A stretch of DNA of 41,135 nt from Vicinamibacteria bacterium (lineage in GTDB: Bacteria; Acidobacteriota; Vicinamibacteria; Fen-336): assembly GCA_023701125.1 (NCBI GenBank), contig JAMPXO010000034.1, positions 1 to 41,135 of the forward strand, in the 5' to 3' direction. The notes beneath the pieces are model-generated. The model was given only the letters and a program-made list of their open reading frames with translations, ran no database searches and was not told where the DNA came from. Below, one piece after another: positions 1 to 41,135 of the stretch. A program made the translations under genes and the position numbers. Each line of letters starts with the position of its first letter. Position 1 is the first letter of the stretch.

Positions 1-1
1 C

Positions 2-2164
2 GTCGTCGGCCGCCTCACCTGCAACCCCGCCGGCTTCGGCTTCGTCGTCCCCGACCAGCGCCGCGAAGGCGAGAGCGACGTCTACGTCTCCGCCGACAAC
101 CTGAAGGACGCGATGCACGGCGACCGCGTCATCGCCCGCGTCGAGCGCACCAGCGCGCGTGGCCCCGAGGGCGCCGTCGTGCGCGTGCTCGAGCGCGGGT
201 TGCAGCGGCTGGTCGGGCGCTACGAGAGCGACGGCCGCTTCGGCGGCCACGTGGTGCCCTTCGATCGCCGCGTGCTGCACGAGGTGCGGATCCCCGCTGG
301 CGACGAGCTGGGCGCCGAGGCCGGCCAGATGGTCGGCGTCGAGATCACCAAGGCCCCGACGGCCAACCGCGGCCCGGCCGGCCGGGTGACCAAGGTGCTC
401 GGTCGCATCGACGAGCCCGGCGTCGACGTCAAGGTCGTGATGGAGAAGTTCAGCCTGCCCGAGGCCTTCCCGCAGGAGGTCGAGGACGCGGCCCACGCCG
501 TGCCGAGCTCCGTCCGCGACGAGGACCGCGTCGGCCGCACCGACTTCCGGCCGTGGCTGACGGTGACGGTCGACCCGGCGACGGCGAAGGACCACGACGA
601 CGCCATCAGCCTCGACTACATGGGCAACGGCAACTACCTGCTCGGCGTGCACATCGCCGACGTCGCCCACTACGTCGTCGAGGGCGGGCTGCTGGACCAG
701 GAAGCCTACCTGCGCGGGACGTCCGTCTACTTCCCCGGCAGCGTGGTGCCGATGCTGCCGCACGCGCTGTCGAGCAACATCTGCTCGCTGGTCGAAGGCC
801 TCGACCGGCTGAGCCAGACCGTCGTGCTGGAGATCGATCGCCAGAGCGGCCGCGTCGTGCGCACCGAGTTCCACGACGGCGTGATCCGCAGCGCGGCAAA
901 GCTCTCCTACCAGCAGATGCAGGGCGTCGTCGACGGCGACGAGGCGCTGCGCACGGAGCTGGCGGCCGTGGCCCCGCTGCTGCTGCGGATGGACGAGCTG
1001 CGCAAGGTGTTGCGCAAGGTGCGCGCAGACCGCGGCTCGATCGACTTCGACGTGCCGGCCCCCAAGCTGCAGTACGACCTGGAAGGGGCGATGACGGGCG
1101 TGATCGCGGAAGAGCGGCTGGACTCGATGCGGGCGATCGAGGAGTTCATGCTGCTCGCGAACGAAGCCGTCGCCGGCGCGCTCTCCGCGGCCGGCGTGGG
1201 CGCCCTCTACCGCGTCCACGAGCAGCCCGACCCGAAGAAGGTCGAGGAGTTCTGCGAGCTGGTGGCGTCCCTCGGCTACTCGCTGCCGCAGGGCCTCGAA
1301 GAGATGCGGCCCGAGGACTTCCAGCGCGTGCTGCGCCAGGCCGAGGGCAAGCCCGAGTCCAAGTTCGTCTCCTACCTGCTGCTGCGCACGATGCGCCTCG
1401 CCCGTTACCACGGCGAGAACCTCGGCCACTTCGGCCTCGCGACCGAGCGCTACGCCCACTTCACGAGCCCGATCCGGCGCTACCCCGACCTCGTCGTCCA
1501 CCGCGCGCTGCGCGGGATGCGGCACGGCCAGCCGCTCGTCCACCTCACGCCGGAGGCGCTCGACGAGATGGGGCGCCACCTGTCCGAGCGCGAGCGCCAG
1601 GCCGACGAGGCGGAGCGCGAGATCATCGAGTGGAAGAAGGTCCGCTTCATGGCGGACAAGGTCAGCGAGACCTTCCACGCCTACGTCACCGGCGTGCAGG
1701 CGTACGGCCTGTTCGTGGAGCTCGAGGAGGTCTACGTCCAGGGCCTGGTCCACGTCTCGTCGATGAGCGACGACTACTACGAGCTCGACGAGAAGGCGCA
1801 CCGGCTGTCCGGCCAGAGCAGCGGCCGCAGTTTCCGGCTCGGCGATCGGATCGAGGTCCGCGTTGCGCGGGTCGATCTCGAGCGGCGGCAGGTGGACCTG
1901 GTGCTCGAGGACGTCGCCGCCCGCGCCCACGCGGCGCCCGGCGGCAGCGAGCGCCGCCAGGGCAGCCGTGGCGCGGAGCGCGGCAGCACGAGCGGGCGCG
2001 GGACCGGCCGTGTGGGCACGGACCGCGCGGAAGGCAAGCCGAAGCGCGGCGACGCGAAGCGCGCCCCTGTGAAGCGCGACGGCGCCCCGAAGCGGGGGGG
2101 GCGCGGCGGCGGCGGGAGCCGCGCTTCCGGCCCCGCGGCCCCGGGGAAACGCAAGCGGCGCTGA
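2..2164 (+). CDS. rnr: Ribonuclease R, 5' end outside the window
   Basis: 3'-to-5' processive exoribonuclease that degrades structured RNA. The reading frame is open from base 2, so the N-terminus is missing; the first visible residues (GFGFVVPD, then A-M-HGDRVIARV) are an RNase R/cold-shock OB-fold domain. The RNB catalytic domain follows, with the metal-binding aspartate cluster DPATAKDHDDAISLD at about nt 572-616 and HFTSPIRRYPDL further on. An S1 domain (VTGVQAYGLFVELEE) lies at about nt 1687-1910. The last 80 or so residues are a low-complexity Arg/Lys/Gly tail ending GKRKRR, longer than I expect for many family members but in keeping with the basic C-termini seen in RNase R. An in-frame ATG at 113 is internal to the OB fold and is not the start. 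The SGNH gene begins 6 nt after the stop. Confidence 0.95.
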   Translation, partial: VVGRLTCNPAGFGFVVPDQRREGESDVYVSADNLKDAMHGDRVIARVERTSARGPEGAVVRVLERGLQRLVGRYESDGRFGGHVVPFDRRVLHEVRIPAGDELGAEAGQMVGVEITKAPTANRGPAGRVTKVLGRIDEPGVDVKVVMEKFSLPEAFPQEVEDAAHAVPSSVRDEDRVGRTDFRPWLTVTVDPATAKDHDDAISLDYMGNGNYLLGVHIADVAHYVVEGGLLDQEAYLRGTSVYFPGSVVPMLPHALSSNICSLVEGLDRLSQTVVLEIDRQSGRVVRTEFHDGVIRSAAKLSYQQMQGVVDGDEALRTELAAVAPLLLRMDELRKVLRKVRADRGSIDFDVPAPKLQYDLEGAMTGVIAEERLDSMRAIEEFMLLANEAVAGALSAAGVGALYRVHEQPDPKKVEEFCELVASLGYSLPQGLEEMRPEDFQRVLRQAEGKPESKFVSYLLLRTMRLARYHGENLGHFGLATERYAHFTSPIRRYPDLVVHRALRGMRHGQPLVHLTPEALDEMGRHLSERERQADEAEREIIEWKKVRFMADKVSETFHAYVTGVQAYGLFVELEEVYVQGLVHVSSMSDDYYELDEKAHRLSGQSSGRSFRLGDRIEVRVARVDLERRQVDLVLEDVAARAHAAPGGSERRQGSRGAERGSTSGRGTGRVGTDRAEGKPKRGDAKRAPVKRDGAPKRGGRGGGGSRASGPAAPGKRKRR

Positions 2165-2170
2165 CGCCTC

Positions 2171-4408
2171 TTGCGGCCCCCGCGCGTCCTGCTCGTCGCC
2201 GCAGCGCTGGTCGCGCTGGCCGTGTCGCTCGCGCCGGTGCTGCCGCCGTGGCCGGCGCGGGTCAGCGTCGAGGTCCGCGGCGACCTGCCGAGCTGGCAGC
2301 TCTTCTTCGACCGCGGCCGCGGCTTCGTGGAGAGCGACTCGGCGTGGGCCTCGCCGGGACCCGCCGACGAGCGCGGCTGGCGCCGACTCGAGTTCGTGTT
2401 GCCGCGGTTGTCCCTGCGGGCGCTGCGCCTCGACCCGCCGGGCGCCGCGACCCAGACCCGGCTGGGCGCGGTGTGCGTGGAGGCGGACCTGCCGTGGCAG
2501 CGCCGCGCGTGCGTGCCCGCGGCCCGCTGGCGCGAGCTCTTCGTCGCCGTGCAGCACCTGCAGGTCGCGGAGTCGGCGGGCGACGAAGTCGTCCTGCGCC
2601 ACGCCGGCCCCGACCCCTACCTCGTCGGCGACGTCGCCAGCGCTGCGCTCGTGCAGGCGGCCCGCGGCCCGCGGCGGATGGAAGTCTTCCTGCTCCTCGT
2701 GGCGTGGGGGCTGCTCTATCTCGCTTGTCGTCGACTCCGACCCGGGCGCGTGGCCCTGGCGGCTGCCGGGGCGGCAGGCCTGGCGGCGGCGCTGACGTGG
2801 AGCCTGCCCGCCTGGCCCGCCTCGGTCTGGCTCGAGGCGAAGGGCGACGCCGTCGGCGGCTGGGACCTGTTCTTCTACGCGCCCGACGAGCCCGACCCGC
2901 AGCTCGCGCAACGCGCGGAGCCCGGTTCGGCCGCGGCCGACGGCTGGCGGCGGGTGTCCTTCGTGATGCCCGCGCGCCGCGCCCTGGCGTTGCGGATCGA
3001 CCCGCCCGAGGCCAGCGCTCCCGTCGCCCTGCGGCGGCTGTGCCTGTCGACGCTGGGCGTGCTGCCCGCCCGCTGCCTGGACGCGGCGGCGTTCGCTCGC
3101 GCTTTCCCGCACCACCACGATCTCGACCTGATCGCCTCCGCCGACGTCATCGACGTCGTCCCGGCGGGCCTCGATCCGTACCTGTGGAGCGATTTCGGGA
3201 ACCACGAGTTGCTCGCCCCGCTGCGGATCACGGCTGGCCAGGCGGCGGCGGCGGGTCTGCTGGCCGCGGCGCTGGTGCTCGCCTTCGCCTCGGCGGGCCG
3301 GGCGCGGCTGCGCGGGTGGGGGCGCGGCGCGCTGATCGTGCTCCACTTCACCGTGGTGCCGGTGCTCGGGCTCGAGGCCCTGCTCTGGTTCGCCGACCCC
3401 TGGCTGCCCGGGGTGTGGTCGCTCTACGACCCCGACATGGGCTTTCGTGCACGCCCCGATGCCTCGCGCGCCAACAGCCTCGGCTTTCCCGACCGCGAGT
3501 ACTCGTTCGATCGCGCACCGGGCACGTATCGGGTGCTGGTGCTGGGCGACTCGTTCGGCTGGGTCGGGCGCGGTCGCTGGAACTACACGGACCTGCTCGA
3601 AGACTCGCTGGCGCGCCGCCTCGGGCCCGGCCGCGTGGAGGTCGTCAACGCCGGGTTCCCCGCGATCGGCCCGGTGCAGCAGCGGGTCGTGTGGCGCAAG
3701 TGGGGCCAGCGCTATCGGCCCGACCTCGTGCTGCTGGCGAGCTACCTCGGCAACGACATCGTCGATTCCGACCCGCGCACGCTGCGGCTGTTCGTCGGCG
3801 ACCAGCCTGTCGAGCGCGACTCCGGCGATCCCCCGCTCGTGTTGTTCGGTCGCCCGCTGTTGCCCGTGTCGCGGCTCGCCCTCGCCGTGCGTGGCCGCTA
3901 CCGGCTGTGGGGTCCGATCGCCGACGAGCCGGAGGCCGGTCCGTTCCTGCTCGACCACGCCCAGTACCTCGCCGCCGAACGCAGCCTCGTGCGACCCTGG
4001 TGTCGCCCGCTGCAGCAGCAGTACGCGGCGGCGCTTTCCGGCTACGACGCGGCCGTGAGGGGACTCGCGGCCGACGTGCGCGAGCAGGGGATCGCCTTCG
4101 GCCTGCTGGGGCTGCCCGCGGCGTGGAGCGCCGACTCACGGCGCGCGGAGCCGCTCCTGACCACGTTCGGGGCTCCGCGGGAGGCGTTCGACCTTGCCGC
4201 GCCCCATGCCCGGCTGGCCGGGCTGGCGGCGCAGTTGCAGGCTCCGTGGCTCGACCTGCTGCCGACCTTCGCGTCAGCCGCGGCCGGGGGCGACGAGCTC
4301 TACCTGGTGGACGACAGCCATTGGAACCGCGCCGGCAACGCCCGCGCCGCGACGGCGATCGAGCCGTGGCTGCTCGAGCACTGGCCCCCGGCGACCGCCG
4401 CCCGTTAG
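2171..4408 (+). CDS. Five-TM SGNH/GDSL hydrolase with duplicated extracytoplasmic domain
   Basis: Predicted membrane esterase or acyltransferase of the SGNH fold. A TTG start 6 nt after rnr gives 745 aa. Hydrophobic segments lie near residues 5-25, 172-190, 196-215, 355-375 and 385-410. The two loops between TM1/TM2 and TM3/TM4 are homologous: both have a W-x-L-F-F segment, then GW-R-R-hydrophobic-F-V, then A-LR-x-DPP, a Cys-containing strand and finally LDPYL/PDPYL. The C-terminal domain has the SGNH blocks: LVLGDSFGW (nucleophile Ser, near 460), NAGFPAIG, LGNDI (near 526) and DDSHWNRAGN (Asp/His near 713). An odd number of TMs puts both loops and the catalytic domain on the outside. It sits 12 bp from the convergent end of the glycan cluster, so a role in glycan deacylation or acylation is inferred, not shown. 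Confidence 0.8.
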   Translation: MRPPRVLLVAAALVALAVSLAPVLPPWPARVSVEVRGDLPSWQLFFDRGRGFVESDSAWASPGPADERGWRRLEFVLPRLSLRALRLDPPGAATQTRLGAVCVEADLPWQRRACVPAARWRELFVAVQHLQVAESAGDEVVLRHAGPDPYLVGDVASAALVQAARGPRRMEVFLLLVAWGLLYLACRRLRPGRVALAAAGAAGLAAALTWSLPAWPASVWLEAKGDAVGGWDLFFYAPDEPDPQLAQRAEPGSAAADGWRRVSFVMPARRALALRIDPPEASAPVALRRLCLSTLGVLPARCLDAAAFARAFPHHHDLDLIASADVIDVVPAGLDPYLWSDFGNHELLAPLRITAGQAAAAGLLAAALVLAFASAGRARLRGWGRGALIVLHFTVVPVLGLEALLWFADPWLPGVWSLYDPDMGFRARPDASRANSLGFPDREYSFDRAPGTYRVLVLGDSFGWVGRGRWNYTDLLEDSLARRLGPGRVEVVNAGFPAIGPVQQRVVWRKWGQRYRPDLVLLASYLGNDIVDSDPRTLRLFVGDQPVERDSGDPPLVLFGRPLLPVSRLALAVRGRYRLWGPIADEPEAGPFLLDHAQYLAAERSLVRPWCRPLQQQYAAALSGYDAAVRGLAADVREQGIAFGLLGLPAAWSADSRRAEPLLTTFGAPREAFDLAAPHARLAGLAAQLQAPWLDLLPTFASAAAGGDELYLVDDSHWNRAGNARAATAIEPWLLEHWPPATAAR

Positions 4409-4420
4409 TCGCGGCAGCGC

Positions 4421-5686
4421 TCAGGCGCCGCGCAGGGTGTCGAGCAGCGCGCGCAGCGGGCCCGTCAGCCGCCACGACCACGAGCCGCGCAGGGCGTCGA
4501 CCTGCGCCCGCAGCCGCACGTTCTCCGCGGCGAGCGAGGCGACGTCCGCCCGGGCGAGCCGCTCGCGCCCGGCGCCGTCGAGTTGCCCGGGCAACAGCGG
4601 CAGCGGTCCCTGGAGCAGGGCGTAGAGGCGGGCCGCGAGCGCGTTCTCCGGCCACTGCGCGGCGTCGGGCCCGAAGTCGGTGGGGAAGCCGCCGAAGCGC
4701 ATCGCCAACTCGTGGTCGGACACCTGGCGCATCGCCTGCACGGCTTCTCGCTTCGCGAGCGCGCCGCTCCAGTCGCCGAGCACCGCGTCGAGTCCCGCGG
4801 CGGCGCCGGCGGCGATCTCGAGCCAGCGCTCCGTCGCCGGGGCGTCGCCGCGGGCGCGGGCCGCGGTGGCCTCCGCGTGGAACGTGGCGATGCGCGAGAA
4901 GAGCAGCGCCAGCCCGGCCGCGAGCCGTGGCCCGAACGCTTCGCCGTCCGCATTCTTGACCAGCGTGAGCAGCGTGTTCCGGTACCAGTGGAAGTGGCGC
5001 CAGTGGTCGCCCATCCGCGACGACGTGGCGTGCTTGCGGTGCCGCACCTCGGCCTCGCGGGCGTAGACCACGCGGCCGCCCGCGAGGTTCAGCCGCCAGC
5101 CGAGGTCGACGTCCTCGTAGTAGGCGAAGTAGTCGCGGTCGAAGCCGCCCAACCCGAGGAACCGCTCGCGGCGAATGGCCATCGCTCCCGCGCAGGCGAA
5201 CGGGAGGGCCGCGCCGTCCGCGGCCTCGACGAAGCCCGGGTGCCACGACGAGCGCTGGAAGCCGAAGCCCGCGAGGTTGATCGCGCCGCCGCCGAACTCG
5301 AGGCCGTCGCCGTCCCACTCGCGGATGCGGCCGGCTGCCGCGTCCGCCCCGGAGGCCTCGGCGCGGGCGATCAGCGCCGCGCAGAAGCGCGGGTCGGCGG
5401 CCGCGTCGTTGTTGAGCAGGACCAGCCACTCGCCGCGGGCCGCCGCCGCGGCGCGGTTGTTGGCTTCCGCGAAGCCGAGGTTCGCGCCCAGGTCGAGCGC
5501 CCGCACGCCGGGGTGGTGCTCGCGCAGCCAGCCCAGGCTGCCGTCCGTCGAGCCGTTGTCGGCGACCAGCACCTCGATTTCGTCCGCGCCCAGCGTCTGG
5601 CGCGCCACCGAGGCCAGGCAGTCGTCGAGCAGGGCGCGCCCGTTCCACGACACGACCAGCACGGAGGCGCGAGGCGCGACGGGCAT
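4421..5686 (-). CDS. GT2 glycosyltransferase with C-terminal coiled-coil/SWRLTGPLR tail
   Basis: Predicted inverting sugar transferase, 421 aa, cytoplasmic or membrane-peripheral, in polysaccharide assembly. ASVLVVSWNGRALL opens a GT2 GT-A fold; VADNGSTDGS (41-50) and the metal-binding LNNDAAAD (91-98) follow, and EDVDLGWRL (191-199) is the usual acceptor-side acidic motif of rhamnosyltransferase-like GT2 enzymes. Residues about 250-350 are an extra helical region. The C-terminus has a short heptad-like helix followed by SWSWRLTGPLR, a module shared with the proteins at 11635 and 12731. The start is ATG at 5686, preceded by TACAAT with a 6-nt gap and no Shine-Dalgarno; the frame stays open upstream to 6622, but that part is antisense to the ABC ATPase gene. 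Convergent with the SGNH gene. Donor and acceptor are unknown. Confidence 0.85.
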   Translation of the reverse strand: MPVAPRASVLVVSWNGRALLDDCLASVARQTLGADEIEVLVADNGSTDGSLGWLREHHPGVRALDLGANLGFAEANNRAAAAARGEWLVLLNNDAAADPRFCAALIARAEASGADAAAGRIREWDGDGLEFGGGAINLAGFGFQRSSWHPGFVEAADGAALPFACAGAMAIRRERFLGLGGFDRDYFAYYEDVDLGWRLNLAGGRVVYAREAEVRHRKHATSSRMGDHWRHFHWYRNTLLTLVKNADGEAFGPRLAAGLALLFSRIATFHAEATAARARGDAPATERWLEIAAGAAAGLDAVLGDWSGALAKREAVQAMRQVSDHELAMRFGGFPTDFGPDAAQWPENALAARLYALLQGPLPLLPGQLDGAGRERLARADVASLAAENVRLRAQVDALRGSWSWRLTGPLRALLDTLRGA

Positions 5687-5692
5687 GGCGGG

Positions 5693-5698
5693 ATTGTA
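5693..5698 (-). promoter_or_regulatory. -10 element TACAAT of the minus-strand GT2 gene, leaderless-type
   Basis: On the minus strand TACAAT lies 6 nt before the ATG at 5686, in otherwise very GC-rich sequence. Transcription would start at or next to the ATG. There is no Shine-Dalgarno and no convincing -35 hexamer. The call rests on base composition and on the same spacing at other genes here. Confidence 0.5.
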
Positions 5699-5731
5699 GG
5701 CGGCGGGACGCCGCCGCGGCGTCGCCCCGGC

Positions 5732-5737
5732 TATGCT
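5732..5737 (+). promoter_or_regulatory. -10 element TATGCT of the ABC ATPase gene
   Basis: TATGCT lies 12 nt before the ATG at 5750, leaving an mRNA leader of only about 6 nt. A 6-bp stem (GACGCC/GGCGTC) lies just upstream, between this element and the divergent TACAAT element. Confidence 0.45.
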
Positions 5738-5749
5738 CTCCGCCTGTCC

Positions 5750-6499
5750 ATGAACGTGATCGAGGCGGAAGGTCTTCACAAGTCGTTCCGCATCCCGAGC
5801 GTGCGACGCGAGACGGTCCGCGAGCACTTCTTTGCGGCGTTCCGGCCGCGCTCGTTCGAGCGCCTGACGGTGCTCGATGGCGTGAGCCTGACGGTCCGCC
5901 GCGGCGAGACCCTCGGCATCATGGGCCGCAACGGCTCGGGCAAGAGCACGCTGCTCAAGATCCTGTGTGGAATCTACGCGCCGGACGCAGGGCGGGTGAC
6001 GCTCAACGCCACGATCACGCCGATCCTCGAGCTGGGCGTCGGCTGGAACCCGGAACTCGACGCGATCGACAACATCCTGCTGATCGGTACCGCGATGGGG
6101 ATGTCGCTGTCCGAGGCGCGCGCGGCGACCGCCGCGATCCTCGAGTTCGCGGGGCTCGAGCGGTTCGCCCGCCTCGAGCTCAAGCACTACTCGAGCGGCA
6201 TGGCCGCGCGCCTCGCCTATGCCGTGGCGTTCCACGCGGTGCGCGAGGTGCTGGTGCTCGACGAGGTGTTCGCGGTCGGCGACGCGGGTTTCCGCCAGCG
6301 CTGCGAGCGACGCTATCGCGAACTGGTGGCCGCGGGCCACACGGCGATCCTGGTCTCCCACTATCCGGAGATCGTCCGCAGCATGTGCGACCGCGCCTTG
6401 TTGATCGACGGCGGCCGCGTGGTGTGCGAGGGCTCCACCGCCGACGTCGCGGCGGCCTACCTCGAGCGCGTGGGCGCCGCTGCCGACCCGCCGGCCTGA
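5750..6499 (+). CDS. wzt: ABC transporter ATP-binding protein, Wzt/KpsT-like polysaccharide exporter
   Basis: Nucleotide-binding subunit of a polysaccharide/O-antigen ABC exporter; it would drive transfer of undecaprenyl-linked glycan across the inner membrane with the permease at 6507. It has 249 aa. Walker A GRNGSGKST (59-67), signature HYSSGMAARL (about 146-155), Walker B VLVLDE (167-172) and H-loop SH (203-204) are all present. The N-terminal SFRIPSVRRETVREHFF stretch and the ELGVGWNPELDAIDNI Q-loop region are typical of the Wzt/TagH/KpsT group. The protein stops just after the ATPase core, so it lacks the C-terminal carbohydrate-recognition domain that long Wzt proteins use to read a terminal cap. 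The gene converges on its presumed partner with 7 bp between stop codons instead of forming the usual operon. Confidence 0.9.
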   Translation: MNVIEAEGLHKSFRIPSVRRETVREHFFAAFRPRSFERLTVLDGVSLTVRRGETLGIMGRNGSGKSTLLKILCGIYAPDAGRVTLNATITPILELGVGWNPELDAIDNILLIGTAMGMSLSEARAATAAILEFAGLERFARLELKHYSSGMAARLAYAVAFHAVREVLVLDEVFAVGDAGFRQRCERRYRELVAAGHTAILVSHYPEIVRSMCDRALLIDGGRVVCEGSTADVAAAYLERVGAAADPPA

Positions 6500-6506
6500 G
6501 CGCGAC

Positions 6507-7310
6507 TCACAGGTGCTCGGCGATCTGGGGCGAGTAGCGGCGAAAGACGCCGACCCCGGTGGCCAGGATCGCGCCGGTGACCGCCAGCAGCAGCACGTGG
6601 GCGAACAGCGACGGCACGACACCGGCGACCAGCACGGAGCGCGAGAACTGGATCACGGGCGTGGGCGGCCAAACGTAGAGGTACTGGTGGAAGCGCTCCG
6701 GCAGGATCTCGAGCGGATAGATCACGGGCGCCACGAAAAAACCGGCGTGGGTGATCACCTCCCAGACCTGGTTGAGGTCGCGGAAGCGGAGGAGGAGCAC
6801 GCTGGCGGCCAGCGAGAAGCCGATCACGATCAGCAGCAGGCAGGCGACGTAGCCGAAGAAGAGCACCGCGTTGAGCAGCGAGGGGGCCCGGCCCTGGACG
6901 GCCAGGGCTGCGAGCAGCGTGCAGGCGACCACCGTCAGGGTCACCAGCGCGTTCGACGGTGCGGTCACGACGACGATCCAGCGCGGCAGGCGGCTCTTTG
7001 CGATCAGGTATCCCTTGGTCTGCAGCGAGAGCAGGCCCACCTTCGTGCCCTCCGCGAAGAACTCCCACAGGAAGAGCCCGATCAGCAGGTTCAGGCCGTA
7101 GTTGCGGTCCTCGGCGAAGATGAACGAGAAGACGGCCATCAGCGTGAGGAACATCATCATCGGCTTGAAGAGCGCCCACAGGAAGCCCATGGCGGTCCCG
7201 TGATAGCGCACCTTGAAGTCGGTCCGGACCAGGGTCCACAGCAGGCCGGCCCAGTCGTGGCTCGGGCGCGGGGCGGGCTCCCGCGGGGCTGCGAAATTCG
7301 CTGAGCTCAC
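6507..7310 (-). CDS. wzm: ABC-2 type permease, Wzm-like polysaccharide exporter
   Basis: Membrane subunit of the glycan exporter, 267 aa, ABC-2 family. After a cytoplasmic N-terminus (LVRTDFKVRYHGTAMGFLWALFKPM, the family's hallmark opening, split here by the text only) there are about six hydrophobic segments, including FLTLMAVFSFIF, LIGLFLWEFF, ALVTLTVVACTLLAAL, LLIVIGFSLAAS, and VLLLAVTGAILATGVGVF at the end. The amphipathic LRFRDLNQVWEV and the APVIYPLEILPE motif are typical of O-antigen exporters. I chose the GTG at 7310, 11 nt after the stop of the methyltransferase gene, so the two are probably cotranscribed. The frame is open further upstream but overlaps the methyltransferase. Pairing with the ATPase at 5750 is inferred from family and position. 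Confidence 0.88.
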   Translation of the reverse strand: MSSANFAAPREPAPRPSHDWAGLLWTLVRTDFKVRYHGTAMGFLWALFKPMMMFLTLMAVFSFIFAEDRNYGLNLLIGLFLWEFFAEGTKVGLLSLQTKGYLIAKSRLPRWIVVVTAPSNALVTLTVVACTLLAALAVQGRAPSLLNAVLFFGYVACLLLIVIGFSLAASVLLLRFRDLNQVWEVITHAGFFVAPVIYPLEILPERFHQYLYVWPPTPVIQFSRSVLVAGVVPSLFAHVLLLAVTGAILATGVGVFRRYSPQIAEHL

Positions 7311-7321
7311 GTTTCGGAAGT

Positions 7322-8095
7322 CTAGCCCAGCGGTCGCGTGCGACGCAGGAGCAGTCCCTGGTTGTGGATCTCCACCCCGCCCCAGCGCCAGGTCTCGAGC
7401 TGGCCGGCGTCGAGCCGGGTCTGGAAGCGCTCGACGATCTCGTGCTCGCGCCGGCAGGCCTGGAGCAGCGGGCCTTCCGCGAGCAGCCACATGGGGTAGC
7501 TCGCTGTGCCGATCGACGGCGGCACCTGCTCGACCAGCAGCCGCGACCGGTCCGGAGACAGCGGCATGCGGTCGAGGAAGACGAACGGCGCGCCGAGGGC
7601 GAGCAGCCCGTCGAGCGCGGCCCAGGGGTGTTCGAGGTACTGCAGGACGCTGGAGGCGATCACGAGTGCCGGGCGGCCCCCGCGCGTGGCCTCGTCGAGG
7701 CGGGAGAAGAACCGCAGGTCCGGGCGCTGGAACTCGCGCGCACCGGCCGCCGCGTAGCTGGGCTGCTCCACGACCTGCCACGTCGCGGCGGGCAGGTTCG
7801 CCAGCGCCGCGCGGTGCTGCCAGTACGCGCTTCCCAGGGCGCCGCCGAAGTCGAGCACCAGCGCCGGGCCAGGAGCCGTCACGAGCGCAGCTCGCAGCGC
7901 GCGCAGCAGCGGCGGGTTCGACCACGGCTGACGGAAAGCCACCCCGTCCCGCTCGAAGGCCGCAGCGCCCCGGGCCACCTCGCGGGTGGCCGCGATCACC
8001 CGCTCGAGGATGTCCGGCGCGTCGTATCCGGCCGAGGCTGCGCGCGCGTCCGGCCAGGAGTCGAACTCGCCCCTCAGCCACAGCCAGTCGCTCAC
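7322..8095 (-). CDS. LIC12133-family putative methyltransferase
   Basis: Predicted SAM-dependent methyltransferase of the family first named for a Leptospira O-antigen-locus protein (TIGR04325-like). Of its 257 aa, recognisable parts are the EFDSWPDARAASAGYD opening, the SAM-binding LVLDFGGALGSAYW, WQVVEQPSYAAAG, the VIASSVLQYLEHPW segment, FVFLDRMPLS, and TASYPMWLL. The family is usually found in surface-polysaccharide loci and probably methylates a sugar; the exact substrate is unknown. Here it lies just upstream of the exporter permease on the same strand, so methylation may be coupled to chain completion or export. I chose GTG at 8095, which has TAGCGT 7 nt upstream; TTG at 8129-8131 is an alternative. 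The first residues before the S-W motif are few, so a slightly longer protein is possible. Confidence 0.8.
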   Translation of the reverse strand: MSDWLWLRGEFDSWPDARAASAGYDAPDILERVIAATREVARGAAAFERDGVAFRQPWSNPPLLRALRAALVTAPGPALVLDFGGALGSAYWQHRAALANLPAATWQVVEQPSYAAAGAREFQRPDLRFFSRLDEATRGGRPALVIASSVLQYLEHPWAALDGLLALGAPFVFLDRMPLSPDRSRLLVEQVPPSIGTASYPMWLLAEGPLLQACRREHEIVERFQTRLDAGQLETWRWGGVEIHNQGLLLRRTRPLG

Positions 8096-8102
8096 GTCGT
8101 CG

Positions 8103-8108
8103 ACGCTA
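8103..8108 (-). promoter_or_regulatory. -10 element TAGCGT of the methyltransferase/permease pair
   Basis: On the minus strand TAGCGT ends 7 nt before the GTG at 8095, the leaderless spacing seen at several genes here. No Shine-Dalgarno is present. The hexamer is a weaker match than the others. Confidence 0.35.
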
Positions 8109-8157
8109 GCCGGGCAGGGCAGCGCACGCAAGGCGACGCAGTTCCGCCCGCTTCGGC

Positions 8158-8163
8158 CACAAT
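8158..8163 (+). promoter_or_regulatory. -10 element CACAAT of the GT gene at 8170
   Basis: CACAATTG is the only AT-containing stretch upstream of the GTG at 8170; CACAAT ends 6 nt before it. No Shine-Dalgarno or -35 is visible. Divergent from the methyltransferase promoter. Confidence 0.4.
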
Positions 8164-8169
8164 TGCGGG

Positions 8170-9087
8170 GTGAGCGGGACGCCCGTCGCACTGTTCGTCT
8201 ACAACCGCCTCGACACGACGACGAGGGTCTTCGCGCGGATCGCCGCGGCGCGGCCGCCTGTCCTGCTCGTCGTCGCCGACGGCCCGCGAGCCGATCGGCC
8301 AGGAGATGCGGAGCGCTGCGCCGAGGTGCGCTCGCTGGTGACCCGGCCCGACTGGCCCTGCGAGGTTCGGACCTGCTTCTCGGAGGTCAACCTCGGGCTC
8401 GGCAGGCGCTTCTCTTCCGGGCTCTGCTGGGCGTTCGACGAGGTCGAGGAGGCGGTGATCCTCGAGGACGACTGCCTCCCGGACCCGACCTTCTTCGGCT
8501 ACTGCGACCAGTTGCTCGAGCGGTTCCGTGGCGATCCGCAAGTGATGATGATCTCCGGGGACAACTACCAGTTCGGGACCAGCCGGGGCGAGCACAGCTA
8601 CTTCTTCTCGCACGGGGTGGGCACCTACGGCTGGGCCACGTGGAGGCGGGCGTTCTGCCACTACGACTTCGCGATGCGCGATTGGCCGCGCGAGCGCGAG
8701 CGCGGCTGGCTCCGCGAGATCTGGCCCGTGCCCGAACTCGAGCGCTACTGGCAGGCCCGCTTCGACGAGACGCACCGTGGCGAGATCGACACCTGGGACT
8801 ACCAGTGGGCCTTCGCGATGTGGCGCCACCGCGGCCTGCAAGTCGTGCCGGACCGCAACCTGATTTCGTACATCGGTTGCCTGCCTGACGCCGTGCACAC
8901 CACCGACCCACGCGCGGCCTACTGCGGCCTGCCGACGGAGCCGATGCCGGCGGCGCTGCACCATCCGCGCGCCCGCGCGCGCAGCCTCGGGGCGGATCTC
9001 TACGAGTTCCACCGCATCTTCGAGAACCTCCCCCACGAGGTGGCGCGAGAGCTGGAGCGGGCCGCGCTCGCGCGACTCGGTTCGTGA
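8170..9087 (+). CDS. GT-A glycosyltransferase, GNT-I/GT2-like
   Basis: Predicted sugar-nucleotide transferase, 305 aa. It opens PVALFVYNRLDTTTRVF, has LLVVADGPR as the nucleotide-binding strand, NLGLGRRFSSGLCWAF, and the metal-binding AVILEDDCLPDPTFF (E99-D101). This EDDC-x-P-x-x-x-FF arrangement followed by VMMISGDN and GVGTYGWATW resembles the bacterial relatives of N-acetylglucosaminyltransferase I. WDYQWAFAMW is a further family motif. The start is GTG at 8170 with CACAAT 6 nt upstream. The GTG of the next gene overlaps its TGA stop (GTGA), so translation of the two is coupled. The sugar transferred is unknown. Confidence 0.85.
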   Translation: MSGTPVALFVYNRLDTTTRVFARIAAARPPVLLVVADGPRADRPGDAERCAEVRSLVTRPDWPCEVRTCFSEVNLGLGRRFSSGLCWAFDEVEEAVILEDDCLPDPTFFGYCDQLLERFRGDPQVMMISGDNYQFGTSRGEHSYFFSHGVGTYGWATWRRAFCHYDFAMRDWPRERERGWLREIWPVPELERYWQARFDETHRGEIDTWDYQWAFAMWRHRGLQVVPDRNLISYIGCLPDAVHTTDPRAAYCGLPTEPMPAALHHPRARARSLGADLYEFHRIFENLPHEVARELERAALARLGS

Positions 9088-10739
9088 CGCCGGATCGCGG
9101 CCGCGGCGGGGCGCTGCTCCCGGTGCTGGCCGCCTTCGCCCTGGCCGTGGTGGCGGTGGGCCCGGGGCGGGAGACGGCCGTCGACGACGACTGGGCGTAC
9201 GCGCTGACCGTGCGGGCGCTGCTGGAGACGGGCACCTACGCTCCCCACGACTGGGTCGCGGCCAATCCCGTCTTCCACGTCGTCTGGGGCGGGCTCGGCT
9301 CGCTGCTCCTCGGGCCGTCGATGGGAGCGCTGCGGGCCTCGACCCTGCTGCTGGCGCTGGCGGGCCTCGTCGCCTTCGACCGCCTGGCTCGCGACCACGG
9401 CTTGCGCAGTGACGAGGCCGCGCTGCTGACCGCGTCGCTGCTGGCCGGCCCACTGTTCCTGCGGCTCGCCTTCTCGTTCATGACCGACGTGCCCTACCTG
9501 GCGCTGTGCCTGCTGGCACTGCTGGCGTGGAGCCGCGCCCTCGGGCAGGGCAGCGTGACCTTCGCGTTCGCGGGCTCGCTGTGCGCGGCCGCGGCCATCC
9601 TGACCCGGCAGTTCGGCGTCGTCCTGATCGTCGCTTTCGTGGTGGCCACGCTGCTGCGGGCCCGCCCGCTGGGGGCGCGCCTGGCGTCGGCCCTGGTCGC
9701 GTGCGCCACGGCGCTCCCGGCCCTCGCGGCGCTCTGGCAGCGCGGCTTCGTCGGGTCCGGCCGCCCGCGCTCGCTGCATTGGTTGCTGAACGACCAGGTG
9801 AAGTACCTGTCCGACCCGGCCCTCGCCTGGGAGTGGCTGTGGAGGCCCGCCGTGGCCTTCGTGTATCTCGGGGCGATGGCGGCGCCGGTGCTCGTCGCCG
9901 CCGTCGTGGGCAGGCTGCCCTCCGAGGCCATCGGACCGGGTGCGAGGCGCCGCTTCGCCGTGGCCCTGGGGGCGCTCCTGGCCGCGCTCGCGCTCGGTTG
10001 GCAGGGGCTCGGCCGGCCGCTGCTCCTGCCGCTCCTGCCCTTCAGCCTCGACGTGCTGCACGGCTGGCCCCGGTGGCTGCTCGTGCTGCTCACCGGGCAG
10101 GCGTTGCTGGCGGGCGCCGCGCTCGTGGTGATCCTCGCCGGGCACCTCGCACGAAATGGCTGGCGGCTGGGGGAAGCGGAGACGCTCGTGATGCTGTTCT
10201 CCGGCCTGACCCTCGTCAGCACCGTGCTCTTCGTCCAGTACTGGGACCGCTACCTGCTGCCGCTGGTCCCGGCGGCCCTGCTGATCGCCGGCCGCGCGCT
10301 CGCGGGTCAGGCGTCACGCAGGGCGCTGGCCGCGGGCTTCGCGGTCACCGCCCTCGCCGGCGTCGCCGGTGTCGCCTGGGTCCGGGCGGAGCTGGTGCGC
10401 GGCGAGGCGATCTGGACGGCGAGCGAACGGGTCGTCTCTGCCGGCGTCGCCCGCGAGGCAGTGTTGTCCTCGTGGGAATGGGGCAACTACAACGGGTTCT
10501 TCGATCGTTTCGTCGCGCAGCGGCGGCCGCTGCCCGCCACGTCGCTGGTGCGGCTTCAGGACGAGGTCGTCGCGTCCTGGCACGAGGTCTACCCGGCGCG
10601 GGCCGCGGCGATGGTCGGGAACTACCCGGCGCACCCCGCCGATCCCGACTGGGTCGTGGCGTCGCGGGTGCCGATCCGCGACGAGTTCCTGCGCGAGCAG
10701 ACGATCTACGTGCTGCTCCGCAGAAAACCCGTGCCGTGA
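9084..10739 (+). CDS. GT39/ArnT-like polytopic glycosyltransferase
   Basis: Integral membrane glycosyltransferase of the GT-C type, 551 aa. These enzymes use polyprenyl-phosphate sugars and act on the outer face of the inner membrane. The N-terminal segment LLPVLAAFALAVVAVG is followed by ETAVDDDWAYA (residues 30-40), the first extracytoplasmic loop acidic motif that carries the catalytic Asp in PMT/ArnT relatives. About ten to twelve hydrophobic segments follow, with a soluble C-terminal part from about residue 440 to the end. The start codon overlaps the stop of the upstream gene by 4 nt. With the DPM1-like GT2 and DUF2304 at 20640-21766 it could form a donor-synthesis/flipping/transfer chain; this link is inference. 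Confidence 0.8.
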   Translation: MTPDRGRGGALLPVLAAFALAVVAVGPGRETAVDDDWAYALTVRALLETGTYAPHDWVAANPVFHVVWGGLGSLLLGPSMGALRASTLLLALAGLVAFDRLARDHGLRSDEAALLTASLLAGPLFLRLAFSFMTDVPYLALCLLALLAWSRALGQGSVTFAFAGSLCAAAAILTRQFGVVLIVAFVVATLLRARPLGARLASALVACATALPALAALWQRGFVGSGRPRSLHWLLNDQVKYLSDPALAWEWLWRPAVAFVYLGAMAAPVLVAAVVGRLPSEAIGPGARRRFAVALGALLAALALGWQGLGRPLLLPLLPFSLDVLHGWPRWLLVLLTGQALLAGAALVVILAGHLARNGWRLGEAETLVMLFSGLTLVSTVLFVQYWDRYLLPLVPAALLIAGRALAGQASRRALAAGFAVTALAGVAGVAWVRAELVRGEAIWTASERVVSAGVAREAVLSSWEWGNYNGFFDRFVAQRRPLPATSLVRLQDEVVASWHEVYPARAAAMVGNYPAHPADPDWVVASRVPIRDEFLREQTIYVLLRRKPVP

Positions 10740-10753
10740 GGCCACCGCGGATG

Positions 10754-11638
10754 TCAGGCGCCGCGCTGGACGGGGCGGCCGATCGGAGCTCCCGCGGCGA
10801 GCAGTTCGCGCAGGTAGGGCTGGTAGACGTGCCACAGCAGGGCCGGGGACAGCGGTGTCTCGTACTCGGCGAGGCCCGAGCGGAAGGCGAACGGGCGCAG
10901 GTCGCGCAGGCCGTGGAAGTGGTAGTAGACGAGCGGCGCGCCATCGACCGTCAGCCGCCCGTCCTGCAGACGCAGCTCGCGCTCCGCGGCGTTCCAGGGG
11001 GCGAGGCCCGCGCCCGGGTGGCGCAGGACGACGGTGCCGGGGAAGAGCTGCGGCCACTCGTCGAGGTACTTCTGATCGGCGAAGCGGTCGCCGTCGATCC
11101 GGTCGTGGCACCACTCGAGGCACTGCTCGCGCCAGCGCAGGAGACAGCGCTGCGCCTCGGGCTGGCGGGTGAACGTCAGCCAGCCGACGTTGAAGCGGCC
11201 CCACGCGGCCAGGTCGGCGAGGCGCTCGGGGAAGCGGTGCTCGACGATCGCGAGGGGCCCGGGGCCGAGTTCCTCGAACAGCGGCTCGGGGCTCGCGAAG
11301 AAGTAGAGGTCCGCGTCGAGGTACGTGAGCGTCGAGATCGAGGCCTCGCGCTCCAGCACGTGGGCGAGCAGCACGGGCGTCAGCGTGAAGTAGTACGCGG
11401 CCGTCGAGCGGTCGTGCTTCGCGGCCAGCAGCTCCGGTCGCTCGCGCTCCAGGTCGCGCAGGCGCAGCGCCGTGACGTCGGGCTCGGGGCAGACGCCGGC
11501 GAAGGCCGCGTCGTCGAGGCACAGCGCGTGAAGGCGGAACGGACGTGCGTGCCGGCGCAGCGAGGCGAGCAGCGCCTGTGCGCGCGGCAGGTAGTGGCCG
11601 TCGAAGTACGTGCAGTACTCGCGGACGGGAGCGCTCAC
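10754..11638 (-). CDS. GT8-like glycosyltransferase
   Basis: Predicted cytoplasmic glycosyltransferase, 294 aa. It opens EYCTYFDGHYLPRAQALLASL, typical of GT8-like proteins that act on a growing chain, and carries the metal-binding LTYLDADLYFFASPEPLFEE (DAD), then FNVGWLTFTR and DQKYLDEWP, the family's acceptor-side motif. The C-terminal part contains PLVYYHFHG, a conserved His motif. The GTG start at 11638 overlaps the stop of the upstream minus-strand gene (GTGA), so the two are translationally coupled. Convergent with the GT39 gene, 14 bp apart. Specificity is not predictable from sequence. Confidence 0.82.
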   Translation of the reverse strand: MSAPVREYCTYFDGHYLPRAQALLASLRRHARPFRLHALCLDDAAFAGVCPEPDVTALRLRDLERERPELLAAKHDRSTAAYYFTLTPVLLAHVLEREASISTLTYLDADLYFFASPEPLFEELGPGPLAIVEHRFPERLADLAAWGRFNVGWLTFTRQPEAQRCLLRWREQCLEWCHDRIDGDRFADQKYLDEWPQLFPGTVVLRHPGAGLAPWNAAERELRLQDGRLTVDGAPLVYYHFHGLRDLRPFAFRSGLAEYETPLSPALLWHVYQPYLRELLAAGAPIGRPVQRGA

Positions 11639-12567
11639 GACCGCACCCCCCGCGCCGCCAGCCACTCCGCGATCCGCCGCCGGCCGGCCGCGACCTCGTC
11701 GGCCAGCTTCGCCTCCGCCGCGCGGTCGATCTCGTAGCGCTCGTCGCCGCCCTCGTTGACCGTCACATGCTCCGGGCACATGAAGACGTGGGCGGGGGCG
11801 TAGATCTCCGTGATCCAGTCGTCGCTGTACCAGTTGCGGAAGGCCTCGGGGAACAGCGTGCCGAAGATCTCGCCGTGGACGCGCGACACGAAGGCCTGGG
11901 TGAGGATGCGGGTGGTGACGGCCTCGACGGGGCCGGCGACGCCGAGCCCCGGGTGGACCGGGTTGGCGTCGAGCGCCGAGGGGAGGCGCCGTGCCCAGCC
12001 GGGGGTGAGCAGCGCGACGTCGTCCCCGAGCTGGAAGAAGTCGTCGGCGCCTTCGTCCCACGCGATCCGGAACAGGGCATTCCACGCCCGGCACGGGGCA
12101 TGTTCCGCGCCGCTCAGCACGTGCAGCGAGGCCCGCGCGGGGCGGCCGTGGAGGGCCGCGTCGAGCGCCGCCTGGAGCGCCGCGCGGCGCTCCGGGTCGC
12201 CGTAGAAGAGGTCGCTGTCGTCGATCCCCACCAGCAGGCGATAGCGGATGTCGCCCTGCCAGCTGGCGCTGGCCAGGAAGGCGGGCAGGAAGTGGCGCAG
12301 GAGATCGGTGTCGTCGATCGTGCGCAGCGCGCGGCCGCGACTGGTGACCGGGACGAGCAGCGCGATCGTGCGCTGCGGCCCGGTGTGCGCACCGCCGCGC
12401 CGCGCGTCGAGCGCGGCCCGCACGGGCGCGGTCCAGCGCCAGATCCGCGAGCCCTCGATCGCGCGGAGCTGGTGGCGGGTGACCTCCAACTGGGCGCGGA
12501 GCCGGTTCCGCTCGCGGAGCGCGTCGCGTACCGCCCGCTCCAGCTTCTCGCGCTCCGACGGCTCCAT
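11635..12567 (-). CDS. Putative GT-A glycosyltransferase with N-terminal coiled coil
   Basis: 310 aa; I cannot place it in a named family with certainty. Residues 1-40 form a charged heptad-like helix, followed by GSRIWRWTAPVRAALD (about 39-54), a version of the S-x-x-W-R-x-T-x-P-x-R module. From about 65 the protein looks like a GT-A fold: TIALLVPVTSRG, YRLLVGIDDSDLFY, CRAWNALFRIAWDEGADDFF, and QLGDDVALLTPGWA, where GDD could hold the metal. FRNWYSDDWITEIY is a conserved-looking acidic segment. The ATG start has a good GGAGGG sequence about 5 nt upstream, unlike the leaderless-looking genes nearby. It is coupled by overlap to the GT8-like gene downstream. Function as a glycosyltransferase is inferred from motifs and context. 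Confidence 0.65.
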   Translation of the reverse strand: MEPSEREKLERAVRDALRERNRLRAQLEVTRHQLRAIEGSRIWRWTAPVRAALDARRGGAHTGPQRTIALLVPVTSRGRALRTIDDTDLLRHFLPAFLASASWQGDIRYRLLVGIDDSDLFYGDPERRAALQAALDAALHGRPARASLHVLSGAEHAPCRAWNALFRIAWDEGADDFFQLGDDVALLTPGWARRLPSALDANPVHPGLGVAGPVEAVTTRILTQAFVSRVHGEIFGTLFPEAFRNWYSDDWITEIYAPAHVFMCPEHVTVNEGGDERYEIDRAAEAKLADEVAAGRRRIAEWLAARGVRS

Positions 12568-12730
12568 TGCCCTCCGAAAAGCCGGCTCCTGTATCCTGCG
12601 GCTCCGGGGCGTCCGCGCGCTCGGGCCGTGAATCGAGGCGCTGGACGCGAGCCTCGAGGACCTGGAGTGAGGTTATGGGGCGAGTTCGCGGCAGGTCAAG
12701 CCGCAGGACGGCGAGCGAGGCGCGAATCGC
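12568..12730. promoter_or_regulatory. Divergent intergenic region between two GT genes
   Basis: 163 bp between divergent starts. The minus-strand gene has a GGAGGG ribosome-binding site. TATCCT at 12592-12597 (plus strand) is a possible -10, which would give the plus-strand gene a leader of about 130 nt. That leader can form two stems: CGAGGC/GCCTCG, and GCGGC/GCCGC close to the start. I recognise no known riboswitch. Confidence 0.35.
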
Positions 12731-13828
12731 GTGAGCGACGTCACGTCCCCCGCGCCCACGACCGACGCGAGCCCGCTCGTCTCGGTCGTGGTGCGCACGC
12801 TGGGCCGGGCTTCGCTCCAGGTGGCCGCCGACTCGGTCGCAGCCCAGTCCTGGCCGGCGATCGAGCTGGTCGTCGTCGATGCGGCGGGGCAGGGACTGCA
12901 GGCCCCGGACTGCGGCCGCTTCCCGGTGCGGGTGTGCGGCGCGGGCGGCCGCCTCGCCCGGGCCGCCGCCGCGAACGCGGGCCTGCGCGCCGCTCAGGGC
13001 CGCTTCGTGATCCTGCTCGACGACGACGACTGGCTCTACCCCGGCCACGTCGCCAAGCTGGCGGCCGCGCTCGCGGACGAGCGCGTCGGCCGCGCGGCCT
13101 ACTCCGGCGTCGAGGCGATCGGGCTCGACGTGGACGGCACCCGCGCGCGGCAGGTGTGGGACGACCCGTTCGACCCGCTGCGGCTGCTGTACGAGAACTT
13201 CATCCCGATCCACGCGATGGCCTTCGCGCGCTCCCTCGTCGACGAAGGCTGCCAGTTCGACGAGACGCTGGACGTGCTCGAGGACTGGGACTTCTGGCTG
13301 CAGGTGGCCGCGCGCACCGCGCTGCGCCACCTGCCGGGCATCACCGCGGCCTATCGCACGCCGGGCGCCAGCGGCGTCCACGACCCGAACTCGAAAGCAG
13401 CGCGCAGGGCCGCCGAGACGATCGTGAACCGCTGGGCCGGGCGTTGTCCCGCGGTGCAGGTCGCGCGCCTGCTCGGCGAACTGCACCATCGCGAGCTGCA
13501 CGCGTTTCGCGACCTGCGCAGTCAGCTGGCCGGCACCGAAGAGGCGTGGCGACTCGAGCGCGAGGACCGACGCGTGCGCGAGGTGGAGTTCGAGGGCGAA
13601 CGTGCGGGCTGGCGCACGGACCGGCGGCTGCTGGAGGGCGAGCGCGACGGCTGGCACCGCCAGGCCGTCGAGCAGCAGGCGGGGCGCGAGGCCGCGGAGC
13701 GCCACGCCCGGGCGCTCGAGGCGCGCATCGCGGAGCTGCTCGGCTCGATCAGCTGGCGGCTGACCGCGCCCCTGCGCTGGCTGCACGGCCGAGTGGCCGG
13801 GGTGGGTGGGGCCCGCCGCCGCAGCTGA
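12731..13828 (+). CDS. GT2 glycosyltransferase with long coiled-coil tail and SWRLTAPLR motif
   Basis: 365 aa. GT2 domain in residues 15-235: LVSVVVRTLGRASL, ELVVVDAAGQG, ANAGLRAAQGRFVILLDDDDWLYPGH (split here: the metal site is LLDDDDW), and DVLEDWDFWLQVA. From about residue 250 to 340 it is a strongly charged, Arg/Glu-rich coiled coil, then AELLGSISWRLTAPLRWL at the C-terminus. The tail is the clearest copy of the module shared with the proteins at 4421 and 11635. The start is GTG at 12731, with a long possible leader and no good Shine-Dalgarno. Its stop overlaps a perfect 14-bp palindrome shared with the convergent gene. Confidence 0.83.
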   Translation: MSDVTSPAPTTDASPLVSVVVRTLGRASLQVAADSVAAQSWPAIELVVVDAAGQGLQAPDCGRFPVRVCGAGGRLARAAAANAGLRAAQGRFVILLDDDDWLYPGHVAKLAAALADERVGRAAYSGVEAIGLDVDGTRARQVWDDPFDPLRLLYENFIPIHAMAFARSLVDEGCQFDETLDVLEDWDFWLQVAARTALRHLPGITAAYRTPGASGVHDPNSKAARRAAETIVNRWAGRCPAVQVARLLGELHHRELHAFRDLRSQLAGTEEAWRLEREDRRVREVEFEGERAGWRTDRRLLEGERDGWHRQAVEQQAGREAAERHARALEARIAELLGSISWRLTAPLRWLHGRVAGVGGARRRS

Positions 13829-13840
13829 ACGCTAGCGTTC
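13827..13840. repeat. Perfect 14-bp palindrome spanning two convergent stop codons
   Basis: GAACGCTAGCGTTC is fully self-complementary with a CTAG core. Two bases of the TGA of the plus-strand GT2 gene and the whole TAG of the minus-strand fusion gene lie inside it. It may be a protein-binding site or a minimal bidirectional terminator; no T tract is present. Confidence 0.6.
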
Positions 13841-16123
13841 GAGTCGCTCGGGGGCGAGACCGATCGCCTGGCGGTACTTGACCTCCATCTCCGCCGCGCA
13901 CTCCTCGATCGATTTGACCGCCGGCGCTGACGCGGCCAGCGTGTGCGCGAGGTCGGGCTCGTCGAGCAGGCGGCGCAGGACCCGGGCCAGGTCCGCCGCG
14001 TCGCCGGCCCGGAAGCGCAGGCCGCCGCGGCCGTCCGCGACCAGCTCGCGCATGCCGCCGAGGTCGGAGACGACCACCGGGCGGCGGGCGAGGAAGGCCT
14101 CGTGGATCGTGAGTGGCGAGTTCTCGTACCAGAGCGAAGGCACGACCAGCACGTCGAGGTCGCCGAGCACCGCCGCGATCTGCTCGGGCGCGAAGGCGCC
14201 GTGCAGTCGCACCGACGGGGCCAGCGCCCGCACCCGGGCGACGATCTCCTTCGCCTCCGGCGTGCGCTCGTGGTCGCCGTGGACGTGCAGTTCCACGCGC
14301 GCGTCGGCCACCGCCGCGCAGGCGGCGGCCAGCACCTCGAGCCCCTTGTGCTCGATCAACGAGCCGACGAAGCCGACCCGCAGCGGTGACGTGGCCGAGC
14401 GCCGGGGGAGCGGCGCCACCCCCGCGGCCCAGTCGCGCGCGAAACCGTAGTCGCTGACGACGAGGCGCCCCGGGTCGAGGCCGGCCTCCGCGGCCCTGTC
14501 GCGCAGGAAGCGCGACGGCGCGATCAGGAAGCTCGCGGCGTCGAGGCCCGCGCCCATCACCGCCGGGCGCAGCGCGAGGTGGGCGACGAGATCGGTGCGG
14601 GCCCCGCCGGCGCGCCGGCCCACGAACGGCGCGGCCCACGACGCGAGGGCCGAGCGCGTGAGCGGCGCGAGCGCCTGCAGGGCCGGCACCAGCTCGGGCC
14701 GCGCCGAGACACAGGCCGCGCAGGCCAGTGCCCCGGGCGGCGCGCCCGCGCACGGCGTCCGCGGATCGCGCAGCAACTGGACCTTCGGGCACCGGAACCA
14801 GTAGTCGGCGAGGGTGACGAGCGACGGCACGCCGTGCTCGCGGGCGATCTGCGGCAGCCGCGCGGAGAGGTGGATCAGGTGCTGGAAGTGGACGACGTCG
14901 GGCCGCACCCGCGCGAGCACGTCGCGGAACGCCGCCTCGGCCTCGGGCACCGCGTAACCCTCGCCGACGTGCTGCAGCCGCAGGTGGTTGGCGAAGCGGA
15001 ACACGCGCAGGTCCGCCTGACGCGTCTCGTCGAGCGTGCGGTCCGCCAGCGCCGGGTCCGCCGTGCGGTGCAGGATGCTGACGTCGTGGCCGCGCTCCGA
15101 GAGTGCCTCCGCCAGCGCCGCGCTGAACACCTCGGTGCCGGCGACGGCCTCGGGTGGGAAGGAGTGGGCGACGATCAGCACGCGCAGCGTCGCGGCTGGC
15201 ACCGGCCGCGGCGTCGGCCGTCGCTCGCGGGTGCGCCCGCCCTCGCGGAACCCGTCGAAGCCGTTCCAGTGGTAGCGCAGGAGGGCGGGCGCCGCCGCCG
15301 CTCGTCGCAGCGTCCCGTGCCCCGTGGCGGCGAGAGCCGCGAGGTCGTCGCGGGTGTGGCGCACGGCCAGGGTCAGCGCATCGCGACGGTTCGCGACGTT
15401 GACGCGGTCGAGGTAGGCGCGGTTGAACCAGGCGTCGATTCGCGCCCGCGCGCGCACCCCGGCGGGGTCGTACTCGTGCGAGTGATGGACCGCGGCAGCC
15501 GGCTCGAAGGCGATCGCGTGCCCGGCCTCCAGCGCGCCCCGCGCCCACAGCAGGTCTTCGCCGAAGGCGGTGCGCGCGAAGGGCAGCACGCGCCAGGCAG
15601 AGCGGCGCAGGCAGGAGGCGACGTCGTTGAAGTCCACGAAGAGCCGTCGCTCGTGCGGGGACATCGCGTCGTAGCGGGCGCGGTCGTCGATGCGGACGAC
15701 GCGGCGAAGGGCGCGGAAGGCGAAGTCGCGCTCGGCCGCCCGCCGCGCCAGCGCGCTGGCCTCGGGGCGCGGCAACACCCGGCAGTACGCGCCCGCCACC
15801 GCGGAATCGTCGAAGCACGCCGCCAGCGCTCGCAGCCAGTCGCGGGAGGCGGGCCAGGCGTCCTGGACGAGGAACGCGATCAGGTCGCCCTCGGTCAGCA
15901 GCGCGCCGAGGTTGCGGGTGTCGCCGTGGTCGAAGTCGCGCGGGTCGATCACGCGCAGGCGCACGGGGAACCGCGCGGCGACCTCGCGGGTGCGGTCGGT
16001 CGAGTCGGAGTCGACCACCAGCACGTCGAACGGGAACGGCGCCTGCTGGGCGAACACCGCCTCGAGGCAGCGCCCGAGGGTGGCCTCCCCGTTGCGGGTG
16101 GGGATGACGACCGAGACCTTCAC
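13832..16123 (-). CDS. GT2-GT4 bifunctional glycosyltransferase
   Basis: 763 aa with two catalytic domains, likely adding two successive sugars. Residues 1-300 are a GT2 rhamnosyltransferase-like domain: VSVVIPTRNGEATL, VLVVDSDSTD, FDHGDTRNLGA, FLVQDAWP, and AFGEDLLWARGAL. Residues about 318-760 are a GT4 GT-B domain: LRVLIVAHSFPPEAVAGTE, the CPKVQLLRDPRTPC cysteine segment, SRFLRDRAAEAGL, VGFVGSLIEHKGLEVL, and VVPSLWYENSPLTIHEAFLA (read as two pieces around the E-x7-E motif). The GTG start at 16123 faces a CTAG-containing element. The protein at 18502 has the same two domains in the reverse order, and the genes at 16212 and 17570 encode the same two types separately. Confidence 0.87.
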   Translation of the reverse strand: MKVSVVIPTRNGEATLGRCLEAVFAQQAPFPFDVLVVDSDSTDRTREVAARFPVRLRVIDPRDFDHGDTRNLGALLTEGDLIAFLVQDAWPASRDWLRALAACFDDSAVAGAYCRVLPRPEASALARRAAERDFAFRALRRVVRIDDRARYDAMSPHERRLFVDFNDVASCLRRSAWRVLPFARTAFGEDLLWARGALEAGHAIAFEPAAAVHHSHEYDPAGVRARARIDAWFNRAYLDRVNVANRRDALTLAVRHTRDDLAALAATGHGTLRRAAAAPALLRYHWNGFDGFREGGRTRERRPTPRPVPAATLRVLIVAHSFPPEAVAGTEVFSAALAEALSERGHDVSILHRTADPALADRTLDETRQADLRVFRFANHLRLQHVGEGYAVPEAEAAFRDVLARVRPDVVHFQHLIHLSARLPQIAREHGVPSLVTLADYWFRCPKVQLLRDPRTPCAGAPPGALACAACVSARPELVPALQALAPLTRSALASWAAPFVGRRAGGARTDLVAHLALRPAVMGAGLDAASFLIAPSRFLRDRAAEAGLDPGRLVVSDYGFARDWAAGVAPLPRRSATSPLRVGFVGSLIEHKGLEVLAAACAAVADARVELHVHGDHERTPEAKEIVARVRALAPSVRLHGAFAPEQIAAVLGDLDVLVVPSLWYENSPLTIHEAFLARRPVVVSDLGGMRELVADGRGGLRFRAGDAADLARVLRRLLDEPDLAHTLAASAPAVKSIEECAAEMEVKYRQAIGLAPERLER

Positions 16124-16143
16124 GCCGGAGCGGCGAAGGGCGC

Positions 16144-16152
16144 TGCTAGCAT
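16144..16152 (+). promoter_or_regulatory. Possible extended -10 TGCTAGCAT between divergent GT genes
   Basis: TG-C-TAGCAT fits an extended -10 pattern. It is nearly palindromic, so it could serve both the plus-strand gene at 16212 (leader about 55 nt) and the minus-strand gene at 16123. No -35 is evident. Confidence 0.3.
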
Positions 16153-16211
16153 GGCGCTCACGAGCTGCGGCACCGGTCGATTAGACCACGGGGCCGCCGG
16201 CCGCCCTCCCG

Positions 16212-17558
16212 ATGCGCATCGCCCTCGTCGTCCACGGCTTTCCCCCGGACTCGGTCGCGGGCGTCGAGGTCTGCGCCCTGCGCCACGGGCTCGCGCTGCA
16301 GGAGCTGGGGCACGACGTGAAGATCGTCGCGGCCGCCCGTGACCTGCGCGCCGCCACGGGCACGAGCCGGCGGCGCCGGCACCTCGGCCTCGACGTCGTC
16401 GAGATCGTCAACAACCACGACGCGGGCGGCGGCCTGGACGCGACGTGGTCGCAGCGGGAGGTCGAAGCGGCCGCGCTCGGCGCGTTACGCGCGTTCGCAC
16501 CCGAGGTCGTCCACTTCCACCACCTGCTGGGTTTGTCCGCGGGGCTGCTGCCCGCCGCCCGCGAGCTGGGCGCCGTGACCGCGCTGACCCTGCACGACTA
16601 CTGGTTGTCGTGCGGCCGCGACGGCCTGCGGCAGCGCGCCGACTTCACGGTCTGCGCGGTGGTGGAGCCGGCGATTTGCGCTCGCTGCCTCGCCGACAGC
16701 CCCTACCTCGCGCCACCCGTTCAGCGCGGGCTGCTCGCGACGGCCGCGGGGCTGGGACTGGGCGGCGCCGTGCAGGCCGCCCACCGCCGCTTCCCGCGAC
16801 TCGGCGCCCGTGCGCTCGGGGCCCTGCGCGCGGCGTCGTCTCCGACGGTATCGGCAGCTGATGTCCTGCGCCGTGCGGCGGCGCTGCGTTCGGCCTTCGG
16901 AGCCGCCGACGTCGTCGTCGCCCCGAGTCGTTTCGCCGCGGCCCGGGCCGCCGAATCCGGCCTCGGCCGCGAGATCCACGTCGTCCCCAACGGCGTCACC
17001 GCTCACCCCCCGCGGTCCTTCCCGGTCCGCCCGCGCCGGCACTTCGGCTTCGTCGGCACGCTGGCGCCGCACAAGGGTGCGCACGTGCTGGTGGAGGCTT
17101 TCCGGGGCGTGGCCGAGCCGGGAGCGCGCCTGACGCTGTGGGGGAGCGGGCGCAGCGCGCCGGCCTACGCGGCCGAGCTCGCTCGCGTTGCGGCCGGCGA
17201 TCCCCGCGTGAGCCTGGCCGGGGCGTTCGCCGTCGACGACGGCGAGCGGGCCTACGCATCGATGGACGTGCTGGTCGTGCCGTCCCTGTGGTGGGAGAAC
17301 GCGCCGCTCGTGGTCCAGGAAGCGCTGGCGGCCGGGGTGCCCGTGATCGCCTCCGCGATCGGCGGCGTCCCCGAGTGGGTGCGGGAGCCGTGGGGCCGGC
17401 TGGTCCCGCCCGGAGACGCAGCGGCCCTGCGCGCCGCCCTGGTCGAGGCCGTCTCGGGCCGCAGCTTCGCGGAGCCGCTGCCGCCTGTCGACCTCTGGAC
17501 CCCGACCCGCGCCGCGGCCCACCTGCTGCGGCTCTACGAGGCCGCGGCCGCGACGTAA
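16212..17558 (+). CDS. GT4 glycosyltransferase
   Basis: 448 aa, GT-B fold, retaining glycosyltransferase of the GT4 family. The N-terminal Rossmann half starts MRIALVVHGFPPDSVAGVEV and includes VVHFHHLLGL and LTLHDYWLSCGRDGL, a segment with nearby cysteines (CAVVEPAICARC) that recurs in the other GT4 domains here. The C-terminal half has VVPNGVTAHPP, FGFVGTLAPHKGAHVLVEAF and VVPSLWWENAPLVVQEALA with the E-x7-E type donor site. ATG at 16212 without a good Shine-Dalgarno. It heads a plus-strand series running to 24512, with small gaps or overlaps. It shares most features with the GT4 halves of the two fusion proteins, which suggests duplication within the locus. Confidence 0.87.
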   Translation: MRIALVVHGFPPDSVAGVEVCALRHGLALQELGHDVKIVAAARDLRAATGTSRRRRHLGLDVVEIVNNHDAGGGLDATWSQREVEAAALGALRAFAPEVVHFHHLLGLSAGLLPAARELGAVTALTLHDYWLSCGRDGLRQRADFTVCAVVEPAICARCLADSPYLAPPVQRGLLATAAGLGLGGAVQAAHRRFPRLGARALGALRAASSPTVSAADVLRRAAALRSAFGAADVVVAPSRFAAARAAESGLGREIHVVPNGVTAHPPRSFPVRPRRHFGFVGTLAPHKGAHVLVEAFRGVAEPGARLTLWGSGRSAPAYAAELARVAAGDPRVSLAGAFAVDDGERAYASMDVLVVPSLWWENAPLVVQEALAAGVPVIASAIGGVPEWVREPWGRLVPPGDAAALRAALVEAVSGRSFAEPLPPVDLWTPTRAAAHLLRLYEAAAAT

Positions 17559-17561
17559 ACT
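17556..17561 (+). promoter_or_regulatory. -10 element TAAACT overlapping a stop codon, ahead of the GT2 gene at 17570
   Basis: TAAACT begins with the TAA stop of the GT4 gene and ends 8 nt before the ATG at 17570. An internal promoter giving a leaderless or almost leaderless mRNA is possible; there is no Shine-Dalgarno for this ATG. Confidence 0.4.
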
Positions 17562-17569
17562 GCGTGCAG

Positions 17570-18505
17570 ATGTCCCCTGCAGCCGTCAGCGTCGTCGTGC
17601 CCGTGAAGGATGGCGCGGCGCATCTGCCCGCGCTGCTGGCCGCGCTGCGGGAGCAGCAGGTGACGGGCGGCTTCGAGCTGGTGGCGCTGGACAGCGGCTC
17701 GCGGGACGGCTCGCGGGAGTTGCTGGCGGCACCCCAGGACTTCGCGCTGACGCGGATCGACGTGGGGCCCGCGGAGTTCGACCACGGCGCGACGCGCAAC
17801 CGCGGCGCGCGCGAAGCGCAGGGCGCCTTCCTGGTCTTCCTGTCGCAGGACGCGCTGCCGGTCGGGCCCCGTTTCCTGGAGGCGCTCGTGGAGCCGTTGC
17901 GCCAGGACCCGCGGCTGGCCGGCGTCAGCGCGCGGCAACGCCCACGACCCGATGCGGACGCGATCACCCGCGAGCGGCTGGCGCGAGGTGGCCTCGCCGA
18001 GACGCGCGCGCGCCGGGTGTTCGCCACCGCAGCCGAACTCGACGCGATGCCCGCCCTGGAGCGACTGCGCGCCTGCACGTTCGACAACGTCGCGGCGGCC
18101 GTGCGCCGCGACGTGTGGCTCGCCCATCCGTTCCCGGCCTCGCGCTTCGGCGAGGACGTGGAGTGGGCCGACCGCGTCCTGCGCGCGGGCTTCGGTCTCG
18201 CCGTCGCACCGGCGGCCGAGGTCGTTCACTCCCACGAGCGCAGCGTGAGCGTGCTGTTCCGGCGTCGCTACCTGGAGCACCGCGCGCTGATGCGGGTGTT
18301 CGGCCTGGCCGTCGTGCCGAGCGTGAGCGGCCTGCTGCGGGCGGCCGTCGGCGGCGCCCTCCACGACCTGACGGTCGCCTGGCGCGCGCGTGAACCCGGC
18401 CGCGCGCTGGTCCGCGCGCCGTGGCAGGCGATCGCCGAAGCCTGCGGCGAGTACCGCGGCGCGCGCGACGAGCGCCGGGGCCGGCCGTACCCGCGCTGGG
18501 CATGA
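17570..18505 (+). CDS. GT2 rhamnosyltransferase-like glycosyltransferase
   Basis: 311 aa, inverting GT2 enzyme. AVSVVVPVKDGAAHLPALL, LVALDSGSRDGS, the FDHGATRNRGA motif characteristic of rhamnosyltransferases, FLVFLSQDALPV (metal site), RFGEDVEWADRVLRAG, and the C-terminal HSHERSVSVLFRRRYLEHR helix region. It closely parallels the GT2 half of the fusion at 13832, including FDHG and FGED. ATG at 17570 is 11 nt after the GT4 stop; the frame is open upstream but overlaps that gene. Its stop overlaps the ATG of the next gene (ATGA), so translation is coupled. Rhamnose as donor is suggested by the motif family only. Confidence 0.85.
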   Translation: MSPAAVSVVVPVKDGAAHLPALLAALREQQVTGGFELVALDSGSRDGSRELLAAPQDFALTRIDVGPAEFDHGATRNRGAREAQGAFLVFLSQDALPVGPRFLEALVEPLRQDPRLAGVSARQRPRPDADAITRERLARGGLAETRARRVFATAAELDAMPALERLRACTFDNVAAAVRRDVWLAHPFPASRFGEDVEWADRVLRAGFGLAVAPAAEVVHSHERSVSVLFRRRYLEHRALMRVFGLAVVPSVSGLLRAAVGGALHDLTVAWRAREPGRALVRAPWQAIAEACGEYRGARDERRGRPYPRWA

Positions 18506-20652
18506 GGCTGCTGCTCGTCCACCAGGGCTGGCCGGACGCGACGCCGGGCGGCTCCGAGTTGCACGTGGCAGAGCTCGCCGTGGGCCTCGCGGCACGCGGC
18601 CACGAGGTCGCGGTGCTGGCCCGCGAAGGGGACCCGACGCTGCCGGACGGCGCATTGTGCGAGGCCGCGGCGAGCCCCGGCGTGCGCCTGTGGAGGTTGA
18701 ACAACACGGGCCGCCACGCGCGCGACCTGGGCACCTTCGACCTGGTGGCGAGCCACGCGCTGCGTCAGGTGATCGCGACCTGGCGCCCTGACCTCGTCCA
18801 CGCCCATCACGTCGCGGGCTTCGGCTCGGCGGCGCTGCAGTCCGTGCGCGCGGGCGGGTGTCCACTCGTGCTCACGCTGCACGACCACTGGCCGTCGTGC
18901 CTGCTCGGCCAGTTGATCGATCGCGACCTGCGCCCCTGTCCGGGGCCCGCGCCGGCGCGATGCGCCACCTGCCTCGTCGAGTCGCGGGTGCGGGGGGCCG
19001 TGCGCGTGATCGCGCCGGCCGCGATGGCTGCGGTGCCGGCACTGCGGCGCCCGTTCGAGCGCCGGCAGGCGGCGATCGGTGACCTGCTGCGGGCGGCCGA
19101 CGGGCTGATCGCGCCCTCGGAGTACTTCGCCCGGCGGCTGGTGGCACTCGGCTGGCCACAGCCGCGGGTCGTGGCCCCGGGGCTGCCGCTGCGGACCCCG
19201 GTGCCGCGGGTTCCACGCGATCCCGCCGCGCCGTTGCGGATCGGGTTCGTCGGCTCGCTGATTCCCTCCAAGGGCGTGCACGTGCTCGTCGACGCCGTAG
19301 CCGGGTTGGGGCCCGCCTACGCGCTGGAGCTGCACGGGCCCGCGCCGCTCTACCACGGCGATGCCGACTACGCGGCACGGTTGCGCGAAGGGCTCGGTGC
19401 CCGCGCGGCGGCCCTGCGCGGGCCGTTCCCCGCGGCCGAGCTGGCGAGCCGGCTCGCGGCGCTCGACGTGCTCGTCGTGCCTTCGCTGTGGGAGGAGAAC
19501 GCGCCGCGGGTCGTCGACGAGGCGTTCGTCGGCGGCGTGGTGCCGGTGGTCAGCGGCCACGGGCGACTGGCCGAGGCGGTGCGGGACGGGATCGACGGTC
19601 TCCACTTCACGGCAGGTGACGCGGGGGCGCTGCGAGCGGCGCTCCTCCGCCTGCGCGAGGAGCCCGACCTGCTGCCCCGGCTGGCCGCAGCAGCCCCACG
19701 TCCGCCGACTCTGGACGCCATGCTCGACGGCCACGAGAGCGTCTACCGCGACGCGGCCGAGCGCTTCCGGTCGGGGATCGGACGGGTGGGCGTCGTCGTG
19801 CTGGACCGCGGGGCCCCGGAGCGGACGGCGCGGACCGCGGCCTCGGCGCTGGACGCCGGCGTCGGGCCGCAGGTGCTCGTGGTGCACAACGGCCCGGGCC
19901 TCGAGGGTCCGCTGCCCGAGGGCGTGGCGCGCCTGCGCCTGCCGGCCAATGGCGGTTACGCGGCCGGCATGAACGCCGGGATCGTGGCGCTCCGTGAAGG
20001 CGGTTGCGACCGCGTGCTGCTGCTCAACAACGACGCGCGGCTGGAGCGGGGCGCGTTGAGGGCGCTGGCCGAGGCGGTGGGCGTGGCAGGCGTCGCTGCC
20101 GCCTCCCCGGTGGTGTTCCGCGCGGGCGACGGCCGTGTCGAGTCGGCGGGCCTGTCGCTCGGTCCCGCTCTGCTGCGCCCGCGCCTGCGCGGCCACGGCG
20201 CTCGCGTCGCGCCCGCCGCGGGCGGCGAGGTCGAGGCGCTGTCGGGCGTTGCGTTGATGTTGTCGCTGCCCGCTCTGGCGCAGGTCGGGCCGCTGCGCGA
20301 GGACTACTTCCACGGCTTCGAGGACGTCGACCTCTCGCTGCGGCTGCGACGGGCCGGCCTGCGGCTTCTCGTGGTGGCGGCGGCCCGCTGCCACCACGAG
20401 GGGGCGGCGACGCTGGGGACGGCGTCGCCGTTGCGGATCTACTATGCAGCGCGCAACCACGTGCGGGCGGCCGAGGTGCTGTGGCCACAGACCGCGCCCT
20501 GGCACAGCCTGCGCCGGGCAGCGCTGCTGGGGCTGGCGATGGCCCATGCGGTGGTGCAGCGGGACGTCGCCCGCGGCGCGGCGCTGGCGGCGGCCGTGCG
20601 GGGCGCTCGCGACGGCTGGAGGGGAGTGACGGGAGAAGCGTGCGGACCCTGA
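18502..20652 (+). CDS. GT4-GT2 bifunctional glycosyltransferase
   Basis: 716 aa, two catalytic domains in the order GT4 then GT2, the reverse of the protein at 13832. GT4 (about 1-410): LLLVHQGWPDATPGGSELH, LVHAHHVAGFG, LTLHDHWPSCLLGQL with a cysteine cluster (CPGPAPARCATC), IGFVGSLIPSKGVHVLVDA, VVPSLWEENAPRVVDEAFV. GT2 (about 430-716): VGVVVLDRGAPERTART, PANGGYAAGMNAGI, VLLLNNDARLERGA (metal site), SGVALMLSL, and FHGFEDVDLSLRLRRAG. ATG at 18502 overlaps the upstream stop (ATGA). The 3' end overlaps the next gene by 13 nt. An in-frame upstream start at 18421 would overlap the previous gene and is less likely. Confidence 0.86.
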   Translation: MRLLLVHQGWPDATPGGSELHVAELAVGLAARGHEVAVLAREGDPTLPDGALCEAAASPGVRLWRLNNTGRHARDLGTFDLVASHALRQVIATWRPDLVHAHHVAGFGSAALQSVRAGGCPLVLTLHDHWPSCLLGQLIDRDLRPCPGPAPARCATCLVESRVRGAVRVIAPAAMAAVPALRRPFERRQAAIGDLLRAADGLIAPSEYFARRLVALGWPQPRVVAPGLPLRTPVPRVPRDPAAPLRIGFVGSLIPSKGVHVLVDAVAGLGPAYALELHGPAPLYHGDADYAARLREGLGARAAALRGPFPAAELASRLAALDVLVVPSLWEENAPRVVDEAFVGGVVPVVSGHGRLAEAVRDGIDGLHFTAGDAGALRAALLRLREEPDLLPRLAAAAPRPPTLDAMLDGHESVYRDAAERFRSGIGRVGVVVLDRGAPERTARTAASALDAGVGPQVLVVHNGPGLEGPLPEGVARLRLPANGGYAAGMNAGIVALREGGCDRVLLLNNDARLERGALRALAEAVGVAGVAAASPVVFRAGDGRVESAGLSLGPALLRPRLRGHGARVAPAAGGEVEALSGVALMLSLPALAQVGPLREDYFHGFEDVDLSLRLRRAGLRLLVVAAARCHHEGAATLGTASPLRIYYAARNHVRAAEVLWPQTAPWHSLRRAALLGLAMAHAVVQRDVARGAALAAAVRGARDGWRGVTGEACGP

Positions 20653-21347
20653 TCGTGATCCCGTGTCGGGACGAGGCGCGCAACCTGCCGGACGTGGTGG
20701 GGGAGTTGCGGTCCGTGCGGCCAGAGGACGACATCGCCGTCGTCGACGACGCCTCGCGCGATGGCAGCGCGGAGGTGGCCGCGCGCCTCGGCTGCGACGT
20801 CGTGCGGCTGCCGCTGCACCTCGGCTACGGCGCGGCGGTGCAGGCCGGGATCAAGCTCGGGCAGCGAGGGGGGTACGACGTGGTCGTCACCTTCGACGGC
20901 GACGGCCAGCACGACCCGGCCGACGTGGCGCCGCTGGTGGCCGCCGTCGCCGGCGGCGCGGACCTCGCCCTCGGCTCGCGTTTCCAGGCCCCGGGCGCGT
21001 ACCAGGGCGGCCCGCTGCGGATCGCCGGCCGGCGGCTCTTCGCGGCCCTGTGCGGGGCGCTGACGGGCCTCGCCCTCGACGATCCGACCTCGGGCCTGAA
21101 GGCGCTCGGGCCCCGGGCCCAGGCGCTGTTCGCCTCCAGTCGTTTTCCCGACCGCTTCCCCGACGCCGACGCCCTCGTCGTCGCCCATCGCGCCGGGCTG
21201 CTGCTGACCCAGCGCCCGGCCCGCATGCGCGCCTCGCGCAACGTCCACTCCATGCACGACGGCCTGCGTCCGTTCGCCTACGCCGCCAACATGGTGCTCT
21301 CGCTGCTGGTGGCGGCGCTCGGCCGCGCCCGCGACCTGCGCGAGTAG
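20640..21347 (+). CDS. DPM1-like GT2 polyprenyl-phosphate sugar synthase
   Basis: 235 aa, dolichyl-phosphate-mannose-synthase-like GT2 that would transfer a sugar from a nucleotide donor to polyprenyl phosphate at the cytoplasmic membrane face. LIVIPCRDEARNLPDVV, IAVVDDASRDGSAEVA, HLGYGAAVQAGI, VVTFDGDGQHDP (DxD with the QH typical of this family), ALGSRFQ and DPTSGLKALG are all present. There is no C-terminal pair of TM helices. The GTG at 20640 has GGGAGA about 5 nt upstream and lies 13 nt inside the previous gene. The adjacent DUF2304 gene is a frequent partner of such enzymes, and the GT39-like enzyme at 9084 is a plausible user of the product. Confidence 0.87.
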   Translation: MRTLIVIPCRDEARNLPDVVGELRSVRPEDDIAVVDDASRDGSAEVAARLGCDVVRLPLHLGYGAAVQAGIKLGQRGGYDVVVTFDGDGQHDPADVAPLVAAVAGGADLALGSRFQAPGAYQGGPLRIAGRRLFAALCGALTGLALDDPTSGLKALGPRAQALFASSRFPDRFPDADALVVAHRAGLLLTQRPARMRASRNVHSMHDGLRPFAYAANMVLSLLVAALGRARDLRE

Positions 21348-21361
21348 CGGGAGAATCGGCC

Positions 21362-21766
21362 ATGCCGCTGCGCCAGCAGGTCGTGTTCCTGGCCCTGACC
21401 GGGCTGTTGCTGCTCGTGATCCTGGAACTCGTGCGGCGCCGACGGCTGCGCGTCGAGTACTCCTGGGTCTGGCTCGCCTCCGGCGCCAGCATCGTGCTGC
21501 TGATCCTGCGCTACGACCTGTTGCTCGCCCTGACGGAGACGGTCGGCGCCGTGGTGCCGACGTCGACCCTGTTCTTCCTCTGCATCCTGTTCCTGGCGGC
21601 GTTGTGTCTCGACTTCTCGGTGCGGCTGACGACGCTGACCCGGCAGGTCAAGGACCTGGCCCAGGAACTGGCGCTGCTGCGCCACTCGCGTGGCGAGCCA
21701 GCCCCGCCGACGGCGTTGCGAGCAGGTGAGCGGGAACACGAGCGCGGGGACGACCGCTTCCGGTAA
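21362..21766 (+). CDS. DUF2304 membrane protein
   Basis: 134 aa. Three hydrophobic segments (about 7-24, 33-53 and 64-85: VVFLALTGLLLLVILELV, VWLASGASIVLLILRYDLLL, TSTLFFLCILFLAALCLDFSV) are followed by a helix (RLTTLTRQVKDLAQELALL) and a charged tail. The RRRRLRVEYSWVWL stretch between the first two segments and the overall size are typical of DUF2304, whose genes commonly follow polyprenyl-phosphate glycosyltransferases. A role in anchoring that enzyme or moving the lipid-linked sugar is often suggested but unproven. The ATG is 14 nt after the GT2 stop with GGGAGAA a few nt upstream. The stop overlaps TAAACT. Confidence 0.82.
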   Translation: MPLRQQVVFLALTGLLLLVILELVRRRRLRVEYSWVWLASGASIVLLILRYDLLLALTETVGAVVPTSTLFFLCILFLAALCLDFSVRLTTLTRQVKDLAQELALLRHSRGEPAPPTALRAGEREHERGDDRFR

Positions 21767-21831
21767 ACTCCCGTCTTCGGAGAAGCACGGCCGGTGGCCG
21801 GCCCGGGGCCAGGGAAGCCAGGAAGGGGCTG
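21767..21831 (+). promoter_or_regulatory. Leader of the 110-aa gene, with TAAACT and a strong Shine-Dalgarno
   Basis: TAAACT at 21764-21769, overlapping the DUF2304 stop, could be a -10 giving a leader of about 55 nt. CTTC/GAAG can pair in the leader, and GCCAGGAAGGGG just before the ATG at 21832 is one of the best ribosome-binding sites in the window. No -35 is clear. Confidence 0.35.
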
Positions 21832-22164
21832 ATGAGCGAAGTCCGCACCGTGGCGCTGAACCTCACGAGCCGTGAGCTGGTGTTCCTGCAGAAGGTGACG
21901 CGGCAGGAGTACCACTTCATCACGGACGAGGAGCAGAGCGCACGGCTCAAGCTCAAGGACAAGCTGATCGAGTCCGCCTACGACCAGGGCGAGAGCCGGG
22001 TGCTGCTGAGCCTGACTCGCGACGAGCTGCTGTTCCTGATCAAGGTGGCGCGCGAGAACTACTCCTTCATCGTCCGCACCGAGAAGGAGGCGCGGCTGGC
22101 GCTGGCGGCCAAGCTGCACAAGACGGCCGAGGCGGTGTTCGGCGTCGGCCAGCGCGAGGAGTAG
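21832..22164 (+). CDS. Unrecognised 110-aa protein of two tandem 42-residue repeats
   Basis: I do not recognise a family. Residues 9-50 and 59-100 align without gaps at an offset of exactly 50 residues, with 21 of 42 identical. The shared pattern is L-x-L-T-x-x-EL-x-FL-x-KV-x-R-x-x-Y-x-FI-x-x-x-E-x-x-ARL-x-L-x-x-KL. It is soluble and predicted helical, without cysteines or a signal peptide. The pattern of conserved hydrophobics with KV-x-R-x-x-Y suggests a two-lobed helical fold or an intramolecular dimer. It has its own good Shine-Dalgarno and possibly its own promoter, so it is not simply an end of the glycan operon. It lies 30 nt before selB on the same strand. Codon use looks like that of its neighbours. 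Confidence 0.75.
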
Positions 22165-22194
22165 CGGCCGCCACCGACCGCATTGCCGCCGACC

Positions 22195-24072
22195 GTGGTT
22201 TCGCGCGCCCTCATCGTCGGCACCGCCGGCCACATCGACCACGGCAAGAGCACGCTCGTCCGCGCGCTGACCGGGATCGACCCCGACCGCCTCAAGGAGG
22301 AGAAGGAGCGCGGGATCACGATCGACCTCGGCTTCGCGCACTGCGCGCTGCCCTCGGGCCAGGTCGCCTCCTTCGTCGACGTGCCTGGCCACGAGCGTTT
22401 CGTGCGCCACATGCTGGCGGGCGCCCACGGCATCGACGCGGTGATGCTCGTGGTGGCGGCGGACGAGTCGGTGATGCCGCAGACCCGCGAGCACTTCGAG
22501 ATCTGCCGGCTGCTCGGCGTCGAGCAGGGGCTGGTCGCGCTGACCCGCTGCGATCTCGCGGACGACGAGCTTCAGGAACTGGCCGAGGCCGAGGTGCGCG
22601 ACCTGGTGCGCGGCTCGTTCCTCGACGGGGCGCCGCTGCTGCGGGTCTCCGCCCGCACGGGCGCGGGGCTCGACGACCTGCGCCGCGCGCTCGACGTGCT
22701 GGCCGCGCGGCCCCGCCCGCGGCCCGAGGACGCGCTGTTGCGGTTGCCGATCGACCGCGTCTTCACGCTGCACGGCTTCGGCACCGTGGTCACCGGCACG
22801 CTGGTCGCGGGCCGGCTGGCGCTGGGCGACGAGGTCGAGGTGCTGCCCAGTGGACGCCGCGCGCGGGTGCGCGGGCTGCAGGTCCACGGCCGCTCGCAGG
22901 ACGAGGTCGGGGCCGGCAACCGGGCCGCCGTCAACCTGGCGGGGCTGGACGTGGCCGACCTCGCCCGCGGCGAGGTCGTCTGCCACCCGGGGCAACTGCG
23001 CGCGACGTCGATCCTCGACGTACGGCTCGACCTGCTGCCGGGCGCGCGCGAGCTGACCGATCGCACCCGGGTCCGGGTCCACGCCGCCAGCGCCGAGGTG
23101 CTGGCGCGCGTCCGCCTGCCCGGCGGCCCGCTGGCCCCGGGCCAGGGCATCGATGCGCAACTGCGGCTGGAGGCGCCGGTGCTGGCGGTGCGCGGAGACC
23201 GGCTCGTGGTGCGCTCCTATTCGCCGGCCGAGACGATCGGCGGCGCTCGCGTGCTGGACCCGGCGCCCGCCCGCCGCCGTCCCGGCTCGGCGCCGCCCGC
23301 GGGGGCCGAGGCCGCGGCCGTGATCGCGGCGCTGGTGGGGGCCGGCGCGCGCGCGGGGGTCGACCTGCGAGACCTGGCGGCCCGCCTCGGGCTCGCCCCG
23401 GAGGTGCTGCGACCGCGGCTCGCTGCGGCGGCGGTCGAGCTGGTGCCGGGCGAGAGCGGTGCCGAGACCGCGATCGCCCGCGCGGCACTCGCGGAACTCG
23501 CCACGGCCGCGGAGGCGGTGCTGCGCCGCTTCCACGCCGAGCAGCCGCTGCGAGCGGCGATGCCGCGCGAAGAACTGAGGGCGCGCGCGTTCGCGCGGGC
23601 GGCGGGCGGGGCCTTCGGCGTGGTGACGGACGACCTGCTGCGCCGCGGCGTCGTGCGCGCGGAGGCGGACGGGTTCGCGCTCGCGAGCCACGCCGTGCGC
23701 CTGGGCGGTGAAGACGCGGCGGTCGCGGAGGCGCTGCGGAGCCGGTCCGGGGCCGCGGGCGTCGAGGGGTTCGAACCGGCCCAGGCGGGTGCGGGCCTCG
23801 GCCGTGACCCGCGGGTCGTCGAGCGGGTGTTGCGGGTGCTGGTGCAGGAGGGCGCTCTGGTGCGCGTGGGGGAGCGCCTGGTCGACGTCGCCGCGCTGAC
23901 CGGGCTGGCCGCGGGGCTGCGCGCGCGGGTGGCTCCCGGCGCCCGGGTGGACGTGGCGGAACTCAAGGCGATGACCGGCCTCTCGCGCAAGTTCGTGATC
24001 CCGCTGCTCGAGTGGCTGGACCGGGCGCGGGTCACTCGCCGCGCCGGGGCCGACCGCTACTTGATCGGGTGA
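22195..24072 (+). CDS. selB: Selenocysteine-specific elongation factor SelB
   Basis: GTPase that delivers Sec-tRNA(Sec) to UGA codons marked by a SECIS element. 625 aa from GTG at 22195; TTG at 22183 is an alternative start. GTP-binding motifs: [14 protein letters not shown] (G1), [10 protein letters not shown] (G2), [13 protein letters not shown] (G3, DxxG), and ALTRCDL at the G4 position, where TKxD or NKxD is usual. Domain II has [16 protein letters not shown], diagnostic of SelB over EF-Tu. The C-terminal third consists of winged-helix domains, ending [15 protein letters not shown] and [12 protein letters not shown], which bind the SECIS RNA. selA, selC and selD are not in the window, and I saw no selenoprotein gene here. 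The following PilZ gene starts at or just after the stop. Confidence 0.93.
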
Positions 24073-24074
24073 GC

Positions 24075-24080
24075 TACACT
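24075..24080 (+). promoter_or_regulatory. -10 element TACACT of the PilZ gene, leaderless-type
   Basis: TACACT lies just after the selB stop and ends 6 nt before the GTG at 24087. Same spacing as TACAAT at 5693. No Shine-Dalgarno is present. Confidence 0.45.
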
Positions 24081-24086
24081 CCCGCC

Positions 24087-24512
24087 GTGACGGATCGGCC
24101 CGAAGACTACACGGTCGGCATCCCGCGCCCGCCCTCGAACGTGCAGGGCGCGCCGCGCGGCCTCGTGCGCGTGCCGTTCGTGCGTCGCTGCAAGCTCACC
24201 TTCAAGGACGAGAGCAGCCGCGAGGCTTTCCTCGTCAACCTGAACGTGCTCGGGGCCTACATCGTCGACGAGACGCTGCCGACGCCCGGCGAACCGATGA
24301 GCTGCCGCTTCGGGCTGCCCGACAGCGAGCGGGTGCTGACGCTCTCGGGCGTGGTGGCCTGGGTCAACGCCCATCAGCAGCACCCGATCCACGGCCTGCC
24401 GCGCGGCTTCGGCCTGCGTTTCCAGAACATCCCGACCGACGACCTCAAGCTGCTCGAGGACGTGGTCGAGGACCAGGTCGCCCGCCGCGCCGGCCTCCCC
24501 GGCGGGGTTTAA
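24087..24512 (+). CDS. PilZ-domain protein
   Basis: 141 aa, single PilZ-type domain, predicted cyclic-di-GMP receptor or degenerate relative. The RGLVR stretch (24-28) supplies an RxxxR motif, and the second motif appears as NLNVLG (51-56), where the family consensus [DN]xSxxG would have Ser at the third position; here it is Asn. VLTLSGVVAWVN and GFGLRFQNI are the later beta strands common to the family. The start is uncertain: GTG at 24087 follows TACACT by 6 nt, while GTG at 24069 overlaps the selB stop (GTGA) and would add six residues. PilZ proteins regulate motility, exopolysaccharide or development; being close to the glycan locus makes polysaccharide control plausible but unproven. Confidence 0.8.
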   Translation: MTDRPEDYTVGIPRPPSNVQGAPRGLVRVPFVRRCKLTFKDESSREAFLVNLNVLGAYIVDETLPTPGEPMSCRFGLPDSERVLTLSGVVAWVNAHQQHPIHGLPRGFGLRFQNIPTDDLKLLEDVVEDQVARRAGLPGGV

Positions 24513-24572
24513 CGGGTTCCGACGCCGGGATGAACCCGGCGCCGGTCCCGCGGGGGCTACGTCGCGAACGGG
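24512..24572. repeat. Intergenic 61-bp hairpin repeat, copy A
   Basis: This copy begins at the last base of the pilZ stop. It matches 37187-37247 at 51 of 61 positions with no gaps. CGCCGGG-ATGAA-CCCGGCG forms a 7-bp stem; a second possible stem pairs GGGGGC (24552) with GCCCCC (24582). It lies between convergent pilZ and pdhC genes, so it may terminate either transcript. REP-like, of unknown family. Confidence 0.6.
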
Positions 24573-24602
24573 CGCTCCTCCGCCCCCGCACCCCCGGGGC
24601 CG

Positions 24603-25946
24603 TTACAGCAGCGCGAGGACGGGGGTCTCCAGCAGGCGGCGCACTTCGGCCAGGAACTGTGCTGCCAGCGCGCCATCGATCACGCGGTGGTCCGAGCTCA
24701 TCGTGAGCTTCATCCGGTGGCCGACCCGGATCTGGTCGTCCGCGCCCACCACCGGCTGCTTGCGCACCGCACCCACCGCCAGGATCGCGGAGTCGGGCGG
24801 GTTGATGATCGCGGTGAACTCGGTGACGTCGTACATGCCGAGGTTGGAGATCGTGAAGGTCGAGCCCATGTACTCCTCGGGCTTGAGCTTCTTGTCCTTG
24901 GCGCGGGTCGCGAGGTCCTTGATCTCGGCGCTGATCGTCGACAGCGGCTTGCGGTCGGCGTAGCGCACGACCGGCGTGATCAGGCCGTCCGGGATGGCCA
25001 CCGCGACGCCGACGTGGACCTCGCCGTGGGTCACGATCTTGTCTCCGCCCCACGAGGCGTTGACGGTGGGGAAGGCCGCGAGGGCCCGCGCGCAGGCCTT
25101 CACGACCAGGTCGTTGTAGGAGAACTTGACGCCGGCCGCGCCCGCCTGCTCGCGCATCGCCACGGCGCGGTCCATGTCGACCTCGACGGTGACGTAGAAG
25201 TGCGGGGCGGAGAACGCGCTCTCCGACAGCCGCTTCGCGATCGTCTTCCGCATCTGCGAGAGCGGGAGCTCCTGGCCGGCGGTGACCGCAGGCACGGCCG
25301 GCGCTGCGGGCGAAGAAGCCGACGCCGGCTGCGCGCCTGCCGGGGCGGGCCATGCCGCCGGGGGCGCCGCGGCCGCGGGGGCCGCCGCATACGACTCGAT
25401 GTCGCGCTTGATCACCCGACCGCCGGGGCCGCTGCCGGCGACCGCCCCGAGCGGGATGTTGCGGCCCGCCGCCATCGCCCGCGCGAGCGGGCTCGCCTTG
25501 ACGCGGGCACCTTCGATCACTGGGGCAGGAGCCGCCACGACCGGCGCCGCAGCGGGAGCTGGCGTCGCAGCCGCAGCCGCAGCCGCAGCCGCAGCCGGAG
25601 CCGCAGCCGGAGCCGCGGCAGCGGCGACGGGAGCGGCGGGAGCCGGAGCGGGGGCCGCCGCCGCGGGCGCAGGCGCCGCCGACGCGATCAGCGGCGCGAT
25701 GTCGTCGGCCGCGTCCGCGATCACGCCGATCAGCGAGCCGACCGGGGCCTTGCCGCCCGCCGGCACGAGAATCTTGCGCAGCGTGCCGTTGCCCATCGCC
25801 TCCATTTCCATGTTGGCCTTGTCCGTCTCGATCTCGGCCAGCACGTCGCCCTGCTTGACGACGTCGCCCTCCTTCCGGGTCCACTTGACGATGACGCCTT
25901 CCTCCATCGTCGGCGACAGCTTGGCGAGCACGACCTTGGTGATCAT
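24603..25946 (-). CDS. pdhC: Pyruvate dehydrogenase E2, dihydrolipoamide acetyltransferase
   Basis: Core acyltransferase of the pyruvate dehydrogenase complex; transfers acetyl from lipoamide to CoA. 447 aa. One lipoyl domain (1-80) with EIETDKANMEME, lipoyl-Lys at 43. An Ala/Pro linker (about 88-145) is encoded partly by a GGCTGC hexanucleotide run. The peripheral-subunit-binding domain follows (ASPLARAMAAGRNIPL, GSGPGGRVIKRDIE), then a second Ala/Pro linker and the catalytic domain with FSAPHFYVTVEVDMDRA and the active-site DHRVIDG (419-425). The ATG directly abuts the E1beta stop, so the operon order is pdhA-pdhB-pdhC. No E3 gene (lpd) lies in the window. A branched-chain acyl specificity is possible, but the E1 sequences look like PDH. 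Confidence 0.93.
   Translation of the reverse strand: MITKVVLAKLSPTMEEGVIVKWTRKEGDVVKQGDVLAEIETDKANMEMEAMGNGTLRKILVPAGGKAPVGSLIGVIADAADDIAPLIASAAPAPAAAAPAPAPAAPVAAAAAPAAAPAAAAAAAAAATPAPAAAPVVAAPAPVIEGARVKASPLARAMAAGRNIPLGAVAGSGPGGRVIKRDIESYAAAPAAAAPPAAWPAPAGAQPASASSPAAPAVPAVTAGQELPLSQMRKTIAKRLSESAFSAPHFYVTVEVDMDRAVAMREQAGAAGVKFSYNDLVVKACARALAAFPTVNASWGGDKIVTHGEVHVGVAVAIPDGLITPVVRYADRKPLSTISAEIKDLATRAKDKKLKPEEYMGSTFTISNLGMYDVTEFTAIINPPDSAILAVGAVRKQPVVGADDQIRVGHRMKLTMSSDHRVIDGALAAQFLAEVRRLLETPVLALL
25567..25614. repeat. Hexanucleotide repeat in the pdhC linker
   Basis: On the plus strand five perfect GCAGCC units, then GGAGCC, GCAGCC and GGAGCC. Read on the coding strand it encodes the poly-Ala part of the E2 interdomain linker. 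Length can vary by slippage without loss of frame. Confidence 0.85.
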
Positions 25947-26933
25947 TCAGCGCTCCTGGCGGTACAGCGCCTGGTGGACGGCCTCGATCACGCGCTCTGG
26001 CTGCGGCACGTAGGCCTTCTCGAGCACCTTCGAATACGGCATCGGCACGTCCGGGGCGTTGATGCGGAGGACGGGGGAGTCGAGCGCGTCGAAGCACTCG
26101 CGCTGGACGCGGTCGGCGACCCACGCGCCGAAGCTGGCCACCGGCCAGGCCTCCTCGACGATCACGCAGCGCCCGGTCTTGCGCACGGAGTCGAAGACGA
26201 GGTCTTCGTCGAACGGGCGCAACGTGCGCGGGTCGATCACCTCGGCCTCGATCCCTTCCTTGGCGAGCGTCTCCGCGGCGGCCAGGGCGGTCACGCAGCA
26301 GCGGCTCCAGGCCACGATCGTCACGTCCTTGCCCTGGCGCTTGACCTCGCCCTGCCCGAGCGGGATGTGGTACTCCTCGTCGGGCACCTCGCCCTTGAGG
26401 TTGTAGAGCACCTCGTTCTCCATGAAGATCACCGGGTTGTCGTCGCGGATCGCGGCCTTCAGCAGGCCCTTCGCGTCCTTCGGGGTCGACGGCATCGCGA
26501 CCACCAGGCCCGGCACGTGGGCGAACCACGCCTCGAACGCCTGCGAGTGCTGCGCCGCCACCTGGGCCGCGGCACCCGAGGGCCCGCGCAGCACCATCGG
26601 GCAGCGCATCTGGCCGCCCGACATGTAGCGGTACTTGGCCGCGTGGTTGACGATCATGTCCATCGCCAGGATCGCGAAGTTGAAGGTCATCATCTCGGCG
26701 ATCGGCCGCAGGCCGATGAAGGCCGAGCCGACGGCGATGCCGGCGATCGCCTCCTCGGCGATCGGCGTGTCGCGCACCCGCCACTCGCCGAACTGGGCGA
26801 GCAGCCCCTGGGTGATCTTGTAGGCGCCCTGGTAGGCGCCGACCTCCTCGCCGAGCAGGAACACGTTCTGGTCGCGAGACATCTCCTCGCGCATCGCCTG
26901 GTTGAGCGCCTCGCGCATCGTCAGGATCGCCAT
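25947..26933 (-). CDS. pdhB: Pyruvate dehydrogenase E1 component, beta subunit
   Basis: With the alpha subunit it forms the thiamine-diphosphate-dependent E1, decarboxylating pyruvate and reductively acetylating E2. 328 aa, normal length for the family. ILTMREALNQAMREEM opens the pyrimidine-binding domain; VFLLGEEVGAYQGAYK, FGEWRVRDTPIAEEAIAGIA, LRPIAEMMTF, and the C-terminal transketolase domain with VIDPRTLRPFDEDLV and VIVEEAWPVASFGAWVA are typical. The ATG is 4 nt after the pdhA stop, with AAGGGAAG in the pdhA 3' end as a ribosome-binding site. Confidence 0.93.
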   Translation of the reverse strand: MAILTMREALNQAMREEMSRDQNVFLLGEEVGAYQGAYKITQGLLAQFGEWRVRDTPIAEEAIAGIAVGSAFIGLRPIAEMMTFNFAILAMDMIVNHAAKYRYMSGGQMRCPMVLRGPSGAAAQVAAQHSQAFEAWFAHVPGLVVAMPSTPKDAKGLLKAAIRDDNPVIFMENEVLYNLKGEVPDEEYHIPLGQGEVKRQGKDVTIVAWSRCCVTALAAAETLAKEGIEAEVIDPRTLRPFDEDLVFDSVRKTGRCVIVEEAWPVASFGAWVADRVQRECFDALDSPVLRINAPDVPMPYSKVLEKAYVPQPERVIEAVHQALYRQER

Positions 26934-26937
26934 GGCG

Positions 26938-28005
26938 CTACTTCCCTTCCTTCACGGCGTGGCGCCAGAACTCGTCCGGGACCTTGTCCTCGCGGATCGA
27001 CGCCCGCCACGCGGGGTCCTTGTCCGCGGCCTTGAGGTGGATGTAGGGGGAGCGCACGTAGACGTCCTCGTAGAGCACCTCGTGGGTCGGCCACGGGCTC
27101 TCGTCCGCGAACTTGACACACTCGTCGACCACGGCGATCACTTCCTTGTCGACGGCCTCGAGCTCCGGCATCGTGAAGCGCTCCTGCTCCATCAGCCGCT
27201 TGCTCCACAGGAAGATGGGGTCGACCTGCATCATCTGCTCGACCTCTTCCTTGGTGCGGTACTTGCCGGGGTCGGACATCGAGTGGCCGCGGAAGCGATA
27301 GGTCTCGGCCTCGATCAGGGTCGGCCGCTTCTCCTTGCGGGCGCGGTCGATCGCCTCGCCCAGCACGTTGCGCACCGCCAGCAGGTCCATGCCGTTGACC
27401 TCGCGGCGCGGCATGCCGTAGGCCGAGCCGCGCTGGTAGAGGTCCTTGACCGAGGACGCGCGGTCGAGGCTCGTGCCCATGCCGTAGCGGTTGTTCTCGA
27501 TGATGTAGACGACCGGCAGGTCCCACAGCGCGCTGACGTTGAGCGCCTCGTGGAACGCGCCCTCGTTGACGGCGCCGTCGCCGAAGAAGCACAGCGCCAC
27601 CTGGTCGGTGCCGCGCAGGCGGATGCCGTAGCCCATGCCGGCCGCGATCGGCAGGTGGCCGCCGACGATGCCGTCGCCGCCGAAGTTGCCGCGCGGGACG
27701 TCGTAGAAGTGCATCGAGCCGCCCTTGCCGCGGCTGATCCCGGTCGCCTTGCCGCACAGCTCGGCCATCAGCGGCCGCGGGTCGGTGCCGCGGGCGATGG
27801 CGTAGCCGTGGTCGCGGTACGAGGTGATGAAGTAGTCGTCGTCGCGGAGCAGGCTCATGGCGCCGACGCCGACCGCCTCCTGGCCGATGTACAGGTGCAG
27901 GAAGCCGCCGATCTTGCCCTCGACGTAAATCTGGGCGCAGCGCTCCTCGAAGCGCCGAATCAGCAGCATCTGGCGGTAGAGCCGGAACGCCTCTTCTCGA
28001 GTCAT
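26938..28005 (-). CDS. pdhA: Pyruvate dehydrogenase E1 component, alpha subunit
   Basis: TPP-binding subunit of E1. 355 aa. FLHLYIGQEAVGVGAM, YRDHGYAIARG, GGSMHFYD, and the TPP/Mg motif FGDGAVNEGAF (141-151) ending at IIENNRYGMGTS are all clear. TYRFRGHSMSDPGKYR corresponds to the regulatory loop region of the family. First gene of the operon; ATG at 28005 has CAGGAGA about 6 nt upstream and a recognisable promoter at 28088-28116. The leader is about 76 nt. The complex links glycolysis to acetyl-CoA, consistent with aerobic or microaerobic metabolism. Confidence 0.94.
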   Translation of the reverse strand: MTREEAFRLYRQMLLIRRFEERCAQIYVEGKIGGFLHLYIGQEAVGVGAMSLLRDDDYFITSYRDHGYAIARGTDPRPLMAELCGKATGISRGKGGSMHFYDVPRGNFGGDGIVGGHLPIAAGMGYGIRLRGTDQVALCFFGDGAVNEGAFHEALNVSALWDLPVVYIIENNRYGMGTSLDRASSVKDLYQRGSAYGMPRREVNGMDLLAVRNVLGEAIDRARKEKRPTLIEAETYRFRGHSMSDPGKYRTKEEVEQMMQVDPIFLWSKRLMEQERFTMPELEAVDKEVIAVVDECVKFADESPWPTHEVLYEDVYVRSPYIHLKAADKDPAWRASIREDKVPDEFWRHAVKEGK

Positions 28006-28129
28006 CTGTCTCCTGAAGACAAGCTAGGGCCGCCCGGGAGCCGCTCCGGGAAGGCCGGTGAGAACGATGAGAGATGCCTTCTCCCTGCTTATAGCTGCCC
28101 GTGACCGCGGCGTCAACGAAACGGGCCGC
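28006..28129 (-). promoter_or_regulatory. pdhABC promoter and leader
   Basis: On the minus strand: -35 TTGACG (28116-28111), a spacer of exactly 17 bp, and -10 TATAAG (28093-28088), the best sigma70-like promoter in the window. The leader of about 76 nt contains an imperfect stem (CCCGGAG/CTCCCGGG with one bulge) and a Shine-Dalgarno AGGAG just before the ATG. The -35 ends 14 bp before the 3' end of the FHA gene. Confidence 0.75.
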
Positions 28130-29371
28130 TCAGGGCCGGGCGGAGCCGAGGCCGAAGGCGAAGTAGAGCCCGACCACGGTGACCATCAGGCCGAGCGCGG
28201 CGGCGCCCGCGATCGCGCCCGCGAACGCCAGGTCCATGCCGTCGTCGTTCGCGCGGGCCGCCAGTTCGGCGCCGACCCGCCGGCGTTCGGCCGCGGGCAG
28301 GAAGTGGACCCGCGTCTCCTCCCGCAGCAGGTAGGCCAGGGTGGCGACCGCGATCGGGGTCATGGCGCAGGTGGGCACGCCCGCTCCCGCGGCGACGATG
28401 CCCGTCGCCCGGGCCCACGGCGCGCGAGCGGCGAAACCGACGCCCAGCACGCCCGAGACGATCGAGACCAGGGCCGCGCCCAGCGCCGCCAGCACCGGCG
28501 GCACGGGGAAGGAGCGGGGCGTCAGCAGGGCGAGGGCGAAGGCCACGGCGAGTGCGACCAGGGCGTTCAGGAAAGCGGCCCCGGCCAGCGCGGTGACCGC
28601 CATCGGCCGTCGATCGAGCGGCGGCGTGGAAACGGTGAGGGGCGCCAGCACGGCCTGCGGCGCGGCTCCCGCCAGGCCGAGCGGGGCCGGGATCGCAGGC
28701 CGAACTGGCGCCTCGGGCCGGGGCATCGGCGGTCGCGCAGCGGCCACGGGCGCCGGTGGCGGGGCGGGCGGTTGCTGCGGCGCCACCGGCGGACGCGGGG
28801 GCACGGGGCGAGGCCGCGGCGGCTCGTTCCGCACTTCGGCTGGCGCCGCGGGGATGGCCGCCGCGGGCGCCAGCGGCGGTCGCGCGGGCGGCGGTGGCAG
28901 CGGCAGCGGGGTGCCCGCGAGGTCGGCGCTGGTCGGCAGCCGGGGCACGATCGGCCGCGGCTGCGGCTCGTCGCGCACGGCGTCGGAGGGCCGGGTGGCG
29001 AGTTCCGGATCGAGCGTCCCCGGCGGATGCGACGAGGTCGGCGACAGCTCGAGGTCGTCCGGCTCCATCACCACGGTGCGCTCGGTCGGCTCCTCCAGCA
29101 CGGTCAGGAAGACCTCGCCGACCTGGATCACGTCGCCGCCGACGAGCGGCGTGCGGTCCACCCGCTTGCCGTTGACGAAGACGCCGTTGGCGCTGCCGCT
29201 GTCGCGGATCGAGAGCGCGCCCGGCTCGCCCTCCAGCACGGCGTGGCGACGGGAGCACTTGGGGTCGTTGAGCACGAGGTCGCACGACGGGTCGCGGCCC
29301 AGCGTCGCTATGGTCCCCGTGAGGTCGACGTCGTGCTCGGTGCCCGAGGCGTAGCGGACGTGGAAGCGCAC
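28130..29371 (-). CDS. FHA-domain protein with proline-rich linker and C-terminal membrane domain
   Basis: 413 aa. The N-terminal FHA domain (about 20-90) has LGRDPSCDLVLND, SRRHAVLE and DSGSANGVFVNGKRV, with the Arg, Ser-Arg-x-His and Asn positions used to bind phosphothreonine. Residues about 110-245 are a Pro/Ala-rich disordered linker. The C-terminal part has about four hydrophobic segments (AVTALAGAAFLNALVALAVA, PVLAALGAALVSIVSGVLG, GIVAAGAGVPTCAMTPIAV and AGAIAGAAALGLMVTVVGL) and a LLREETRVHFLPAAERRR cytoplasmic segment. GTG start at 29371; TAGACT at 29415-29410 may be its -10, with GGAGAGG in between. It probably recruits phosphoproteins to the membrane; no kinase gene is adjacent. Confidence 0.85.
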   Translation of the reverse strand: MRFHVRYASGTEHDVDLTGTIATLGRDPSCDLVLNDPKCSRRHAVLEGEPGALSIRDSGSANGVFVNGKRVDRTPLVGGDVIQVGEVFLTVLEEPTERTVVMEPDDLELSPTSSHPPGTLDPELATRPSDAVRDEPQPRPIVPRLPTSADLAGTPLPLPPPPARPPLAPAAAIPAAPAEVRNEPPRPRPVPPRPPVAPQQPPAPPPAPVAAARPPMPRPEAPVRPAIPAPLGLAGAAPQAVLAPLTVSTPPLDRRPMAVTALAGAAFLNALVALAVAFALALLTPRSFPVPPVLAALGAALVSIVSGVLGVGFAARAPWARATGIVAAGAGVPTCAMTPIAVATLAYLLREETRVHFLPAAERRRVGAELAARANDDGMDLAFAGAIAGAAALGLMVTVVGLYFAFGLGSARP

Positions 29372-29463
29372 CTGTTTCGAGGACCTCTCCTGGCTCCTAA
29401 AGGTCGATCAGTCTAGCAGTCTTGGGAGGCACCCACCTTGCATGGAACCCCCTCCGCGAAAGG

Positions 29464-29494
29464 TTTACCATTTCCCGGTCGTCGGCCTTATACC
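29464..29494 (+). promoter_or_regulatory. Promoter of the glutamate dehydrogenase gene
   Basis: TTACCA (29465-29470), an 18-bp spacer, then TATACC (29489-29494), in a local AT-richer stretch. A start of transcription near 29501 would leave a leader of about 13 nt carrying GAGG before the ATG at 29514. This argues against the upstream in-frame ATG at 29442. Confidence 0.5.
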
Positions 29495-29513
29495 CCTTCC
29501 TGCGAGGCACCCC

Positions 29514-32500
29514 ATGCTCACCATCGATCCGCAGCAGCGCGCCCTGAGGCTCGCCGAGGTCGAGGAGATCCTCTCGCGCGAGTCCGCGCCCGAGGACCGC
29601 GACCTCCTCGTCTCCTTCTCCCGGGCCTTCCTGGGCGAACTCCCCGACCGGCTGATGCTGGGCCTGACCCCGGCCGTGATCGCAACCCGCGTCGCCGACT
29701 ACTTCCGCTTCTTCGGCAAGGAGATGCCGCCCTCCGGCCAGCTCTACAAGGGGCTGCCGGGCATCCACGTCGTCGCTCGCCAGGCGGAAGACTCGATGAT
29801 GGACCGCACCCTGCACGGGCGCGTCCTGCCGCACGAGACGACGATCGTCGAGACCCACACGATCGACGCCCCGTTCATCTTCGAGAGCCTCAAGAACTAC
29901 TTCCGCAAGTCCGGCATCCGGGTCTTCTCCGCGATCCACCCGATCCTGTCCGTGCGCCGCCAGTGGGAGCGCATCGTCGCCATCGGCGGGCCCAAGGACG
30001 AGGGGGCCAAGGAGTTGTTCTGCCACTTCCGGATCGAGCGCATCGATTCGAAGGAGCGGCTGCGGCGGATCGAGCACGAGATCCACTCGGTGCTCAAGTG
30101 CGTGTTCCTCGCCGTCGAGGACTTCAAGCAGATGCGCAAGGGCGTGCTCGACCTGGCGCCGCGCCTGAAGGGCCGCCACGGCGACGCGATGGTGCCCGCC
30201 GCGCAGGAGTTCCTGCGCTGGCTGATGGACGACAACTACATCCTGCTCGGCTCCGCCCACTACAAGATCGGGACGGATGGCTCCCCCGATCTCGTCCACG
30301 AGAGCGCGGCCGGCGTCTTCACCGACCCGGACCTGCTGCCGGTGGTGTTCCCGGGCCTGCTCGAGGAACTGGAGCCGCACCTGGTGCCGGCGGCCGACGA
30401 CGAGCGGATCGTCGAGGTCGACTACTGCAACCATGCCCAGGCCATCTACCACCTGGAGCCGATCGACGACGTCGTGATCCGCGAGTGGAACGCCGACGGC
30501 ACCCTGGCCGGCGCCACGCTGCTGCTCGGACGCCTCGCGATGGGCGCGTTCACCGAGAAGTCGGCCGACATCCCGCTGCTCAAGGGCAAGCACGACTGGC
30601 TGCTGGAGAGCTCGGGTGCCGCGCAGAACTCGTACGCGTACCGCGAGATCCGCGCCCTGTTCAACCGCTTCCCGAAACGCGAGCTGTTCTACTCGGACCG
30701 CGCGCTGCTGAAAGAGACGTTCGACCGCATCGTGCACATGGCGGGCGACGAGGACGTCGCGGTCCACGTCCGCCGCGCCCGCGGCTACGACGCCCTGGTC
30801 GTCGCCTTCGCCCGCTCCCGCTACTCGTTCCGGGTCGAGCGCGAGCTGAAGGGCGAGCTGGCCGCGCACTACGGCCCGATCTCGTTCGCGACCTCGGCCG
30901 ACTGCGGCGCGGTCTCGGTGATGCTGTTCTACTTCGAGAGCAGCCAGCTGGAGCGGCCGCTCGACGAGTCCGACGTGCGCGGGCGGGTCGAATCCCACAT
31001 CACGACCTGGGAAGACCAGGTCGCGTCCGAGCTGGTCAAGGCGTTCGGCGAGCGCGAGGGACGCCGGTTGCTCGCGCGCTACGTCACGGACGAGTCGCGC
31101 TCGGGCCTGTACCGCGAGGCGACGCCGCCGCCGCAGGTGCCGGAGGACCTCGCTCGCCTCGAGCAGCTCGAGAGCCAGCTCGAACTGCGGGTGTTGCCGC
31201 GCTCGGCAGAGACGGCGACCCTCAAGCTGTACTCGGTGCGGCCGCTGGGCCTGACCGAGACGCTGCGCACGCTGTCGAACCTCGGCCTGACCGCGACCGA
31301 GGAGATGCGCATTCCGCTCGAGCTGCCGGACGGCCGCAAGGCCTTCCTCTACCGCTTCGAGCTGGAGGCCTCGCCGCAGCGGATCGCGGCCATGGTGGCC
31401 GACGGCGAGCGCTTCGCCGCCGCCCTGCGCGCGCTGGACGAGCAGCGCGCGACCGACGACGCGATGAACAGCCTGGTGCTGGACGCCGGGCTCGGCTGGC
31501 GCGACGTCGAGGCGCTGCGCACCTACCGCAACCACCTGCTGCAGATCCGCTCGGCCTACAACGCCGAGACGGTCAGCGGCGTGCTGTCGCGCAACCCCGG
31601 CGCCTCGGCGGCGCTGTTCGCGCTGTTCGCGGCCCGCTTCGACCCGCGGCTCGTGGGCGACCGCGAGGCGGCGATGACCGAGGCGGCCGCGGGCGTGCGC
31701 AAGGCGCTCGAGGCCGTCAAGAGCCTGGCCGAGGACGAGGTGCTGCGCGCCCTGCTCAACCAGGTCCAGTGCACGCTGCGGACCAACTTCTACCAGCGGC
31801 CCGAGCGACCGGTGATCTCGATCAAGGTCGACTCGCGCAAGGTGGAGGGCATGGTCTCGCCGCGGCCGATGGTGGAGATCTACGTCCACTCGCGGCTGCT
31901 GGAGGGCATCCACCTGCGTGGTGGCAAGGTCGCCCGCGGCGGCCTGCGCTGGTCCGACCGCCACGACGACTTCCGCACCGAGATCCTGGGCCTGATGAAG
32001 ACCCAGATGGTCAAGAACGCGATCATCGTCCCGGTCGGCTCCAAGGGCGGCTTCGTGCTGAAGGGCGACGTGCCCGCGCGGCCGGCGCTCGACGCGTACC
32101 TGATCGACCGCTACCGCGAGTTCATCTCCGGCCTGCTCGACGTGACGGACAACATCGTCAACGGCGCCGTGCTGCACCCGCCGGAGGTGATTCGCCACGA
32201 CGGTGACGATCCGTACCTGGTGGTCGCGGCCGACAAGGGCACGGCCCACCTGTCCGACACCGCCAACAGCGTCTCCGCCCAGTACGGCTTCTGGCTCGGC
32301 GACGCGTTCGCCTCGGGCGGCAGCGCCGGCTACGACCACAAGAAGATGGGCATCACGGCCCGCGGCGCGTGGGAGTGCGTCAAGCACCTGTTCCACAACC
32401 TGGGCCAGGACATCCAGAAGGAGCCGTTCACGGCGGTCGGCATCGGTGACATGTCGGGCGACGTGTTCGGCAACGGCGTGCTGCTCTCGCCGGTGATGAA

Positions 32501-33791
32501 GCTGGTGGCGGCCTTCAACCACATGCACATCTTCATCGACCCCGAGCCGGACATCGCCAAGTCCTTCGCCGAGCGCCAGCGGATGTTCGATCTGCCGCGC
32601 TCGACCTGGAAGGACTACGACGCCTCGATCATCAGCGCGGGCGGCGGCATCTTCGACCGCGGGGCCAAGTCGATCCCGGTCTCGCCGCAGATGAAGAAGC
32701 TGCTCGACCTCGAGGGTGACACCGCCTCCGGCGAGGAGGTGATGAAGAAGATCCTGACCGCCAAGGTCGACCTGTTCTACAACGGCGGTATCGGCACCTA
32801 CGTTCGGTCGAGCAACGAGACGGACGCCCAGGTCGGCGACCGCGCCAACGACCGCCTGCGCATCACCGGCAGCGACCTGCGCTGCCGGGTGGTGGGCGAA
32901 GGCGGCAACCTCGGCTTCACCCAGCGCGGCCGGCTCGAGTACTCGATCGCCGGCGGCAACATCAACACCGACGCCCTCGACAACTCCGGCGGCGTCGACA
33001 CCTCCGACCACGAGGTCAACATCAAGATCCTGCTCGACCCGCTGGTCCGGCAGGGCGTGATCAAGGGCAAGGAGGAGCGCAACAAGGTCCTGGCCGAGAT
33101 GACGAACGACGTCGGCGCCCTGGTGCTGGCGGACAACGCCAACCAGGCCCGCGCGATCACCCTCGACGGGCTGCGCAGCGCGCGCAGCTACGAGGACCAC
33201 GTGGCGCGGATCGAGGAGATGCTGGCGGCGGGCGTGCTGAGCCGCAAGGACGACGCGATCCCGACCCGTGACGAGCTGCTGGCGCTGCCCAGCCGTGACC
33301 GCGGCCTGCCGCGGCCGCTGCTGGCGGTGCTGCTCGGCATCACCAAGATGTGGGCGTTCGACCAGATCCTGGAGACGAAACTGCCCGAGAGCGAGCTGTG
33401 CGCGCCGTTCCTCGACGCGTACTTCCCGCCGCTGCTGCGCGAGCGCTTCCGCGAGCACTTCAAGAGCCACCCGCTGCGTCGCGAGATCGTGGGCACCACG
33501 CTCGTGAACGACCTGGTCAACAACGCCGGCATCGCCTTCGTCTCGCAGACGATGGCGGCGACCAAGGCCTCGTTCGCGGACGTCGTCGCCGCCTACGTCG
33601 AGGCGGACCGCGCCGCGGGCCGCGGCCTGCGCGAGCGCATCCTGGCGGCCGGCCGTCCCGCGGCCGAGACCCACGCGGCCCTGGTCGAACTGCAGGACGC
33701 GCTGGCCGAGGTGGTGCGGACGAAGCTGACGGGCGGCAAGGCCGACGCCGCGAAGACGATCGGCGCGGTGGGCAAGAAGCTCGGCTTCTAG
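29514..33791 (+). CDS. gdh: NAD-specific glutamate dehydrogenase, large form
   Basis: Oxidative deamination of glutamate to 2-oxoglutarate and ammonium with NAD. 1425 aa, belonging to the large bacterial NAD-GDH class (Bac_GDH); known members are usually near 1600 aa, so this one is short, chiefly in the N-terminal regulatory part. The catalytic core is evident: GGKVARGGLRWSDRHDDFR, then VKNAIIVPVGSKGGFVLKG, VVAADKGTAHLSDTAN, GIGDMSGDVFGNGVLLSP and MHIFIDPEPD. The C-terminal helical part follows (ITKMWAFDQILETKLPES). ATG at 29514 is preferred; 29442 is in frame but lies upstream of the likely promoter. Monocistronic, with an intrinsic terminator 26 nt after the stop. Large GDHs are mostly catabolic and allosterically controlled. 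Confidence 0.92.
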   Translation: MLTIDPQQRALRLAEVEEILSRESAPEDRDLLVSFSRAFLGELPDRLMLGLTPAVIATRVADYFRFFGKEMPPSGQLYKGLPGIHVVARQAEDSMMDRTLHGRVLPHETTIVETHTIDAPFIFESLKNYFRKSGIRVFSAIHPILSVRRQWERIVAIGGPKDEGAKELFCHFRIERIDSKERLRRIEHEIHSVLKCVFLAVEDFKQMRKGVLDLAPRLKGRHGDAMVPAAQEFLRWLMDDNYILLGSAHYKIGTDGSPDLVHESAAGVFTDPDLLPVVFPGLLEELEPHLVPAADDERIVEVDYCNHAQAIYHLEPIDDVVIREWNADGTLAGATLLLGRLAMGAFTEKSADIPLLKGKHDWLLESSGAAQNSYAYREIRALFNRFPKRELFYSDRALLKETFDRIVHMAGDEDVAVHVRRARGYDALVVAFARSRYSFRVERELKGELAAHYGPISFATSADCGAVSVMLFYFESSQLERPLDESDVRGRVESHITTWEDQVASELVKAFGEREGRRLLARYVTDESRSGLYREATPPPQVPEDLARLEQLESQLELRVLPRSAETATLKLYSVRPLGLTETLRTLSNLGLTATEEMRIPLELPDGRKAFLYRFELEASPQRIAAMVADGERFAAALRALDEQRATDDAMNSLVLDAGLGWRDVEALRTYRNHLLQIRSAYNAETVSGVLSRNPGASAALFALFAARFDPRLVGDREAAMTEAAAGVRKALEAVKSLAEDEVLRALLNQVQCTLRTNFYQRPERPVISIKVDSRKVEGMVSPRPMVEIYVHSRLLEGIHLRGGKVARGGLRWSDRHDDFRTEILGLMKTQMVKNAIIVPVGSKGGFVLKGDVPARPALDAYLIDRYREFISGLLDVTDNIVNGAVLHPPEVIRHDGDDPYLVVAADKGTAHLSDTANSVSAQYGFWLGDAFASGGSAGYDHKKMGITARGAWECVKHLFHNLGQDIQKEPFTAVGIGDMSGDVFGNGVLLSPVMKLVAAFNHMHIFIDPEPDIAKSFAERQRMFDLPRSTWKDYDASIISAGGGIFDRGAKSIPVSPQMKKLLDLEGDTASGEEVMKKILTAKVDLFYNGGIGTYVRSSNETDAQVGDRANDRLRITGSDLRCRVVGEGGNLGFTQRGRLEYSIAGGNINTDALDNSGGVDTSDHEVNIKILLDPLVRQGVIKGKEERNKVLAEMTNDVGALVLADNANQARAITLDGLRSARSYEDHVARIEEMLAAGVLSRKDDAIPTRDELLALPSRDRGLPRPLLAVLLGITKMWAFDQILETKLPESELCAPFLDAYFPPLLRERFREHFKSHPLRREIVGTTLVNDLVNNAGIAFVSQTMAATKASFADVVAAYVEADRAAGRGLRERILAAGRPAAETHAALVELQDALAEVVRTKLTGGKADAAKTIGAVGKKLGF

Positions 33792-33809
33792 AGAACACCC
33801 GACCGGGGG

Positions 33810-35222
33810 TTACCCGACGGCCGGCGCGTTCCCGAGGGGAGCGCGTCGGCCGTTTCCTTTTTCGGGCCAGGCGCCCTCCAGCACGCGCTCGAGCACGGGT
33901 AGCGCCTGGCCCACGCGGCACAGGCGGATCAGCACGTCCCACAGCGGCTCCAGCTTCTTCCAGCCCACGGCATACGCCGCGTGACGCAAGGCCCCGGCCA
34001 GGTCCGGCTTGGTCGCCGCTCCGCGCAGGATCGAGCGCCAGGCGTAGAAGTCGCGATACGCGTCGCGATAGCCCCGCTCCAGCCGCTCGCCGCTCATGCG
34101 CGCCGGGCGGAACACGGCGTGGCGGGTGTCGTACAGGTCCCAGTCGTCGTGCAGGAGCCGGCCCGCCGCCCGCATCCGCGCGTGGAGCGCCGTGCCCGGG
34201 TAGGGCGTCAGCACGTGGAAGGTCGCGGTCTCGACGCCCTGGTCGACCGCCCAGGCGACGGTGCGATCGAAGACGCTCTCGTCGTGCTCGTCCATCCCGA
34301 ACACGAAGCTGGCGTTGACCATCACGCCGAGCCCGTGCAGCCGGCGCACCGCTTCCGCGTAGTCGCGGTCCAGGTTCTGGTGCTTGGCGTGGGACCGCAG
34401 CGCCGCCGGGTCGAGGGTCTCGAAGCCGACGAACAGGCTGCGCAGGCCGCAGGCCACGGCCTTCTCCAGCAGGCCCGGGCGCAGCACGGCGTTGACGGTG
34501 GCGGCCGCCTGCCACAAGCGTCCCATGCCCCGCATGCCGTCGAACAACGAGGCGGCGAAGCGCGGGTCGCCGAACAGGTGGTCGTCCAGGAAGTAGAGGT
34601 GGCGGCCGGGCAACCGCTCGATCTCCGCGAGCGCGGCGTCGACCCGCTGGACGTAGAACCCGCGACCGCCTGCGAAGAAGGCGTCCTTGTAGCAGAAGTC
34701 GCAGGCGTGGGGGCAGCCGCGCGAGACCACGATCGAGTTGGGGACGAGGTAGCGCGCACGGCGGATCAGGTCGCGGCGAACGGGCGGCAGTGCGTGCAGC
34801 GAGCGGCTCGTCGAGCGGTACAGCGAGCCGGGACGGCCGGCGCGGAAGTCGGCGAGGAAGCGCGGCCAGGTGTCTTCACCCGGGCCGAGGAAGACGGTGT
34901 CCGCGTGGGCGGCGGCCTCGTCCGGCAACGAGGTGACGTGGAGGCCGCCCAGCGCCACGTGGACGCCGCGGCGGCGATAGTGATCGGCGATCTCGTAACT
35001 GCGCCGCGCCGACGTCACGTAGACCTGGATCGCGACCAGGTCGGGCTCGTCGTCGAGGTCGAGCGTCTCGACGTGCTCGTCGCACAGGACCACGTCGTCG
35101 TCGGGAGCCAGGTACGCGGCCAGCGTCGCCAGGCCCAGCGGCGGGAACAACGAGTACTTGATCGGCCGGAAGAACGGGCTTCTCGCCTCCGTCAGGGCGG
35201 GCAGGATCAGCTTGGCGATCAC
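33810..35222 (-). CDS. B12-binding-type radical SAM protein
   Basis: 470 aa. The N-terminal part (about 20-130) is a cobalamin-binding-type Rossmann domain: KYSLFPPLGLATLAAYLAP, VLCDEHVETLDLD, LVAIQVYVTSARRSYEIA, and VALGGLHVTSLPDEA. The radical SAM domain carries C170, C174 and C177 in SRGCPHACDFCYKD (CxxxCxxC), then LYFLDDHLFGD, GLRSLFVGFETLDP, and VNASFVFGMDEHD with LTPYPGTALHARM. This is the class B architecture of cobalamin-dependent methylases and related enzymes; substrate unknown. The GTG start overlaps the yjbQ stop (GTGA). Its last residues are encoded by the DNA of the opposite-strand gdh terminator. Many such proteins act on lipids, hopanoids or peptides. Confidence 0.87.
   Translation of the reverse strand: MIAKLILPALTEARSPFFRPIKYSLFPPLGLATLAAYLAPDDDVVLCDEHVETLDLDDEPDLVAIQVYVTSARRSYEIADHYRRRGVHVALGGLHVTSLPDEAAAHADTVFLGPGEDTWPRFLADFRAGRPGSLYRSTSRSLHALPPVRRDLIRRARYLVPNSIVVSRGCPHACDFCYKDAFFAGGRGFYVQRVDAALAEIERLPGRHLYFLDDHLFGDPRFAASLFDGMRGMGRLWQAAATVNAVLRPGLLEKAVACGLRSLFVGFETLDPAALRSHAKHQNLDRDYAEAVRRLHGLGVMVNASFVFGMDEHDESVFDRTVAWAVDQGVETATFHVLTPYPGTALHARMRAAGRLLHDDWDLYDTRHAVFRPARMSGERLERGYRDAYRDFYAWRSILRGAATKPDLAGALRHAAYAVGWKKLEPLWDVLIRLCRVGQALPVLERVLEGAWPEKGNGRRAPLGNAPAVG
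33817..33862 (+). terminator. Intrinsic terminator of gdh, inside the radical SAM coding sequence
   Basis: ACGGCCGGCGCG and GCGCGTCGGCCGT pair around a 12-nt loop, with a one-base offset in the stem, followed by TTCCTTTTT. It lies 26 nt after the gdh stop, on the plus strand. The same DNA encodes the last residues (NGRRAPLGNAPAVG) of the minus-strand gene. Confidence 0.8.
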
Positions 35223-35707
35223 CGCACGGTGATGCCGGCGCCGAGGGCGACCAGCGAGACCAGGCGCTCGCGAGGGCCGTCCAGCTCGAGCAGGAACACC
35301 CGCTGCCAGCGCCCGAGCTGCAACTGGCCGCGCGCGACGTTGATCGACTCCGACGCCCGCAGGAACAGCGCCTTGGCGTGGGAGTGGCCGTTGGGCCGCT
35401 CGTCCGGGGGGACCCCTTCCCGCAGGTGGAGCTGGTCGTGGGCATAGCCCGCCGCGGCCGGGGCGGCGCGCTCCAGCAGCCGCTCGAGGTCCTGGCGGAG
35501 CAGCGGCTCGTCTTCGTTGACGACGATGGCGGCGGTCGTGTGGCGGACCTGGACGTTGACCAGGCCGGTCTGCAGGCCGGAGCCGGCGACGAAGCTCTCG
35601 AGCCGGGGCGTGAGGTCGATCCACTCGAGCGGGGCGGTGGTGGTGAAGCGGAGTTCGCCCTCGATCGCCCCGAACCGGTGAAGCGCGGGCAGAAGCGTGA
35701 GTTCCAT
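35219..35707 (-). CDS. yjbQ: YjbQ/UPF0047 family protein
   Basis: 162 aa, the usual length of the family. LRFTTTAPLEWIDLTP, VQVRHTTAAIVVNEDEP, LHLREGVPPDERPNGHSHAKALFL (in two runs) and LGRWQRVFLLELDGPR match the family's conserved His/Asn/Glu positions. YjbQ proteins have weak thiamine-phosphate synthase activity and are annotated 'secondary thiamine-phosphate synthase'; the physiological role is uncertain. The ATG at 35707 has no Shine-Dalgarno, and a large inverted repeat ends 4 nt before it. Coupled by overlap to the radical SAM gene, which suggests a joint function. Confidence 0.9.
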   Translation of the reverse strand: MELTLLPALHRFGAIEGELRFTTTAPLEWIDLTPRLESFVAGSGLQTGLVNVQVRHTTAAIVVNEDEPLLRQDLERLLERAAPAAAGYAHDQLHLREGVPPDERPNGHSHAKALFLRASESINVARGQLQLGRWQRVFLLELDGPRERLVSLVALGAGITVR

Positions 35708-35710
35708 GCC

Positions 35711-35749
35711 CCGTCAGGATCGGTCGTGGGGCCGCTGCGGACCTGACGG
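35711..35749 (-). promoter_or_regulatory. Inverted repeat just upstream of yjbQ
   Basis: CCGTCAGG (35711-35718) and CCTGACGG (35742-35749) are perfect complements 23 nt apart. On the minus strand the second arm ends 3 nt before the yjbQ ATG. It could be an operator or an RNA stem over the start codon. It is also downstream of the regulator gene's stop. Confidence 0.5.
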
Positions 35750-35764
35750 AGTTGTGAGGGTTGC

Positions 35765-35780
35765 CTCAGGACTCCCTGAG
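35765..35780 (-). terminator. Small hairpin at the stop of the winged-helix gene
   Basis: CTCAGG-ACTC-CCTGAG is a perfect 6-bp stem with a 4-nt loop and includes the TGA stop of the regulator gene. There is no T tract, so termination is weak or the site has another use. Confidence 0.3.
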
Positions 35781-37151
35781 CGCCCCGCCACGCGGCCGCC
35801 GAGTGAGCCCCCACACCAGGCCACCCCCGAACAGCAGGCCCTCCCAGGCGCCCAGCGCCGGCCGGGTCCGCGGGCCGAAGCCGGGTTCCCCGGTCAGCCG
35901 CCCCATCGCATCGAGCCGGACCCGGGAGTCGGGGAAGTGCTCGGCGAGGTTGTGCAGGCTGGTGGCGCCGAGCGCGCCCCCGACGGCGGTGATCGCCACC
36001 GCCGCCAGCGCGCAAGCCGCGGCCGTGGCCAGCGCGGGGCGGGCGCGCCGCCAGCCGTGGGGTGACGCCATGCCGCCCTCCGGGCTGCGGGTGGCCAGCC
36101 CGTAGGCGAGGCCGGCCGCCGCGCCGATCCACAGGCCCTCGATGGCGCCCCCGATCGTCGGCACGTCCTGGCCCGCCAGCGTGACCAGCAGGCCGCGGGC
36201 CAGCCCGTTGCCCAGGGCCCCCACCAGGCCGCCGCCCAGGCCGCCGCCCAGCACGAGCGCCAGCGTCCGCCACGAGCGCACCGCGGCCTCGGCTGCCGCC
36301 AGCCCGCAGCCGACGCCTGCCGCGCCGAGGCCGCCGATCACGATCCCCACCAGGCCCAGCGTCGCGAGCAGCGACGGATCGAGCGACTGCCCTCGGAAGA
36401 AGGCGAGCGCCACGCCGCCGGCGAGCCCGGCGAACGCGCCGGCCGCGGCGCCGCCCGCGCTGGCGGCGGCCCACCGTTCGCCGACGAGCCGGATCGCGCG
36501 CCGCATTCGCAGCGAGCACAGCGCCGCCCACGCCCGCGCACCGCCCGGCGCGGTGGCGACCGGGACCGCGCCGGCCTCGGCCTGGTCCCAGCGCGTGTCA
36601 CGCAGGTAGGCCCACGCCCGAGCGCCCGCTCCGTCGTGGGGCAGCCGCTGGAGCGCCTCGCCGGTTCCGAGCGCATGAAGGGTCGCGGCGGCCTCGCGGC
36701 GTTCCTCGTCGTCGACCTCCGATGACAGCAGGCGCGCGAGCGCTTCGGTTCGCCGCTCGGTGACCCCCGCCACGGGCGTGGGTGGGTCAACGCGGTCGGG
36801 CGCGACGTCGGCCTCGCCCTCGTCGAGTTCTTCGGTCACGGGGCAGGTGAACTGGTAGCCGTGGCGCGAAACGGTGCGGATGAACTCGGGATCGGCGCCG
36901 TCGGTCTCCAGCGTGCGCCGCAGCGTGCGTACGGCCTGGGTCAGTGCCCCCTCGGACACCACGACGTCGGCCCAGACCCGGTCCAGCAGTTCGCGCCGGT
37001 GCAGCGCCTCGGACCGCCGCTCGACGAGCAGGACCAGCAGGTCGAAGTAGCGCGGGATCAGCGGCACCGCGTGCCCGTCACGGGTGAGCTGGCGCCGCGC
37101 AGGCGACAGCCGGAACCCGGCGAAGCGAAAACTGGGCGGAGCCGAACTCAT
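35766..37151 (-). CDS. Membrane-bound OmpR/CadC-type winged-helix regulator
   Basis: 461 aa. Residues 1-108 are an OmpR-type winged helix: FRFAGFRLSPARRQLTRDG, IPRYFDLLVLLVE, RRELLDRVWADVVVSEGALTQAV and FIRTVSRHGYQFTCPV. A charged region follows (about 110-215), with RRTEALARLLSSEVDDEERREAAATL. From about residue 228 the protein is a chain of Gly/Ala-rich hydrophobic segments, including GIVIGGLGAAGVGCGLAAAE and GGGLGGGLVGALGNGLA, and a final extramembrane loop near 395-425. It has no receiver domain, so it is a one-component membrane sensor of the ToxR/CadC kind in layout, but the membrane part is unlike ToxR's single TM. ATG at 37151; TAGGAT is 9 nt upstream. Confidence 0.82.
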   Translation of the reverse strand: MSSAPPSFRFAGFRLSPARRQLTRDGHAVPLIPRYFDLLVLLVERRSEALHRRELLDRVWADVVVSEGALTQAVRTLRRTLETDGADPEFIRTVSRHGYQFTCPVTEELDEGEADVAPDRVDPPTPVAGVTERRTEALARLLSSEVDDEERREAAATLHALGTGEALQRLPHDGAGARAWAYLRDTRWDQAEAGAVPVATAPGGARAWAALCSLRMRRAIRLVGERWAAASAGGAAAGAFAGLAGGVALAFFRGQSLDPSLLATLGLVGIVIGGLGAAGVGCGLAAAEAAVRSWRTLALVLGGGLGGGLVGALGNGLARGLLVTLAGQDVPTIGGAIEGLWIGAAAGLAYGLATRSPEGGMASPHGWRRARPALATAAACALAAVAITAVGGALGATSLHNLAEHFPDSRVRLDAMGRLTGEPGFGPRTRPALGAWEGLLFGGGLVWGLTRRPRGGALRES

Positions 37152-37160
37152 TGCGCGAGC

Positions 37161-37166
37161 ATCCTA
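37161..37166 (-). promoter_or_regulatory. -10 element TAGGAT of the winged-helix regulator
   Basis: On the minus strand TAGGAT ends 9 nt before the ATG at 37151, with no Shine-Dalgarno. The hairpin repeat copy B begins 20 bp further upstream. Confidence 0.4.
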
Positions 37167-37186
37167 TCGCGCTGAGTCGCTCGCGG

Positions 37187-37247
37187 ACGGGTTCCGACGC
37201 CGGGCGGAGCCCGTCGCCGGTCCCATGGGGGCTGCGTCCCCGACGGG
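37187..37247. repeat. Intergenic 61-bp hairpin repeat, copy B
   Basis: Matches 24512-24572 at 51 of 61 positions without gaps. The hairpin survives in altered form: GACG-CC-GGGC / GCCCGTC with a CC bulge around GGA. It lies between the regulator's promoter and the transposase remnant, the only other repeat-type DNA in the window. Confidence 0.6.
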
Positions 37248-37289
37248 TGGCCGCGCTGCGGCTAGAAAGAAACCCTTGCGCCCGCTCTA
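37248..37289. other. Short non-coding stretch between repeat and transposase remnant
   Basis: 42 bp between copy B and the end of the transposase remnant. No gene or clear site is seen. With copy B and the remnant it completes the 363-bp gap between genes (37152-37514). Confidence 0.4.
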
Positions 37290-37514
37290 TCAGGCGGCGG
37301 GGCTGACGGAGACCTCGACACCGAGGCCCTTGAGACGGCGAATGAGCCTGGTGACCTGGGCCTGTTTGTCGCGTTCGAAGTGGAGCGGGCCGAGGTCTCG
37401 GTACTCGACGCCGTGCTCGAGCATGTGGTAGGCGGCGGTGAGCATCGATGCGGCCACGGCCAGGACGGCTTTGTTCATCCCAACGTGGGTGGGACCCGGA
37501 CCATCCTCAACTTT
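37290..37514 (-). pseudogene. IS110-family transposase remnant, C-terminal end only
   Basis: Only about 60-75 codons remain. MNKAVLAVAASMLTAAYHML, then EHGVEYRDLGPLHFERD and RLIRRLKGLGVEVSVSPAA match the extreme C-terminus of IS110/IS116/IS902-type transposases, where the intact protein has 300-400 aa. The N-terminal DEDD catalytic part and most of the transposase domain are absent. The frame before the ATG at 37478 (VEDGPGPTHVG) no longer looks like transposase, so the break is at about 37480-37514. It directly abuts the stop codon of the gene at 37515. I did not identify an element end. Confidence 0.75.
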
Positions 37515-38384
37515 CTAGCGACCGCGGGTGGCTGCGATCAGCCGCTGCTCGACCTCGCCGAGCAGCGCGGTCGCCTCGTAGAGGCGCTCGATCGAGTCGC
37601 GCAGCGGCGCCGACAGACGCGGCACCTCGGCCATCCAGTCGAGCAGGGTCGGCGACACGCTGGCGATCTCGCGCAACTGGGCCGCGGCCGGCGCGTATTC
37701 CTCGCGCCGCGGCAGCGACTCGAGTGCCTCGATGATCAGCGCCCGCGCCCGCGCGACCTGGTCTGGCGTGTCGCCGAGCGGGGGCGTGGCCGACGACGCG
37801 GCGTCGGCTGGTGCCGCACTCGCCAGCCGCTCGAGGCGCGCGATGGCGGCGTCGAGGCCCTGCAGTCGCTTGACGGACTCGGCCAGCGGGGCCGCGGAAC
37901 GGGCCACGTCCGCGAGCCGTTCGCCGAGCGCCGGCGCCACCGTCGCGAACTCGCGCAGCGGCGCGGCCAGCGGTCGGGTGGCGGAGACGACCTCGTCCAG
38001 CGAGGCGACCAGCGCCGGCGCCGCCTGTGCGAAGCGGCGCAGCGGCTCGGCCAGCGGCTCGTACTCCTCGGCCCGGGGCACGAGCGAGACCGCCTCCGAC
38101 AGCGCGCCGTGAAGCGCCTGCAGCGTTTCCACGATCGAGGCGAAGTCGCCGAGCCGCTCGGACAGCGTGGGGGCGATCCGCGCGAACTCGTAGAGGTGGT
38201 CGGCCAGTGGCTGGAAGTCGGCCGCCTTGGGCACCTCCTGCAGCGCCTCGCGCAGCGCCTCGTGGCTGGCCTCGAGCCGCGCCAGGGCACCGGGCATGCT
38301 GGCGGGCGCCGCCTTGCGGGTGGCTGCCGCGGGCTTCGTGGACGCCTTCTTCTTCGGGGCCGCCTTGGTCGCGCGAGTCGCCAT
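37515..38384 (-). CDS. Basic-tailed amphipathic helical-repeat protein
   Basis: 289 aa; not a family I can name. Residues 1-30 are a Lys/Ala/Thr-rich basic tail (KKKASTKPAAATRK) like those of histone-H1-like or phasin-like bacterial proteins. The rest is helical and built from a repeat: P-x-A-x-x-L-x-x-[FI]-A-x-x-[AS]-P-x-L at 59-80, 110-131, 138-159 and 232-253, three of them preceded by a 13-residue EA-L/V-x-x-x-P-x-x-x-x-[FY] element (46-58, 97-109, 219-231). There is no cysteine and no signal peptide. ATG at 38384 was chosen over the open frame to 38522 because the basic tail starts there. It could coat a granule, membrane or nucleoid. The 3' end abuts a transposase remnant, but the last repeat is intact. 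Confidence 0.75.
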   Translation of the reverse strand: MATRATKAAPKKKASTKPAAATRKAAPASMPGALARLEASHEALREALQEVPKAADFQPLADHLYEFARIAPTLSERLGDFASIVETLQALHGALSEAVSLVPRAEEYEPLAEPLRRFAQAAPALVASLDEVVSATRPLAAPLREFATVAPALGERLADVARSAAPLAESVKRLQGLDAAIARLERLASAAPADAASSATPPLGDTPDQVARARALIIEALESLPRREEYAPAAAQLREIASVSPTLLDWMAEVPRLSAPLRDSIERLYEATALLGEVEQRLIAATRGR

Positions 38385-38442
38385 GGTCGGGAAGGTGCCA
38401 CCCGCGGCCGCGAGGGTCAAGGCCGCCGGCAGGTTTCCGCGT

Positions 38443-39705
38443 TCAGACGCCGGTGCACCCCGGGTCGATCGCGGTCGCGGCCCGCAGCGCCGAGGCGGCG
38501 GCGCTCTCCAGCAGCGGCACACCGGGCGAGGCGTAGGAGCCGCAGAACCAGACGCGCCGGCCGGCCTCGCGGGTCGCCGCCTCGAGCCGCCGCCACGCTT
38601 CGGCGCTGGCGGCGTCGACGAGCGGCCGCTCGAAGCGCGCGTCGGAGGTCACGGCCTCAGGCGCGGGCTCGCGCAGCGGGTGCACGGTCTGGAAGACCGG
38701 CGCTTCGCCCACGAGGGCAGGCAGCACGGCGTTGACCCAGATGGTGGCCATCGGCCGATCGGCCGCCGGCGTCGTCAGCAGGTTCACAGGCGCCCAGTCG
38801 CGGCGATCCGGCGGCATCAGGCGCGGGTCCGTGTGCATCACGACCCGCACCGGCTCGTAGCGGAATTCCGCCAGCCGGGCGGCCTCGGCGGGCAGCGCGT
38901 CGGCCACGAGGCGGACGGCCTGGTTGGCCTGGGTCGCCACCACCACGTGATCGAACCGCTCTTTCGCTCCGTCGACTTCGACCTCCACGCCCGAGGCCGC
39001 GGGCCGCACGGCCGCGACCGCGACCCCGAGGCGCACGCTCGCGGCGCGGGCCAACAGCGCCCGGGCCACGGCCGTCGCTCCGCCGCGCGCGCGCTGGACG
39101 GAGGCAAACAGGAAGCCGTCCGTGAAGTAGCGCGCGACGACCTCGACCGGATAGGCCCGCGCCTGATCGTGGCTGCACGTCGCGATCGCCGCGAACGACG
39201 GCAGCAGCAGCCCGTCCGTGAATGCAGGCGAGTAACCCGCGCTGCGCAGGTGGTCGCCGAGGCTGGTCGTGGGGAAGTGGCCGGCAGCGCTCCAGCGCCG
39301 GGCCTCGCGGGCGAAGCGGCCGTAGTCGAGCAGGATGCGGAGCCCCTTGCGGCTGGCCAGGGTGCGCGGCGAAACCCACGGCAGGCTGCGGCCAGGCAGG
39401 CGCAGGTTGCGGTAACGGAAGTGGGCGCGGCCCGCGTCCAGTCGCGTGTAGGAGCCGGAGGCGTCGACGCACTCCGCGCGGAGGCCGGCGCCGGCATAGA
39501 GCCGCAGCAACGTCGGGTAGTACGCGGGGTAGAACACGCGCAGCGGCACGTCGACCACGGCCCGCACCGCGGCCCCGACCTCCACCGCCTGGGCCTGCAT
39601 GCCGGGCGCGCGCTGCGCCTCCAGCACGTGGACTTCGTGGCGGCCACCGAGTGCCCACGCACTGGTGAGGCCGGCGATGCCGCTGCCGATGACCGCGATG
39701 CGCAC
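38443..39705 (-). CDS. FAD-dependent NAD(P)/FAD-binding oxidoreductase, COG2907-like
   Basis: 420 aa flavoprotein of the amine-oxidase/protoporphyrinogen-oxidase superfamily. RIAVIGSGIAGLTSAWAL with HEVHVLEA is the N-terminal dinucleotide-binding motif. VEVGAAVRAVVDVPLRVFYP, FTDGLLLPSFAAIATC, DHVVVATQANQAVRLV, and the C-terminal VWFCGSYASPGVPLLESA (FAD-contacting) are consistent with the 'predicted NAD/FAD-binding protein' group COG2907. Members of that group are often near fatty-acid cyclopropanation genes; here the neighbour is a different methyltransferase. GTG at 39705 has a strong GGGGAGGAAG about 5 nt upstream. Substrate unknown. Confidence 0.82.
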   Translation of the reverse strand: MRIAVIGSGIAGLTSAWALGGRHEVHVLEAQRAPGMQAQAVEVGAAVRAVVDVPLRVFYPAYYPTLLRLYAGAGLRAECVDASGSYTRLDAGRAHFRYRNLRLPGRSLPWVSPRTLASRKGLRILLDYGRFAREARRWSAAGHFPTTSLGDHLRSAGYSPAFTDGLLLPSFAAIATCSHDQARAYPVEVVARYFTDGFLFASVQRARGGATAVARALLARAASVRLGVAVAAVRPAASGVEVEVDGAKERFDHVVVATQANQAVRLVADALPAEAARLAEFRYEPVRVVMHTDPRLMPPDRRDWAPVNLLTTPAADRPMATIWVNAVLPALVGEAPVFQTVHPLREPAPEAVTSDARFERPLVDAASAEAWRRLEAATREAGRRVWFCGSYASPGVPLLESAAASALRAATAIDPGCTGV

Positions 39706-39739
39706 GCCACTTCCTCCCCGTTGTCCGATCTCGCGCGGC

Positions 39740-40522
39740 TCATGATATCCGCTGGCCCGGGCGCCGGCCGGACACGATCGTGTAGCCGAGCCCTCGCGGG
39801 ACGAGAGCGCGCAGCGCCAGGGCCGTGGCGAGGATCGGCAGGAAGCCCGGGCGCAGGCTGCGGTGCTCGCGCCACAGCCGGGCGGCGAAGCGGGGGAAAC
39901 CTTCGAGGACGCGGCCGTCGAGGGCCTCGACTCGCACCTCGACGAACCCGGCGGCCGCCGCTTCGGCGGCCAGTGCGCTGGCCGGACCGAGGTTGGCGGC
40001 GGGGATCGCCAAGAGCGGCGCAACGGCGCGGAACGCGCTGCCGGCCGGCAGCGTCAGGTCGCTCCACGCAACGCGGCCGCCTGGCCGTAACACTCGCGCC
40101 GCCTCCTCCAGGAAGGCGCTGCGCGGCGCGAAGTGGTAAGCGGCGTCGACGCTCACGACAGCGTCGAAGCCGTCGTCGCCGAAGCCCGAGAGGTTCGTCG
40201 CGTCGGCCAGCGCCAGCTCGGTCGCGGGCCAGCCGGAGCTCAGTGCATCCGCGATGGCCGACTCCTGCACGTCCACGCCGACGACGCGGGAGGCGCCGAG
40301 CGCACGCCAAAGGCGCAGGCTCGCGCCGCCGCCGCAGGCCACGTCGAGCACCTCGACGCCCGGCCCCACGCCCGCGGCGCGCCCCACGGCCGCGGCCAGC
40401 GCCTCGCACGCAGCACCGTAGTCGTCGTCATCGGTGCCGTCCCAGAGGCCGAGGTTGCTCCAGCGCGCGACCGACGCCGAGCCCCGTCGGAGCAGCTCGC
40501 GGTCGAGCGCGGGCGCCTTCAC
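39740..40522 (-). CDS. Class I SAM-dependent methyltransferase
   Basis: 260 aa. The SAM site is VEVLDVACGGGASLRLW, then VVGVDVQESAIADA, LALADATNLS, FDAVVSVDAAYHF and AARVLRPGGRVAWSDLTLP, all typical of the Methyltransf_11/UbiE-type group. The N-terminal ARWSNLGLWDG segment and the C-terminal FPRFAARLWREHRSL resemble small-molecule methylases such as those for sterols, tocopherol or quinones. The GTG start at 40522 overlaps the mmsA stop (GTGA). Together with the flavoprotein 34 bp downstream it may form a small lipid or isoprenoid modification unit; this is inference. Confidence 0.82.
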   Translation of the reverse strand: MKAPALDRELLRRGSASVARWSNLGLWDGTDDDDYGAACEALAAAVGRAAGVGPGVEVLDVACGGGASLRLWRALGASRVVGVDVQESAIADALSSGWPATELALADATNLSGFGDDGFDAVVSVDAAYHFAPRSAFLEEAARVLRPGGRVAWSDLTLPAGSAFRAVAPLLAIPAANLGPASALAAEAAAAGFVEVRVEALDGRVLEGFPRFAARLWREHRSLRPGFLPILATALALRALVPRGLGYTIVSGRRPGQRIS

Positions 40523-41135
40523 TTCATCTGCGGGAAACCGAGGTTCACCCCGCGGTGCTTGGGGTCGGGCCAGCGCGCGGTGACCACCTTGCCGCGGGTG
40601 TAGAAGTGCACGGCCTCGCGCCCGTAGGCGTGGGAGTCGCCGAACAGCGACGCCTTCCAGCCGCCGAAGGAGTAGTAGGCCATCGGCACCGGGATCGGAA
40701 CGTTGATGCCGACCATGCCGACCTGGACCTCGTTCTGGAACCGTCGCGCCGCGCCGCCGTCGTTGGTGAAGATCGCGACGCCGTTGGCCCACGGGTTGGC
40801 GTTGACGAGCGCCAGCGCCTCCTCGTAGCTCTCGGCGCGCACGACGCCCAGCACCGGCCCGAAGATCTCGTCCTTGTAGATCGCCATCTCGGGCCGCACC
40901 CTGTCGAACAGGCAGGGGCCGAGGAAGTAGCCGTCGCCGGGCACGCCGTGGGCGCGGCCGTCCTCGACCAGCGTCGCGCCTTCGCTGACGCCCTTCTCGA
41001 CGTACGAGAGCACCTTCTGCTGGTGCTCGCGGGTGACCAGTGGCCCCATCTCGGCGCCGGGCTCGAGGCCGGGCGCGACCTTCAGCCTGCGCAGCCGCTC
41101 GCGCACCTTCGGCAGCAGCCGGTCGGCGACGTCGC
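40519..41135 (-). CDS. mmsA: Methylmalonate-semialdehyde dehydrogenase, 5' end outside the window
   Basis: CoA-acylating aldehyde dehydrogenase of valine and inositol catabolism (methylmalonate semialdehyde to propionyl-CoA). Only the C-terminal 200 or so residues are visible; the catalytic Cys lies outside. EMGPLVTREHQQKVLSYVE, DEIFGPVLGVVRAESYEEAL, NANPWANGVAIFTNDG, VGMVGINVPIPVPMAYYSF and GGWKASLFGDSHAYG are characteristic of MMSDH. The last two, VPIPVPM and SFGGWK, are strongly diagnostic relative to other ALDHs. Reading frame continues to the window end. Confidence 0.93.
   Translation of the reverse strand, partial: DVADRLLPKVRERLRRLKVAPGLEPGAEMGPLVTREHQQKVLSYVEKGVSEGATLVEDGRAHGVPGDGYFLGPCLFDRVRPEMAIYKDEIFGPVLGVVRAESYEEALALVNANPWANGVAIFTNDGGAARRFQNEVQVGMVGINVPIPVPMAYYSFGGWKASLFGDSHAYGREAVHFYTRGKVVTARWPDPKHRGVNLGFPQMK

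Follow-up and report, generated by a model that had tools for sequence, protein, structure and literature searches.

A portable coiled-coil module, probably of the WbdD type, on three proteins of an ABC transporter-dependent glycan locus

The window (the whole 41,135-nucleotide stretch of DNA that was analysed) holds an ABC transporter-dependent glycan locus in which both wzm and wzt are present. The question raised by this locus is why three of its proteins, A, B and C, carry a common coiled coil and short motif. An earlier note, made from the letters alone, had described the pair as a portable adaptor at either end of three different glycosyltransferases.

The module in the three window proteins

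The relevant features of the window were as follows.

4421..5686, minus strand: protein A, 421 aa, a GT2-family glycosyltransferase (PF00535, E = 3.3e-24) with a C-terminal module
4484..4570, minus strand: coiled-coil part of A, about residues 373-401, heptad V-23 L-20 N-16 L-13 V-9 L-6 relative to the motif W, helix in AlphaFold
4451..4483, minus strand: motif of A, SWSWRLTGPLR, residues 402-412 of 421, AlphaFold helix break at the first serine
4424..4450, minus strand: amphipathic C-terminal helix of A, residues 413-421, ALLDTLRGA, AlphaFold tail helix 52-69, pLDDT > 90
5750..6499, plus strand: Wzt-type ABC ATPase, 249 aa, PF00005 E = 2.9e-22, best NCBIfam match NF050108
6507..7322, minus strand: Wzm-type ABC permease, PF01061 E = 1.2e-10, NF050109
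11635..12567, minus strand: protein B, 310 aa, module at the N-terminus
12451..12555, minus strand: coiled-coil part of B, about residues 5-39, heptad L-34 L-20 L-16 L-9 I-6, GC3 0.98
12394..12450, minus strand: motif of B, SRIWRWTAPVR, with the helix after it, residues 40-58 (motif itself residues 40-50 of 310)
12731..13828, plus strand: protein C, 365 aa, a GT2-family glycosyltransferase (PF00535, E = 8.8e-13) with a long helix and a C-terminal module
13448..13744, plus strand: long helix or coiled coil in C, covering about residues 240-338, which would span ~15 nm if helical throughout
13745..13777, plus strand: motif of C, SISWRLTAPLR, residues 339-349 of 365
13778..13825, plus strand: basic C-terminal tail of C, residues 350-365, WLHGRVAGVGGARRRS
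13832..16123, minus strand: double GT2-GT4 glycosyltransferase that lacks the module, encoded convergently with C and a likely partner

The motif (pattern S..WR.T.P.R) was present in frame in A, B and C. The third-codon-position GC across the module stretches of the three genes was 0.97-1.00, and the stretches are thus true coding frames. For A the start lies at 5686, whereas the open reading frame begins at 6622. A profile search of the 5.4-Mb genome returned exactly three copies of the module, all inside one 9.4-kb stretch; profile matches with E > 0.001 were inspected and were mostly out-of-frame chance occurrences. In BLAST comparisons against a very small database, the tails matched with E = 1.6e-7 (A and B), 4.5e-5 (A and C) and 0.06 (B and C), while the catalytic parts gave only E = 1.1 for A and C and no match of B to either. 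The common coil and motif are therefore real, and the catalytic domains are different, as the earlier note had stated. Its description of three glycosyltransferases holds for A and C; protein B had no match in Pfam or NCBIfam, so that the label is unproven for it. The window module proteins have no methyltransferase or kinase domain, and none was therefore classed as WbdD.

The orthologs of A in two congeners keep the module, with 73% identity across residues 5-418. In two congeners the module seemed to be fused to Wzt, but this arose from an open-frame artefact; the real gene is a GT2 that starts just after wzt. The sole homolog of B that was found, in a sister genus (G010), matched at 59% over residues 52-309 and lacks the module, which indicates that the module moves as a unit. 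No relatives of B were found in viral contigs or plasmids.

The shortness of the motif, and the membership of two of the three proteins in the GT2 family, would be in keeping with a chance resemblance or with the ordinary common descent of three related glycosyltransferases. However, under an i.i.d. model the pattern is expected 0.0002 times per 41 kb and 0.03 times per genome, and in a phylum control of 297 genomes a strict DNA pattern gave four forward matches and none when reversed. The similarity of the tails without that of the catalytic parts, and the homolog of B without the module, also argue against this explanation, which the wide survey described below already refutes and to which we assign next to no probability.

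All three proteins have a basic tail. The hydrophobic moment after the motif was 0.57 in A, 0.39 in B and 0.19 in C (mean z 1.3, a modest value), the amphipathic moment being clear in A and weak in C. The hydrophobic a and d positions fit the heptad well in A; the fit in B and C includes several a and d positions with polar or small residues. There was no strong transmembrane segment in A, B or C, nor in 47 C-terminal carriers from the survey.

Occurrence, register and predicted shape of the module

The strict DNA pattern for the motif was searched in 84,980 genomes and gave at least 123 matches. Because S, S, W, R, T, P and R are set in this pattern, invariance at these positions is by construction and only the flanking features count; several motif positions were, however, near-invariant also in a set not picked by the strict pattern. 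In 119 of the 123 listed matches the motif terminates a coiled coil, with the heptad register locked to the motif. Among the matches listed, the protein ends 6-24 residues past the motif in 54, and further protein, mostly GT2 or GT4, follows in 55. The carriers listed include glycosyltransferases, in which the earlier note had mentioned similar motifs from other glycan loci, but also methyltransferases, sulfotransferases, deacetylases and others. A portable adaptor at either end is supported by this range of unrelated enzymes, by C-terminal and internal positions, by the N-terminal position in B and by the homolog of B without the module. Single proteins with a C-like domain before the motif and an A-like domain after it also occur, for example in loci L135 and L152.

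In the 119 listed relatives, counting from W, hydrophobic residues lie at -6, -9, -13, -16 and further back in the same way as far as -44. The hydrophobic share was 51% at a and d positions versus 12% elsewhere, and the Rayleigh test for heptad periodicity across -45 to -10 gave p ~1e-33, both from sequences that are not fully independent. Past the motif, hydrophobic residues recur at +2, +6, +9, +13 and +16, with few acids and a mean net charge of +2.2 over +8 to +18. AlphaFold, run on 97 aligned tails, predicted a helix at 20-50, a break at S51 and a second helix at 52-69, with pLDDT > 90. The single-sequence AlphaFold model of C showed a helix at 240-357 (pLDDT 79-93 at about 271-350); the remainder was poor and the catalytic part unusable.

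The 97 tails had scattered weak matches in Pfam and NCBIfam, mostly to generic coiled-coil models, and no family covers the cap motif. A profile search of solved structures gave generic coils only, with matches stopping at or just after the coil. The motif, in several spellings, was not found in the literature searched.

What the module may do

WbdD of E. coli O8 carries SRSWRITQPLR at the end of its coil, and O9 WbdD has, in a matching heptad register, SRSWRMTKGYR (W595), which deviates from the consensus with KGYR in place of xPLR. The earlier note knew of no established function; WbdD is a tested functional precedent. The C-terminal region of WbdD recruits the polymerase WbdA (PMC3482155, PMC11231755) and is reported to mediate membrane association (PMC3447403, PMC6286764). 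As about 100 more residues follow the motif in WbdD, neither binding activity can be assigned to the motif alone. A construct of residues 1-600, which ends inside the motif, expressed and purified well, whereas the full-length protein was hard to solubilise. Membrane docking or scaffolding, put forward earlier as plausible, fits WbdD, in which the motif lies within the region that published work assigns to the binding of the membrane and of WbdA.

We consider it probable that this is a portable WbdD-type module, in which a coil acting as spacer or oligomeriser and a kinked cationic amphipathic helix dock glycan assembly-line enzymes at the membrane. The coil, variable in length, would oligomerise the enzyme and determine how far from the membrane its catalytic domain stands. 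At the fixed cap, S-x-S-W-R-hydrophobic-T-x-P-L-R, the first serine would interrupt the coil helix; the short amphipathic, cationic helix that starts there would have its Trp, Leu/Ile and Arg positioned to rest against the inner leaflet. In the window, A, B and C may thus be held in one assembly, with the catalytic domain of B directly at the membrane, that of A a few nm off, and that of C at the far tip of a helix of ~100 residues and ~15 nm, long enough for a ruler role. Membrane binding, oligomerisation and ruler action are, for these three proteins, inferred. Recruitment of a polymerase by the window module, after the example of WbdD and WbdA, would have indirect support from fusions such as those in L135 and L152.

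Besides the coil-end position and the locked register, the docking view draws on the lack of a strong transmembrane segment and on the Wzm/Wzt enrichment given below. Against it stand the modest hydrophobic moment after the motif, the residues beyond the motif in WbdD, the deviation of O9 WbdD from the consensus, the many listed module loci without nearby Wzm/Wzt, and the fact that short motifs can converge.

The locking of heptads to the motif, and the trimerisation of WbdD by its helix bundle (PMC3482155), would also suit an oligomerisation coil that ends in a conserved helix-capping sequence and di- or trimerises soluble enzymes without docking them. A plain coil end, however, needs neither a conserved W, R, T, P, L and R nor a cationic amphipathic extension, and the membrane association reported for the WbdD C-terminal region further argues against this account, which we regard as improbable.

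The cap could instead be a docking site for a common protein partner (a polymerase glycosyltransferase, Wzm/Wzt or another coil protein), with membrane association secondary. This reading is consistent with the recruitment of WbdA, with near-invariant motif positions that exceed the needs of a generic membrane helix, and with the GT2 and/or GT4 domain after the cap in internal cases. It is also consistent with the enrichment for Wzm/Wzt, which were nearby in 29 of 116 module loci among the matches listed, against 0 of 40 control GT2 loci. The enrichment in ABC-dependent loci expected of a broad search was thus found, but about three quarters of the 116 listed loci had no Wzm/Wzt within the 8 kb examined. 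Against a common protein partner, the carriers are very different enzymes from many phyla, among which no one partner was seen throughout, and the helix after the motif is cationic and nearly acid-free. Coils co-resident in one genome were no more alike than those between genomes (12 pairs, p = 0.21), giving no sign of hetero-oligomers. We hold a common protein partner to be a real possibility that falls short of probable.

Somewhat more doubtful is the proposal that the cap is a locus-wide address tag. Different enzymes of a glycan pathway (glycosyltransferases, methyltransferases, sulfotransferases, deacetylases) would have acquired a common coil and cap and would thereby assemble next to the exporter on a shared platform of membrane or protein, coil length setting the stage of chain growth at which each catalytic domain can act. 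If it were true, the order of polysaccharide assembly could be read from coil lengths.

The tail of the well-studied WbdD thereby becomes a module that can be recognised by its sequence, register and position. In any genome the module would flag coiled-coil glycan enzymes that are probably membrane-docked, and it shows where the membrane end of a candidate chain-length ruler lies, which makes coil length measurable from sequence. It is also a small candidate tag for placing enzymes at the membrane.

Comparison with known systems

The closest likeness is to WbdD of E. coli O9/O9a and O8, the chain terminator and coiled-coil molecular ruler of polymannose O-antigen, in which a catalytic domain, a coil in the same register, an S-R-S-W-R-x-T cap and a basic helix occur in a wzm/wzt locus. 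WbdD is, however, a methyltransferase (and in O9a also a kinase) with its ~100 residues after the cap, whereas the window carriers are GT2 enzymes and one protein without a family match; only 9-16 residues follow the motif in A and C, and in B a whole domain does. No chain-capping domain (methyl, phosphate or Kdo) was present on A, B or C. The window Wzt stops after the ATPase domain and, unlike O8/O9a Wzt, lacks the C-terminal carbohydrate-binding domain.

In K. pneumoniae, O7 ORF6 and O12 WbbB consist of a terminator, a coiled coil and C-terminal polymerase GT modules, and orthologs that stop after the coil also exist (PMC11231755). In their published order of enzyme, coil and GT modules, O7 ORF6 and O12 WbbB resemble the internal form found in the survey (modifying enzyme, coil, motif, GT2/GT4), and the orthologs ending after the coil match the bimodal layout of the carriers; the corresponding parts are separate polypeptides in the window. 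Cytosolic glycan and lipid A enzymes such as LpxK, PimA and other GT-B enzymes are similar in that enzymes acting on lipid-linked sugars dock peripherally through a basic amphipathic helix, with a Trp in PimA (PMC6286764). Their helices are part of one enzyme fold, whereas the coil and cap described here are separable and common to unrelated folds.

Module copies in proteins A, B and C

Three window proteins, A, B and C (421, 310 and 365 aa), were confirmed to carry the coiled coil and tryptophan-containing motif that the earlier note had placed on three glycosyltransferases:

4421-5686, minus strand: protein A, C-terminal end reading ...DALRGSWSWRLTGPLRALLDTLRGA
11635-12567, minus strand: protein B, N-terminal start reading MEPSEREKLERAVRDALRERNRLRAQLEVTRHQLRAIEGSRIWRWTAPVRAALDARRGG
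12731-13828, plus strand: protein C, C-terminal end reading ...ARIAELLGSISWRLTAPLRWLHGRVAGVGGARRRS

The module stretches lie in coding frames with a GC3 of 0.97-1.00, and a profile search of the whole genome identified three copies, all within this stretch. BLAST analysis in a very small database matched the tails (A-B, E=1.6e-7; A-C, 4.5e-5; B-C, 0.06) but not the catalytic parts. The assignment as glycosyltransferases held for A and C (GT2, Pfam); B had no match in Pfam or NCBIfam. The catalytic part of B (residues 60-310; window 11635-12567) also showed no PDB sequence match; its DD motifs (GIDDSD, QLGDDV) suggest a GT-A-like enzyme.

As proposed, the module is portable to either end, being C-terminal in A and C and N-terminal in B. 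One homolog of B was found among 193 genomes of the class, in the sister-genus genome G010 (59% identical); it begins MRIAILIPV and is without the module. B's own module is most similar to the one at the C-terminus of another GT2, which adjoins wzt in G010 (E=2.7e-9), and the wzt-adjacent place in relatives is occupied by differing GT2 enzymes, each with a module. Single proteins at loci L135 and L152 have a C-like domain (39-41% identical) before the coil and an A-like domain (34-36%) after the cap; this arrangement suggests joint action of A and C.

Survey and anatomy of the module

A strict 32-base pattern coding S-x-S-W-R-[LIVMF]-T-x-P-[LIVMF]-R, which selected neither coil nor enzyme, was run against genome contigs and was present at at least 120 loci. 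Among the 123 matches listed, 119 were in frame and had a coiled-coil-like stretch running up to them, and four were attributable to chance. Across the phylum of the window (297 genomes), the reversed pattern gave no matches and the forward pattern four: the window itself and three sites that coincide with hits of a broader profile, which matches 17 of these genomes. The loci listed span Alpha-, Beta- and Gammaproteobacteria, Acidobacteria, Chloroflexi, Bacteroidetes, Verrucomicrobia (Opitutaceae), Planctomycetota, Actinobacteria and others. Six of ten matches on viral contigs (L253, L255, L257, L259, L260, L262) resemble true modules placed at the ends of proteins; these could represent glycan enzymes carried by prophages, or DNA of the host.

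Trp-aligned, the 119 proteins listed showed hydrophobic peaks at -6, -9, -13, -16, -20, -23, -27, -30, -34, -37, -41 and -44, a 3-4 heptad spacing locked in register to the motif. Hydrophobic residues made up 51% at a/d positions versus 12% elsewhere (heptad phase test with the last turns left out, p about 1e-33, at most indicative because the sequences are not fully independent). C-terminal to the motif, hydrophobics at +9, +13 and +16 carry on from +2 and +6; basic residues are common (+11, +14, +15, +17, +18) and acids rare. AlphaFold, run on 97 aligned tails, predicted two helices with a break, or kink, at the first serine of S-x-S-W. None of the 47 C-terminal-form carriers listed showed transmembrane-type hydropathy (19-residue mean of 1.9), or even 1.6 inside the module.

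Carrier enzymes and the ABC-exporter neighbourhood

The position of the motif was bimodal among the matches listed, with 54 proteins ending 6-24 residues past it and 55 running on for more than 130. GT2 accounted for 9 of the 47 C-terminal carriers listed; others included FkbM and other methyltransferases, sulfotransferases, PIG-L deacetylases, 2OG oxygenases and pyruvyl transferases. In the internal form, a methyltransferase was the commonest part N-terminal to the coil, and the C-terminal part was GT2 in 40/54 and often GT4 (matches listed). On enterobacterial plasmids the setting is the classic one, in which wzm and wzt are followed by methyltransferase-coil-cap-GT4-GT4, methyltransferase-coil-cap-RgpF or O8 WbdD. 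The partner fused to the module at L272:8850-10154 is a beta-propeller (SMP-30/lactonase-like) rather than a transferase. Loci L081, L186 and L206 (G329:C1:780242-780499) hold a 469-aa single open frame with two tandem module copies about 50 residues apart.

The predicted enrichment in ABC-dependent loci was observed: Wzm or Wzt lay within the same 8-kb stretch at 29 of 116 module loci listed versus 0 of 40 general GT2 loci from module-carrying genomes (Fisher p 9e-5), and at 9/23 module loci listed in the same-genome subset (p 3.5e-5). As the control set was not matched for location inside polysaccharide clusters, the enrichment shows an association with such clusters at least. The window's wzt (5750-6499, plus strand), which is short and without a carbohydrate-binding domain, and wzm (6507-7322, minus strand) are convergent, as in G010 (L265); in the congener G001 (L268), wzm-wzt are in tandem. 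Two further coding genes of the glycan locus (8170-9087, plus strand; 10757-11632, minus strand) had no Pfam match. The window also contains a gene for the selenocysteine elongation factor SelB (22183-24072), and no tRNA was found in it.

Comparison with WbdD

The E. coli chain-length protein WbdD carries the same module: O8 WbdD reads ...MADLHNSRSWRITQPLRWLSLQRQLL, and O9 WbdD (708 aa) reads ...LRQEIEKIHRSRSWRMTKGYRYLGLQIHLL, with W595 in the same heptad register. An amphipathic helix in the WbdD C-terminus puts the protein at the inner membrane (PMC3447403), its C-terminal region recruits WbdA (PMC3482155), and its coil is a ruler whose length fixes chain length (PMC5082667; PMC6286764). The published construct 1-600, which stops inside the motif, gave good expression and purification; full-length WbdD is hard to solubilise.

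The best reading is of a WbdD-like docking and spacing module, for which the analysis shows the module itself, its heptad register, its predicted kink, its portability, its identity with the WbdD element and its locus enrichment. By analogy, we infer that the cap itself may be the docking element; A, B and C would bind the membrane through the module, its coil would set their oligomer state, and C might serve as a ruler. Against this reading are the modest amphipathicity in C, the extra residues in WbdD and the divergent O9 WbdD cap. The main rival to membrane docking is that the cap docks onto protein, and the two may coexist. Published coil proteins either stop after the coil or run into GT modules (PMC11231755), and the bimodal position in the surveyed carriers corresponds to these two layouts.
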